Below are positions 1 through 42,159 of a DNA stretch of 42,159 bases, in pieces. The stretch covers positions 1 through 42,159 of the forward strand of contig NZ_AYKG01000028.1 in NCBI RefSeq assembly GCF_003788585.1. Direction: 5' to 3'. The notes beneath the pieces are model-generated. The model saw only the letters and a list, made by a program, of their open reading frames with translations, searched no databases and was not told the DNA's origin. The stretch's first letter is position 1. Each line of letters starts with the position of its first letter. The stretch comes from Salinisphaera japonica YTM-1. Its GTDB lineage: Bacteria; Pseudomonadota; Gammaproteobacteria; Nevskiales; Salinisphaeraceae. Both the position numbers and the translations under genes were made by a program.

Positions 1-83
1 CACTGCGCGGTGTGGGCTACGCCTCGTCTTGCCGCAAAACAGCGCTTGGCGCGGACTCGTATGAAACCTCAACACGCCCTACG
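1..83 (-). repeat. Edge copy of a dispersed inverted-repeat element
   Basis: Read on the minus strand from 81 to 22, this matches the right edge of the window (42100-42159) at 55 of 60 bases by eye. The element end reads TAGGGCGTGTTGAGG and the interior carries GCGCTGTTTTGCGGCAAGAC. It continues leftwards out of the window. A third partial copy lies at 12865-12898. It carries no coding signal and its family name is unknown to me. Confidence 0.8.
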
Positions 84-341
84 CCCGGCCTCGAAGCGAA
101 AACCGCTGCACACAGCCAGCCAGGGCAGATGCGTGATTGTGCGCATATCGGCATCGGGCAGCACGCGCATGCCGTTGGAGGCCGTGACCGCCGCGCCGTC
201 TTCGCTGATCACCGTCCACGCGTAGGCCGCACGGCCCAACAGCCGGTTGGCGATACGCAGCGGCTCGGTCGCCGCGACAAAAGCCATCATGGAGAAGCCA
301 TCGACGAGCACGAACCCCAGCGATGTGCGTGTAACGCTCAA
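69..341 (-). pseudogene. Truncated GlxA-type AraC-family regulator (N-terminal fragment)
   Basis: The first ~80 residues match the start of the DJ-1/PfpI-like sensor domain of GlxA/CdhR-type AraC-family regulators: a strand LGFVLVDGFSMMAF, then EPLRIANRLLG, a WTVISEDGAAV segment and a short AVCSG strand. Family members are usually about 300-350 aa, with a C-terminal AraC helix-turn-helix. Here the frame ends after 90 codons, and the last four codons and the stop lie inside the dispersed repeat beginning at about 81. The regulator is therefore cut by the element or by a rearrangement there. Family members usually control catabolism of quaternary amines or amino acids, but no target can be inferred. 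The start overlaps the stop of the lipoprotein gene by 4 bp, so the two were probably co-transcribed. Confidence 0.75.
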
Positions 342-925
342 TCGGCGGTGTTCGGGGTCGGTACCGGCTGGGCGCTGTCCATATCCTCGATAAGCACCTG
401 TGATTGGACGCTCGTGGCGGTGCGTTCTGCCGGTTGGTAGGCAGTGCCGCCAAAAACCAGTCGCTGTGCGCTGCTTGACTGGCCCGAAGGGGCCGCGGCT
501 TGCGTGACCAGATCGGCCCAGCCCGAATCGCTGTCGGCGCGGGTCAGCGGTGGCCTGGCCAGTGGCAGCCGGTTGAGTGCCGAGAACCGCTTATCCCGGC
601 CCTGGAACACGAACAGATCACAGCCTTCGGCACAGCCGTTCGGGCCCTGGACGTAAGCCACGGCATCGGTCTGTCCGTCGTCGTTGAGATCCACGAACGC
701 CGACTTGTACGACAGCTGCCCGGCATAGGGCGAATCCGCATAGATCAGCGCCAGGACGGCCGATAGGCGCGCCTCGGGCGTGCCGGCATCCGGGCTTTGT
801 TCCAGCGCATCAGCGCTGTCTGCGTTCAGATCACTTTCGGGGGTGGTGGTATCGATCACGCAGCCCGACAGCAGTACGGCCAGCACGAGGCCAGCAGCGG
901 CCCCTCGCCGAGCCGGCCCGTTCAT
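338..925 (-). CDS. Putative lipoprotein with an EF-hand-like loop
   Basis: A 195-aa protein with a type II signal peptide: basic start, hydrophobic stretch and lipobox LLSG-C with the acylated Cys at about residue 22. After a low-complexity acidic linker (about 25-50), residues 76-91 contain DLNDDGQTD, a DxNxDGxxD calcium-loop-like pattern, followed by two cysteines (about 98 and 102) that could form a disulfide. The C-terminus is rich in Ser, Ala and Thr and looks disordered. It is probably anchored in the outer or inner membrane facing the periplasm. I recognise no named family. It overlaps the upstream 69-aa gene by 4 bp and the downstream GlxA fragment by 4 bp, forming a minus-strand three-gene run. 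Confidence 0.7.
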   Translation of the reverse strand: MNGPARRGAAAGLVLAVLLSGCVIDTTTPESDLNADSADALEQSPDAGTPEARLSAVLALIYADSPYAGQLSYKSAFVDLNDDGQTDAVAYVQGPNGCAEGCDLFVFQGRDKRFSALNRLPLARPPLTRADSDSGWADLVTQAAAPSGQSSSAQRLVFGGTAYQPAERTATSVQSQVLIEDMDSAQPVPTPNTAD

Positions 926-1131
926 ACCGTCACCACATAATCGTCGCCGGCGATCAACGGCAGATCATAGTCGGTGGCCTCGGACACGGTGACGGTATAG
1001 GTGCCGTTACCGTGCACCGCCGCATGGCGATTGACCGCCCGCTCGGCGGCCTCCTGCGCGCTGCGGGCCTCCAGGATGATCTCATCGCCCGCCAATTCGC
1101 AGATATAGCGCAGTTCGTGTTCGTCGGTCAT
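922..1131 (-). CDS. Small hypothetical protein
   Basis: A 69-aa acidic soluble protein with no signal peptide or membrane segment. Its alternating hydrophobic pattern (ELRYICELAGDEIILEA, then GTYTVTVSEATDYDLPL) suggests a small alpha/beta fold with one helix rich in Ala and Glu. The stop overlaps the lipoprotein start by 4 bp, which supports real translation and an operon. I recognise no family. The 109 bp upstream separate it from the divergent nuclease gene and should hold both promoters; no clear consensus was seen there. Confidence 0.55.
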   Translation of the reverse strand: MTDEHELRYICELAGDEIILEARSAQEAAERAVNRHAAVHGNGTYTVTVSEATDYDLPLIAGDDYVVTV

Positions 1132-1240
1132 GTCGTATCCTTTGGCCCGAGTGAATGCGGTGAATTATCGCGGACTGATGCGTATGTGCAACGCGTTTCA
1201 TGGTCATCGTTTTATCATGATCCGGACCCGCTTAGACTGA

Positions 1241-2548
1241 GTGGCCCCTGTCGACGACCGCCGGAACGTCTTGGCCACCTGTCGCTTCATCCACAGCGCC
1301 GATATCCATCTCGACAGCCCCATGCGCGGGCTCTCCGATGACGCGCCCGACACCGCCCGTCGGCTGCGCCTGGCCACGCGTGAGGCGCTGACGCATCTTG
1401 TCGACGCGGCGATCGAACGCGGCGTGGATTTTCTGCTCATCGCCGGGGATCTCTACGACGGCGACTGGCGCGATTATCAGACCGGCGTGTTCTTCGTCGC
1501 CCAGATGCAGCGCCTGGCCACGGCCGGCATTCCGGTCTATCTCATCCACGGCAACCACGACGCCCAGAACCACATGACGCGGGCCTTGAAACTGCCGGAT
1601 AACGTGCACGTCTTTTCAGCCGAAAGTGCAGAAACCAAGACCGTGGCCGGGCTGGACGTGGCCCTGCACGGCATGAGTTATGCCGAGCGCGCGGTCACGG
1701 ATAATCTCGTGCCCGGCTATCCGGCACCGAAGCCCGGCTGTTTCAATATCGGCCTGCTGCATACCGCACTCGGCGGGCGCGACGGACACGCCAACTACGC
1801 GCCCTGCACGCTGGCCGAACTCACGGCCAAGGGCTACGACTACTGGGCGCTGGGCCATGTCCACGGCGCCGAAGTGCTGGCGCGCGAGCCTCATGTGGTG
1901 TTCTGCGGCAACCTGCAGGGCCGCTCGGTGCGTGAGACCGGCGCCAAGCAGGCGTTTGAAGTGGTCGTCGAAGAAGGCCGCGTGGTCGAGATGACGCCCA
2001 TCCACTGTGATGTCGCCCGGTGGGCCGTGACCGATATCGATATCAGTGCGGCCGAGGACTTCAATGATGTGCTGGCTGTCATGCGCCAGGCCTTGGCCGC
2101 CGAAGCGGCCGAGGCCGACGGGCGCCTGCTGGCGATTCGTCTGCGCCTGACCGGACAGACCGCCCTGCATGAGGCGCTGCTCGCCGACCCCGAGCGTCTT
2201 CTGGCCGAGGCCCGCACGAGCGCGGCCGGCACGGGCAGCGCCGAGATTTATGTCGAGGCCGTGCGCCTGGCCTGCCAGCCGACCGCGCATGCCGGCGACC
2301 GGGCCGAACGCGAGGACGCCCTGGGCGAGTTGGCCCGCCTGCTCGAGTCGGCCGCCGATGACGATGACGTTCAATCCATGGTGGCGGCCGATATCAGGCC
2401 ACTGATCGAGCGTCTGCCGCACGATATCCGGGCCGACGTGGACGACGCGCTGCTGGCCGCGGCCATCGAAGGCGACACGGCCACACTCGTGCGCGGTGCC
2501 AGCCGCTATCTGCTGGCTCGATTGTCACAGGCGCCGGGTAACGCATGA
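1241..2548 (+). CDS. YhaO/SbcD-like metallophosphatase nuclease
   Basis: A 435-aa calcineurin-like phosphoesterase of the YhaO/SbcD/Mre11 type, expected to cut DNA ends with Mn2+ together with its ATPase partner. All metal-binding motifs are visible: ADIHLDSP (D21, H23), AGDLYDGD (D70), GNHD (104-107), a histidine at about 174 in LLHT and GHVHG (205-209). The remaining ~200 residues form the usual capping region, ending in acidic helices. The listed start is GTG at 1241. A TTG at 1271 would give the start typical of the family just before FIHSADIHLD and is a good alternative. The stop overlaps the start of the AAA ATPase gene by 4 bp, as in yhaO-yhaN pairs. Confidence 0.9.
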   Translation: MAPVDDRRNVLATCRFIHSADIHLDSPMRGLSDDAPDTARRLRLATREALTHLVDAAIERGVDFLLIAGDLYDGDWRDYQTGVFFVAQMQRLATAGIPVYLIHGNHDAQNHMTRALKLPDNVHVFSAESAETKTVAGLDVALHGMSYAERAVTDNLVPGYPAPKPGCFNIGLLHTALGGRDGHANYAPCTLAELTAKGYDYWALGHVHGAEVLAREPHVVFCGNLQGRSVRETGAKQAFEVVVEEGRVVEMTPIHCDVARWAVTDIDISAAEDFNDVLAVMRQALAAEAAEADGRLLAIRLRLTGQTALHEALLADPERLLAEARTSAAGTGSAEIYVEAVRLACQPTAHAGDRAEREDALGELARLLESAADDDDVQSMVAADIRPLIERLPHDIRADVDDALLAAAIEGDTATLVRGASRYLLARLSQAPGNA

Positions 2549-5500
2549 GGTTTGCCGAACTTCAACTTCTCGCCTACGGGCACTTCACCGATCGCCGTCT
2601 GGATCTGGCGCCGGGTGACACCGATCTGCATCTCATCCACGGCGCGAACGAGGCCGGCAAATCAACGGCGCGCAACGCGGTCGCGCATTTTCTGTTCGGT
2701 TTTCCGCTGCGCGCCGAGCGGGCGGCCTTCATCCACAACTACAGGGATCTGCGCATCGGCGCGCGGCTGGACATGCGCGATGAAACCGTCGAGGCCGTGC
2801 GCAAGAAAGGCAACAAGAACACGGTGCTCGATAGCGACGGCCAGGCCGACGCCGAACGCGAAGCCAGCCTGACCCGCGAGCTGGCCGGCGTGGACGAGAC
2901 ATTTTTCACTCGCATGTTCAGCCTCGATCATGCCGCCCTACGGGCCGGTGGCCAGCAGCTGGCCGCCGCCGATACGGGCGCCGACACGGCGCTGATCGCG
3001 GCCGGCTCGGGCCTGGCGGACGTCGCCGCCGCCCGCACGGCACTGGCCGCCGAGGCTGATGCCCTATGGGCGCCCAATCGCTCGAAACACCGGGCTTATT
3101 ACCAGGCCGCCGATCGGCTTGCCGCCGCGGAGGCCGAGATACGCGAGCACGCGGTCACCGTGGGCGACTGGCAACGCCAACGCGACGCCCTGGCCGCAGC
3201 CCAGGCCCACTACGACGAACTCACCGCGCGCCGCGCCGATTTACAGCGCCAGTATCGCGAGATCGAGCGTATCCGTCGTGTGGCACCGCCCGTGCGTCGC
3301 TATCGCGAACTCAGCGACGCGCTGGCCGGGCTGGCCGATACGCCGGTCATGGCTCCCGAGGCGCGCGAGACGTTCGATACCGCCCGTGCGGCTATTCATA
3401 GCGCCGAGGCCGCCGAAGCCGATATCAATCAGCGAATCGCGGCCATCGACGAAGAACTGGCCGGGCTGATAGAGGCGCCGGCCCTGCGGGCGCAGGCCGA
3501 AACGGTCGACCGACTGGCCGGCCGGCGCGCACAAATCGCCGAAGACCGCGAGCGTGAAGCCGAGCTAGCTCGTGCCCACGACGCGCTGACAGCCGACCTG
3601 GAGGCTGCGCGTGAGCGCTTGGCCACAGCCGGCGTTATCGCTCCCGAGCATTGGCCTGAACCGGCCGCGATCGATGTCGTGCGTCGCCTGGCCGGACACT
3701 ACGGCGCGCTGGCGCAACGCCAGACACATGCCGCCGACGATCTGGCGCGCCTGGCCGAGGAAGAAACCACGACCCGGCGCGAGGCCGAGCGGCTGGGTCA
3801 CTCACGGGACACCGCCGCGCTGGCGGCCTGGCAGGCCGCGGCAACCCGCAACGGCGATCTCGAGCTCGAGGCCCAGCGCGCACACGAAACGGCCGCGGCC
3901 CAGGACCGCGATATCAGCCGGCGGCTGGCCGACCTGGTGCCAAGCGTGGCCACTGCCGAAGCGCTGGCCGCCATGCAGCCACCCGATCGCGCGAGCGTCG
4001 AGGCCGCCGAGCGGGATCTGGCGACGGCCCGCCAGGCCTGCCAACGCCACGCCGACCATGTGGCTCAATTAACCGACGACGTCACCCGGGAGCGCGACGC
4101 CCTGGCTCGGCGTCGGGCCGATACCCAACTGCCGGACCGCCAGACACTGCTCACGCTGCGTGCCCACCGTGATGCTGCCTGGCGGCTCGTGCAGCGTCGC
4201 TATATCGAAGGCCGCGGGGCCGATCTGTTCGACGACGAAGTCGATCTCGACGCGACTGCACGGCGCGATCCGGTGGCCGCCGTGGCGCATTTGACCGACG
4301 AAGCCGACACCTTGGCCGATGCGCGTTTTGATGCCGCGACAGCCATCGCGGCCGATGCCCAGAGCGCGCGACATCTCGCCGAGCGCGAGCAGGCGCTGGC
4401 CCAGGGGCAGGCCCGTCTGACGGCCAGTGAACAGACCCTGGCCGAACACGAGGCGGCCTGGGAACACGCCTGGGCAGACGCCGATTTCGCCCCCGGCACA
4501 CCGGCGACGATGCGTGAGTGGCTGGCCGAACGCCAACAAATCCTTGGCGCAAGCGCGGCCCGCGATGATGCCCTGTCCCGGGCGACGGCCCTTGAGCGGA
4601 CCATCTCCTGCGAACACACGGCCGGACAGGCCCATCTCACCGCGCTCGGCGTTGACGATACACCTCTGGCCGAACCATCGCTGGCCGCACTGGTCGAACG
4701 CGCCCGTCGCGTAATCGCGGCCGAACAGCGGCGCGATGAGTCGATCGAGCGAGTCAACACAAACGCCGACCAGCAGGCTGCCCGCCGTCGCCAGCTCGCG
4801 ACCGCCCAACAGGACGCCGACACGAGGCTGGCGCGTTGGCGTGACGACTGGCACGCCGCAATGGCACGGCTGGCACTCGATCCTGACCTGCCGGTCGACA
4901 CCATCGATACTCCACTCGATGCGCTGGCGGCCGGCCATGCGCGTGCACACGAACGGGCCGCCAACGAGCGCGAACAAGCCGATATTCGTGACCGGCGCCG
5001 TCGTTTCGCCGACACGGTGGCCGAAGTTGTCAGCGCCACGGGGCATGTCTCAAATACCCAGGACATGCCCGAGCATACCGCGGCGATGTTGGCCGACGCG
5101 CTGGATGCGGCCCGGCGCGCCCACCAGACCCGCCTCACCCGGGAAGCCGATCGCGAATCCGACCAAGAGCGCGCCGCGGCACAGGCCAGGACCCGCCAGC
5201 AGGCACGGGCACGGCTTGATGAACTGGCCGCGCAGGCGGCCACGGCCGATCTCGAGGCGCTGGATCAGATCATCACACGCGCGGATCGACGCCGGGCAGC
5301 CGAGCGCGAACAGGCCGAGGCCCAACAAGCGATCGCCCGCCAGGGCGACGACAAACCGGTGGACGCGCTCATCGCCGCCGCCGAGGCCAGCGACGCCGAC
5401 ACGCTGGCCGAGCAGGTTGATACGCTGGATACCGAGCTGGCCGATCTGGAAACACGGATCGGCACCGCGCGCGACGAGCGAAACGCTGCTCATGCGGCTT

Positions 5501-6063
5501 TTGATGCCATCGGCGGCGACGAGCGCGCGGTCATCGCCGCCGGCGCGCGCCAGACGGCACTGGCCGACATGACGCGTGCCGCCGAGCGCTATCTGCGTAC
5601 CGGCCTGGCCGCCCTGCTGCTCAAATGGGCGGGCCAGCGTTATGCCCTGGACAAGCACGCCACGCTGCTGGCCCGCAGCAGCACCCTCATCCAGCGCCTG
5701 ACCGGCGGCTCGCTCGCGCATCTGACCGGCGAATTCGATGACAACGATGAACTGGCCATCGTCGGCGTACGCGCCGACGGCGCGCATCTGCCGACCACCG
5801 CCATGAGCGAGGGCACACTCGACCAGCTTTATCTGGCACTGCGTGTCGCCGCGATCGAGGATTACCTCACCCGAGCCGCGCCCCTGCCGGTGATCGCCGA
5901 CGATCTGTTCATCAATTTCGACGACGAACGCGCCCTGGCCGGTCTGGACGTCCTGGCCCAGCTATCCAACCAGACCCAGGTGCTGTTTTTCACCCATCAT
6001 GCCCACTTGAAAGACATGGCCGCCGAGCGCCTGGGGGATCGCGTGTGTATTCATGAACTCTAA
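2545..6063 (+). CDS. YhaN-like SMC/Rad50-related AAA ATPase
   Basis: A 1172-aa chromosome-repair-type ATPase. Walker A (GANEAGKST) is at residues 33-41. The C-terminal half-site, roughly residues 1080-1150, has an ABC-like signature (MSEGTLDQLYLALR) and Walker B (PVIADDLFINFDDERA). In between lie about 900 residues of Ala/Glu/Arg-rich coiled coil. I see no CxxC zinc hook as in Rad50/SbcC, which fits YhaN rather than SbcC. With the upstream nuclease it should form an ATP-gated complex that processes DNA ends or protein-blocked ends. That role is inferred from the family. The start overlaps the nuclease gene by 4 bp, and the end overlaps ldcA by 11 bp. Confidence 0.9.
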   Translation: MRFAELQLLAYGHFTDRRLDLAPGDTDLHLIHGANEAGKSTARNAVAHFLFGFPLRAERAAFIHNYRDLRIGARLDMRDETVEAVRKKGNKNTVLDSDGQADAEREASLTRELAGVDETFFTRMFSLDHAALRAGGQQLAAADTGADTALIAAGSGLADVAAARTALAAEADALWAPNRSKHRAYYQAADRLAAAEAEIREHAVTVGDWQRQRDALAAAQAHYDELTARRADLQRQYREIERIRRVAPPVRRYRELSDALAGLADTPVMAPEARETFDTARAAIHSAEAAEADINQRIAAIDEELAGLIEAPALRAQAETVDRLAGRRAQIAEDREREAELARAHDALTADLEAARERLATAGVIAPEHWPEPAAIDVVRRLAGHYGALAQRQTHAADDLARLAEEETTTRREAERLGHSRDTAALAAWQAAATRNGDLELEAQRAHETAAAQDRDISRRLADLVPSVATAEALAAMQPPDRASVEAAERDLATARQACQRHADHVAQLTDDVTRERDALARRRADTQLPDRQTLLTLRAHRDAAWRLVQRRYIEGRGADLFDDEVDLDATARRDPVAAVAHLTDEADTLADARFDAATAIAADAQSARHLAEREQALAQGQARLTASEQTLAEHEAAWEHAWADADFAPGTPATMREWLAERQQILGASAARDDALSRATALERTISCEHTAGQAHLTALGVDDTPLAEPSLAALVERARRVIAAEQRRDESIERVNTNADQQAARRRQLATAQQDADTRLARWRDDWHAAMARLALDPDLPVDTIDTPLDALAAGHARAHERAANEREQADIRDRRRRFADTVAEVVSATGHVSNTQDMPEHTAAMLADALDAARRAHQTRLTREADRESDQERAAAQARTRQQARARLDELAAQAATADLEALDQIITRADRRRAAEREQAEAQQAIARQGDDKPVDALIAAAEASDADTLAEQVDTLDTELADLETRIGTARDERNAAHAAFDAIGGDERAVIAAGARQTALADMTRAAERYLRTGLAALLLKWAGQRYALDKHATLLARSSTLIQRLTGGSLAHLTGEFDDNDELAIVGVRADGAHLPTTAMSEGTLDQLYLALRVAAIEDYLTRAAPLPVIADDLFINFDDERALAGLDVLAQLSNQTQVLFFTHHAHLKDMAAERLGDRVCIHEL

Positions 6064-7024
6064 TCACGCAATCGAAGTCTCGGCGGCGATCACCGACGCG
6101 CTGGAAACACTGCGAGGCAGGCGTATCGCCCTGATCGCCCCCGCCGGCGGCGTGCGCGATGAGCGGATTGACGCCGTGTTGCGCGTGCTGGGCCATGCCG
6201 GGGTCGAGGCAATACCGGGCCGCCATATTCGCGATCATCATCGTTATCTCGCCGGTACGGCGGCCGCAAGGCTGGCTGATCTACACGCCGCCTTTGCCCG
6301 GCCTGATATCGATGCCGTGTGGTGCCTGCGCGGCGGCTACGGCAGCGCGCATCTCATGGACGGTATCGACTGGGAGGCTATCCCGGACCATGTGCCGTTG
6401 ATCGGCCACTCGGATATCACCGCCTTGGCGAGCGCGTTCGCCGCGCGCGGCAAACAGGCAATTCACGGGCCGGTGGCGGTCGACCTACTCCGTGCATGGG
6501 GCGCTGATGAAGCCGAGTCATTCGCTGCATCCGTGGCAAGCCTGGCACCGGCGCTGCGTGGCCGTTTCAGTACCATGACGCTGGTTCATCACAGCGGCCC
6601 TCAACAGACGACATGCGCTTGCCTTTGGGGCGGCAATCTTACCGTTCTGGCCAGCATCGCCGATCTCCGGCTGGCGCCGCCCGGCGACGGGCCGATCACG
6701 CTTTTGCTCGAAGATGTCGGCGAAGCCGCTTTCCGGCTGGAACGCTGCTTTCATCAGATCGTCAGAGCGCCTTGGTTCGCCCGGGTGAACGCCGTCGTTC
6801 TGGGCGATTTTTACCGCTGTGCCTTGCCCGACGGCATGCCCTCTTTCTTAAGCGTGGTGCAGGATCATGTCGACACTGATCGTGTCAGCCTGTTCGACCA
6901 GGCCCCGATCGGCCATGGTCGATTTAACCAAGCCTGGTCATTGGGTGCGCCCGTTCGTATCAGCGATAAGCCAAGTCATGATCCGCGATCATCGACGCTC
7001 TCGCCCGTACACGAGACAGACTGA
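6053..7024 (+). CDS. ldcA: LD-carboxypeptidase (S66 family)
   Basis: A 323-aa cytoplasmic serine peptidase that removes the terminal D-Ala from tetrapeptides of recycled murein. The N-domain starts with IALIAPAGGVRDERID and has CLRGGYGS before the nucleophile region GHSDITALAS, with Ser120 as the probable catalytic serine. Family-type Glu (E220 in LLLEDVGEAAFRLER) and His (H288 in PIGHGRFNQ) complete the Ser-Glu-His triad. WGGNLTVLAS (about 192-201) is the conserved middle motif. The ATG lies inside the end of the ATPase gene (11-bp overlap), so translation is probably coupled. Pairing with a repair complex is unusual and may be only positional. Length is normal for the family. Confidence 0.9.
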   Translation: MNSNHAIEVSAAITDALETLRGRRIALIAPAGGVRDERIDAVLRVLGHAGVEAIPGRHIRDHHRYLAGTAAARLADLHAAFARPDIDAVWCLRGGYGSAHLMDGIDWEAIPDHVPLIGHSDITALASAFAARGKQAIHGPVAVDLLRAWGADEAESFAASVASLAPALRGRFSTMTLVHHSGPQQTTCACLWGGNLTVLASIADLRLAPPGDGPITLLLEDVGEAAFRLERCFHQIVRAPWFARVNAVVLGDFYRCALPDGMPSFLSVVQDHVDTDRVSLFDQAPIGHGRFNQAWSLGAPVRISDKPSHDPRSSTLSPVHETD

Positions 7025-7046
7025 CGCGGTAGCATGTTGGCTGCTC

Positions 7047-7223
7047 TTAATTTCTCGCCTGTCCGTTGTTCACCGCTCGTTTTCGTGCCTCGTTCAATGT
7101 GAATACAGCGCCGCAGTCGATACAGCGTCGTTTGTTGGCCAAACCCAACACTCGTTGCAACGCGCTGCGCCGCACAAGTGATACGCCATGGCTGTTGCAG
7201 CTCGGACATTTAGTCTTATTCAT
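7047..7223 (-). CDS. Small zinc-ribbon protein
   Basis: A 58-aa basic protein with two cysteine pairs, CPSC (6-9) and CIDC (34-37), separated by a basic helix (RRSALQRVLGLANKRR). This is a typical zinc ribbon of the kind that binds DNA or RNA or bridges proteins. The chosen ATG at 7223 has a strong purine-rich ribosome binding site (GGGGAATTC) just upstream; a longer frame to 7265 lacks this support. It lies 13 bp downstream of the Ner-like gene, so the two are likely one transcript. It converges on ldcA with a 22-bp gap. Confidence 0.65.
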   Translation of the reverse strand: MNKTKCPSCNSHGVSLVRRSALQRVLGLANKRRCIDCGAVFTLNEARKRAVNNGQARN

Positions 7224-7236
7224 GAATTCCCCCCGA

Positions 7237-7539
7237 TTAATCACGCCCAACCTCGTTTTTTGCACGCTTACCCTGTTTCAACAGACGTCGACTGGATTCC
7301 CCGTCCTTGCCATAGCGATTGGGCCAGATCTGCTCTGGCGTTTCACGTATAGCCATCGCGATGATTTGCTCAGCACGCGGCCACGAATGATACAGCGCTT
7401 TGGCCAATGATTCCGGCTTGAAGCCGTGATGCACGGATAAACGCCGCAACGACCAGCCCGACTTTTCAAGCGCTGCCTTGACGTCCGCCGGATGCCTGTC
7501 TTCTGCGGTAAAATACTCCGCTGGTAAGCGACTCTTCAT
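7237..7539 (-). CDS. Ner/Nlp-like winged-helix DNA-binding regulator
   Basis: A 100-aa protein resembling the Ner repressor of Mu-like phages and the chromosomal Nlp/SfsB proteins. The recognisable core is HPADVKAALEKSGWSLRRLS, then HHGFKPESLAKAL, ending in ETPEQIWPNRY, the typical Ner tail. The basic C-terminus extends beyond the core. The start at 7539 (MKSRLPAEYF) is preferred because upstream codons do not resemble the family. It is transcribed divergently from the CI-like repressor gene with 102 bp between, as Ner and repressor genes face each other in transposable phages. No transposase or structural gene follows, only the zinc-ribbon gene. Confidence 0.8.
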   Translation of the reverse strand: MKSRLPAEYFTAEDRHPADVKAALEKSGWSLRRLSVHHGFKPESLAKALYHSWPRAEQIIAMAIRETPEQIWPNRYGKDGESSRRLLKQGKRAKNEVGRD

Positions 7540-7641
7540 GTAGAAACCGCAATAATAACGCCGGTCAAGAATACCAAAAAAGGTGCGCCTCGCAAGGCCG
7601 TGACAGATTATTCGTGTCATTAGTAATCCGGATAACCATTT
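7540..7641. promoter_or_regulatory. Divergent control region of the Ner/CI-like pair
   Basis: This 102-bp stretch is noticeably richer in A and T than its surroundings and lies between two divergent regulator genes, so it should hold both promoters and their operators. A partial dyad, ATTATTCGTGTCATTAGTAAT at 7607-7627, sits just before the CI-like start and is the best operator candidate. The arms match only at the outer six or so positions. Confidence 0.5.
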
Positions 7642-8319
7642 ATGCAGGACGATAGCGACCAAGAGCTGCCGAATCGCTTCAAGGCACTAAGAAAGGTGCT
7701 CGGACAAACACAGAAGGAAACTGGGGAATTGATCGGCGGCGGCTTGCGTACCTGGCAGAACTACGAAACGGGCCGCAGCTCACCCAGCTGGCGCGTGCTT
7801 CATACGCTGATTGGGATGGGTGTGAACGTGAACTGGCTGCTCACGGGCGCCGGCGACATGTTTTCTCGTAACGACGGGCCACGTGCCGGGCATGGCGTGT
7901 CCGAATCACGCGCGGTCTATGGCTCGACGGAGCCGGACTGGCACACGCTGCCAATGCTCAATCCCGTTGAAGAAATGCAATCGCCGCCAATGGCGTTTGA
8001 TCTCAGTTTCCTCCGGCAGCTTGGCACACGCATCGACGCGCTGAGGCTGTATCAGGTGTCCGACAACACCGGTTCGGCCTATATCGAGGATGGCCGATTC
8101 GTCGTCGTGGACACGACCCGCACCTGTCTCACGGCCGGCGGGTATTATTTATTGAGACTCGGCCACGGATTCAGCCTTATGCAAGTTCAGCGTGATCACC
8201 ACGACAACGTGTACCTGCACTCGGGCAACCAGCATTATCGAGAGATCGAGGTGCCAGCCGGCGAGATCGCATCGCTTGATATCGTCGGGCGCGCGGTCTG
8301 GTCTGATCGCGTACTGTAG
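7642..8319 (+). CDS. CI-like phage repressor with degenerate S24 domain
   Basis: A 225-aa regulator. The N-terminus (about 8-70) is an XRE/CI-type helix-turn-helix: RFKALRKVLGQTQKETGELI, then TWQNYETGRSSPSW and NVNWLLTGAGDMF. Residues ~130-225 resemble the LexA/CI S24 domain, ending in IASLDIVGRAVW. At the place of the catalytic Ser motif (GDSMEP in active proteins) the sequence reads SDNTGS (140-145), so the Ser is Asn. The usual Lys in the VKRLQ segment is Met180. Self-cleavage is therefore unlikely, although the dimerisation role could remain. It faces the Ner-like gene. By family it would repress its own region; its real target is unknown. Confidence 0.85.
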   Translation: MQDDSDQELPNRFKALRKVLGQTQKETGELIGGGLRTWQNYETGRSSPSWRVLHTLIGMGVNVNWLLTGAGDMFSRNDGPRAGHGVSESRAVYGSTEPDWHTLPMLNPVEEMQSPPMAFDLSFLRQLGTRIDALRLYQVSDNTGSAYIEDGRFVVVDTTRTCLTAGGYYLLRLGHGFSLMQVQRDHHDNVYLHSGNQHYREIEVPAGEIASLDIVGRAVWSDRVL

Positions 8320-8382
8320 GGGTGATAATCGAGTGCACACCTCGCGAGCAACGGTTTTAGTGACCGCATTCCCATAGGCGTG

Positions 8383-8793
8383 TCATGTCAGACGCCCGTC
8401 GATCTCGTCACTACCGCAGGCGGGTGCGGCCAGATCCTCGGACTGCTCGACGATGCGATTTTGGGCGTCGACGTGCACGACGTTGGCACCGTGGGTCTGT
8501 CGCTCGTCTTCGGACACGGCGACGAAGCTCATTATGATCACCAGATCGCCGGGATCGATCAGATGAGCGGCCGCTCCGTTGATGCCGATGACGCCGCTGG
8601 CACGCTGACCTTCAATAACGTAGGTTTCCAGGCGCGCGCCATTGGTCACGTCAACGATGAGCACTTTTTCACCTTCGACGAAGTCGGCGCGGTCCATGAG
8701 ATCACGGTCGATGGTGATGGAGCCGACATAATGCAGATCGGCCTGCGTGACGGTGGCGCGGTGGATCTTTCCGTTGACGACAGTACGAAGCAT
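8383..8793 (-). CDS. panD: Aspartate 1-decarboxylase
   Basis: A 136-aa pyruvoyl enzyme that makes beta-alanine from aspartate for pantothenate and CoA synthesis. The self-cleavage site Gly24-Ser25 is in VGSITID, with the preceding [14 protein letters not shown] typical of the family (Lys9 included). Downstream, [12 protein letters not shown] (about 51-62) and [12 protein letters not shown] (about 67-78) are the conserved substrate and oligomer motifs. A 34-residue tail after the core is slightly longer than in E. coli PanD (126 aa). No panB, panC or panE lies nearby. It is on the same strand as the upstream SDR gene, but 217 bp separate them. Confidence 0.95.
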
Positions 8794-8911
8794 GAGTGCA
8801 GGTCTCGGAGTCGGGCGGTGAACGAATCGGGCCGCTATTCTAACGATTACACTCGCCTCGGTCGTGATTGATGCGGCATCGCCTGTTGGCGGGACTGGAC
8901 AGCTAGGGCGG

Positions 8912-8936
8912 GCCTGGTTAAAACATGACCAGGCCG
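8912..8936. other. Perfect 8-bp stem-loop upstream of panD
   Basis: GGCCTGGT, a 9-nt loop, then ACCAGGCC. It lies in the 217-bp gap between the SDR gene and panD, with no T-run on either strand. It could be a weak terminator, an operator or a leader structure for panD. A sequence TTATCCACA, identical to the DnaA-box consensus, lies at 8982-8990 in the same gap. Confidence 0.5.
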
Positions 8937-9010
8937 GACCAGGCCTTTGACCACGGCGCGACGGGCGACCTGTTCACGCGGTTATCCACAAAATATGTGA
9001 TTAAAGCCGA

Positions 9011-9742
9011 TCAGCTCATGACCTTGCCGCCGTTGACGTTGAACGTCTGGCCGGTGATGTAGCCATTGCCGGCCAGGTGAACGGCCAGCGAGGCGACTTC
9101 GTCGACACGGCCGAACCGGCCGATGGGGATCAGGTCCGGCGTGATGTTGGGGTTGTCGTTGATCATGTCGGTTTCGATCAGCGCCGGGGCGATGGCGTTG
9201 GAGGTAATGCCCGTGCCGGCCAGCAGGTCGGCATAGCTGCGCATCAGGCCGAGTTGACCGGCCTTGCTGGCGGCATAGTGCGGGCCGATGACGCCCCCGA
9301 TCTGGGCCGCGACAGACGACATCATCACGAGCCGGCCCCAGCCACGACGTCGCATGCCGGGGATGACCCGCTGCGAGATCATGAAAGCGGAGGTGAGGTT
9401 GGTCTGCAACGTGGTTTGCCAGGCTTCCAGCGTCAGGTCATCGATGCCGTGAACCGGGTTGATGCCGGCGTTGTTAATCAGAATATCCACCCCGCCCAGC
9501 TCAGCCTCGGCCGTGCCGACCAGCGTTTCGGCGGCGGCATGGGCCGATACATCGGCCGGAATGAGTGCAACTCGGCGCCCGGTTTCTCGTATCCGGTTGG
9601 CAATGTCTTCGGCGGCCTTGCGCGAATTGTTATAGCCGATGGCCACATTGCAGCCGGCGTGGGCCAGTGCCACGGCCGTGGCCGCGCCGATGCCACGTGA
9701 AGCGCCGGTCACCAGAGCGACACGATCTTTCAGATCATCCAT
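9011..9742 (-). CDS. Short-chain dehydrogenase/reductase, FabG-like
   Basis: A 243-aa Rossmann oxidoreductase. The cofactor motif TGASRGIG is at 12-19, NNAG at 90-93 and the catalytic Ser143-Tyr156-Lys160 arrangement ([15 protein letters not shown]) is complete. PALIETDM after the active site and NVNGGKVMS at the end are typical of 3-oxoacyl-ACP or acetoacetyl-CoA reductases. The basic SRK segment after the second strand (about 40-42) suggests NADPH. The substrate cannot be fixed from sequence. No other fatty-acid or PHB gene is adjacent, so the assignment stays at SDR level. Confidence 0.88.
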
Positions 9743-9809
9743 GACGAGTTCCGCCTTCGATTGAATGCCTGAAATAATAGCCTTTTGACCGCCTGTCTTG
9801 CTGAACCGT

Positions 9810-10355
9810 TCACCAGGATTGCGTGCCGGGCTCGCCCTTGTAGGGGCCGACGATCTCGGCGGTTACCCAGCCACCGTAGAAGCCACCGGCCTGGGCACGC
9901 ACGCGTTCGTCGCCAACGAAACAGACGAGTTTACCCGGATAGAACGCCAACATATGAGCCAACGCACCGTAGGCCGCTCGTGCATCCGGGTAGCCCCAGG
10001 CCGCATCCGCCACGCGGGTATCACCTGTCATCACGTGCCAATACGCGGCCCGGCCCTTCCACTCGCAGAAAGAGGCCGTCCGGCTCGCGACGAGCGCGCC
10101 GGGATCAATATCCGCACCCGGAATATAAAACGTGGGCGGGCTTGCGGTTTCGCACAGCCGCACCGCCGAGTGTGTTTCGGCCACGACGTGATCGCCTGCA
10201 ATGACACGCACGGCGCGTGATTCGGGCCTGATGTCGGGCGGGCGCGGATAATCCCAGACCGACTCTTCGCCGGGCCCGGGCACCCGGGCAAACACCGGCC
10301 GATGATGGCCGCGATGGGCCCAGGCCGCGCGGGCATCGTTATCGTTGTCTGCCAT
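9810..10355 (-). CDS. DUF427 domain protein
   Basis: A 181-aa cytoplasmic protein of the DUF427 family. Conserved features are ESVWDYPRPPDIRPESRAVR near residues 31-50, then VIAGDHVVAETHSAVRLCE, PPTFYIPGADID and SFCEWKGRAAYW. DUF427 proteins form a small beta-rich fold of unknown activity. The cysteine and tryptophan in CEWKGRA are hallmarks. It lies 28 bp downstream of the universal stress protein gene, on the same strand, so it may belong to the SulP/stress protein transcript. Confidence 0.85.
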   Translation of the reverse strand: MADNDNDARAAWAHRGHHRPVFARVPGPGEESVWDYPRPPDIRPESRAVRVIAGDHVVAETHSAVRLCETASPPTFYIPGADIDPGALVASRTASFCEWKGRAAYWHVMTGDTRVADAAWGYPDARAAYGALAHMLAFYPGKLVCFVGDERVRAQAGGFYGGWVTAEIVGPYKGEPGTQSW

Positions 10356-10383
10356 CGTGAGGCTCTTCGCTCGTCAAGCGCGA

Positions 10384-11238
10384 TCAGCGCGTGATCAGTA
10401 CCGGCACCTCGGCCCGACGGATCATATCGGTGGTGGTGCTGCCCACGAGCATATGCCGGATGCGGGTATGGCCATAGGCGCCCATGACCATGAGATCACA
10501 GCCCTGCTCGTGCTGATAGGCATGCAAGGCCGGCTCGACCTCGCCAGAGAGCACGGCGGTATGCGTGGTCGCCCCGGCGCGCGTCAGCGTGTCGGCGGCC
10601 TTGTCGAGTCCGGCACGCCGTTTGTCATCGGCGTGGCCGACAAACACCAGATGTGCCTCGATGCCCGAAAGCAGCGGCGTGGCCGCAGCGCGCTGGATGA
10701 GATTTTCACCGGTAGGGCTGCCGTCGTAGGCGATCAACACGCGCTTGGGCGGTGTGAACGCCTGCGTGGTGATCAGCACCGGGCACGATACGCCGCGGAT
10801 CACCCGCTCGAGGTTGGAGCCCAGATGATCATCGTCACCGGCCGACTCACCGCGCTTGCCGATGACCAGCAGGCGGATATCGTCTTCGACGTGTTGCAGG
10901 GCATCAAGCAGCTCGCCGTTACGCTGGATACGCGCCGGTTGGGCCAGTCCGGCGGCCTCGGCCCGTTCGGCGGCGCCGTCCAGCAGATCGGTGCCACGCT
11001 CTCGGGCCAGGCGTGCCCTATGTCCGTCCAACTCGGCCAACTCGTCGCGTAGATGCTCGCGCGAGCCCAGGCCGATCTGGCCCGAATAATCCTGGGCCGC
11101 ACTGTGCTTGCGCCGGCTGATCACGTGCACGAACGTGCACGGCGCCCCCAGACGAGCCGCCGCCCATACCGCAGCATCACAGGCCGCCGCGGCATAGGCC
11201 GAGCCATCGATACAGGCCGCGATAGTGCGATCGGTCAT
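10384..11238 (-). CDS. Tandem universal stress protein (two UspA domains)
   Basis: A 284-aa protein with two UspA domains, about 1-145 and 160-284. Each ends in the ATP-loop pattern Gx2Gx9G(S/T): GKRGESAGDDDHLGSN in the first and GAYGHTRIRHMLVGST in the second, each followed by a CPVLI or VPVLI strand. The length and tandem layout match UspE-like proteins. By family it binds ATP or AMP and helps survival under stress. Its start is 11 bp downstream of the SulP transporter stop, and this pairing of SulP transporters with Usp proteins suggests the Usp tunes anion transport; that link is inference. Confidence 0.92.
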   Translation of the reverse strand: MTDRTIAACIDGSAYAAAACDAAVWAAARLGAPCTFVHVISRRKHSAAQDYSGQIGLGSREHLRDELAELDGHRARLARERGTDLLDGAAERAEAAGLAQPARIQRNGELLDALQHVEDDIRLLVIGKRGESAGDDDHLGSNLERVIRGVSCPVLITTQAFTPPKRVLIAYDGSPTGENLIQRAAATPLLSGIEAHLVFVGHADDKRRAGLDKAADTLTRAGATTHTAVLSGEVEPALHAYQHEQGCDLMVMGAYGHTRIRHMLVGSTTTDMIRRAEVPVLITR

Positions 11239-11249
11239 GGCTTGGCCTT

Positions 11250-12740
11250 TCAGTGTTGGTTCTCGATGAGTTTTTCGGCGTCGGGCTTGTCATGAACGGC
11301 GACTTTGTCGACCAGTGTCTTGCTGGCTTCGTTCAAGCCGATGACCTCAACCGCCGTGCCTTCTCGACGATACCGCATCACGACCCGGTCCAAAGCCTCG
11401 ACCGCCGAGATATCCCAGAAATGGGCGCGATGTACGTCGATCGTCACCGCCGGCAGGGCTTCATCGAAGTCGAAGGCATGACGAAACGTCGTCGACGAGG
11501 CAAAGAAGACCTGGCCCGTGATGTCGTAGATCCGCGTGCGGCCGTCATCGCTCAGGCGGCTGTCGATATACAGCAGCCGGCCCACCTTGTTGGCGAAAAA
11601 CAGCGCCGAGAGCAGCACGCCCACGAACACACCGATCGCCAGATTGCCCGTGGCCACCACCACCGCCACAACCGTGAGCATCACGATGTTGGTGCTCGGC
11701 GGGTGCTTGGGCAGATCACGGATCGACTCCCAGGAGAACGTGCCGATCGACACCATGATCATCACCGCGACCAGCGCGGCCATCGGGATCTGGCCCACCC
11801 AATCGGACAGAAACACCACCATGATCAAGAGCGCCACGCCGGCTGTCAGCGTGGACAGGCGCGTTCGCCCGCCGGATTTCACGTTGATGACCGTCTGGCC
11901 GATCATGCCGCAGCCGGCCATGCCACCCAGAAAACCGGTCACGATATTGGCCATGCCCTGGCCCGCACACTCGCGGTTCTTGTTGGAGCCGGTATCGGTC
12001 AGGTCATCCACGATGGTCGCCGTCATCATCGACTCCATCAGGCCCACCACGGTCAGCATCAGACCGTAAGGCACCACCACCGACAGCGTATGCAGATTCA
12101 GCGGCACATCGGGAATCAACAGATACGGCAGGCTGTCGGGCAGCTCGCCCATATCGCCCACGGTATGAATATGCATGCCGGTGGCCATATAGATCGTGGT
12201 CATCACCACGATGGCGATCAGCGGGCTGGGAAAGATGCGCCCGATTACCGGCACGTAGGGAAACAGATAGATGATACCCAGGGCCCCGGCACACATCGCA
12301 TACACCGGCCAGGTCACGCCCGTCAGCTCGGGTAGCTGGGCCATAAAGATCAGAATCGCCAGCGCGTTGACAAAGCCCGTGACCACGCTGCGCGAGACAA
12401 AACGCATCAGATTACCCAGCCGGAACACCCCGGCCAGAATCTGGAACACGCCCGTGGCCAGCGTGGTGGCCAGCATCATGTCCAGTCCGTACTGGGCCAC
12501 CACCGTCACCAGCACCAGGGCCATGGCCCCGGTGGCCGCCGAGATCATCGCCGGCCGGCCGCCGGTGAAAGCGATCACCACACAGATCGAGAACGAGGCA
12601 TACAGCCCCACCTTCGGATCCACGCCGGCGATGATCGAGAACGCGATCGCCTCGGGTATCAAGGCCAAAGCCACCACCAGGCCTGACAGCACGTCGGCCC
12701 GAATGTTGGAAAACCAGTGCTCTCGAATCAGTTGCAGCAT
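11250..12740 (-). CDS. SulP-family anion transporter with STAS domain
   Basis: A 496-aa inner-membrane protein of the SulP/SLC26 family. The N-terminal signature is visible ([20 protein letters not shown]), followed by about a dozen hydrophobic segments, including [20 protein letters not shown]. The last ~100 residues form a cytoplasmic STAS domain containing [20 protein letters not shown]. Possible substrates are sulfate, bicarbonate or dicarboxylates. The sequence alone does not decide between them. The start at 12740 (MLQLIREHW) fits the family better than the longer frame to 12797. It heads a minus-strand unit with the stress protein and perhaps DUF427. Confidence 0.92.
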
Positions 12741-12864
12741 GTCGCCCCGAACCAAAACCGCTCGACAGGGTATGGCCGGCCCGTGCCCCTGGCACACGCC
12801 ACCCCCTGCCGCGCGGTAAAACGCTTATATAAGGAATACCGCAACAACGCGGCGGCGCGTAGTC

Positions 12865-12898
12865 TAGGGCCTGTTGCCGTTTCATGCGAGGCCGCGCC
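12865..12898 (+). repeat. Solo end of the dispersed edge element
   Basis: Begins TAGGGCCTGTTGCCGTTTC and matches the right-edge copy (42100-42133) at 33 of 34 bases, then diverges abruptly at about 12899. No opposite arm was found in the 12741-12974 gap, so this looks like a fragment or a solo end. It lies between the divergent 5' end of the SulP gene and the 3' end of the ybiI-like gene. Confidence 0.75.
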
Positions 12899-12974
12899 TC
12901 CGCCAACGCGGCGCACGACCCGTACACCAGCTTCGAAACGAGCCTTTCGACGGCTCTGACAGGACCGAGCCGGC

Positions 12975-13241
12975 TCAGCGCAGCAGGCTGTCCTTGCTTG
13001 CACGTCGATTCATACCGTTGCCGCGTTCATCGGCGTCGAGGTCGGCCTGGCAGGCCACACAGCGACGCACGCCGGGGATCAGCTCGCGGCGACGTTCCGG
13101 GATCGGCTCATCGCACGCTTCGCAATACGCCAGGCTCGGCCCGGCGTGGGCGAGCCTGGCCCGGGCATCGGCCACCGCGTCATTGACCGTTGAATCGATC
13201 TGCTCCTGAACGGCCCCTTCCTGAGCCCAACCGCTGGCCAT
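12975..13241 (-). CDS. ybiI: DksA/TraR-type zinc finger protein, YbiI-like
   Basis: An 88-aa protein matching E. coli YbiI in length and layout: MASGWAQEGA start, a helical QEQIDSTVNDAV stretch, a C4 zinc finger with CEAC (40-43) and CVAC (61-64), IPGVRRC between them, and the tail NRRASKDSLLR. The family relates to DksA and TraR, which act on RNA polymerase with ppGpp, but YbiI lacks the long coiled coil and its function is unknown. The ATG at 13241 is chosen over an upstream one at 13265 because the MASGW start is conserved. Confidence 0.9.
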   Translation of the reverse strand: MASGWAQEGAVQEQIDSTVNDAVADARARLAHAGPSLAYCEACDEPIPERRRELIPGVRRCVACQADLDADERGNGMNRRASKDSLLR

Positions 13242-13353
13242 GCCTGTGCTCCTATTGCGTGCCATCTATAGTTCAAAATGTCGATAACCGGGTCGGCTTG
13301 CAAGTCGCACGGCAGCGGTATACTCACGGGTCTGATTCGATAAACAGCCGCGC

Positions 13354-14577
13354 ATGGCTTCTTCGCAGGCAGACGATCCGACCGACGATGACGCATTGGC
13401 ACCGTTCATCGCGCTGGCCGACTACGACGTGCCGTCAATGCCCACGCGCGATGCGTTTAGCACGTGGTGGACGCGCCTGCGTGAGATGATTCGACGCAAG
13501 CCCGCCGAGCCGATGATTGCCAACGATCGGCTGCGGCGGTCCACGCTCGAACGCCTGGATGAGATCGCTTCACCGCCGGCCTGCGGGCCGCTGGTCGCTG
13601 AACTCGAGGCCACCCTGGCCGACTGGCGGAGCGACCCGGAGCGGGCTCTATTGCATCAATTGATCGTCCTGCCGCCGGGTGATCGTAACCACGTCATCGC
13701 CGAGTGGGCGCGTGCGCGCGGCCATGAGGTGCTGGCCCGGCCGGCCCGCGAGGACATCATCGGGGCCAATGCGCATGACCTTCCCGTCATCGAAGACAGC
13801 GATCGGCTGCTGGTGGTGGCCGCGCTGGAAGACTGGTTCATAAGAGACCTGCACGGCCTGGCCCTGGTGCGCGCCCTGCTCGATCGGCTCGACCGCCTGA
13901 AACGCCCGGTGGTCGTGGGCTGTAACAGCTGGGCCTGGCAGTATCTCGTACGCGCCGTACAGGCGGATGCAATTCTGCCCACGCCGATTATCTTCAAGCC
14001 CTTCGATGCCAAGCGGCTGAAACACTGGCTGGGCCAGATCGCCGAACACGATGGGCCGGGCAGCGTGGCATTTCGTGATGCCAAAAGCGGCGATGACATC
14101 ATGGCCGAAGACGAGGACGGCAAGCCACACGAGTTGCTGGAAAGCCTGGCCGCACGCAGCCACGGCATTCCATGGGTCGCCTGGCGATTATGGCGGCGCA
14201 GCCTGCGACGCCGCACCGAGATCGAGCAGGACAACGACCCAAACAGCAGCGGCGCCGACGACGAGACCGGCGACAGTCAACGCGCCAGTGCCGATCAGAC
14301 GCTCTGGGTGATCGCGCTAGAGGAGTTCCTGCTGCCCGACACCGACAATGCCGTCACCCTGCTTTTATTACAGGCCCTGCTCATCCACGGCCGGCTGCCA
14401 CAGACCCTGTTGGCACGCACCGTTCCCGAGCCACATGCCCAACGCCTGTTGCCGGCCTTGATCCATGCCGGGATCGTGGAGGCCGACGATAACCGTGTAC
14501 TGGCCTGTGCGCCGGCGGCCTATCCCTCGATTCGCGCCGCGCTGAGCGCGGCCGGTTTTCCCATCGCCCCGGTATGA
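13354..14577 (+). CDS. Unknown 407-aa protein linked to MscS
   Basis: I do not recognise a named family. Residues about 100-130 read LIVLPPGDRNHVIAEWARAR, then a strand LLVVAALEDWFIRDLHGLAL and PVVVGCNSWAWQYL. This order recalls the Walker B and sensor region of AAA+/STAND ATPases, although no Walker A (GxxxxGKS/T) is present. Next come an acidic helix region (about 245-260), GIPWVAWRLWRRSLR like an ATPase lid, an acidic linker and a C-terminal helical region (about 315-407) with HGRLPQTLLARTV, possibly a winged helix. No signal peptide or membrane segment. The next gene, an MscS channel, starts 3 bp after its stop, so they are surely co-expressed and may act together. Confidence 0.75.
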   Translation: MASSQADDPTDDDALAPFIALADYDVPSMPTRDAFSTWWTRLREMIRRKPAEPMIANDRLRRSTLERLDEIASPPACGPLVAELEATLADWRSDPERALLHQLIVLPPGDRNHVIAEWARARGHEVLARPAREDIIGANAHDLPVIEDSDRLLVVAALEDWFIRDLHGLALVRALLDRLDRLKRPVVVGCNSWAWQYLVRAVQADAILPTPIIFKPFDAKRLKHWLGQIAEHDGPGSVAFRDAKSGDDIMAEDEDGKPHELLESLAARSHGIPWVAWRLWRRSLRRRTEIEQDNDPNSSGADDETGDSQRASADQTLWVIALEEFLLPDTDNAVTLLLLQALLIHGRLPQTLLARTVPEPHAQRLLPALIHAGIVEADDNRVLACAPAAYPSIRAALSAAGFPIAPV

Positions 14578-14580
14578 CCC

Positions 14581-15399
14581 ATGGCTGAGACATCCACCGC
14601 CGCCCAGGCCGATCAACTCATGCGCAGCCTGGGCGACATCAACTTCGTCAAGATCGCGCTTATCGTTATCGGCACATGGGCCACGATATTTCTGGCCCGG
14701 CGCATGCTGCCCTATCTGGCCGAGCGCGGGCCGAGCCGGGCACGGCTGTTCTTGCTGGGTGGGGTGCCGGTGGCTCGCCTGGGCCTGCTGATCGTGGCGA
14801 TCGGCTGGATCGTGCCGCTCGTGTTCAACGTCACGTTCCAGAACTTTCTCGTCATCGCCGGTGCGGCCAGTGTCGCGATCGGCTTTGCCTTCAAGGATTA
14901 TGTCTCGAGCCTGATCGCCGGCATCGTGGCGATCGTGGAACGGCCCTACCGCCCCGGCGACTGGGTCAAGTTCGGCAAGGATTACGGCGAAGTCACCAAC
15001 GTGGGCCTGCGAGCGGTCACGGTGAACACGCCCGATGACAATGTTGTCACTGTGCCCCATGAAACGCTGTGGACATCCAATATCGTCAACGGCAACGATG
15101 GCGCGCGCACGCTGCAATGCGTAGCCGAGTTCTATGTCGCGCCCGAACACGATGCCATCGCCCTGCGCGCTGCACTCACGGACGTGGCACTGACCAGTGC
15201 GTTTCTATCCTATGACCACGCCGTGACCGTCGTGCTCAAGGAAACGCCCTACGGCACCCACTACAAGATCCGCGCCTATCCGTTCGATATGCGCGATCAA
15301 TTCGTGTTCATCAGCGATATGACCGCGCGTGGCAAGCAGGCCATCACCAGCTGCGGGGCTTGTCAGGTCATCGTGCCGGCTGGCGCGGCCGCAGCCTGA
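14581..15399 (+). CDS. MscS-family mechanosensitive channel
   Basis: A 272-aa inner-membrane channel. Three hydrophobic segments lie at about 20-40, 60-80 and 87-115. The last is the pore helix, continuing into GAASVAIGFAFKDYVSSLIAG and then VERPYRPGDWVKFGKDYGEV, the signature of the MscS beta domain. The C-terminal alpha/beta vestibule (about 165-260) is complete. It should open under membrane tension after osmotic downshock. Size is close to E. coli MscS (286 aa). It is translated right after the 407-aa protein and 25 bp before an MFS transporter gene, suggesting one transcript. Confidence 0.93.
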   Translation: MAETSTAAQADQLMRSLGDINFVKIALIVIGTWATIFLARRMLPYLAERGPSRARLFLLGGVPVARLGLLIVAIGWIVPLVFNVTFQNFLVIAGAASVAIGFAFKDYVSSLIAGIVAIVERPYRPGDWVKFGKDYGEVTNVGLRAVTVNTPDDNVVTVPHETLWTSNIVNGNDGARTLQCVAEFYVAPEHDAIALRAALTDVALTSAFLSYDHAVTVVLKETPYGTHYKIRAYPFDMRDQFVFISDMTARGKQAITSCGACQVIVPAGAAAA

Positions 15400-15424
15400 G
15401 CGTGGCCGTCATCCGGCACGCCCG

Positions 15425-16663
15425 ATGATCCAGGCGTTCACGCGCCTGCCGCGCGATACACGGCTGCTCTTAAGCGCGCGGGCCGCGCGCAGTATCGGCC
15501 AGGGCGCGCTGATCGTGGCGTTTGCGCTGTATCTGGCAGCCCTTGGCTGGTCGCCCGTGGCCATCGGCGGGCTGTTCACCGCCGGCCTGTTGCTCGATGC
15601 GCTTCTGGTCATGGTTTCCGGACCGGCCTCGGATCGGTTCGGACGCAAACGCTTTCTCATCATCTTCGAATGTGCCCAGTCCGGCGCGGCGGTCATCGCC
15701 CTGGCCACCGCCCAGCCCGCCTGGCTGATCGTGGCCACGCTGGTCGGCGGTTTCGGGCGCGGCGTGAACGGCAGCAGCGGGCCGTTTTCGCCCGTCGAGC
15801 TGGCCTGGCTGTCGCAGGCGTTGCCCCGCCAGGCCCGCGGGCCGGTCTATAGCCTGAACATGGCGATCGGCTTCACCGGCATGGGCCTGGGCGCACTGCT
15901 GGCGGGATTGCCGAGCTGGCTGGGCGATACGTTACCCGGCGCATTGGCCTATCGGCCGCTATTCGTATTCACGCTTGCTGGCTCGCTGATCTGTATCGCG
16001 CTGTTGCTGGCCGCCAACGACCGGCCCGACCCCGCACCGGCGCACGCCGCTCGGCCCGGCGATACCCGCCAGCGCGACGAGAACTGGCTGTTGGTGAAAC
16101 TGTTTGGCATCAACACGCTCAACGGCGTCGGCATCGGGCTGGTGGGCCCGCTGATGGCGTACTGGTTTGCCGCGCGCTTTGATCGCGGGCCGGCCGATAT
16201 CGGCGTGGTGATGGCCATCGGGTACTTCGTGACCGCGGGCGCCTCGGTCGCCGCCGCACGGCTGGTGGATCGTATCGGCACGGTCGCTGCCGTGGTCTGG
16301 ATGCGCGGGGCCAGTCTGTTGATGCTTCTGGCTCTGCCCTTGATGCCGAGTTTCGCGCTGGCTGCCGCGCTCCATATCGTGCGCTCGGCGCTCAATCGCG
16401 GCACGGCCGGCGCACGCCAGGCCCTCACCGTGAGCCTGGTCCGCGGGCACCGGCGCGGTACGGCTGCCAGCACGTCCAGCCTGGCGATACAGCTACCACG
16501 CGCCGCCGGGCCGGTCATCGCCGGGGTCTTCTTCGGCGCCGGCTATCTGGCGGCCCCGTTCTATGTGGCCGCCGGCTTTTTTGCCGGTTATATCGTGCTG
16601 TTTCGTTGGGTGTTCGCCGCCCATGACCCGTCCCGCCCGGGACCGGACAAGCGCGACACTTAA
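15425..16663 (+). CDS. MFS transporter
   Basis: A 412-aa membrane protein with about 12 hydrophobic segments. The loop between helices 2 and 3 has the MFS signature SGPASDRFGRKRF (about 63-75), and a large central loop (about 200-220, rich in Pro, Ala and Arg) divides the two halves. The second-half equivalent is ARLVDRIGTVAAV. Substrate unknown; it resembles drug- or metabolite-efflux MFS proteins. The start at 15425 (MIQAFTRLPRD) is 25 bp after the MscS stop; the longer frame from 15329 overlaps MscS and lacks family-like sequence. Confidence 0.85.
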   Translation: MIQAFTRLPRDTRLLLSARAARSIGQGALIVAFALYLAALGWSPVAIGGLFTAGLLLDALLVMVSGPASDRFGRKRFLIIFECAQSGAAVIALATAQPAWLIVATLVGGFGRGVNGSSGPFSPVELAWLSQALPRQARGPVYSLNMAIGFTGMGLGALLAGLPSWLGDTLPGALAYRPLFVFTLAGSLICIALLLAANDRPDPAPAHAARPGDTRQRDENWLLVKLFGINTLNGVGIGLVGPLMAYWFAARFDRGPADIGVVMAIGYFVTAGASVAAARLVDRIGTVAAVVWMRGASLLMLLALPLMPSFALAAALHIVRSALNRGTAGARQALTVSLVRGHRRGTAASTSSLAIQLPRAAGPVIAGVFFGAGYLAAPFYVAAGFFAGYIVLFRWVFAAHDPSRPGPDKRDT

Positions 16664-16707
16664 GGCCGGTGCATCTGAAGCCGCGGGCTCCAACTATTGT
16701 CGACTCG

Positions 16708-17745
16708 ATGCGTAAAGACAAACCCCAAACGCCGGCCCGTGGTGATCTGCCCCCTCACGTTTATCGCAAACCCTGGGGTCAGGGATATACCTATCGCGAT
16801 GAAAACGGCCAGACCTTGACGAACAAGCCGTGGCGGCGGTGGATCAAGCGCCTTGCGATCCCACCGGCCTGGGAAGCCGTCGAAATCACGCTGGATACCG
16901 AGGCCCGCGTATTCGCCAGTGGGCGCGACAGCGCCGGGCGCAAGCAGTATGTCTATAACCCGGCGTGGCGTTCGGCGCGCGAGGCAGCCAAGTTCGATCG
17001 GCTGCTGGATTTCGCCAGGCGCCTGCCGCATATGCGACGTGTCACCGGCCAGCATCTGCGCCGCAAGGCCCATAATCGCGAACAGGTGCTTGCCTGCATG
17101 GTGCGTCTGATCGATACCGCCTATTTCCGGCCCGGCTCGGCCCGATATGCCGCCGAGAACGCCTCTTACGGCCTGACCACGATGCGCTCCAAGCACCTGA
17201 GCGTGGACGGCAATACGCTGATCTTCGACTATCAGGGCAAGTCCGGCCAAACCCAGCATCGCGAGATCGCCGACCAACGGTTGGCCGAGATTGTGGCCGA
17301 GCTGGACGAGCTGCCGGGTTACGAGATCTTCAAGTATTACGACGACAACGGCCAACGAGTGGACGTGGATTCCGCCGACCTGAACGATTATATCCACGAG
17401 ATCATGGGCTGCGCGTTTTCGGCCAAGGATTTCCGCACCTGGGCCGGCACGTCACTGGCCGCCCTGGCCCTCGACGAGCTTGGCCCCGTCGACGAGGAGA
17501 ACAGCCGTAAAAAGAACGTCGTGGATGCGGTCAAACGCGTGGCCGAACGGCTGGGCAACACACCGGCGATCGCCCGCGAAAGCTATATCCACCCGCAGGT
17601 CATCGAACATTATCTCGATGGGCGCACGCTGCGTCATTTTGCCGAGCTGGTCGAGGATCAGCTGGATCGCGAGGCATGGGCCGGCCCGGAAGAACGGGCC
17701 GTGCTGGCCATGCTGGACGAACGCCTGACAGAGCAGGCGCGCTGA
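16708..17745 (+). CDS. DNA topoisomerase IB
   Basis: A 345-aa eukaryote/poxvirus-type topoisomerase. It relaxes supercoils by a 3'-phosphotyrosine intermediate. The N-terminal domain has LAIPPAWEAVEI (about 49-60) and DSAGRKQYVYNPAWR (about 74-88). Catalytic residues are in place: Arg141 in YFRPGSARYAAEN, Lys178 in DYQGKSGQ, Arg243 in KDFRTWAGT and the nucleophile Tyr293 in ARESYIHPQVIE. The ATG at 16708 is preferred; a GTG at 16669 would add 13 residues. It follows the MFS stop by 44 bp on the same strand. Bacterial type IB enzymes are patchily distributed and probably move horizontally. Confidence 0.93.
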   Translation: MRKDKPQTPARGDLPPHVYRKPWGQGYTYRDENGQTLTNKPWRRWIKRLAIPPAWEAVEITLDTEARVFASGRDSAGRKQYVYNPAWRSAREAAKFDRLLDFARRLPHMRRVTGQHLRRKAHNREQVLACMVRLIDTAYFRPGSARYAAENASYGLTTMRSKHLSVDGNTLIFDYQGKSGQTQHREIADQRLAEIVAELDELPGYEIFKYYDDNGQRVDVDSADLNDYIHEIMGCAFSAKDFRTWAGTSLAALALDELGPVDEENSRKKNVVDAVKRVAERLGNTPAIARESYIHPQVIEHYLDGRTLRHFAELVEDQLDREAWAGPEERAVLAMLDERLTEQAR

Positions 17746-17867
17746 TTATCGGCGATTCTCTATCCGGAAAACGACGTAACCCTTTTGGCTAATTGTTGGA
17801 TGCCTGTTGGCGCGCGCACCATGTTTGACATCGTCTGATGATAACGACGCGGATACAGGAGTCCGTC

Positions 17868-18143
17868 ATGCAGACCCACACGATCGATGCCGAACAGGCC
17901 CGTAACAACATGCAGACCGCCAGCGAAGGCCCGGCCGAGGCGGTTGAGGCGCTCAACGAAGCCATTCGCGATGCCTCGCAGAAACATCGCGGACACACGG
18001 TGGCGTTCTTGTCGCGCGATAACATCGACGCCGAGGATCTCGACAAGATCAAGCGTCACTTCCAGCGCCGCGGTTTCCGGGTGGACGACCGCTGTCACAA
18101 CCGCGAAACCTTTGCCATGACGATCAGCTGGTATCCGGAATAG
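17868..18143 (+). CDS. Small hypothetical protein
   Basis: A 91-aa, mostly helical, charged protein. An N-terminal helix (DAEQARNNMQTA) and a helix AVEALNEAIRDASQKH precede a beta-alpha-beta-like end (HTVAFLSRDNIDAEDLDKIK, then GFRVDDRCHNRETFAMTISW). No membrane segment. The ATG at 17868 has a good AGGAG-type ribosome binding site; a longer frame from 17838 lacks this. It lies 122 bp after topoisomerase IB, with a TTGACA hexamer at 17825-17830, so it probably has its own promoter. I recognise no family. Confidence 0.6.
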   Translation: MQTHTIDAEQARNNMQTASEGPAEAVEALNEAIRDASQKHRGHTVAFLSRDNIDAEDLDKIKRHFQRRGFRVDDRCHNRETFAMTISWYPE

Positions 18144-18203
18144 CCGGACACCCGATCAACGGGTGGATCGGATGAAGCTGCGACCGGGGCGATCGCCGGT
18201 CAT

Positions 18204-18379
18204 AGGGCGTGTCGTCATAGGATAAGCCGGCGCACCGGCGGCCAAGCCGAGGCAAGACAAGGCATCGCGCGTGCGGCGTGGTTATTCCACGTGAACGAGC
18301 GATAACGCCGGATTGCCGGGGCTTGGCCACCGGCCCATTCGGGTTGCCCGCGCCGGCATATCCTATGACGACACGCCCT
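18204..18379. repeat. 176-bp MITE-like inverted-repeat element
   Basis: The outer 21 bases of the two ends (18204-18224 and 18359-18379, AGGGCGTGTCGTCATAGG...) are perfect inverted copies, extended by about nine more bases with one mismatch. Further in, the arms share GGCCAAGCC and GCCGGT-type blocks, and the centre carries a small palindrome (GTGGTTATTCCACGTGAAC). There is no open reading frame, and no clear target duplication was seen. The layout TAGGGC-TGT-G, then CCAAGC, then GCAAGACRAGGC also occurs in the edge element (22-81 and 42100-42159), so this is probably a diverged relative. It fills the gap between two convergent genes. Confidence 0.75.
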
Positions 18380-18405
18380 TGTGTCTTTGCATGCCACGCC
18401 GCCGA

Positions 18406-19917
18406 TCAGACGTGCGTCAGCTCACGCGCGCGGTTCTGCTCGGCCATACTCGGCGGTAACAGCAGGCTGCCACCGACACAGATCGCCAGGTTGAGCAAAA
18501 AGCCCCACAGACCGTTGAACAGGCCAAGCGGGCGCAGGCCGGCCAGCGTCAACGCCGAGGCAAAGATGGCCCCGATCACCATGCCGGCCAGGGTGGCGCG
18601 CCGACTCATGCGCGTCCAGTACAGACCGATCATCAGGGCCGGGGCCACCTGGATGAGCAGCTCGAACTTCAGCACGAAGATCTGATACAGCGTGGCCGGT
18701 GGATACCAGGCGATGATCACCAGCACCACGACAGCCACCAGCCCCACCAGCTTGCCCACCATGATCTGGCGCGACTGCGCGGCATCACGATTGACGAAGC
18801 GCCCATACAGATCGTGCGAGACGATCGAGCAGAACGTGAGCAACACCGAATCCGCGGTGGAGACGATCGCCGCGATCACGCCGCCGAACAACAACACCAT
18901 CGCCCAGTAGAATATAGCGCTCTGGTTGGCCAGCGCACTGGCCATACGCCCCACCAGCTGCTCGGAGCCGGCCGTATCCAGGCCCGGAAACGCCGCGATA
19001 CCGATGATGCCCACCACGAACACCACCCCGGCCGTGGCAAACGGCATATAGGCCATGCGAATGAACGAGCGCTTCAACGTGGCCTCGGAGCGCGCCGAGA
19101 ATATCCGTTGTACGGCGTGCGGATAGACCGCGGCCCCCACGCCTACAAGTAGTAACAACGACAGCCAGCGCAGCAGCCCCGGGCCGTCGGGTGGCGCCAG
19201 TTTTTCCGGCGTGTTGGCCGCCATGATCGCGGCCGCGTCACCGGGGGTGCCGAAATACATCAACGAGCCCACCAGCAGCATGATCACGCCGAACAGGAGT
19301 GCGATGCCTTGCATGGTGTCGGTATAGGCCACCGAACGCATGCCGCCCAGCCAGCTGTAGACCACCATGATCACGATGAAAAACACGACGCCGACCTGGT
19401 AGGGAATCGTGCCGCCGGTCAGACCGGACACCCCCTGGCCGATCGCCACGAACTGTTCGAGCAGGTAATTGGCCAGCGCATAAAGCATCAAAATCGCGGC
19501 CACGGTCGTCAGCGCCCGCGACTGAAAGCGATGATGAATCCAGTCCACCGGTGTGACCAGCGACAACCGCCGGCCCAGCGTGTACAGCCGGGGGGCAAAG
19601 ACCAGATAGGCCAGAATGATGGTGATGAAGAACGGGATCGACACCAGATAGGCATAGCCCACGCGATAGGCCTGTGGCGGATACCCCACCACCGTGTTGC
19701 CCGAGTACTGCGTGGCAAAAAAGGTGAAGAACAACACCATCACGCCGAGGCCGCGCCCGCCCAGATAGTATTCATCCACGCTCTGGTGCAGGCCGCGATT
19801 GGCCAGCCACGTGATCACGCCAACGCCGAGCATCAACAGACCATAGGCCACCAGCACCGTGATGCCTGATGCCCCGGCAAACGCCAGCTCCACGCCGGAA
19901 TCATTCATCGGATTCAT
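18406..19917 (-). CDS. Sodium:solute symporter (SSS family)
   Basis: A 503-aa membrane protein with about 13 hydrophobic segments. Typical SSS features are SVDEYYLGGRGLG (about 46-58), FATQYSGNTVVGYPPQAYR near 67-85, YSWLGGMRSVAYTDTMQG (about 192-209) and STADSVLLTF after helix 8, which contributes to the Na+ site. It imports a solute with Na+; the pantothenate/acetate/proline branch is likely but the substrate cannot be named. The start at 19917 overlaps the end of the small membrane protein gene, which forms a common SSS accessory pair. The first codons hold two ATGs (19917 and 19908). Confidence 0.9.
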   Translation of the reverse strand: MNPMNDSGVELAFAGASGITVLVAYGLLMLGVGVITWLANRGLHQSVDEYYLGGRGLGVMVLFFTFFATQYSGNTVVGYPPQAYRVGYAYLVSIPFFITIILAYLVFAPRLYTLGRRLSLVTPVDWIHHRFQSRALTTVAAILMLYALANYLLEQFVAIGQGVSGLTGGTIPYQVGVVFFIVIMVVYSWLGGMRSVAYTDTMQGIALLFGVIMLLVGSLMYFGTPGDAAAIMAANTPEKLAPPDGPGLLRWLSLLLLVGVGAAVYPHAVQRIFSARSEATLKRSFIRMAYMPFATAGVVFVVGIIGIAAFPGLDTAGSEQLVGRMASALANQSAIFYWAMVLLFGGVIAAIVSTADSVLLTFCSIVSHDLYGRFVNRDAAQSRQIMVGKLVGLVAVVVLVIIAWYPPATLYQIFVLKFELLIQVAPALMIGLYWTRMSRRATLAGMVIGAIFASALTLAGLRPLGLFNGLWGFLLNLAICVGGSLLLPPSMAEQNRARELTHV

Positions 19918-20146
19918 CCCCGGTCTGCCAGTACACCGCGCACACGAAATGCAGGAACACGGACAATGCCAGGCATACCGCCAGAATCACCCAGGCCCAG
20001 AGCGGCACGCCGCCAACCAGGCGGCTTGAACCTGCTGGGAAATACCAGGGATTGAGCAACACGAACAGAACAGCGAACACGCCCCAGATCCAGCGCGTAC
20101 GAATAGGCTCACGCCGAGGCGCGTTGCCCACGGGCTTTCGACTCAT
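19901..20146 (-). CDS. Small membrane protein paired with SSS symporter
   Basis: An 81-aa protein with a basic N-terminus and two membrane segments: IWGVFAVLFVLLNPWYFPAG, and PLWAWVILAVCLALSVFLHF before an acidic tail (QTGDESDE). Such small two-helix proteins (DUF3311/DUF997-like) are commonly encoded beside SSS symporters and are thought to assist them. The ATG at 20146 is favoured over 20167 because it begins just before the basic segment. It overlaps the symporter gene by 17 bp. Confidence 0.8.
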   Translation of the reverse strand: MSRKPVGNAPRREPIRTRWIWGVFAVLFVLLNPWYFPAGSSRLVGGVPLWAWVILAVCLALSVFLHFVCAVYWQTGDESDE

Positions 20147-20170
20147 GACCGACTCCTCTTGTCGCAAGAC

Positions 20171-20217
20171 GCATCGAGCCCGATGCGCCGGATATCACGG
20201 TCGACGTGCGCCGTGAT
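20171..20217. promoter_or_regulatory. Two dyads upstream of the SSS operon
   Basis: GCATCG-4 nt-CGATGC (20171-20186) and ATCACGG-10 nt-CCGTGAT (20194-20217) are perfect dyads in the 215-bp divergent gap between the SSS pair and the LysR gene. They could be operators or leader stem-loops for the minus-strand operon. No regulator is identified. Confidence 0.4.
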
Positions 20218-20361
20218 TTTGTTATCGCTTGAGCATGCCCAGAGGCGCGGGGCCGCCACAATCAGACGATGGCCAAGGCTGCCTTCGTGGTTCACGAACG
20301 CTGACGCGACAATCTGGCATCATCAAACCGCCACGTTGCCGACCGTCCGACGGCTCACCGT

Positions 20362-21255
20362 ATGAAACGTATCGATTTCGTCACCCTGCGGCTGTTCGTG
20401 GCCATCGCCGATACCGGCGCCCTGACCGCCGCCGCCGAGCGTGAGCACACCGCCCTTGCCGCCGTGAGCAAGCGCATCAGCGATCTCGAGGCCAGCCTGG
20501 ACACGAAACTGCTCTATCGCCAGGCCCGCGGGGTTGCCCTCACGCCGGCCGGGGATGCGCTTTTACATCATGCCCGCACCCTGCTCGACGCCGCCGGACG
20601 CTTGAGCGCGGATTTGAGCGAGTACAGCCGCGGGGTACGTGGCCATGTGCGGCTGCATGCCAATACCTCGGCGATCATCGAGTTCCTGCCCGCCGAGCTG
20701 GCCGCGTTTGCGCGCGCCCATCCGGAGGTGAAGATCGATCTCGAAGAAAAGATCTCGACCGAGGTGATTGCCGCCGTACGCGATGGCTTGACCGATATCG
20801 GGCTCTACGCCGGTCACGTGCCCGCCAACGGACTGGCGACCTTCGACTGGCGCAGCGACCGGCTGGTGCTGGTCACCCCGGCCGATCATCGCCTGGCCGC
20901 ACTGGATGAGGTCGCACTCGTCGAAGCCATCGACGAGGATTTCGTTGGCCTGCAACAAGACACCTCGTTGCATCGGCTGATCGCCGCCGCTGCGGAATCC
21001 GCGGATCGACGCCTGCGCATGCGTATTCAGGTGCGCAGCTTCGAGGGCATCTGTCGCATGATCGCGTCTCGTCTTGGCATCGGCGTATTGCCCGAAGCCG
21101 CCGTGACCGGGCATCTCCACCCGTTGGGCCTGGCGCGTATCCCGCTGACCGACGCCTGGGCCCGCCGCGACCTGCGCATCGCCGTACGCGACATGGACGC
21201 CCTGCCCGTCCTGGCCCGCGAAATGGTCGCTCACTTGCGTGCGGGTGGGTCTTAG
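20362..21255 (+). CDS. LysR-family transcriptional regulator
   Basis: A 297-aa regulator. The winged helix-turn-helix is at about 4-63 (LRLFVAIADTGALTAAAERE, AVSKRISDLEASLDTKLLYR). The substrate domain (about 90-290) has the LysR pattern with GHVRLHANTSAIIEFLP, GLTDIGLYAGHVP and RLGIGVLPEAAV. The next genes on the same strand, CoA-transferase and HMG-CoA-lyase-like, are a combination often controlled by a LysR gene beside them. Here they are separated from it by 1.1 kb of repeats. It is divergent from the SSS pair, which is the other possible target. Its TAG stop abuts the first repeat unit directly. Confidence 0.9.
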   Translation: MKRIDFVTLRLFVAIADTGALTAAAEREHTALAAVSKRISDLEASLDTKLLYRQARGVALTPAGDALLHHARTLLDAAGRLSADLSEYSRGVRGHVRLHANTSAIIEFLPAELAAFARAHPEVKIDLEEKISTEVIAAVRDGLTDIGLYAGHVPANGLATFDWRSDRLVLVTPADHRLAALDEVALVEAIDEDFVGLQQDTSLHRLIAAAAESADRRLRMRIQVRSFEGICRMIASRLGIGVLPEAAVTGHLHPLGLARIPLTDAWARRDLRIAVRDMDALPVLAREMVAHLRAGGS

Positions 21256-21671
21256 GCTTCGTTCTTCAAGACAATCCGCCGATGGGCGCCGATGAACACA
21301 GATGGCGGTTGTGTCACGAGACACAAGTACGTTCTAGGCGCCTCCGAGTATGGGGCGCTGTTCTTTAAAACTATCCGCAGATTTCACAGATTGCGCAGAT
21401 TGCGGATGCGTTTTGAGGCGTTGCAGGTTCGCGGCGCTGTTGGTTTGCTGGGCTTCGTTCGTTCAAGACTATCCGCCGATGAACGCCGATGGCGGGCTGG
21501 CCGCGAGGCGTTACACGCACGGGGCGCAACCGCTTTGTTGGCTTCGTTCTTTCAAGCTATCCGCAGATTACACAGATTGCGAATAGGCCTTGCGCCATTT
21601 CGGATACGGGGCGCTATCGGTTTTTCGAGCTTCGTTTGCTTCGCACTGTCCGCGGATGAACGCGGATGGCG
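21256..21671 (+). repeat. Forward half of mirror array: units B-A-B-A-B
   Basis: Five units share a head like TTCGTTCTTTCAAGACTATCC. Core type B has the form CCGCCGATGAACGCCGATGG: units 21256-21308, 21451-21495 and 21629-21671. Core type A has the form CCGCAGATTACACAGATTGC: units 21361-21405 and 21541-21583. Unit starts are 88-105 bp apart. Unit 21629 is the most diverged. The open frame at 21292-21798 is a by-product of the repeats. Confidence 0.85.
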
Positions 21672-21837
21672 AACGGGTTTTGCGAGGCAACGAGTGGTTG
21701 GCGCCACCTTTATTGATGACTCCGTCGCAAGACACGGTCGCGCCTATCTCGCTATTAAAAGCCTGACCACACGCTTTCAAAGAACCGGGCCCCGATAAAC
21801 GGTGGCGCCCGCAAAGGCCCTACGTCTCTGGGCCCAT
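21672..21837. other. Centre of the mirror array
   Basis: Inverted copies GGCGCCACC (21700-21708) and GGTGGCGCC (21801-21809) frame about 90 bp of mostly unrelated sequence. The right copy sits in the spacer block CCCCGATAAAC-GGTGGCGCC that elsewhere follows A units in the reverse half. So the centre looks like two facing A-unit flanks whose cores were lost or replaced. The dyad centre is at about 21755. Confidence 0.6.
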
Positions 21838-22288
21838 CCGCCATCTGTGTATTTCTGCGTGCATCGGCGGATTGCCTTAAAGAACGAAGCCGATAAAAGC
21901 CGTAACGCCCGCGTCATCTTTCGACAACTCGTGCACGTCCGCGATCTGCGTAATCTGTGAAATCTGCGGATAGCCCTGAAAGAACAAGGCCCCGATAAAC
22001 GACGGCGCCCACAACGGCCGCTACGCCTCTGCGCCCATCCGCCATCAGCGTATTTCTGCGTCCATCGGCGGATTGCCTTAAAGAACGGAGCCGATAAAAG
22101 CCGTAGCGCCCACATCATCTATCGCCCCTCGTGCGCGTCCACAATCTGCGTAATCTGTGAAATCTGCGGATAGCCCTAAAAGAACCAGGCCCCGATAAAC
22201 GACGGCGCCCACAAAAGCCACTACGCCTCGGCGCCCATCCGCCATCAGCGTTCATCTGCGTCCATCGGCGGATTGCCTTGAAGAACCC
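21838..22288 (-). repeat. Reverse half of mirror array: units B-A-B-A-B
   Basis: The same units in the opposite orientation: B 21838-21891, A 21941-21985, B 22039-22092, A 22141-22185, B 22239-22288. The B-to-B and A-to-A distances are 200-201 bp and the spacers are conserved (GATAAAAGCCGTA-CGCCC after B, GGCCCCGATAAACGACGGCG after A). This half is therefore a clean ~200-bp tandem repeat of a B+A dimer. The apparent minus-strand proteins here (21777-22118, 22115-22345) are translations of the repeat and not credible genes. Confidence 0.85.
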
Positions 22289-22346
22289 AACGCCAAGCCT
22301 TTCCAAACGACGAACGCTGTCTTGTCCGTTTATTGATTGCGACACG

Positions 22347-22369
22347 CTGCACGGCGTCTTAGCGTGCAG
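22347..22369. promoter_or_regulatory. Perfect dyad upstream of CoA-transferase gene
   Basis: CTGCACG, 9 nt, CGTGCAG, ending 23 bp before the ATG at 22393. It lies in the only non-repeat sequence (22289-22392) between the array and the operon, so it is a candidate operator, perhaps for the LysR protein encoded upstream, or a leader hairpin. Confidence 0.45.
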
Positions 22370-22392
22370 ATATCGCCTCCATCGAGTTCGTC

Positions 22393-23625
22393 ATGAGCGG
22401 TTCTACTTTGCAGGATGCGCCCCAGGCTTTGGCCGGGCTGAAGGTACTGGAACTCGGCCAGCTGATCGCCGGGCCGTTCGCGGCCAAGATGTTTGGCGAG
22501 TTCGGCGCCGATGTCGTCAAGATCGAGCCCGTCGGCACGGGCGATCCGCTGCGGCGTTGGCGCGTGATGCGTGACGGCACGTCGCTGTGGTGGCATGTCC
22601 AGACACGCAACAAGCGCTCGGTGGCACTCGATCTGAAATCGGCCGAAGGCCAGGATATCGTCAAGCGCCTGGTCGCCGAGGCCGATATCGTCATCGAGAA
22701 CTTCTCGCCCGGCCGGCTCGAGAAATGGGGCCTGGGCTGGGAGGTGCTCTCCGCACTCAACCCGCGACTGATCATGGTGCGTATCTCCGGCTACGGCCAG
22801 ACCGGGCCCTATCGCGATCGGCCGGGCTTTGGCGTGATCGGTGAGGCCATGGGCGGGATTCGGTATCTCACCGGCCAGCCGGGCGAATCGACCGTGCGTG
22901 TGGGCGTGTCGCTAGGCGATTCGCTGGCCGCACTTTACGGCGTGATCGGCGCCCTGCTGGCCTTGCAAGAACGTCACACCTCGGGCAAAGGCCAGTATAT
23001 CGATGTCGCGCTCTATGAGTCGGTGTTCGCGATGATGGAGTCGCTCATTCCCGAGTACGACGCCGCCGACGTGATCCGCGAGCCCGGCGGCTCGGCGCTG
23101 CCCGGCATCACGCCCTCCAACGCCTATCGCTGCGCCGACGGGCGCGAGGTGCTGATCGCCGGCAACGGCGACTCGATCTTCAAGCGCTTGATGAACGTCA
23201 TCGGCCGCGACGATCTGGGCGAGGACCCCGAGCTGGCCCACAACGACGGGCGCAACACCCGCGCGGCCGAAATCGATGCCGCGATCGGCGAGTGGACGGC
23301 CCAGCACACCCGCGAGGACGTGCTGGCCGCACTCGAAGCCGCCCGCGTGCCCTCGGGCCACCCGTACAACGCCGCCGATATCGTGGCCGACCCGCACTAC
23401 GCCGCGCGCGAGATGATCCAGCAGATCACGACCCCCGAGGGCCGCGATCTGAAAGTACCGGGCGTGCTGCCGCGCCTGTCACGCACGCCGGGGCGCATCG
23501 GCGGCGGCGGCCCACAGCTGGGCGCGCATACCCGCGCCGTACTCGACGAGCTGGGTATCGATCGCGCCACCCAGGACGCGATGGCCGAGCGCGGCCTGCT
23601 AGAAGACGCCGGAGATGAGGCATGA
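22393..23625 (+). CDS. CaiB/BaiF family III CoA-transferase
   Basis: A 410-aa cytosolic enzyme that moves CoA between acyl groups. The N-terminal GLKVLELGQLIAGPFAAKM (about 15-33), GADVVKIEPVGTGD (38-51), NKRSVALDLK (73-82) and the catalytic Asp176 in VGVSLGDSLAALYG are all present. GYGQTGPYRDRPGF (133-146) and SGKGQYIDVALYESVFAMME follow. The donor and acceptor cannot be told, but linkage to an HMG-CoA-lyase-like gene suggests activation of a 3-hydroxy-3-methyl or branched dicarboxylic acid before cleavage, as in itaconate/citramalate-type or leucine-type breakdown. The stop overlaps the lyase start by 4 bp. Confidence 0.92.
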   Translation: MSGSTLQDAPQALAGLKVLELGQLIAGPFAAKMFGEFGADVVKIEPVGTGDPLRRWRVMRDGTSLWWHVQTRNKRSVALDLKSAEGQDIVKRLVAEADIVIENFSPGRLEKWGLGWEVLSALNPRLIMVRISGYGQTGPYRDRPGFGVIGEAMGGIRYLTGQPGESTVRVGVSLGDSLAALYGVIGALLALQERHTSGKGQYIDVALYESVFAMMESLIPEYDAADVIREPGGSALPGITPSNAYRCADGREVLIAGNGDSIFKRLMNVIGRDDLGEDPELAHNDGRNTRAAEIDAAIGEWTAQHTREDVLAALEAARVPSGHPYNAADIVADPHYAAREMIQQITTPEGRDLKVPGVLPRLSRTPGRIGGGGPQLGAHTRAVLDELGIDRATQDAMAERGLLEDAGDEA

Positions 23626-24545
23626 GCGCACAACGTGTCACTATCAACGATGTAACCGCCCGTGACGGCTTCCAGATCGAGCCGACCTGGATCCCCACGC
23701 CCGACAAGATCGCGCTGATCGATGCACTGTCGGCCACCGGCCTGGCCAAGATCGAGGCCACCTCGTTCACCTCGCCCAAGGCCATCCCCAACCTGGCGGA
23801 CGCCGGCGAGGTCATGAGCGGCATCACACGCGTCTCGGGCATCGATTACGTCGCCCTCATTCCGAATGAAAAAGGCGTGGAACGCGCCCTAGACGTCGGT
23901 ACCGACGAGCTCAACTTCGTCATGTCGGCCTCGGATTCACATGGGCGTGCCAATCTGCGCATGACCGCCGAGCAGTCGCTGGCCCGTTTTGCCGATATGG
24001 TGGACATGGCCGGCCACAGCACGCGCCTGAACGCCTCGATCTCCACGGCGTTTGGCTGCCCGTTCCAAGGCCCGGTGCCCGCTGAGCGCGTGCTGGAAAT
24101 CGTGGCCGCGATTGCCGATCTGGGCATCGACGGGGTCACGCTCTGTGACACCACCGGCATGGCCAACCCGCTACAGGTCGCCGCGCTTTGTGAAGCCGTG
24201 GGCGAGCGCCACCCGGGGCTGCAACTCACCCTGCACCCCCACGATACCCGCGGCATGGGCCTGGCTAACGCGTTGGCGGCCTGGCAGGTCGGCGTGATGC
24301 GCTTTGATGCCGCGCTCGGCGGGTTGGGCGGCTGCCCCTACGCGCCGGGGGCCTCGGGCAATATCTGTACCGAGGATCTGGTACACATGTTCGAGTGCAT
24401 GGGCATCGCCACCGGCTGTAATCTGGATAGGCTCATCGCCGCAAGCGCCACCCTGCCCGCGCTCATCGGCCACGACACCCCCGGCCAGGTGGTCAAGGCC
24501 GGCAAGGCCGACCGGCGTTATTCCCTGCCCGAACACGCCCGCTGA
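23622..24545 (+). CDS. HMG-CoA lyase-like enzyme
   Basis: A 307-aa TIM-barrel lyase of the HMGL family that splits 3-hydroxy-3-methylacyl-CoA esters. Key residues: R14 and D15 in VTARDGFQIE, HPHDTRG (205-211) for the metal, and the active-site Cys238 in GLGGCPYAPGASGNICTED (about 234-252). True HMG-CoA lyases usually have HFHDTYG, so the HPHDTRG variant hints at a different but related substrate. It is translationally coupled to the CoA-transferase (ATGA overlap), forming a two-gene acid-activation and cleavage module. Product is expected to be acetyl-CoA or pyruvate plus a keto acid, by family. Confidence 0.9.
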   Translation: MSAQRVTINDVTARDGFQIEPTWIPTPDKIALIDALSATGLAKIEATSFTSPKAIPNLADAGEVMSGITRVSGIDYVALIPNEKGVERALDVGTDELNFVMSASDSHGRANLRMTAEQSLARFADMVDMAGHSTRLNASISTAFGCPFQGPVPAERVLEIVAAIADLGIDGVTLCDTTGMANPLQVAALCEAVGERHPGLQLTLHPHDTRGMGLANALAAWQVGVMRFDAALGGLGGCPYAPGASGNICTEDLVHMFECMGIATGCNLDRLIAASATLPALIGHDTPGQVVKAGKADRRYSLPEHAR

Positions 24546-24561
24546 AGCTAGACTGGGCGGC

Positions 24562-25404
24562 ATGTCTGATGCTGCGCCCGTGTCGCCCCCTGCTGAGGCT
24601 TTGCTCGTCGATCGCGATGCCCCGATCATCGTGTTCGACTCCGGCGTGGGCGGTCTGTCGGTATTGCAGGGTATTCGCGCTGCGCTGCCACAGGCGCCGC
24701 TGGTTTATGCCATGGATCGGGCGGCTTATCCCTATGGCCAACAGGCAGAGGCCACATTACTGGCTCGCGTGCCCGCGCTTCTGGGCCGCCTGGCCGAGCG
24801 TTATCGCCCACGCTTGATCGTCATGGCCTGTAACACGGCCTCGACCGTGGCGCTGGCGGCCGTGCGCGAAGCGCTTCAGGTCCCGATCGTGGGCACCGTG
24901 CCGGCCATCAAACCCGCCGCCTGCATGACACAAACCGGCGTGATCGGCGTGCTGGGCACGGCCGCGACGGTGCGCCAGGCCTATGTCGATCGCCTGAGCG
25001 CGGCCTTCGCCGCTGATCGGCTCGTGCTGCGCCACGGCGCGCCCGCGCTGGTTGATTATGCCGAGGCACGGCTACGCGGCGCACCCGGAGACGGCGATGC
25101 GCCGCGAGCCGCGATCAACGCGTTGTTGGCTCAGCCCGGCGGCGATCGGCTGGACACGATCGTGCTGGCCTGCACGCATTTCCCGCTCGTGCGCGATGCC
25201 CTGGTTGAGACGGCCCCGCGGCAGCTGCGATTCATCGACGGCACCGAAGGCATCGCCCGTCGCTGTCAGGCACTAACCACCGGCCAGTCCTGGCCGGCCC
25301 AGGCACCGACCGGCATCACGCTGACCACGGGTGAGCCGGCCGAGTGCACGCTACTCGTCGAGACCCTGGCGCGCTTCGGGCTCGGCCCGGCACAGGCGCT
25401 CTGA
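24562..25404 (+). CDS. murI: Glutamate racemase
   Basis: A 280-aa enzyme that supplies D-glutamate for peptidoglycan. Two catalytic cysteines are present: Cys90 in MACNTAST and Cys204 in LACTHFPL. VFDSGVGGLSVL (24-35) and AYPYGQ (55-60) are the other conserved motifs. The ATG at 24562 is chosen because the protein then begins shortly before the VFDSGVGG strand; a longer frame from 24304 runs through the lyase gene. It is 16 bp after the lyase stop, so could be on the same transcript. Its end converges on pdxY with a 6-bp gap. Confidence 0.94.
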   Translation: MSDAAPVSPPAEALLVDRDAPIIVFDSGVGGLSVLQGIRAALPQAPLVYAMDRAAYPYGQQAEATLLARVPALLGRLAERYRPRLIVMACNTASTVALAAVREALQVPIVGTVPAIKPAACMTQTGVIGVLGTAATVRQAYVDRLSAAFAADRLVLRHGAPALVDYAEARLRGAPGDGDAPRAAINALLAQPGGDRLDTIVLACTHFPLVRDALVETAPRQLRFIDGTEGIARRCQALTTGQSWPAQAPTGITLTTGEPAECTLLVETLARFGLGPAQAL

Positions 25405-25410
25405 GCAGCC

Positions 25411-26298
25411 CTAACGCAATCGCTCGATCTCAATATGCGCCGGCACGGGTCCGCGCAGCGCGGCTGTGATCTCGTCTTGGGCCGGGATGAGTGCCAGCTC
25501 GCGCGTGCCGGCATCCCGGGTGGCCGCAAACAGGATCTCGACCGCCGCCGCCGTGCGGGCCAGCGCCCGCGCCGGGCCATCTTCGCCAAGGCCATCGGCC
25601 AGGCAGCCGGCGAGAAACACGGCCGTGGTGAAGTCTCCGGCACCGTTGGGAGCCGTCGCGAAGTCGATTCGCGGCGTGGACACACGCCAGCTGCCCTGGG
25701 CGGTATCGACCAGCATGGCGATCCGATCCGCTGCCGTGTCTTCAACGGCCATGCTGGTCATCAGAACCACACGCGGGCCCAGCGCGCGCAGATCCGCGGC
25801 CGCGGCGAGCGCGTCCGCGCGCGTGGTGATCTCGCGCCCGGCCAGCCAGGACAGCTCGAACTGGTTGGGCGTGACGATATCCGCTGCCGGCACGCTGAGC
25901 TCGCGCATCCACTCGGGAATGCCCTCACGCACGAAAAACCCGCGCCCGGTATCGCCCATCACCGGGTCACAGCAATACAGCGCGCCCGGGCGGGCCTGGC
26001 GAATACGCGCCAGCGCATCGAGCATGACCTCGCCGCTGCGCTGATCGCCCATATAACCGGTCAACAGAGCGCGCACGCCGGCAAGCCCGGTCAGCTCGGC
26101 CATGCCGGCAAAGACATCAGCCACGTGCTCGGGCGAAAACACCTCGCCCGTGAACTGCCCGTAACCGGTGTGGTTGGAAAACTGCACGGTATTGATCGCG
26201 GTGACGTCATAGCCCAGACGCTGCAGCGGAAACACAGCCGCCCGGTTGCCGACATAGCCATAGGCCACGTGGCTTTGAATCGAGACAATATTGTCCAT
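25411..26298 (-). CDS. pdxY: Pyridoxal kinase
   Basis: A 295-aa ribokinase-fold enzyme that phosphorylates pyridoxal in the B6 salvage pathway. It begins MDNIVSIQSHVAYGYVGNRA, the typical PdxY start, with TVQFSNHTGYG (37-47), DPVMGDTGRGFFV (111-123), TPNQFELSWLAG (143-154) and the catalytic Asp222 in PNGAGDFTTAVFLAG. Length matches E. coli PdxY (287 aa). It faces murI tail to tail. Its 5' gap to the next minus-strand gene (26299-26363) is short and shows no clear promoter. Confidence 0.93.
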   Translation of the reverse strand: MDNIVSIQSHVAYGYVGNRAAVFPLQRLGYDVTAINTVQFSNHTGYGQFTGEVFSPEHVADVFAGMAELTGLAGVRALLTGYMGDQRSGEVMLDALARIRQARPGALYCCDPVMGDTGRGFFVREGIPEWMRELSVPAADIVTPNQFELSWLAGREITTRADALAAAADLRALGPRVVLMTSMAVEDTAADRIAMLVDTAQGSWRVSTPRIDFATAPNGAGDFTTAVFLAGCLADGLGEDGPARALARTAAAVEILFAATRDAGTRELALIPAQDEITAALRGPVPAHIEIERLR

Positions 26299-26363
26299 GA
26301 GCGATCAATTATCCAGATGCGTGAGGCGTTATGGTGCGCCTTGCGCGGATAAACACCAATCGT

Positions 26364-27542
26364 CTAGGCGGTGGCGGCATTCATGCCGCGGCGCTCGAAC
26401 GCCCAGGTGATGGCCCACATCACCAACCCGGCCAGAGAAAGCCCCGCCCCCACGTAGCCGGCCGTTTCGGCGCCGTGGCCGTAGGCGATCACCATGCCGG
26501 CACACAGCGGGCCCAGCGCATTGGCGGCGTTGAAGGCGACATGGTTCATCGCTGCGGCCAGATTCTGGGCATCCCCGGCCACGTCCATCAGCCGGGTCTG
26601 AAGAATCGCGGCCAACGCCACGCTGATGCCGATCAGAAACACATCGATCGTCACGGCGACCGCGTTGTGACTGGCCAGCGGAAACGCCAGCAGCGCCAGG
26701 AACGACCAGACGAGCATCACCCCGGCGGTGGGCATCTGGGCACGATCGGCAAAGCGCGGCACGACCATGTTGCCCACGGTCATCCCCAGGCCAAACACAC
26801 CCAGCACGATCGGCACGAGGGCCGTGGACATGCCCGTCACCTCGGCCAGCGTGGTCGTCAGGTACGTATAGACCGCAAACACGCCGCCAAAGCCGACGGC
26901 TCCGATCGACAGCGTCAGCCATACGTCCGGCCGGGCCAGCGCGGACAGCTCGCGCAGCGGATGGGCATCACTCTGCGCGCCCTGATAAGGGGCAAAGATC
27001 AGAATCAACAGACACGCAGCCGCGGCAATGGCCGTGACCGCCCAGTAACCCGCGCGCCAGTCCAGCAGGCTCGCCAGCCACGTCGCCGCCGGCACGCCGA
27101 GAATCGTGGCCACGGTAAGGCCCAGCATGACGTAACCCACGGCCTGGGTGCGCCGATGCGGCTTGACGATAGAGGCCGCGACCAACGAGGCCAGGCCGAA
27201 ATACGCCCCGTGCGGCAGCCCGCTGATGAACCGGAACAACATCAGCCAGCCATAGGACGGCGCCAGCGCGGACAGACCGTTGCCCAGCGCAAAGACCACC
27301 ATCAGGCCGATCAACAAAGGCTTGCGCGAGACACGCGCGGCCATGACGGTGATCACCGGCGCGCCGATCACCACGCCCAGCGCATAAGCACTGATGATGT
27401 GGCTGGCCGTGGCGGCATCAATGCCCATGGCATCCTGAATCAACGGCAACAGACTCATGGTGCCGAACTCGGTGGTGCCGATGGCAAAACCGCCGGTTGC
27501 CAGTGCGATGAACACCAGAATCTGTAGCAAACGACTGGGCAT
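26364..27542 (-). CDS. MFS transporter, AraJ/DHA1-like
   Basis: A 392-aa transporter with about 12 membrane segments. The first helix region has TGGFAIGTTEFGTMSLLPLI, characteristic of AraJ/YdhP-type DHA1 members, followed by GAPVITVMAARVSRKPLLIG (motif A region) and FRFISGLPHGAYFGLAS (motif B/C-like). Such proteins export sugars, nucleosides or drugs; substrate unknown. The start at 27542 is chosen because residues after it match the family, while the frame from 27626 adds an unlikely tail. It is divergent from the DUF2252 gene, and a good dyad at 27630-27647 lies in its upstream region. Confidence 0.87.
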   Translation of the reverse strand: MPSRLLQILVFIALATGGFAIGTTEFGTMSLLPLIQDAMGIDAATASHIISAYALGVVIGAPVITVMAARVSRKPLLIGLMVVFALGNGLSALAPSYGWLMLFRFISGLPHGAYFGLASLVAASIVKPHRRTQAVGYVMLGLTVATILGVPAATWLASLLDWRAGYWAVTAIAAAACLLILIFAPYQGAQSDAHPLRELSALARPDVWLTLSIGAVGFGGVFAVYTYLTTTLAEVTGMSTALVPIVLGVFGLGMTVGNMVVPRFADRAQMPTAGVMLVWSFLALLAFPLASHNAVAVTIDVFLIGISVALAAILQTRLMDVAGDAQNLAAAMNHVAFNAANALGPLCAGMVIAYGHGAETAGYVGAGLSLAGLVMWAITWAFERRGMNAATA

Positions 27543-27629
27543 GGACACTCCGCGCGAATGAGAAGACGCCGTCGATGCCCACCGTGGGCCACCGGACGAA
27601 ACCGGTTCCATGATAACCGGCCCCACATT

Positions 27630-27647
27630 CTAATACTAAAGTCTTAG
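27630..27647. promoter_or_regulatory. 18-bp operator-like dyad
   Basis: CTAATACTAAAGTCTTAG has matching half-sites CTAA-ACT and AGT-TTAG, differing at one spacer position and the central AA. It lies 88 bp upstream of the MFS gene and 84 bp upstream of DUF2252 in an AT-rich patch of a GC-rich gap, as expected for a repressor site. No adjacent regulator gene is present. Confidence 0.45.
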
Positions 27648-27730
27648 GCCGTGTCGTCGAGCAGGCGCGGTGGTTCTGCTTTATCTGATTGCGTAGAGTC
27701 GAACGCTGCTCCCGGAACCCGGCCTGCTCG

Positions 27731-29053
27731 ATGACTTTTAAATTTCGGCGTGCCAGCCGCCGCCAGATCGTGATCGACGCGATCGATAACGCCAATGCGT
27801 CACTGTCCGATATCGACCGGGCCCGCAAGTACGCCAAGATGTCGCGCTCACCGTATCGTTTCTTTCGTGGCACCAATCATCTGTTCTGGGCCGATGTCTG
27901 GAACGACTGGCGTTCGTATCTGTTCGGCGGCCTGCTCGACTCCCAGACCTGGCTGCAGGGCGATGCTCACGTCTACAACCACGGCGCTTACGGCGATGAT
28001 CGCCAGGGCATGCACTACGGCATGGACGATTTCGACGATGCCGTGATTGCGGATTATCAGTACGACCTCTGGCGACACACCGCCTCGATGGTGCTCGACG
28101 CCGAGGAAAATGCGGATCTGTCGCCGGCCAAGACCAAACGCGCGATCCGTCATTTCCTGACCAGCTATCTGGACACGCTGGCACAGACCGCCGAGGGCGC
28201 TTCGCCCGACGATATTCACGTGGCCTACGAGGAAAAGCCGCTGTCCCGCTTCATGAAGAAGGTCGAAGACAAACGCGGCGTGTCGCGACAACTGGGCAAG
28301 TGGCTGGTCGAGGACGCCAACGGCGGGCCGGTCTTCGATCTCGAGTCCGACAAGCTCGGCGGCGTATCAGCGGCCCAGCGCAGTCAGATCGTCAAGGCTC
28401 TGGAGAAGGAATACCCCGCCACGCTGCATGAGGCCGGCGAGCATCAGCGGGCCAATTTTCGAGTGCTGGATGTCGCACGCCGGCTGAATGCCGGTACCGG
28501 TTCACTCGGCCTGGATCGTTTCTATGCGCTGGTCGAGTCCATGGACGACGATATCGATACCTACGTGCTGCTGGATATCAAACAGCAGACCCGCCCGCCG
28601 GCCTATGACTGCATGACGACGCGCGAAAAACGCCGCTGGCGCGAAGCGTTCAAGCACGAAGCGCATCGTCACTTCGAGGCCTTTTATGCGCTGTCGCAGC
28701 ATCCGGACGGCTATCTGGGCTGGCTGTCGCTCGGCGATAACTGGTTCTCGGTACGCCGGCGCTCGCCGTACAAGAAAGATTTCCCGACCCACAAGATCAA
28801 CGGGTTCAAGGATTATCGAGCGCTTACCACCCAGTGGGGCCGTATCCTGGCACGCGAACATATCCGCGGCGCGGCCAGCCTACGCCCGGATGATCCCGGT
28901 TATTTTCATCGTGCGGTCACAGCCCGTATCGGCGCCGACCGCGAAGCCTTCAAGAACGTCGTCGCCGACTTTGCCTTCACCTATGCCGAATGCGTGCGGC
29001 GCGATTATCGTGCCTTCATCGAAGAACGCGGTACGCCTGTGGCCGGCTCATGA
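27731..29053 (+). CDS. DUF2252 protein
   Basis: A 440-aa cytoplasmic protein of the DUF2252 family. Conserved blocks are SPYRFFRGTNHLFWAD (about 40-55), WLQGDAHVYNHGAY (about 74-87) and YGMDDFDDAVIADYQYDLWR, then ASMVLDAEEN. The fold is thought to be kinase/phosphotransferase-like, the Asp-rich GDAH and DDFDDA motifs being candidates for catalytic and metal sites. Function is unknown. The start at 27731 (MTFKFRRASRRQ) is chosen over 27689 by composition. The stop overlaps the stop of the next gene, transcribed towards it (6-bp shared TCATGA). Confidence 0.88.
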   Translation: MTFKFRRASRRQIVIDAIDNANASLSDIDRARKYAKMSRSPYRFFRGTNHLFWADVWNDWRSYLFGGLLDSQTWLQGDAHVYNHGAYGDDRQGMHYGMDDFDDAVIADYQYDLWRHTASMVLDAEENADLSPAKTKRAIRHFLTSYLDTLAQTAEGASPDDIHVAYEEKPLSRFMKKVEDKRGVSRQLGKWLVEDANGGPVFDLESDKLGGVSAAQRSQIVKALEKEYPATLHEAGEHQRANFRVLDVARRLNAGTGSLGLDRFYALVESMDDDIDTYVLLDIKQQTRPPAYDCMTTREKRRWREAFKHEAHRHFEAFYALSQHPDGYLGWLSLGDNWFSVRRRSPYKKDFPTHKINGFKDYRALTTQWGRILAREHIRGAASLRPDDPGYFHRAVTARIGADREAFKNVVADFAFTYAECVRRDYRAFIEERGTPVAGS

Positions 29054-30310
29054 GCCCTCGACGACAGCAGCCGGCAGTCCGCGCCGAACCGGCACGATCA
29101 TCCAAGCAAGCGCAATGAACTGGGCACAGACTAATCCGCCGAGCGCCAGTTGGTAGGCCGTATCCGGCGGCGTACCGTCGGCCCCGGCCGGCCACAGCCC
29201 CACGAACCAGCCCACACCGTTCTGGATAGCAAACGCCGCACCCGCCCCACACATGTTCAACAGCGCGATCGCCCGCCCCATGAGCCGACCGGGCAACACC
29301 TGAGCGATTCGTGCATAAGCCATCACCGAGCCTGCGGTCGCCAGGCCGAAAACCACCCACAGCGGACCCACGAGCCAGGCCGGCGCAAAGACGATGCCGG
29401 CCTGGGCCGCCACGAAAACAGCCACGATCGCTGCCATGACGTGATCCAGGCGCAGGCTGCGCCGGGTGAGCTGATCAGCGAAGGCGCCGAGGCCGAGCTG
29501 GCCCACGATCACGGCAACGGCCAGCCACATCAGATGCGTGGCGGCCAGTGTGTCGCCCATGTCGTTGACCTGGCGCAGCCAGACACCGGCCCAGAGCCCC
29601 TGATACCCCATCCAGACGCCCTCACACAGCAGCACCACGGGCGCGACCTTCCAGAACAGCGGCTCGGCGAACACGGCCGATAGCCGGGGTTGTGCACTGG
29701 CTGGCTCATCGTCGTGGGCGCATTCGTCCGGATGATCGGGTACGAGCCACCACACCAACACGGCCATTACGGCAATGATGCAGGCGATACCACGAAACAG
29801 CGTACGCCAGCTCATGTAATCCAGAGCAATGGCTGTGGGCAGCGTGGCCGCCAGCGCACCGATCCCCGAGATACCCAGCAGCGCGCCGTTGACCAGGGTG
29901 GCCCGCTGCGGCGACCACCACAGCGCATTGGCCTTGTAAGCGCCAACCCAGCAGGCAGCCAGGCCGGCGCCGGTCAGCATTCGGCCCATCAACACGAGCG
30001 CATAGCTGTGGGCCGTGAAAAGGACGGTACCGGCAGCTGCCAGCAACAAGAAAAGACTGACGACACGCCGCGAGCCGAACCGGTCGAGCAGTATGCCGAC
30101 CGGCACCTGCAGCACCGCGATGGCGACCATGAAAACGCCGCTCAAAAGACCCAGCTCGCCGGCCGATAGAGACAACGACTCACGTAGGGCCGGCGCCGCC
30201 ACGCCGCCAACGTTACGCAGCATTTCAGACAGCATATAAACGGTCGTGAACGGCGCGAAGACACGTAGCAAGAGCACGGCCACCGGCGCCTGTCGGGCGA
30301 GCGGTTTCAT
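29048..30310 (-). CDS. MFS transporter (NarK/cyanate-permease-like)
   Basis: A 420-aa transporter with 12 predicted helices. GILLDRFGSRRVV (about 72-84) is motif A. The central loop is at about 195-215, and FADQLTRRSLRLDHV is the matching motif of the second half. It resembles the NNP/cyanate or oxalate/formate groups of MFS, but the substrate is not set by sequence. The start at 30310 (MKPLARQAPVAVLLLR) replaces a longer frame that runs into the LysR gene. It is divergent from that LysR gene, with a 135-bp gap, and is its likely target. Confidence 0.85.
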   Translation of the reverse strand: MKPLARQAPVAVLLLRVFAPFTTVYMLSEMLRNVGGVAAPALRESLSLSAGELGLLSGVFMVAIAVLQVPVGILLDRFGSRRVVSLFLLLAAAGTVLFTAHSYALVLMGRMLTGAGLAACWVGAYKANALWWSPQRATLVNGALLGISGIGALAATLPTAIALDYMSWRTLFRGIACIIAVMAVLVWWLVPDHPDECAHDDEPASAQPRLSAVFAEPLFWKVAPVVLLCEGVWMGYQGLWAGVWLRQVNDMGDTLAATHLMWLAVAVIVGQLGLGAFADQLTRRSLRLDHVMAAIVAVFVAAQAGIVFAPAWLVGPLWVVFGLATAGSVMAYARIAQVLPGRLMGRAIALLNMCGAGAAFAIQNGVGWFVGLWPAGADGTPPDTAYQLALGGLVCAQFIALAWMIVPVRRGLPAAVVEGS

Positions 30311-30414
30311 GACGGCGATCCAAGCGGAATATGACAGAATCGAAAACACCGCCGGCAGCCGCCGACGGGCGATATACACTGAAGGCGCGATCGCCATGTC
30401 ACACGCTGAAAAAT

Positions 30415-30431
30415 TCGAGGTCTGGCCTCGA
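30415..30431. promoter_or_regulatory. LysR-site-like dyad between MFS and LysR genes
   Basis: TCGAGG-TCTGG-CCTCGA is a perfect 17-bp dyad in the divergent gap, 15 bp before the LysR start and about 105 bp upstream of the transporter. LysR proteins often bind dyads (T-N11-A type) in such gaps to control themselves and the divergent gene. Confidence 0.5.
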
Positions 30432-30445
30432 CACTGTTTGGGGCT

Positions 30446-31372
30446 GTGCGGGTGAGCCGAACAACGCCATCGCTCCAGGCGCTGCACGTATTCGTTACCG
30501 TTGTGGATGCAGGCAGTATTCGCGAGGCGGCTGAGCGCCTGCATCGCACCGAGTCGGCGGTCAGCCATCAGCTGCGCACGCTGGAGCGCCAGCTCGATGC
30601 CCCGTTGATCGAGCGCCTGCGCCGGGGTATTCGCCCGACCGCCCTGGGCGCACGTTATGCCGAACGGCTTGGCGGGCCGTTCGCCGACATCGAACGCGCC
30701 ACGCAACAGTTGTTCGAGCCGGCCACGCGCCGCAGCATGTCGCTTACGCTGTCGCCGGTACTGGCCAGCCTGTGGCTGGTACCGCGCCTGGCCGAGTTCG
30801 AAGCCGCCTTTGATGATCTCTCGCTACGGCTCGTCACGACTGATCGCTGGCTGGATCTGGCCGGTGATGGCATCGATATCGCGATCCGCTATCACGCCCG
30901 CCGCCCGAGCGGCCCGTCGAACCGATTGTTCATAGAACGCGGGTTTCCGGTCTGTAGCCCGGCCGTTGCCACCACCGAAAATCAAATGCGCCGCGCGCTC
31001 GCCGAAGGCCGTATTCTCGTCAACCAGGCACAGATCGACGAATGGCGTCTCTGGCGCGCGGCGCTAGCCGAACCGCTCGAGCTTTCCCGCCGGCGCGAAC
31101 GATTGGCCGATTCCAACCTGACGCTCGAAGCGGCGGCCCAGGGCTATGGTATTGCCATGGGTCGCGAGCCACTGGTGTTCGATTTGTTGCAACGCGGACG
31201 GCTTGTCGCCCCGCTCGGTCTGGATTTTCCGACCGGCGGCGTCTATGAGGTTCAGCTTCGCCAGGGCGCGACACGCACCGATGTGCATCAAGCTGTCGCG
31301 GCATGGCTGGGAGATGCCCTGGCGCAGGCGATGGTTACGGTGCCCGCCGAGCCCGAAGTGGCGCCGACGTGA
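30446..31372 (+). CDS. LysR-family regulator (GcvA-like)
   Basis: A 308-aa regulator. The winged helix-turn-helix at about 8-66 (LQALHVFVTVVDAGSIREAA, AVSHQLRTLERQLDAPLIER) is followed by a substrate domain with LTLSPVLASLWLVPRLAEFE and DGIDIAIRYHARR, the hallmark of the GcvA/AmpR branch. It is divergent from the 29048-30310 transporter. GTG at 30446 or at 30452 could start translation. No ribosome binding site decides between them. It probably controls the transporter in response to a substrate that cannot be named. Confidence 0.9.
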   Translation: MRVSRTTPSLQALHVFVTVVDAGSIREAAERLHRTESAVSHQLRTLERQLDAPLIERLRRGIRPTALGARYAERLGGPFADIERATQQLFEPATRRSMSLTLSPVLASLWLVPRLAEFEAAFDDLSLRLVTTDRWLDLAGDGIDIAIRYHARRPSGPSNRLFIERGFPVCSPAVATTENQMRRALAEGRILVNQAQIDEWRLWRAALAEPLELSRRRERLADSNLTLEAAAQGYGIAMGREPLVFDLLQRGRLVAPLGLDFPTGGVYEVQLRQGATRTDVHQAVAAWLGDALAQAMVTVPAEPEVAPT

Positions 31373-31519
31373 GCGCCTCGTCTTTGAGAAAAGCGCGCGT
31401 TTTAGAATAATCAGACTTGTGGTGGCTGAAACGGCATCATCGTCGTGCTTGCTGCGTTACGAAATGACAGCACTTTGTTCGACACTCGTGTGCCGCGGCT
31501 TGCGAAAACCTGTCACCAT

Positions 31520-31536
31520 CCCAATCTAAAATTGGG
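31520..31536 (+). other. Small hairpin in icd leader
   Basis: CCCAAT-CTAAA-ATTGGG forms a perfect 6-bp stem with a 5-nt loop, ending 34 bp before the icd start. The rest of the 31373-31570 gap (198 bp) shows no gene and is less GC-rich than average, as expected for a promoter region. Confidence 0.4.
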
Positions 31537-31570
31537 TTGAATCATTTGCTCCAGCGAGGTCGAGACGCCC

Positions 31571-33814
31571 GTGTCTGATACGCCGAAGATTATCTATACG
31601 CTTACCGATGAAGCGCCCGCTCTGGCGACACGTTCGTTGTTGCCGATCATCGATGCCTATACCGATTCGGCCGGCATCCGGGTCGAGACACGAGATATCT
31701 CGCTAGCGGCGCGTATCATCGCGCATTTCCCGGACTATCTCTCCGATGATCAGGCGGTCGACGATCATCTGGCCGAGCTCGGCGAGATGACGGGCAAGGC
31801 CTCGGCCAACATCATCAAACTGCCGAACATCAGTGCCTCCACGCCGCAGCTCAAGGAAGCCATCGGCGAGCTGCAGCATCAGGGCTATGACCTGCCCGAT
31901 TATCCCGAAGACCCGCAGAGCGACGAGGAAAAAGAAATCGCCTCGCGCTATGAAAAAGTCAAGGGCAGTGCCGTGAACCCGGTATTGCGCCAGGGCAACT
32001 CGGATCGGCGCGCTCCGGCCTCGGTCAAGGCCTATGCCCGCAAATACCCCCACAGCATGGGCGAGTGGCACGCGGACAACCGTGCCGAAGTCACCCACAT
32101 GAACGCCGGTGACTATTATCAGACCGAGGACTCGCACACCTTCGAGGACGATGCCGAGCTCACGGTCACCTACTTCGGCGATGCCGCCGAAACCGCGGTG
32201 CTCAAGCAGGGCGTCAAGGTACAGGCCGGCGACGTCATCGACGCCGCGGTCATGCACGCCGAGCCGTTTCGGGATTTCGTGCGCAAGGAGATCGCCGACG
32301 CCAAGGAAAAGGATCTGCTGTTCTCGGTGCACCTGAAAGCCACGATGATGAAGGTCTCCGACCCCATCATGTTCGGCTGGGTGGTCTGTGAGTACTACAA
32401 GGAAGTTCTCGACGCCCACGGCGAGACGCTCGACGAGGTCGGTTTTGATCCGCGCTCGGGCCTGGGTGATCTATACAAGAACATCCAGTCGCTACCCGAC
32501 GACAAGCTGGCTGCCATCGAGGCCGACATAGCCCGTGTAAACAACGAATCCGCCCCGCTGGCGATGGTGGATTCGCATCGCGGCGTGTCCTGCCTGCACT
32601 GGCCCAACGACATCATCATCGATGCCTCCATGCCGGCTATGATTCGGGATTCAGGCACCATGTGGGGCGCTGACGACAATCAGCACGCCGCCAAGGCGCT
32701 GATCCCCGACCGCTGTTATGCCGGCATTTACAAGGCCATGGTCGACGACTGCCGCGACAACGGCGCGCTGGACCCCACCACGATGGGCACCGTGCCCAAC
32801 GTCGGCCTCATGGCCCAGAAGGCCGAAGAATACGGTTCGCACGACAAGACCTTCCAGGCCCCGGGCCGCGGCGTGATCCAGGTCACCGACACCGCCGGTG
32901 ACGTGGTGTTCGAGCACAACGTGGCGCGCGAGGACATCTGGCGCATGTGCGTGACCCGCGATGCCGCCATCGCCGACTGGGTCAAGCTGGCCGTGGCGCG
33001 TGCCCGCGATTCCGGCATGCCGGCCGTGTTCTGGCTGGACAAGAAACGCGGCCACGACAGCGAGATCATCGACAAGGTCAACAAGTATCTTGCCGATCAC
33101 GACACCGACGGCCTGGATATCCAGATCATGGAGCCGGTGGCCGCGATCAAGCACGCGCTGGCGCGTGCACGTGCCGGCAAGGACACGATTTCGGTCACCG
33201 GCAACGTGCTGCGTGATTATCTCACCGATCTGTTCCCGATCATGGAGCTGGGCACCAGTGCCAAGATGCTCTCGATCGTCCCGCTCATGGCCGGCGGCGG
33301 CCTGTTCGAAACCGGGGCCGGCGGCTCCGCGCCCAAGCATGTCCGTCAGCTGCAGCGCGAAGGCCATCTGCGCTGGGATTCGCTCGGTGAATTCCTGGCC
33401 CTGGCGGCCTCGCTGGAGCATCTGGCCAAGACCTACGACAACCCGCGTGCCCAGGCCATGGCCGATGCGCTGGACAAGGCCAACAGCCAGTTCCTGACCG
33501 AGAACAAATCGCCCTCGCGCAAGGTCGGCGAGATTGATAATCGCGGCAGCCATTTCTATCTGGCCATGTACTGGGCCCGCGCGTTGGCCGATCAGGACCA
33601 GGACAGCGAGCTGTCCGAGATCTTCGGCGAACTGGCCGATACGCTGGAAGCCAACGAAGACAAGATCCTGCAGGAACTTAACGACGCCCAGGGCGAGCCG
33701 GAAGACCTGCACGGCTATTATTACCCCGACGACGAGCGCGTGAGCCAGATCATGCGCCCGAGCCCCACGCTCAACGACGCCATCAAGAAAGTGGCGGAGC
33801 GTGCGAAGGGCTGA
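31571..33814 (+). CDS. icd: NADP isocitrate dehydrogenase, monomeric type
   Basis: A 747-aa TCA-cycle enzyme that converts isocitrate to 2-oxoglutarate and CO2 while making NADPH. Its length and sequence are those of the monomeric class (about 740 aa, as in Azotobacter and Vibrio), unrelated to the 416-aa dimeric enzyme. Recognisable blocks: [43 protein letters not shown] (about 258-270), [25 protein letters not shown] and [20 protein letters not shown]. The GTG at 31571 ([10 protein letters not shown]) fits the family start. It is a single-gene unit with a strong terminator after it. Confidence 0.96.
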
Positions 33815-33823
33815 CGATACCAG

Positions 33824-33906
33824 CCCGATGACCTGGCCATGAGGTCAGGCCATCGGGCGCGGCAGCGTGAAACAGGCCGGCATCTTTCGGGGTGCCGGCT
33901 TTTTTT
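33824..33906 (+). terminator. icd terminator (two stem-loops)
   Basis: A 15-bp imperfect stem (33824-33838 with 33843-33857, loop ATGA) is followed by a second stem GCCGGCA (33876-33882) and TGCCGGC (33893-33899), then a run of seven T (33900-33906). The second is a textbook intrinsic terminator; the first may protect the 3' end of the transcript. Confidence 0.85.
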
Positions 33907-33996
33907 GTGCGCTCGTGCGCGCTTGTGCCCGAGTCAATCGCGGGCAAGGCATCTGCTAGCATGGCCGGTCCCACTCGCTTTCTTTCATGTCTGCCC

Positions 33997-34680
33997 ATGT
34001 TCAAACAGTGCACCGCACTCGCGCTTGTCGCCGTTGCCGCCGCCGGCTGTACCACGGTGCGCGAGACCCAACCCACCCAGACCGCGCGACAGCAGCTCGT
34101 CATGTCGAGTGCCGCCGATTACGCCAGCGCACAGATCACGCCGAATGTGCCGCGCGGTAACGCGATCTTCGTCGACACCACGGATTTCCTGGCCGACGGC
34201 GAATATCGCACCGGCTATGCCATGTCCAGCATTCAGTCACGGCTGCTGGACGAGGGTTACAAGATCGTGGGCTCGGTCGATCAGGCCGACACCATCGCCC
34301 GCATCAGTACCGGCGCGCTGTCAATCAACCAGTCGGACACGCTATTCGGCATACCCAGCATTCCGATCCCGATTCCGCTGACCGGCACGGTATCCACGCC
34401 CGAGCTGGCGGCCTACAAGAAGGCGCGTCGTACCGGTGTCGCCAAGTTTCTGGTGTCGTTCTACGACGCCAAGACCGGCAACATGCAGGACGTCGTGGGC
34501 CCGGTCTACGGCTTTTCGCACGACAACAAGTCCACCCTGTTCGGCGTGAGCTGGCGGGCGCAGAATCTCGTGCCCGAGGAAATGCAGGACGAGCTGCAAG
34601 GCAAGGTCGACAAGAAGACCTTCAACACGGCCCCCGTTACCGACGACTCGGCGCCGGTGCGTACCGAAACGCCGCAATAA
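33997..34680 (+). CDS. Putative lipoprotein
   Basis: A 227-aa protein with a lipoprotein signal: MFKQCTALALVAVAAAGC, lipobox AAG-C with Cys18. The mature part has NAIFVDTTDFLADGEYRTGY (about 51-70), a helix of about 15 residues and a cluster IPSIPIPIPLTG (about 119-130), then VAKFLVSFYDAKTGNMQDVV. It resembles a family of predicted lipoproteins (DUF6655-like) of unknown function; the assignment is from memory. It is likely periplasmic or outer-membrane anchored. The ATG at 33997 is chosen for the signal peptide; ATG at 33961 would add 12 residues before it. Confidence 0.75.
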   Translation: MFKQCTALALVAVAAAGCTTVRETQPTQTARQQLVMSSAADYASAQITPNVPRGNAIFVDTTDFLADGEYRTGYAMSSIQSRLLDEGYKIVGSVDQADTIARISTGALSINQSDTLFGIPSIPIPIPLTGTVSTPELAAYKKARRTGVAKFLVSFYDAKTGNMQDVVGPVYGFSHDNKSTLFGVSWRAQNLVPEEMQDELQGKVDKKTFNTAPVTDDSAPVRTETPQ

Positions 34681-34767
34681 GCCAGGACGTTGGCGCGGCC
34701 GGCCACGGCCGCGCTACTCTTTCTCTCGAAATACAACAACACGCGATCACGCGTGACGAGAGGAGAG

Positions 34768-35199
34768 ATGACCACAATCAACGACCTGCTGCGTGACAAG
34801 CCACGCGATATCTGGAGCGTCTCGCCAGACGATTCCGTTTACGACGCATTGCAACTGATGGCCGACAAGAACATCGGCGCGGTGCTGGTCATGGATGACA
34901 AGCATCTGGTGGGTTTGCTGTCCGAGCGCGATTATGCCCGCAAGCTGATACTGGCCAACAAGGCCTCACGTGATACCGCGGTACGCGACGTGATGACCAC
35001 GCGCGTGGCCTATGTCGCGCCCTCGAAGGAAGTCGAGGAATGCCTGGCGCTGATGACTGACAAGCGCTTTCGTCATCTGCCGGTCATGGATGAGGGCCGG
35101 GTCGTCGGGCTGGTATCCATCGGCGATCTGGTCAAGGCCATCATCGAAAAGAAGCAGTTCATGATCGAACAGCTCGAATCTTATATCTCGGGCCAGTAG
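34768..35199 (+). CDS. CBS-domain protein
   Basis: A 143-aa protein made of two CBS domains (about 8-60 and 75-130), a pair that forms a Bateman module binding adenosine nucleotides. The first domain has VYDALQLMADKNIGAVLVMD (about 24-43) and the second VEECLALMTDKRFRHLPVMD (about 90-109). A good ribosome binding site (GAGAGGAGAG) precedes the ATG at 34768, so the longer frame from 34690 is not used. It probably senses energy state and regulates a partner; none is linked. It is 87 bp after the lipoprotein stop. Confidence 0.9.
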   Translation: MTTINDLLRDKPRDIWSVSPDDSVYDALQLMADKNIGAVLVMDDKHLVGLLSERDYARKLILANKASRDTAVRDVMTTRVAYVAPSKEVEECLALMTDKRFRHLPVMDEGRVVGLVSIGDLVKAIIEKKQFMIEQLESYISGQ

Positions 35200-35216
35200 T
35201 CCGACGCCAATCCCCA

Positions 35217-35252
35217 TAAAAAAGCCCCGAGCCAATGATGGCTCGGGGCTTT
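35217..35252. terminator. Bidirectional terminator
   Basis: AGCCCCGAGCC (35223-35233) pairs perfectly with GGCTCGGGGCT (35240-35250), flanked by an A-run before and TTT after. It lies between the convergent CBS and htpX genes and works for both. Confidence 0.9.
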
Positions 35253-35277
35253 CACAGACGCCGCACTGGGCGATGTG

Positions 35278-36147
35278 CTACATCCGAGCTTGGCCGTGCA
35301 TCGCCTCAAGACGCTGGATCCGCTCGGCCGTCGGCGGATGAGTCGAAAACATCTTGCCGATATTCAGACCCGATAGCGGGTTCACGATAAACAGATGCGC
35401 GGTGCCCGGGTTACGAGCCGCACTTTCCATCGGCTGTTTCTGATTGGCCGACTCCAGCTTGCGCAAGGCGTTGGCCAGACCCATCGGGCTGCCGGCGATT
35501 TCTGCCCCGCCCTTGTCGGCGCTGTACTCGCGCGCCCGCGAGACCGCCATCTGAATCAGCGTGGCGGCAATCGGGGCCAGTATCATCATGGCAATCCCGC
35601 CCAGCATGCCCGGGCCTTCTCCATCCTCGTCGTTGCCACGAAACCCGCCGAACAGCATCGTCCACTGCGCCATATTCGCGATCATGGCGATGGCGCCGGC
35701 AAACGTGGCCGCCACGGCGCTGATCAAGGTATCGCGATGCCGCACATGGGCCAGTTCGTGCGCCAGTACCCCGCGCAGCTCGTCGCGATTCATTAGGCGC
35801 ATCAGCCCGGTGGTCGCGGCTACGGCCGCGTGCGAGGGGCTACGCCCGGTCGCGAACGCGTTTGGCGTATCCGATTCCATCACGTAGACCTTGGGCATGG
35901 GCAGCTGGGCGTTCTGAGCCAGTTCGCGCACCAGGTTATACAGCTCGGGCGCCTCAGCTGGCGTGGCCTCTTTGGCCCCGTGCATCTTCAGCACCATGCG
36001 ATCCGAAAACCAGTAGCTGCCCAAGTTCATGAGTGCCGCGAACACAAAAGCGATCAACATGCCGGCCCGGCCGCCCAGCGCACCGCCGACCAGCACCAGC
36101 AGAACGGTCAGACCGGCCAATAAAACGGTTGTCTTGATGAAGTTCAT
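35278..36147 (-). CDS. htpX: HtpX-like zinc metalloprotease
   Basis: A 289-aa M48 membrane protease that degrades misfolded inner-membrane proteins with FtsH. Two N-terminal membrane helices (about 5-20 and 28-45) precede the catalytic motif HELAH (130-134), and the third zinc ligand is Glu207 in [26 protein letters not shown] (91-104) is conserved, and two further helices lie at about 143-165 and 182-202. Length matches E. coli HtpX (293 aa). The start at 36147 ([10 protein letters not shown]) is used; a longer frame to 36234 lacks family similarity. An exact FNR-type site (36221-36234) is 74 bp upstream. Confidence 0.94.
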
Positions 36148-36220
36148 AATCGTGCCCGTGGTGGAACGATGATCGCGCGAAATGCGAAATGCGATCCTAT
36201 CGTTACTAGATAGCATCGCT

Positions 36221-36234
36221 TTGATACGAATCAA
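36221..36234. promoter_or_regulatory. Exact FNR/Anr consensus site
   Basis: TTGAT-ACGA-ATCAA matches the FNR/Anr consensus (TTGAT-N4-ATCAA) at all ten specified positions. It sits in the 259-bp divergent gap between htpX (start 36147) and the solute-binding protein gene (start 36407). No other gene is in this gap (36148-36406). Its distance to either promoter is unknown, so the controlled gene is not decided. Confidence 0.7.
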
Positions 36235-36406
36235 GCACCGCTCGGCGTGTCTTTTATCGCACGAGGCATCTGTGTGCCACCGCCTCGTTTTTCACGCCGA
36301 TGCGCGGACGGCCTGGCCCGAACATGCCATTGGCGGCTGTTTGTGGTTTGATAAAGGTCGCGGCGTCGCCATCATTTCGCGAGCGCTCATCGAAAGGTTG
36401 ACGGAC

Positions 36407-37471
36407 ATGCGTGTTATTTCTCTTATAGCTCTTGGTTTATCGGTATTTGCCGCGCCCGTAGTGGCCCAGGCGCAGGCTGACTCGAACACGAGCGCTACGG
36501 CCAAGACATCCGGCGCCAATACGCGCGTGGCCTGTATCTTCGACCCCACCGGCAAGGCGGGCCCGTTATACGATCTGTTCCAGCCTTATGTGGCACAGGT
36601 CGCTGATTGGGGCTATGAGGTCGAAACACGTGTTTATGCCGACGAATCCGTCGCCGCCGGCGATTTTCGTGCCGGACAATGCGATATGGCGATCCTCACG
36701 GGCCTGCGCACGATTCGCTTCGTCCGTTTTGCCGGCAGCCTGGATATGGTGGGCGGCGTGAAAAGCTACGCGGAAGAAAAAGAAGCCATCGATGCCATTT
36801 CGGCCCCGAAGGCGGCCAAATACATGCAACAAGACGACTACGAAGTGGCCGGCGTAACGCCCTTGGGCCGCTCGTATCTGCTGGCCCGTGATCGAGACGA
36901 CCTCACGGATCTCGATCATCTGGCCGGCAAGCGCGTGGCCGTACTCAATTACGACAAGCAAGCCGTGACCCTGGCCGATCAGGCCGGTTTGTCACCGGTG
37001 CCGGCCAGCACGACGTCTTTTGGCCCCATGTTCACCAGCGGCAGCGTCTCTATCGCTTATGCGCCAGCCCTGGCATTCAAACCGCTCGAGCTTTATGAAG
37101 GCGTGAATAACAACGGTGGCATTGCTCAGTTTCCGCTCGGCATGCTGTCGAACCAGATACTGATTCGCAAGGATCGCTTTGCCGACGGTTTTGGCCAGAA
37201 ATCCCGGACGTGGGTGGCCAATAACCTGTTCGAGCCGGCCGCCCAACAAGCGCGCGGCGCAGAAAACGCCGTGCCAGAAGAATACTGGGTCACGATTTCC
37301 GACGAGCAACAAAGCGCCTACAACCGGTTATTCCGTAGCGTACGCGAGCAACTCTGGGATGACGGCTGGTACAACCACCGCATGCAGCGACTACTGAAAA
37401 AGATTCGGTGTGATGCCGATCCCGCGAGCGCGGAATGCAGCCTCGACAGCGAGGGCGGCGCGATCGATTGA
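36407..37471 (+). CDS. Putative solute-binding protein (DUF6091-like)
   Basis: A 354-aa exported protein: signal peptide MRVISLIALGLSVFAAPVVAQA (cleavage near 21-24). The mature protein starts with RVACIFDPTGKAGPLYDLFQP (about 40-60), then GYEVETRVYADESVAAGDFR, AGQCDMAILTG and a second domain with GKRVAVLNYDKQAV. This is the pattern of periplasmic binding proteins (TRAP/TAXI-like) annotated as DUF6091; I rely on memory for the name. No membrane transport genes adjoin it, so it may be a lone binding or sensing protein. The start at 36407 is chosen for the signal peptide. Divergent from htpX. Confidence 0.8.
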   Translation: MRVISLIALGLSVFAAPVVAQAQADSNTSATAKTSGANTRVACIFDPTGKAGPLYDLFQPYVAQVADWGYEVETRVYADESVAAGDFRAGQCDMAILTGLRTIRFVRFAGSLDMVGGVKSYAEEKEAIDAISAPKAAKYMQQDDYEVAGVTPLGRSYLLARDRDDLTDLDHLAGKRVAVLNYDKQAVTLADQAGLSPVPASTTSFGPMFTSGSVSIAYAPALAFKPLELYEGVNNNGGIAQFPLGMLSNQILIRKDRFADGFGQKSRTWVANNLFEPAAQQARGAENAVPEEYWVTISDEQQSAYNRLFRSVREQLWDDGWYNHRMQRLLKKIRCDADPASAECSLDSEGGAID

Positions 37472-37545
37472 TCGAACGCTATCCCTTGCCTGTCGCACAG
37501 CCTTTAAACTAGCACTATTGCTTCAAACCGTGGATTGCCTGCCTC

Positions 37546-38112
37546 ATGGGACAGTCACTTCAAGACCAGCTGCTCAACAGCGGCCTCGCTAACAAGAAAC
37601 AGGCTCGCAAGGCCGTTCAGGACAAAAAGAGCAAGAACACGCGCAAGAAAAAGAACAAGAGCGGCGCCAATACAGGTCCAACTGAGCAGGAGCAGATCGC
37701 CCGCGAGGCCGCCGAGGCGGCCCAGGCCAAGCGCGCGCAGGACAAGGCCCAATCCGAGAAGGCCAACGCCGAGCGTGCCGCGCGCGAGGAAAAAGCCGCG
37801 GCCGAGCAGCTCATCGACCGGCATCGCGTCGCGCGTGAGCCGGCCCCCGAAGCCGACCCGCCCTATAGCTACACGATGGGCGGGCGGATTCGGCGCCTAC
37901 CGGTCAGCCGTAATCAGCGCACACAGCTGGCTAACGGCCGGCTGGCGATCGTGGCCCGCGGCGAACAGGTCTTTTTGGTCGAGCGTCGTATCGCCGAACG
38001 GCTGATCGAGCGTATCCCCGATCGAGTATGCATGGTCGAGGACACCCCGCCCGAGACTGATCCCGACGATCCCTATGCCGGCTACGAAGTGCCCGATGAT
38101 CTGATGTGGTAA
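37546..38112 (+). CDS. yaiL: DUF2058 protein, YaiL-like
   Basis: A 188-aa protein. The basic N-terminus (MGQSLQDQLLNSGLANKKQA, then a Lys-rich stretch KSKNTRKKKNK at about 29-39) is typical of YaiL/DUF2058 and suggests nucleic-acid binding. A charged helix rich in Ala and Glu (about 45-95) leads to the C-terminal domain with YSYTMGGRIRRLPVS, GRLAIVARGEQVFLV and a DPYAGYEVPDDLMW end. Function unknown; E. coli YaiL is about 179 aa. It follows the solute-binding gene by 74 bp. Confidence 0.9.
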   Translation: MGQSLQDQLLNSGLANKKQARKAVQDKKSKNTRKKKNKSGANTGPTEQEQIAREAAEAAQAKRAQDKAQSEKANAERAAREEKAAAEQLIDRHRVAREPAPEADPPYSYTMGGRIRRLPVSRNQRTQLANGRLAIVARGEQVFLVERRIAERLIERIPDRVCMVEDTPPETDPDDPYAGYEVPDDLMW

Positions 38113-38117
38113 TGGGC

Positions 38118-38141
38118 CCGGCCGCAGGGTCCGGCGGCCGG
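38118..38141. terminator. Stem-loop between convergent yaiL and ggt genes
   Basis: CCGGCCGC (38118-38125) pairs with GCGGCCGG (38134-38141), followed by TTT. It fills most of the 36-bp gap between the two stops. The T-run is short, so termination may be weak. Confidence 0.55.
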
Positions 38142-38148
38142 TTTCGGC

Positions 38149-39951
38149 TCAGAAGCCTTCGGCCAAACCCGCCGGCCGGCGTCGATCGTTGGCGCCGTGG
38201 CGCTTGCCCGTGGCGGGATCCACAAGAACCGCTTCATCCGCGCCCCAGGAATCGCTTTCCTTGAAGGAATGCCCCATGGCTTCGAGCGCTTTACGCGTGT
38301 CGGGGGTGAGATAGCCGGTTTCCACGCGCGTGACGTCCGGCAGCCATTGGTTATGAAGGCGCGGCGCATTCACGGCCTGTTGTATGTTCATGTCGAAATC
38401 CAGTACGTTGATCATCGACTCCAGCGTGGTGGAGATGATGGTCGAGCCGCCCGGGCTGCCGGTGACCATGAACACGTCGCCGTCGTCGTCTAGCAGCATC
38501 GAGGGCGACATCGAGGATAACGGCCGCTTACCGCCCTCGACCTGATTGGCCTTGCCCTGCACCAGGCCAAAGGCATTGGGCACGCCCGGCTTGGCGGTGA
38601 AATCGTTCATCTCGTTGTTGAGGAAAAACCCGGTATCGCCGGCGATCTTGCCATTGCCGAACAGGTAATTGATCGTATAGGTCACGCCCACGGCGTTACC
38701 GGCCGAATCCACGATCGAGTAGTGCGTGGTGTGGGTGCCCTCGTCGGGGCCGAGGCTGGCCTGAATATCCGACGACGGGGTGGCTGCCTCGGCATCGATC
38801 GATGCACGGCGCTTGTCCAGATGCGTATCGGCCAGCAGCGCATCGACCGGGTTGTCGACGAAGTCCGGGTCGCCCAGATAAGTGTTGCGGTCGGCAAACG
38901 TACGCCGCTCGGCCTCGATCAGATAGTGCGATGTCCTGGCGGAGGCATAACCCCAATCGGCCAGCGGCAGCGGATCGACGATGCCCAGAATCTCGCAGAT
39001 CGCGGTACCGCCAGAGCTGGGCGGCGGCGCTGATACGACGGTTTTGCCGTCATAGTCACAGCGGATCGGCGCCCGCCATTCGGCGGTGTAGTTGGCCAGA
39101 TCGGCCCGGGTGAGAATGCCGTCGTGGGCGTGGCTCGCCGCGACCAGTTCGTCGGCGATATGGCCCTTGTAGAACGCATCCGTGCCTTTCCTGGCGATCG
39201 CCTTCAGGCTTGTGGCCAGCTCGGGCTGCTTGAGCGTGTCGCCCGCGGCGTAGGGCGCACCGTCTTGCAAGAAGATATCGGCCACGTTGGACTGGTCGGC
39301 GAAATCCTGGGTACGCGTCTTCAGAATATTGATATCGCCGGTCTGTAGCGTGTACCCGTTTTCGGCGAGATGGATCGCCGGCGTCATCAACCGCTTGCGC
39401 GACATCGTGCCCAAGCGTTTGCGCGCGGTCTCCAGGCCCATCACGGTGCCCGGCACGCCCACGGCCCGATACGAGTCCGTGCTCAGGCCGTCGACCACCT
39501 CGCCGTCCTCGTTCTGAAACAGCGTGGGCGTAGCCGCGGCGGGCGCTTTTTCCCGAAAATCCAGGAACAGATCCTTCGCGGGCGCCTCTTTGGTCTTGGC
39601 CAGATGCACCACCATGAAGCCGCCGCCGCCGATATTGCCGCAGCACGGATGCACCACCGCCAGGGCATAGCCCACGGCCACCGCCGCATCCACAGCGTTG
39701 CCGCCATCCTTCAGCACGCCCAGGCCAACGCGGGTCGCCAGATGCTGGGCCGTGACGACCATCGCATTGTCGGCCACGACGGGCACGTCGTCGGCCAATG
39801 CCTGCCGGGTCGTGCTGGCGGCCGTGGAGTCCAGGGCCCGGCTATCGATCTCGGCCGTGTTGTCCTTGGCGACCGCCCCGGTCGCCAGGCCGGCCCAGAG
39901 CGGCACGGCCAATGACAGGCTCAGGGCGTTACGAAACAGGCGCGGCGGCAT
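38149..39951 (-). CDS. ggt: Gamma-glutamyltransferase
   Basis: A 600-aa periplasmic enzyme that breaks down glutathione and other gamma-glutamyl peptides. The signal peptide ends near residue 28 (GLATGAVAKD). The precursor self-cleaves before Thr408 in HTTHYSIVD to give large and small subunits. GNIGGGGFMVVH (105-116), GVPGTVMGLE (165-174), RPLSSMSPSM and GSPGGSTI near the C-terminus bind substrate. Length is close to E. coli GGT (580 aa). It lies 83 bp downstream of an aldo/keto reductase gene on the same strand; no functional link is apparent. Confidence 0.94.
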   Translation of the reverse strand: MPPRLFRNALSLSLAVPLWAGLATGAVAKDNTAEIDSRALDSTAASTTRQALADDVPVVADNAMVVTAQHLATRVGLGVLKDGGNAVDAAVAVGYALAVVHPCCGNIGGGGFMVVHLAKTKEAPAKDLFLDFREKAPAAATPTLFQNEDGEVVDGLSTDSYRAVGVPGTVMGLETARKRLGTMSRKRLMTPAIHLAENGYTLQTGDINILKTRTQDFADQSNVADIFLQDGAPYAAGDTLKQPELATSLKAIARKGTDAFYKGHIADELVAASHAHDGILTRADLANYTAEWRAPIRCDYDGKTVVSAPPPSSGGTAICEILGIVDPLPLADWGYASARTSHYLIEAERRTFADRNTYLGDPDFVDNPVDALLADTHLDKRRASIDAEAATPSSDIQASLGPDEGTHTTHYSIVDSAGNAVGVTYTINYLFGNGKIAGDTGFFLNNEMNDFTAKPGVPNAFGLVQGKANQVEGGKRPLSSMSPSMLLDDDGDVFMVTGSPGGSTIISTTLESMINVLDFDMNIQQAVNAPRLHNQWLPDVTRVETGYLTPDTRKALEAMGHSFKESDSWGADEAVLVDPATGKRHGANDRRRPAGLAEGF

Positions 39952-40034
39952 AGATCACTCGAAACAAGCTGGGTGCATCGCACTATAGCGCGGCCGACAG
40001 ACGTATTTCGACACGCCCATTCGGGCTTACCCGA

Positions 40035-41021
40035 TTACTCGGGCACCACCGCCGATTCCGGCAACAGCCCCTGGGCCTTGAACTCGGCCCAGACATCCAC
40101 GGGAATCGTCTCGGCCATCAACGCTCGATTATCCTCAATCCGACTCGGGCGGCTGGCCCCGGGAATGATCGACGAAACAGCCGGATGAAACGCGGTGAAC
40201 TGCAGCGCCGCGGCTTTCAGATCCACGCCATAGCGTTTACAGACCGCGGCCATCTGATCACGACGCGCCGTGATCTCGTCCGTGGGCGTGTTGTAGTGAT
40301 AATGATCCCCGCCGGCCAACAGCCCCGAGCCGAACGGTGAGCCCGCGACGATGCCCACGCCCCGCTCGCGGCATTTGGGAAACAGGGTCTCCGAGCCGGC
40401 CGGGTTGAGCAGATCGTATTGTGTGGCCAGCAGGAAGACATCCGGATCGGCTTCATCCAGAGCGCGCAGGCACGGCTCGATACGATTGACGCCCAGACCC
40501 CAGGCACCGATGTGGCCGGCGTCACGCAACTCGGTCAATGCACGGGCGGCACCCTGCATCGCGATCTCGAACTGCTGAGTCCATTCATCACCGAGATGAT
40601 CGGGCGCGATATCGTGGATATAGACGATATCCAGGTGGCCGGTGCCCAGGCGCTGCAGGCTGTCGTGCACGCTTTGCAGCGCGGCTTCATAGCCATAGTC
40701 CACCCGGCGCTTGAAATACAGGCCGTTGACGAACGGGGGCGCCACGCCCGGTTCGGCGGCCGGCTCCAGCACCCGACCGACCTTGCTCGAAAGCACGTAT
40801 TCGTCGCGCGGCTTGTCGGCCAGGAAATGGCCGAAACGCTGCTCCGACAGGCCGGCGCCGTAGTGCGGTGCGGTGTCATAGTACCGAATGCCCCCGTCCC
40901 AGGCGGCTTGCAGCGTGGCCGCGGCATCGGCCTGGCTGATGGTCTTGAACATATCGCCCAGCGGCGCGCCGCCGAAGCCAACAGCGTCCAGGTACGAAAA
41001 ACGGCTCGTGAAATCGGTCAT
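40035..41021 (-). CDS. Aldo/keto reductase (aldose/pyridoxal dehydrogenase type)
   Basis: A 328-aa (beta/alpha)8 oxidoreductase. The catalytic tetrad is visible: Asp49 in YYDTAPHYG, Tyr54, Lys80 in LSSKVGR and His136 in IVYIHDIAPDH. It belongs to the D-threo-aldose or L-fucose/pyridoxal dehydrogenase branch, judging from VGFGGAPLGDMF at the start and IIPGASRPSRIEDN near the end (about 287-300), which binds NADP. The exact substrate is unknown. It is 58 bp downstream of another reductase gene, in the same direction, so they may be co-transcribed. Confidence 0.88.
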   Translation of the reverse strand: MTDFTSRFSYLDAVGFGGAPLGDMFKTISQADAAATLQAAWDGGIRYYDTAPHYGAGLSEQRFGHFLADKPRDEYVLSSKVGRVLEPAAEPGVAPPFVNGLYFKRRVDYGYEAALQSVHDSLQRLGTGHLDIVYIHDIAPDHLGDEWTQQFEIAMQGAARALTELRDAGHIGAWGLGVNRIEPCLRALDEADPDVFLLATQYDLLNPAGSETLFPKCRERGVGIVAGSPFGSGLLAGGDHYHYNTPTDEITARRDQMAAVCKRYGVDLKAAALQFTAFHPAVSSIIPGASRPSRIEDNRALMAETIPVDVWAEFKAQGLLPESAVVPE

Positions 41022-41079
41022 GAATCGTGGTCTTGTTGCGATAGTGTCGGCGGGTTCGACAGATGCCGAGGCATCGGGT

Positions 41080-42030
41080 TCATCCCCGGCTGGCTTCGTC
41101 CAGACGTGTCATGGCCGTGTCGTCCAGCTCCAACGTGGTCGCGGCGATCAGCTGATTGAGCTGATTGTTGGATGTCGCCGAGACGATGGGCGCCGTGACG
41201 GTCGGACGTGTCATCAGCCAGGCCAGTGCGACGGCGGCCGGCGTGGTGTCGTGGCTATTTGCGACCTCGTCGAGGGCGTCGAGAATCGCCATGCCCCGGT
41301 CATCGAAATAATCGCCCAGGAACGGCTCGCGAGCCGTGCCGGCGATACCCGCGTGTTTCTTGTACTTGCCGGTCAGAAACCCGCTGGCCAGGGCAAAGTA
41401 CGGCGTGACGCCCAGCTCGTGCTCACGACAGATCTCGGCCAGATCATCCTCGAAGTCGTGGCGGTCGTAGAGGTTGTAATGCGGCTGGAGCACGTCGTAG
41501 CGCGGCACCTCCAGATCACGCGCCGAGCCCAGCGCCGACATGAGCCGCGATCCGTCGTAGTTCGAAGCACCCAGATAGCGCACCTTGCCGTCTTGGACGA
41601 GCCGATCAAAGGCAGCCATGGTTTCGTCAAGCGGCGTGTTCTGATCGTCGGTATGCGCGAAATACAGATCCAGGTAATCCGTATTCAGCCGCTTGAGCGA
41701 GGCCTCGACCTCGCGCGTGATCCAGTCGCGCGACAGCCCGCGCCCGGCCTCGGGCATCTCCATGCCGACCTTGCTGGCCAGCGTGATGCGATCGCGATTA
41801 CCGCGCGCGGCGAAATAACGCCCCAGCACGGCCTCGGATTCCCCGCCCGTATGCCCCTCGGCCCATTTCGAGTACACATCGGCCGTGTCGATCATGTTGA
41901 AGCCGGCGTCCAGCCAGGCATCGATCATGTCGAAACTTTCTTTTTCGTTTAGCGTCCAGCCAAAAACATTGCCGCCGAAGATCAGCGGCGCGGTTTCCAG
42001 ATCCGTACGGCCCAGGGTGCGCTTTTGCAT
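41080..42030 (-). CDS. Aldo/keto reductase
   Basis: A 316-aa NADPH-dependent reductase. The tetrad is Asp48 in MIDTADVYSKW, Tyr53, Lys87 in LASKVGMEM and His126 in YFAHTDDQ. MQKRTLGRTDLETAPLIFGG is a typical start of the YajO/AKR11-AKR12-like group, and GASNYDGSRL and PIVSATSNNQL follow. The ATG at 42030 with GAGG upstream is used; a frame to 42084 runs nearly to the edge repeat. Substrate unknown. First gene of a possible reductase pair, ending just before the repeat at the right edge. Confidence 0.88.
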   Translation of the reverse strand: MQKRTLGRTDLETAPLIFGGNVFGWTLNEKESFDMIDAWLDAGFNMIDTADVYSKWAEGHTGGESEAVLGRYFAARGNRDRITLASKVGMEMPEAGRGLSRDWITREVEASLKRLNTDYLDLYFAHTDDQNTPLDETMAAFDRLVQDGKVRYLGASNYDGSRLMSALGSARDLEVPRYDVLQPHYNLYDRHDFEDDLAEICREHELGVTPYFALASGFLTGKYKKHAGIAGTAREPFLGDYFDDRGMAILDALDEVANSHDTTPAAVALAWLMTRPTVTAPIVSATSNNQLNQLIAATTLELDDTAMTRLDEASRG

Positions 42031-42099
42031 GGAGATGCCTCGAATGCTGTCGTATGAAACAGTTATCCGAAAGTAGCACTGCACGGGCTACGACGTAAC

Positions 42100-42159
42100 T
42101 AGGGCCTGTTGCCGTTTCATGCGAGCCCGCGCCAAGCGCTGTTTTGCGGCAAGACGAGG
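42100..42159 (+). repeat. Edge copy of the dispersed element
   Basis: Begins TAGGGCCTGTTGCCGTTTC and continues to the end of the window. It matches the left-edge copy (81 to 22, minus strand) at 55 of 60 bases, the five differences lying in its first 27 bases. The element runs out of the window, so its other arm is not seen. Confidence 0.8.

Follow-up and report, generated by a model that had tools for sequence, protein, structure and literature searches.

An array of short iterated repeats lying between two ordinary genes of Salinisphaera japonica YTM-1 is probably composed of the nested, tandemly grown, non-autonomous ends of a MITE-like mobile element that is linked to genes of the GxxExxY protein family. 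The window, that is, the whole stretch of DNA analysed, comprises 42,159 nucleotides. Our reading rests on the anatomy of the repeats, on their dispersal and intergenic placement, on relatives that lack two of the elements, and on GxxExxY genes that are bracketed by such repeats across phyla, with a match between repeat class and protein clade and a co-occurrence specific to protein subfamilies.

Anatomy and dispersal of the repeats

The array extends from the stop codon of a LysR-type regulator gene to the leader of a CoA-transferase gene, and its parts are as follows (window coordinates):

20362..21255, plus strand: left neighbour, LysR-type regulator gene (Pfam PF03466, PF00126)
21256..22297, no strand: whole palindromic array, ~1042 bp, from the LysR stop codon to the CoA-transferase leader
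21268..21304, minus strand: left arm core 1, B type
21367..21400, minus strand: left arm core 2, A type
21463..21494, minus strand: left arm core 3, B type, two clear units
21555..21586, minus strand: left arm core 4, A type
21645..21670, minus strand: left arm core 5, B type, two clear units
21671..21841, no strand: palindrome centre, the right part of which lies in the first 200-bp unit
21779..22286, plus strand: tandem 200-bp dimer, 2.5 copies (TRF), the feature first described
21842..21879, plus strand: right arm core 1, B type
21944..21978, plus strand: right arm core 2, A type
22043..22080, plus strand: right arm core 3, B type
22144..22177, plus strand: right arm core 4, A type
22243..22279, plus strand: right arm core 5, B type, the sole clean 10-bp triplet
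22393..23625, plus strand: right neighbour, CoA-transferase family III gene (Pfam PF02515)

The cores consist of one heptamer in short direct repeats with a spacing of 9–10 bp, and they are arranged in two arms of opposite orientation that together form an imperfect palindrome of ~1 kb (B A B A B facing B A B A B). Alignment of the left arm with the reverse complement of the right arm scored 135.5, compared to a maximum of 18 in 100 shuffles. A sequence-only reading of this DNA had described the right arm, as a repeating dimer of ~200 bp in which A cores with 9-bp units alternate with B cores with 10-bp units. The five cores of opposite orientation at 21268–21670, which make up half of the structure, lie outside its coordinates, and the units that it assigned to the minus strand are on the plus strand of the window. 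The dimer is clearly supported, with an autocorrelation at lag 200 of z = 16.1 and at lags 99–101 of z 5.0–5.7, a TRF period of 200 with 2.5 copies and 89% matches (21779–22286), and 90% identity between successive dimers. The peaks at 9 and 10 bp that had been proposed along with the strong one at 200 bp are modest (z 2.8 and 2.9, respectively). Conservation of the spacers was also borne out: 21892–21940 and 22093–22140 are 84% identical with gaps, and 21986–22038 and 22186–22238 are 91% identical. The A and B cores do alternate as described, and the clean B triplet applies to the core at 22243 only, the other two B cores of the right arm having ATTTCTGCG as their middle unit. The ends of the array are tentative to ~2 bp, because AG is present at both junctions. 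The description of the array as iteron-like and not as decayed coding sequence agrees with the heptamer repeats and their spacing; two tested open reading frames (ORFs) overlapping the array had no Pfam match, leaving decayed coding sequence without support. Rfam covariance models gave no match up to E 1 across 20300–23700, and a structured RNA family was rejected on this ground.

The repeats are dispersed in their own genome, where BLAST found 74 matches. A and B profiles were trained on 38 stretches fetched around these matches, and after iteration they gathered 166 and 177 sites, respectively, and reached nearly one consensus, three ATCTGCG-like units followed by GATAGTCTT. The proposal that A and B are distinct core systems was rejected, since the trained profiles merge. 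The orientation of the cores is highly regular: at 36 places with at least two cores, the leftmost core is on the minus strand in 34 and the rightmost core is on the plus strand in 34, and neighbouring cores form 45 minus-to-plus, 8 plus-to-minus, 42 minus-minus and 47 plus-plus pairs. Only 13 of 185 cores fall inside ORFs of at least 200 aa, whereas 71% of positions drawn at random from these loci do so (L016, which overlaps L015, was left out of the orientation and placement counts). The convergence of the profiles, the inverted pairing and the placement outside long ORFs together indicate that A and B cores are the termini of a single MITE-like family. In this genome, a side often holds a stack of several ends. 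An unrelated repeat of ~294 bp (L034:3026-3319, corresponding to G000:C12:156625-156918) has many copies in G000 and several congeners among the matches listed; Rfam returned nothing above the gathering score for it, and one weak rsmX match lies nearby.

Comparison with relatives of the same genus provided a locus that lacks the array. At the window locus of congener G010, where the array is absent, GTCTAG is followed immediately by CCTTTCCCAAAG, so that the LysR stop codon directly joins the sequence that follows position 22297 in the window. The interval of ~21256–22297 is therefore probably an insertion; the difference may instead reflect precise loss in relatives. When both junctions of the window array were checked for a target-site duplication, AG alone was common to them. 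The array is present in the nearest relative at the window locus, G011 (92% identity), which holds this locus twice (G011:C19:33658-36125 and G011:C27:11522-13799). One of its array copies is full and the other, on another contig, is ~220 bp shorter, suggesting that the number of tandem units may vary. The doubling of the locus in G011 may reflect a duplicate, a strain mixture or variation in array length. A second element, L027, is found at the 3′ end of a G000 gene; the corresponding site contains only short spacers in G010, G001 and G006, and other spacers in G008 and G002. A profile scan found no core in 12 loci fetched around the window-array and L027 sites of relatives.

These observations bear on two other readings of the repeats. 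Iterons of plasmid- or chromosome-type replication also are short direct repeats with 9–10-bp spacing. However, the present repeats occur in dozens of genome-wide copies in inverted pairs and not in one origin cluster, the genes immediately beside the array encode a LysR regulator and a CoA-transferase, a congener has the locus without the array, and iteron triplets bracket GxxExxY genes in many phyla, as described below. Replication iterons were rejected because of the dispersal, and we give this reading next to no credence: inverted pairing, absence in the congener and GxxExxY bracketing make the cores look like element ends, not like an origin. A regulatory role, in which the repeats would be operators or terminators of GxxExxY or of neighbouring genes, or would act as hairpin RNA, is consistent with the mostly intergenic position of the cores and with the RNA folding of 21262–21960 (z -9.3 against 20 shuffles). 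Good folding, however, is common to any inverted repeat, and no Rfam match was found; furthermore, the repeats stand on both sides of the gene and are also numerous where there is no gene, and congeners lack the elements between the same genes. We consider the regulatory reading very improbable.

GxxExxY genes between the end-repeats

A partner with like ends was found, and its product is a nuclease. In the sequences read, the gene-carrying unit has the order end, gene, end. The bracketed genes belong to the GxxExxY family (TIGR04256 / PF13366 PDDEXK_3), the name of which implies no function; in the TIGR04256 profile, three of three representative proteins scored 143–147 bits compared to a cut-off of 35. 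Among 102 proteins, the residues E, D, E, K and Q are conserved in 102, 101, 102, 100 and 102, respectively, the first four being the catalytic residues of PD-(D/E)XK nucleases. A structure model (pLDDT 87.7, pTM 0.82) had as its best PDB match SSO0001 (4ic1), which we take to be a Cas4 protein, with a Foldseek E of 1.5e-3 and a probability of 1.00; no match reached 1e-3 or better. VIA-align superimposed the two with a Z of 10.1 and an rmsd of 2.9 over 97 residues. Further down the structure match lists are other Cas4 chains and lambda-type exonucleases, and one query for a solved structure of a sequence relative found none. The gene product is thus predicted, on the basis of the model, to be a Cas4-like PD-(D/E)XK nuclease fold of ~130 aa.

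Among 41 relatives, PF13366 was present in 15 genomes and the repeats, as detected by BLAST, in 14; both were present in 11, the gene only in 4, the repeats only in 3 and neither in 23 (p 1e-4, kinship ignored). At 20 of the 22 GxxExxY matches of these relatives the locus was inspected for cores, and 12 of the 20 are framed by a left-hand minus core and a right-hand plus core, 3 are one-sided and 5 have no core on either side. Three of these five loci carry CGCAAAG-type repeats, which are invisible to the profile.

The bracketing extends far beyond the relatives. A scan of genome_contigs provided the best 80 of at least 565 GxxExxY relatives, a sample that over-represents the CAGAT clade because it was ranked by likeness to one CAGAT-clade protein. 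With the profile trained on the window's own genome only, a bracket within 250 bp was detected at 44 of these best 80 loci, and a core on at least one side at 53. Within 250 bp upstream there were 52 minus and 13 plus cores, and within 250 bp downstream 63 plus and 12 minus cores (same best 80 of at least 565 loci). The nearest minus core lies a median of 41 bp upstream of the protein match (47 loci), and the nearest plus core a median of 12 bp downstream (50 loci). We also applied a profile-free test, in which the best inverted match between 220 bp upstream and 220 bp downstream of the gene was compared to a null of 222 windows further out in the same loci. Flanking inverted repeats exceeded the null maximum at 65 of the best 80 loci, spanning 19 of 22 named phyla; 15 of the 80, including 5 of 17 from Bacteroidota, had no inverted repeat above it. 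A direct-repeat version of the test also exceeded the maximum at 28 of the best 80, which is expected with nested palindromic ends; the inverted test is therefore partly dependent on other local repeats. A second sample consisted of one locus each from 20 of the 48 matching genomes in a 249-genome phylum sample; 14 of the 20 loci were above the same null maximum, some with CGCAGAG, CACGAAG or CGCAAAG heptamers, and not all are independent, since several share one locus.

Individual loci illustrate how such elements change. In L121:3363-4250, the right end of a GxxExxY element is made of several tandem units of ~170 bp, each with two or three cores and a spacer, an expansion that resembles the window array. 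L120 and L121 are the same locus, and the pair was therefore rejected as a case of transposition; between them, one end and its spacer have multiplied in tandem. L106 and L130, from two phyla, have 392 bp in common at 78% identity, confined to the gene and part of the end-repeat, a likeness that is suggestive only as a sign of movement. No near-identical gene-carrying copies within one genome were found at 75% over 250 bp among 40 loci compared. As candidate vehicles, phages were rejected with no match in 50,697 phage records at E 1e-8, and plasmids with matches in 8 of 72,556 plasmid records at E 1e-8, all 8 called non-mobilizable. Among viral contigs, one relative was found in 77 pattern matches.

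The class of the end-repeat follows the clade of the protein. On a tree of the proteins, repeat class requires 7 changes, compared to a mean of 20.3 after shuffling, and none of 200 shuffles was as low; the count covers 82 labelled proteins, with CGAAT, CTAAT and CAAAT pooled and 20 of 102 proteins, those without a repeat class, left out. Host phylum is also clustered on this tree (22 states, 38 changes, shuffled mean 62.5), and the class was therefore shuffled within phyla, which gave a mean of 15.5 with none of 300 shuffles as low as 7 (78 rows). Bare change counts of phylum and class, with 22 and 4 states, are not comparable and were set aside in favour of the within-phylum shuffle. The tree itself is poorly resolved, with 54 of 98 inner branches open. 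In the window's order there are three protein clades with three end classes, namely CGCAGAT, CGCAAAT/CGCGAAT and CGCAAAG.

Co-occurrence within genomes is likewise specific to the subfamily. Of the 41 genomes, the five that hold the corresponding gene clade have 49, 33, 31, 10 and 8 repeats of ATTTGCG type (at most 2 mismatches), compared to 0–4 in each of the other 36 (p 1.1e-6). A strict ATCTGCG triplet is present in 9 of the 12 genomes whose GxxExxY gene belongs to the matching clade, and in 3 of the 29 that lack this clade (p 7e-6 on counts). Both counts include the gene elements' own ends, and both p values are too optimistic because the genomes are related. Exceptions occur in either direction: in G002, 17 strict ATCTGCG triplets were counted without any GxxExxY match, and G005, G007 and G025 carry the gene but lack a strict triplet. 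In the 249-genome phylum sample, a strict triplet was found in 6 genomes, a GxxExxY match in 48 and both in 3, one of the three being weak (G041, E 7e-4, below the family cut-off). The excess of triplet plus gene at the scale of phyla is thus weak, and the strict pattern is blind to other repeat classes. The remaining three triplet genomes, all of genus g79, have the GxxExxY start DEQTYAIIGAAM and a stop beside the repeats. The same start was seen in 5 of 20 further loci examined, one of them being a place already counted in g79. A mobile repeat whose outer inverted ends read CGCTCATGTTGCAA... is present at L212, L307, L308, L314 and L319, all from g79, and carries a truncated GxxExxY start together with its end-repeats. 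The g79 copies are enclosed by a different, larger inverted repeat, which may mean that they are moved by another system.

It could be argued that an unrelated transposase moves the ends in trans and that GxxExxY travels along as cargo, perhaps as a nuclease of defence or repair. To our knowledge, PD-(D/E)XK nucleases alone have no strand-transfer activity, and the g79 copies within another inverted repeat, as well as genomes such as G002 that have the repeats and lack the gene, point in the same direction. Passenger cargo, however, is not expected to match the class of its end-repeats, and GxxExxY is the sole gene seen between such ends in the seven loci read and in the copies at the metH-like site described next. 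We therefore regard a transposase acting in trans as an unlikely explanation, albeit one to be taken seriously.

At fixed sites, the elements turn over between close relatives. In the window's genus, a GxxExxY gene lies in a break between two ORFs at L189 (G000:C10:48633-51034) and its orthologues. The first ORF ends with LSGLEPF and the second starts like MTSAANFINIGERTNVTG; from these peptide ends we take the two to be methionine synthase, MetH, from an apparently split metH. Thirteen genomes were compared by eye at this site, with the partial G003 left out. The break holds a decayed gene with a clear right end in G001, a right-end remnant in G004, no GxxExxY in G009, G012 and G013, and other genes in G002; its content thus varies by species among GxxExxY elements, a decayed copy, other genes and a short spacer. 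The GxxExxY proteins of G000 and G011 at this break are 59% identical, compared to 92% identity at the window locus between the same genomes. In another family, L223 and L294 carry GxxExxY between two ORFs that presumably are trpD and trpC, as they read like these genes; their flanks are 93.5% and 90.5% identical in DNA, and their GxxExxY proteins 61%. Two explanations offer themselves: exchange of elements at fixed sites, or a much higher rate of change in the elements than in the DNA around them.

This turnover is the main support for a homing-like alternative, in which the repeats are an independent family, a selfish GxxExxY gene homes into or is exchanged at repeat-framed places, and gene-less pairs are empty targets and not offspring. 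Different elements at the same site in close relatives, as in L223/L294 and at the metH-like break of G000 and G011, would fit such behaviour. The gene elements are nevertheless compact, given their short median distances to the cores, and no sign of a split gene-less element around the gene appeared in the loci read. Homing alone, moreover, leaves the dispersal of the repeats and the absence of the array from a relative unexplained, and we judge it to be quite unlikely.

A proposed element and its place among known systems

We favour the reading of the array as stacked, gene-less ends of a GxxExxY-linked element, and the way in which it might have arisen can be outlined. The parent element would consist of an end-repeat, a GxxExxY gene and a second end-repeat in ~0.4–0.6 kb, with each end made of three 9- or 10-bp iterons, here of the ATCTGCG type. 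The nuclease would recognise its own iteron class and cut at or near the ends, and cutting would start excision or copying of the DNA between two inverted ends. Insertion, for the most part between genes, would then be completed by host repair; copies without a gene would be mobilised in trans, and recombination between the ~100-bp repeats would produce the B-A-B-A-B stack. Stacking by later recombination is illustrated, in another phylum, by L121 compared to L120. Binding or cutting of the repeats by GxxExxY, and its role as the cause of their mobility, are what we infer, and since mobility through the nuclease alone belongs to this part of the argument, we speak of a MITE-like element with a parent and not of a new class.

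More tentatively, the same observations could describe a bacteria-wide class of minimal mobile elements of about half a kilobase, with a single Cas4-like nuclease as the mover, no transposase, an iteron alphabet for each clade (CGCAGAT, CACGAAT, CGCAAAT, CGCAAAG, CGCAGAG, CACGAAG) and gene-less offspring such as the window array; we find this broader reading plausible without leaning towards it.

The elements resemble MITEs, or non-autonomous IS derivatives, in being short, gene-less and mostly intergenic, in having terminal inverted repeats and many copies, and in that a relative lacks the insertion. Unlike MITEs, their ends are triple iterons of 9–10 bp, and the gene found between such ends encodes a Cas4-like nuclease and not a transposase. 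A candidate target duplication is limited to the AG found at both junctions of the window array. REP and BIME sequences with their RAYT genes are intergenic repeats in inverted pairs and clusters, with a small gene flanked by repeats. The present repeats are likewise intergenic, inverted and clustered, and flank a small gene, but each arm contains direct iterons of 9–10 bp and not one short palindrome, and the gene encodes a PD-(D/E)XK nuclease, unlike RAYT. Homing endonuclease genes are selfish genes whose spread begins with the action of a nuclease. The occupation of one fixed site by different elements recalls them, whereas end-repeats and gene-less copies at many sites set the present elements apart. 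The protein shares with Cas4 and lambda-exonuclease-type nucleases its fold match and the residues E, D, E-x-K and Q-x-x-x-Y, but GxxExxY differs from them in being ~130 aa long, stand-alone and without conserved cysteines among invariant or nearly invariant columns.

The literature searched, a scope that excluded preprints and most subscription papers, contained no description of iteron-bracketed GxxExxY genes or of such elements, and two papers name GxxExxY in passing. Our results suggest that GxxExxY genes with iteron ends are a widespread, apparently undescribed form of minimal mobile DNA. Many genomes carry annotated GxxExxY genes of no assigned function, and in many phyla these genes are flanked by short CGCAGAT- or CACGAAG-like repeats; linking gene and repeats provides a testable role for the protein family and a likely source for the repeats. 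The reading also explains an odd array of 9-bp and 10-bp units between two ordinary genes. Should the nuclease alone drive movement, these would be transposon-like elements of a class that lacks a transposase. The agreement of repeat class with protein clade offers a DNA-recognition code that is open to testing.
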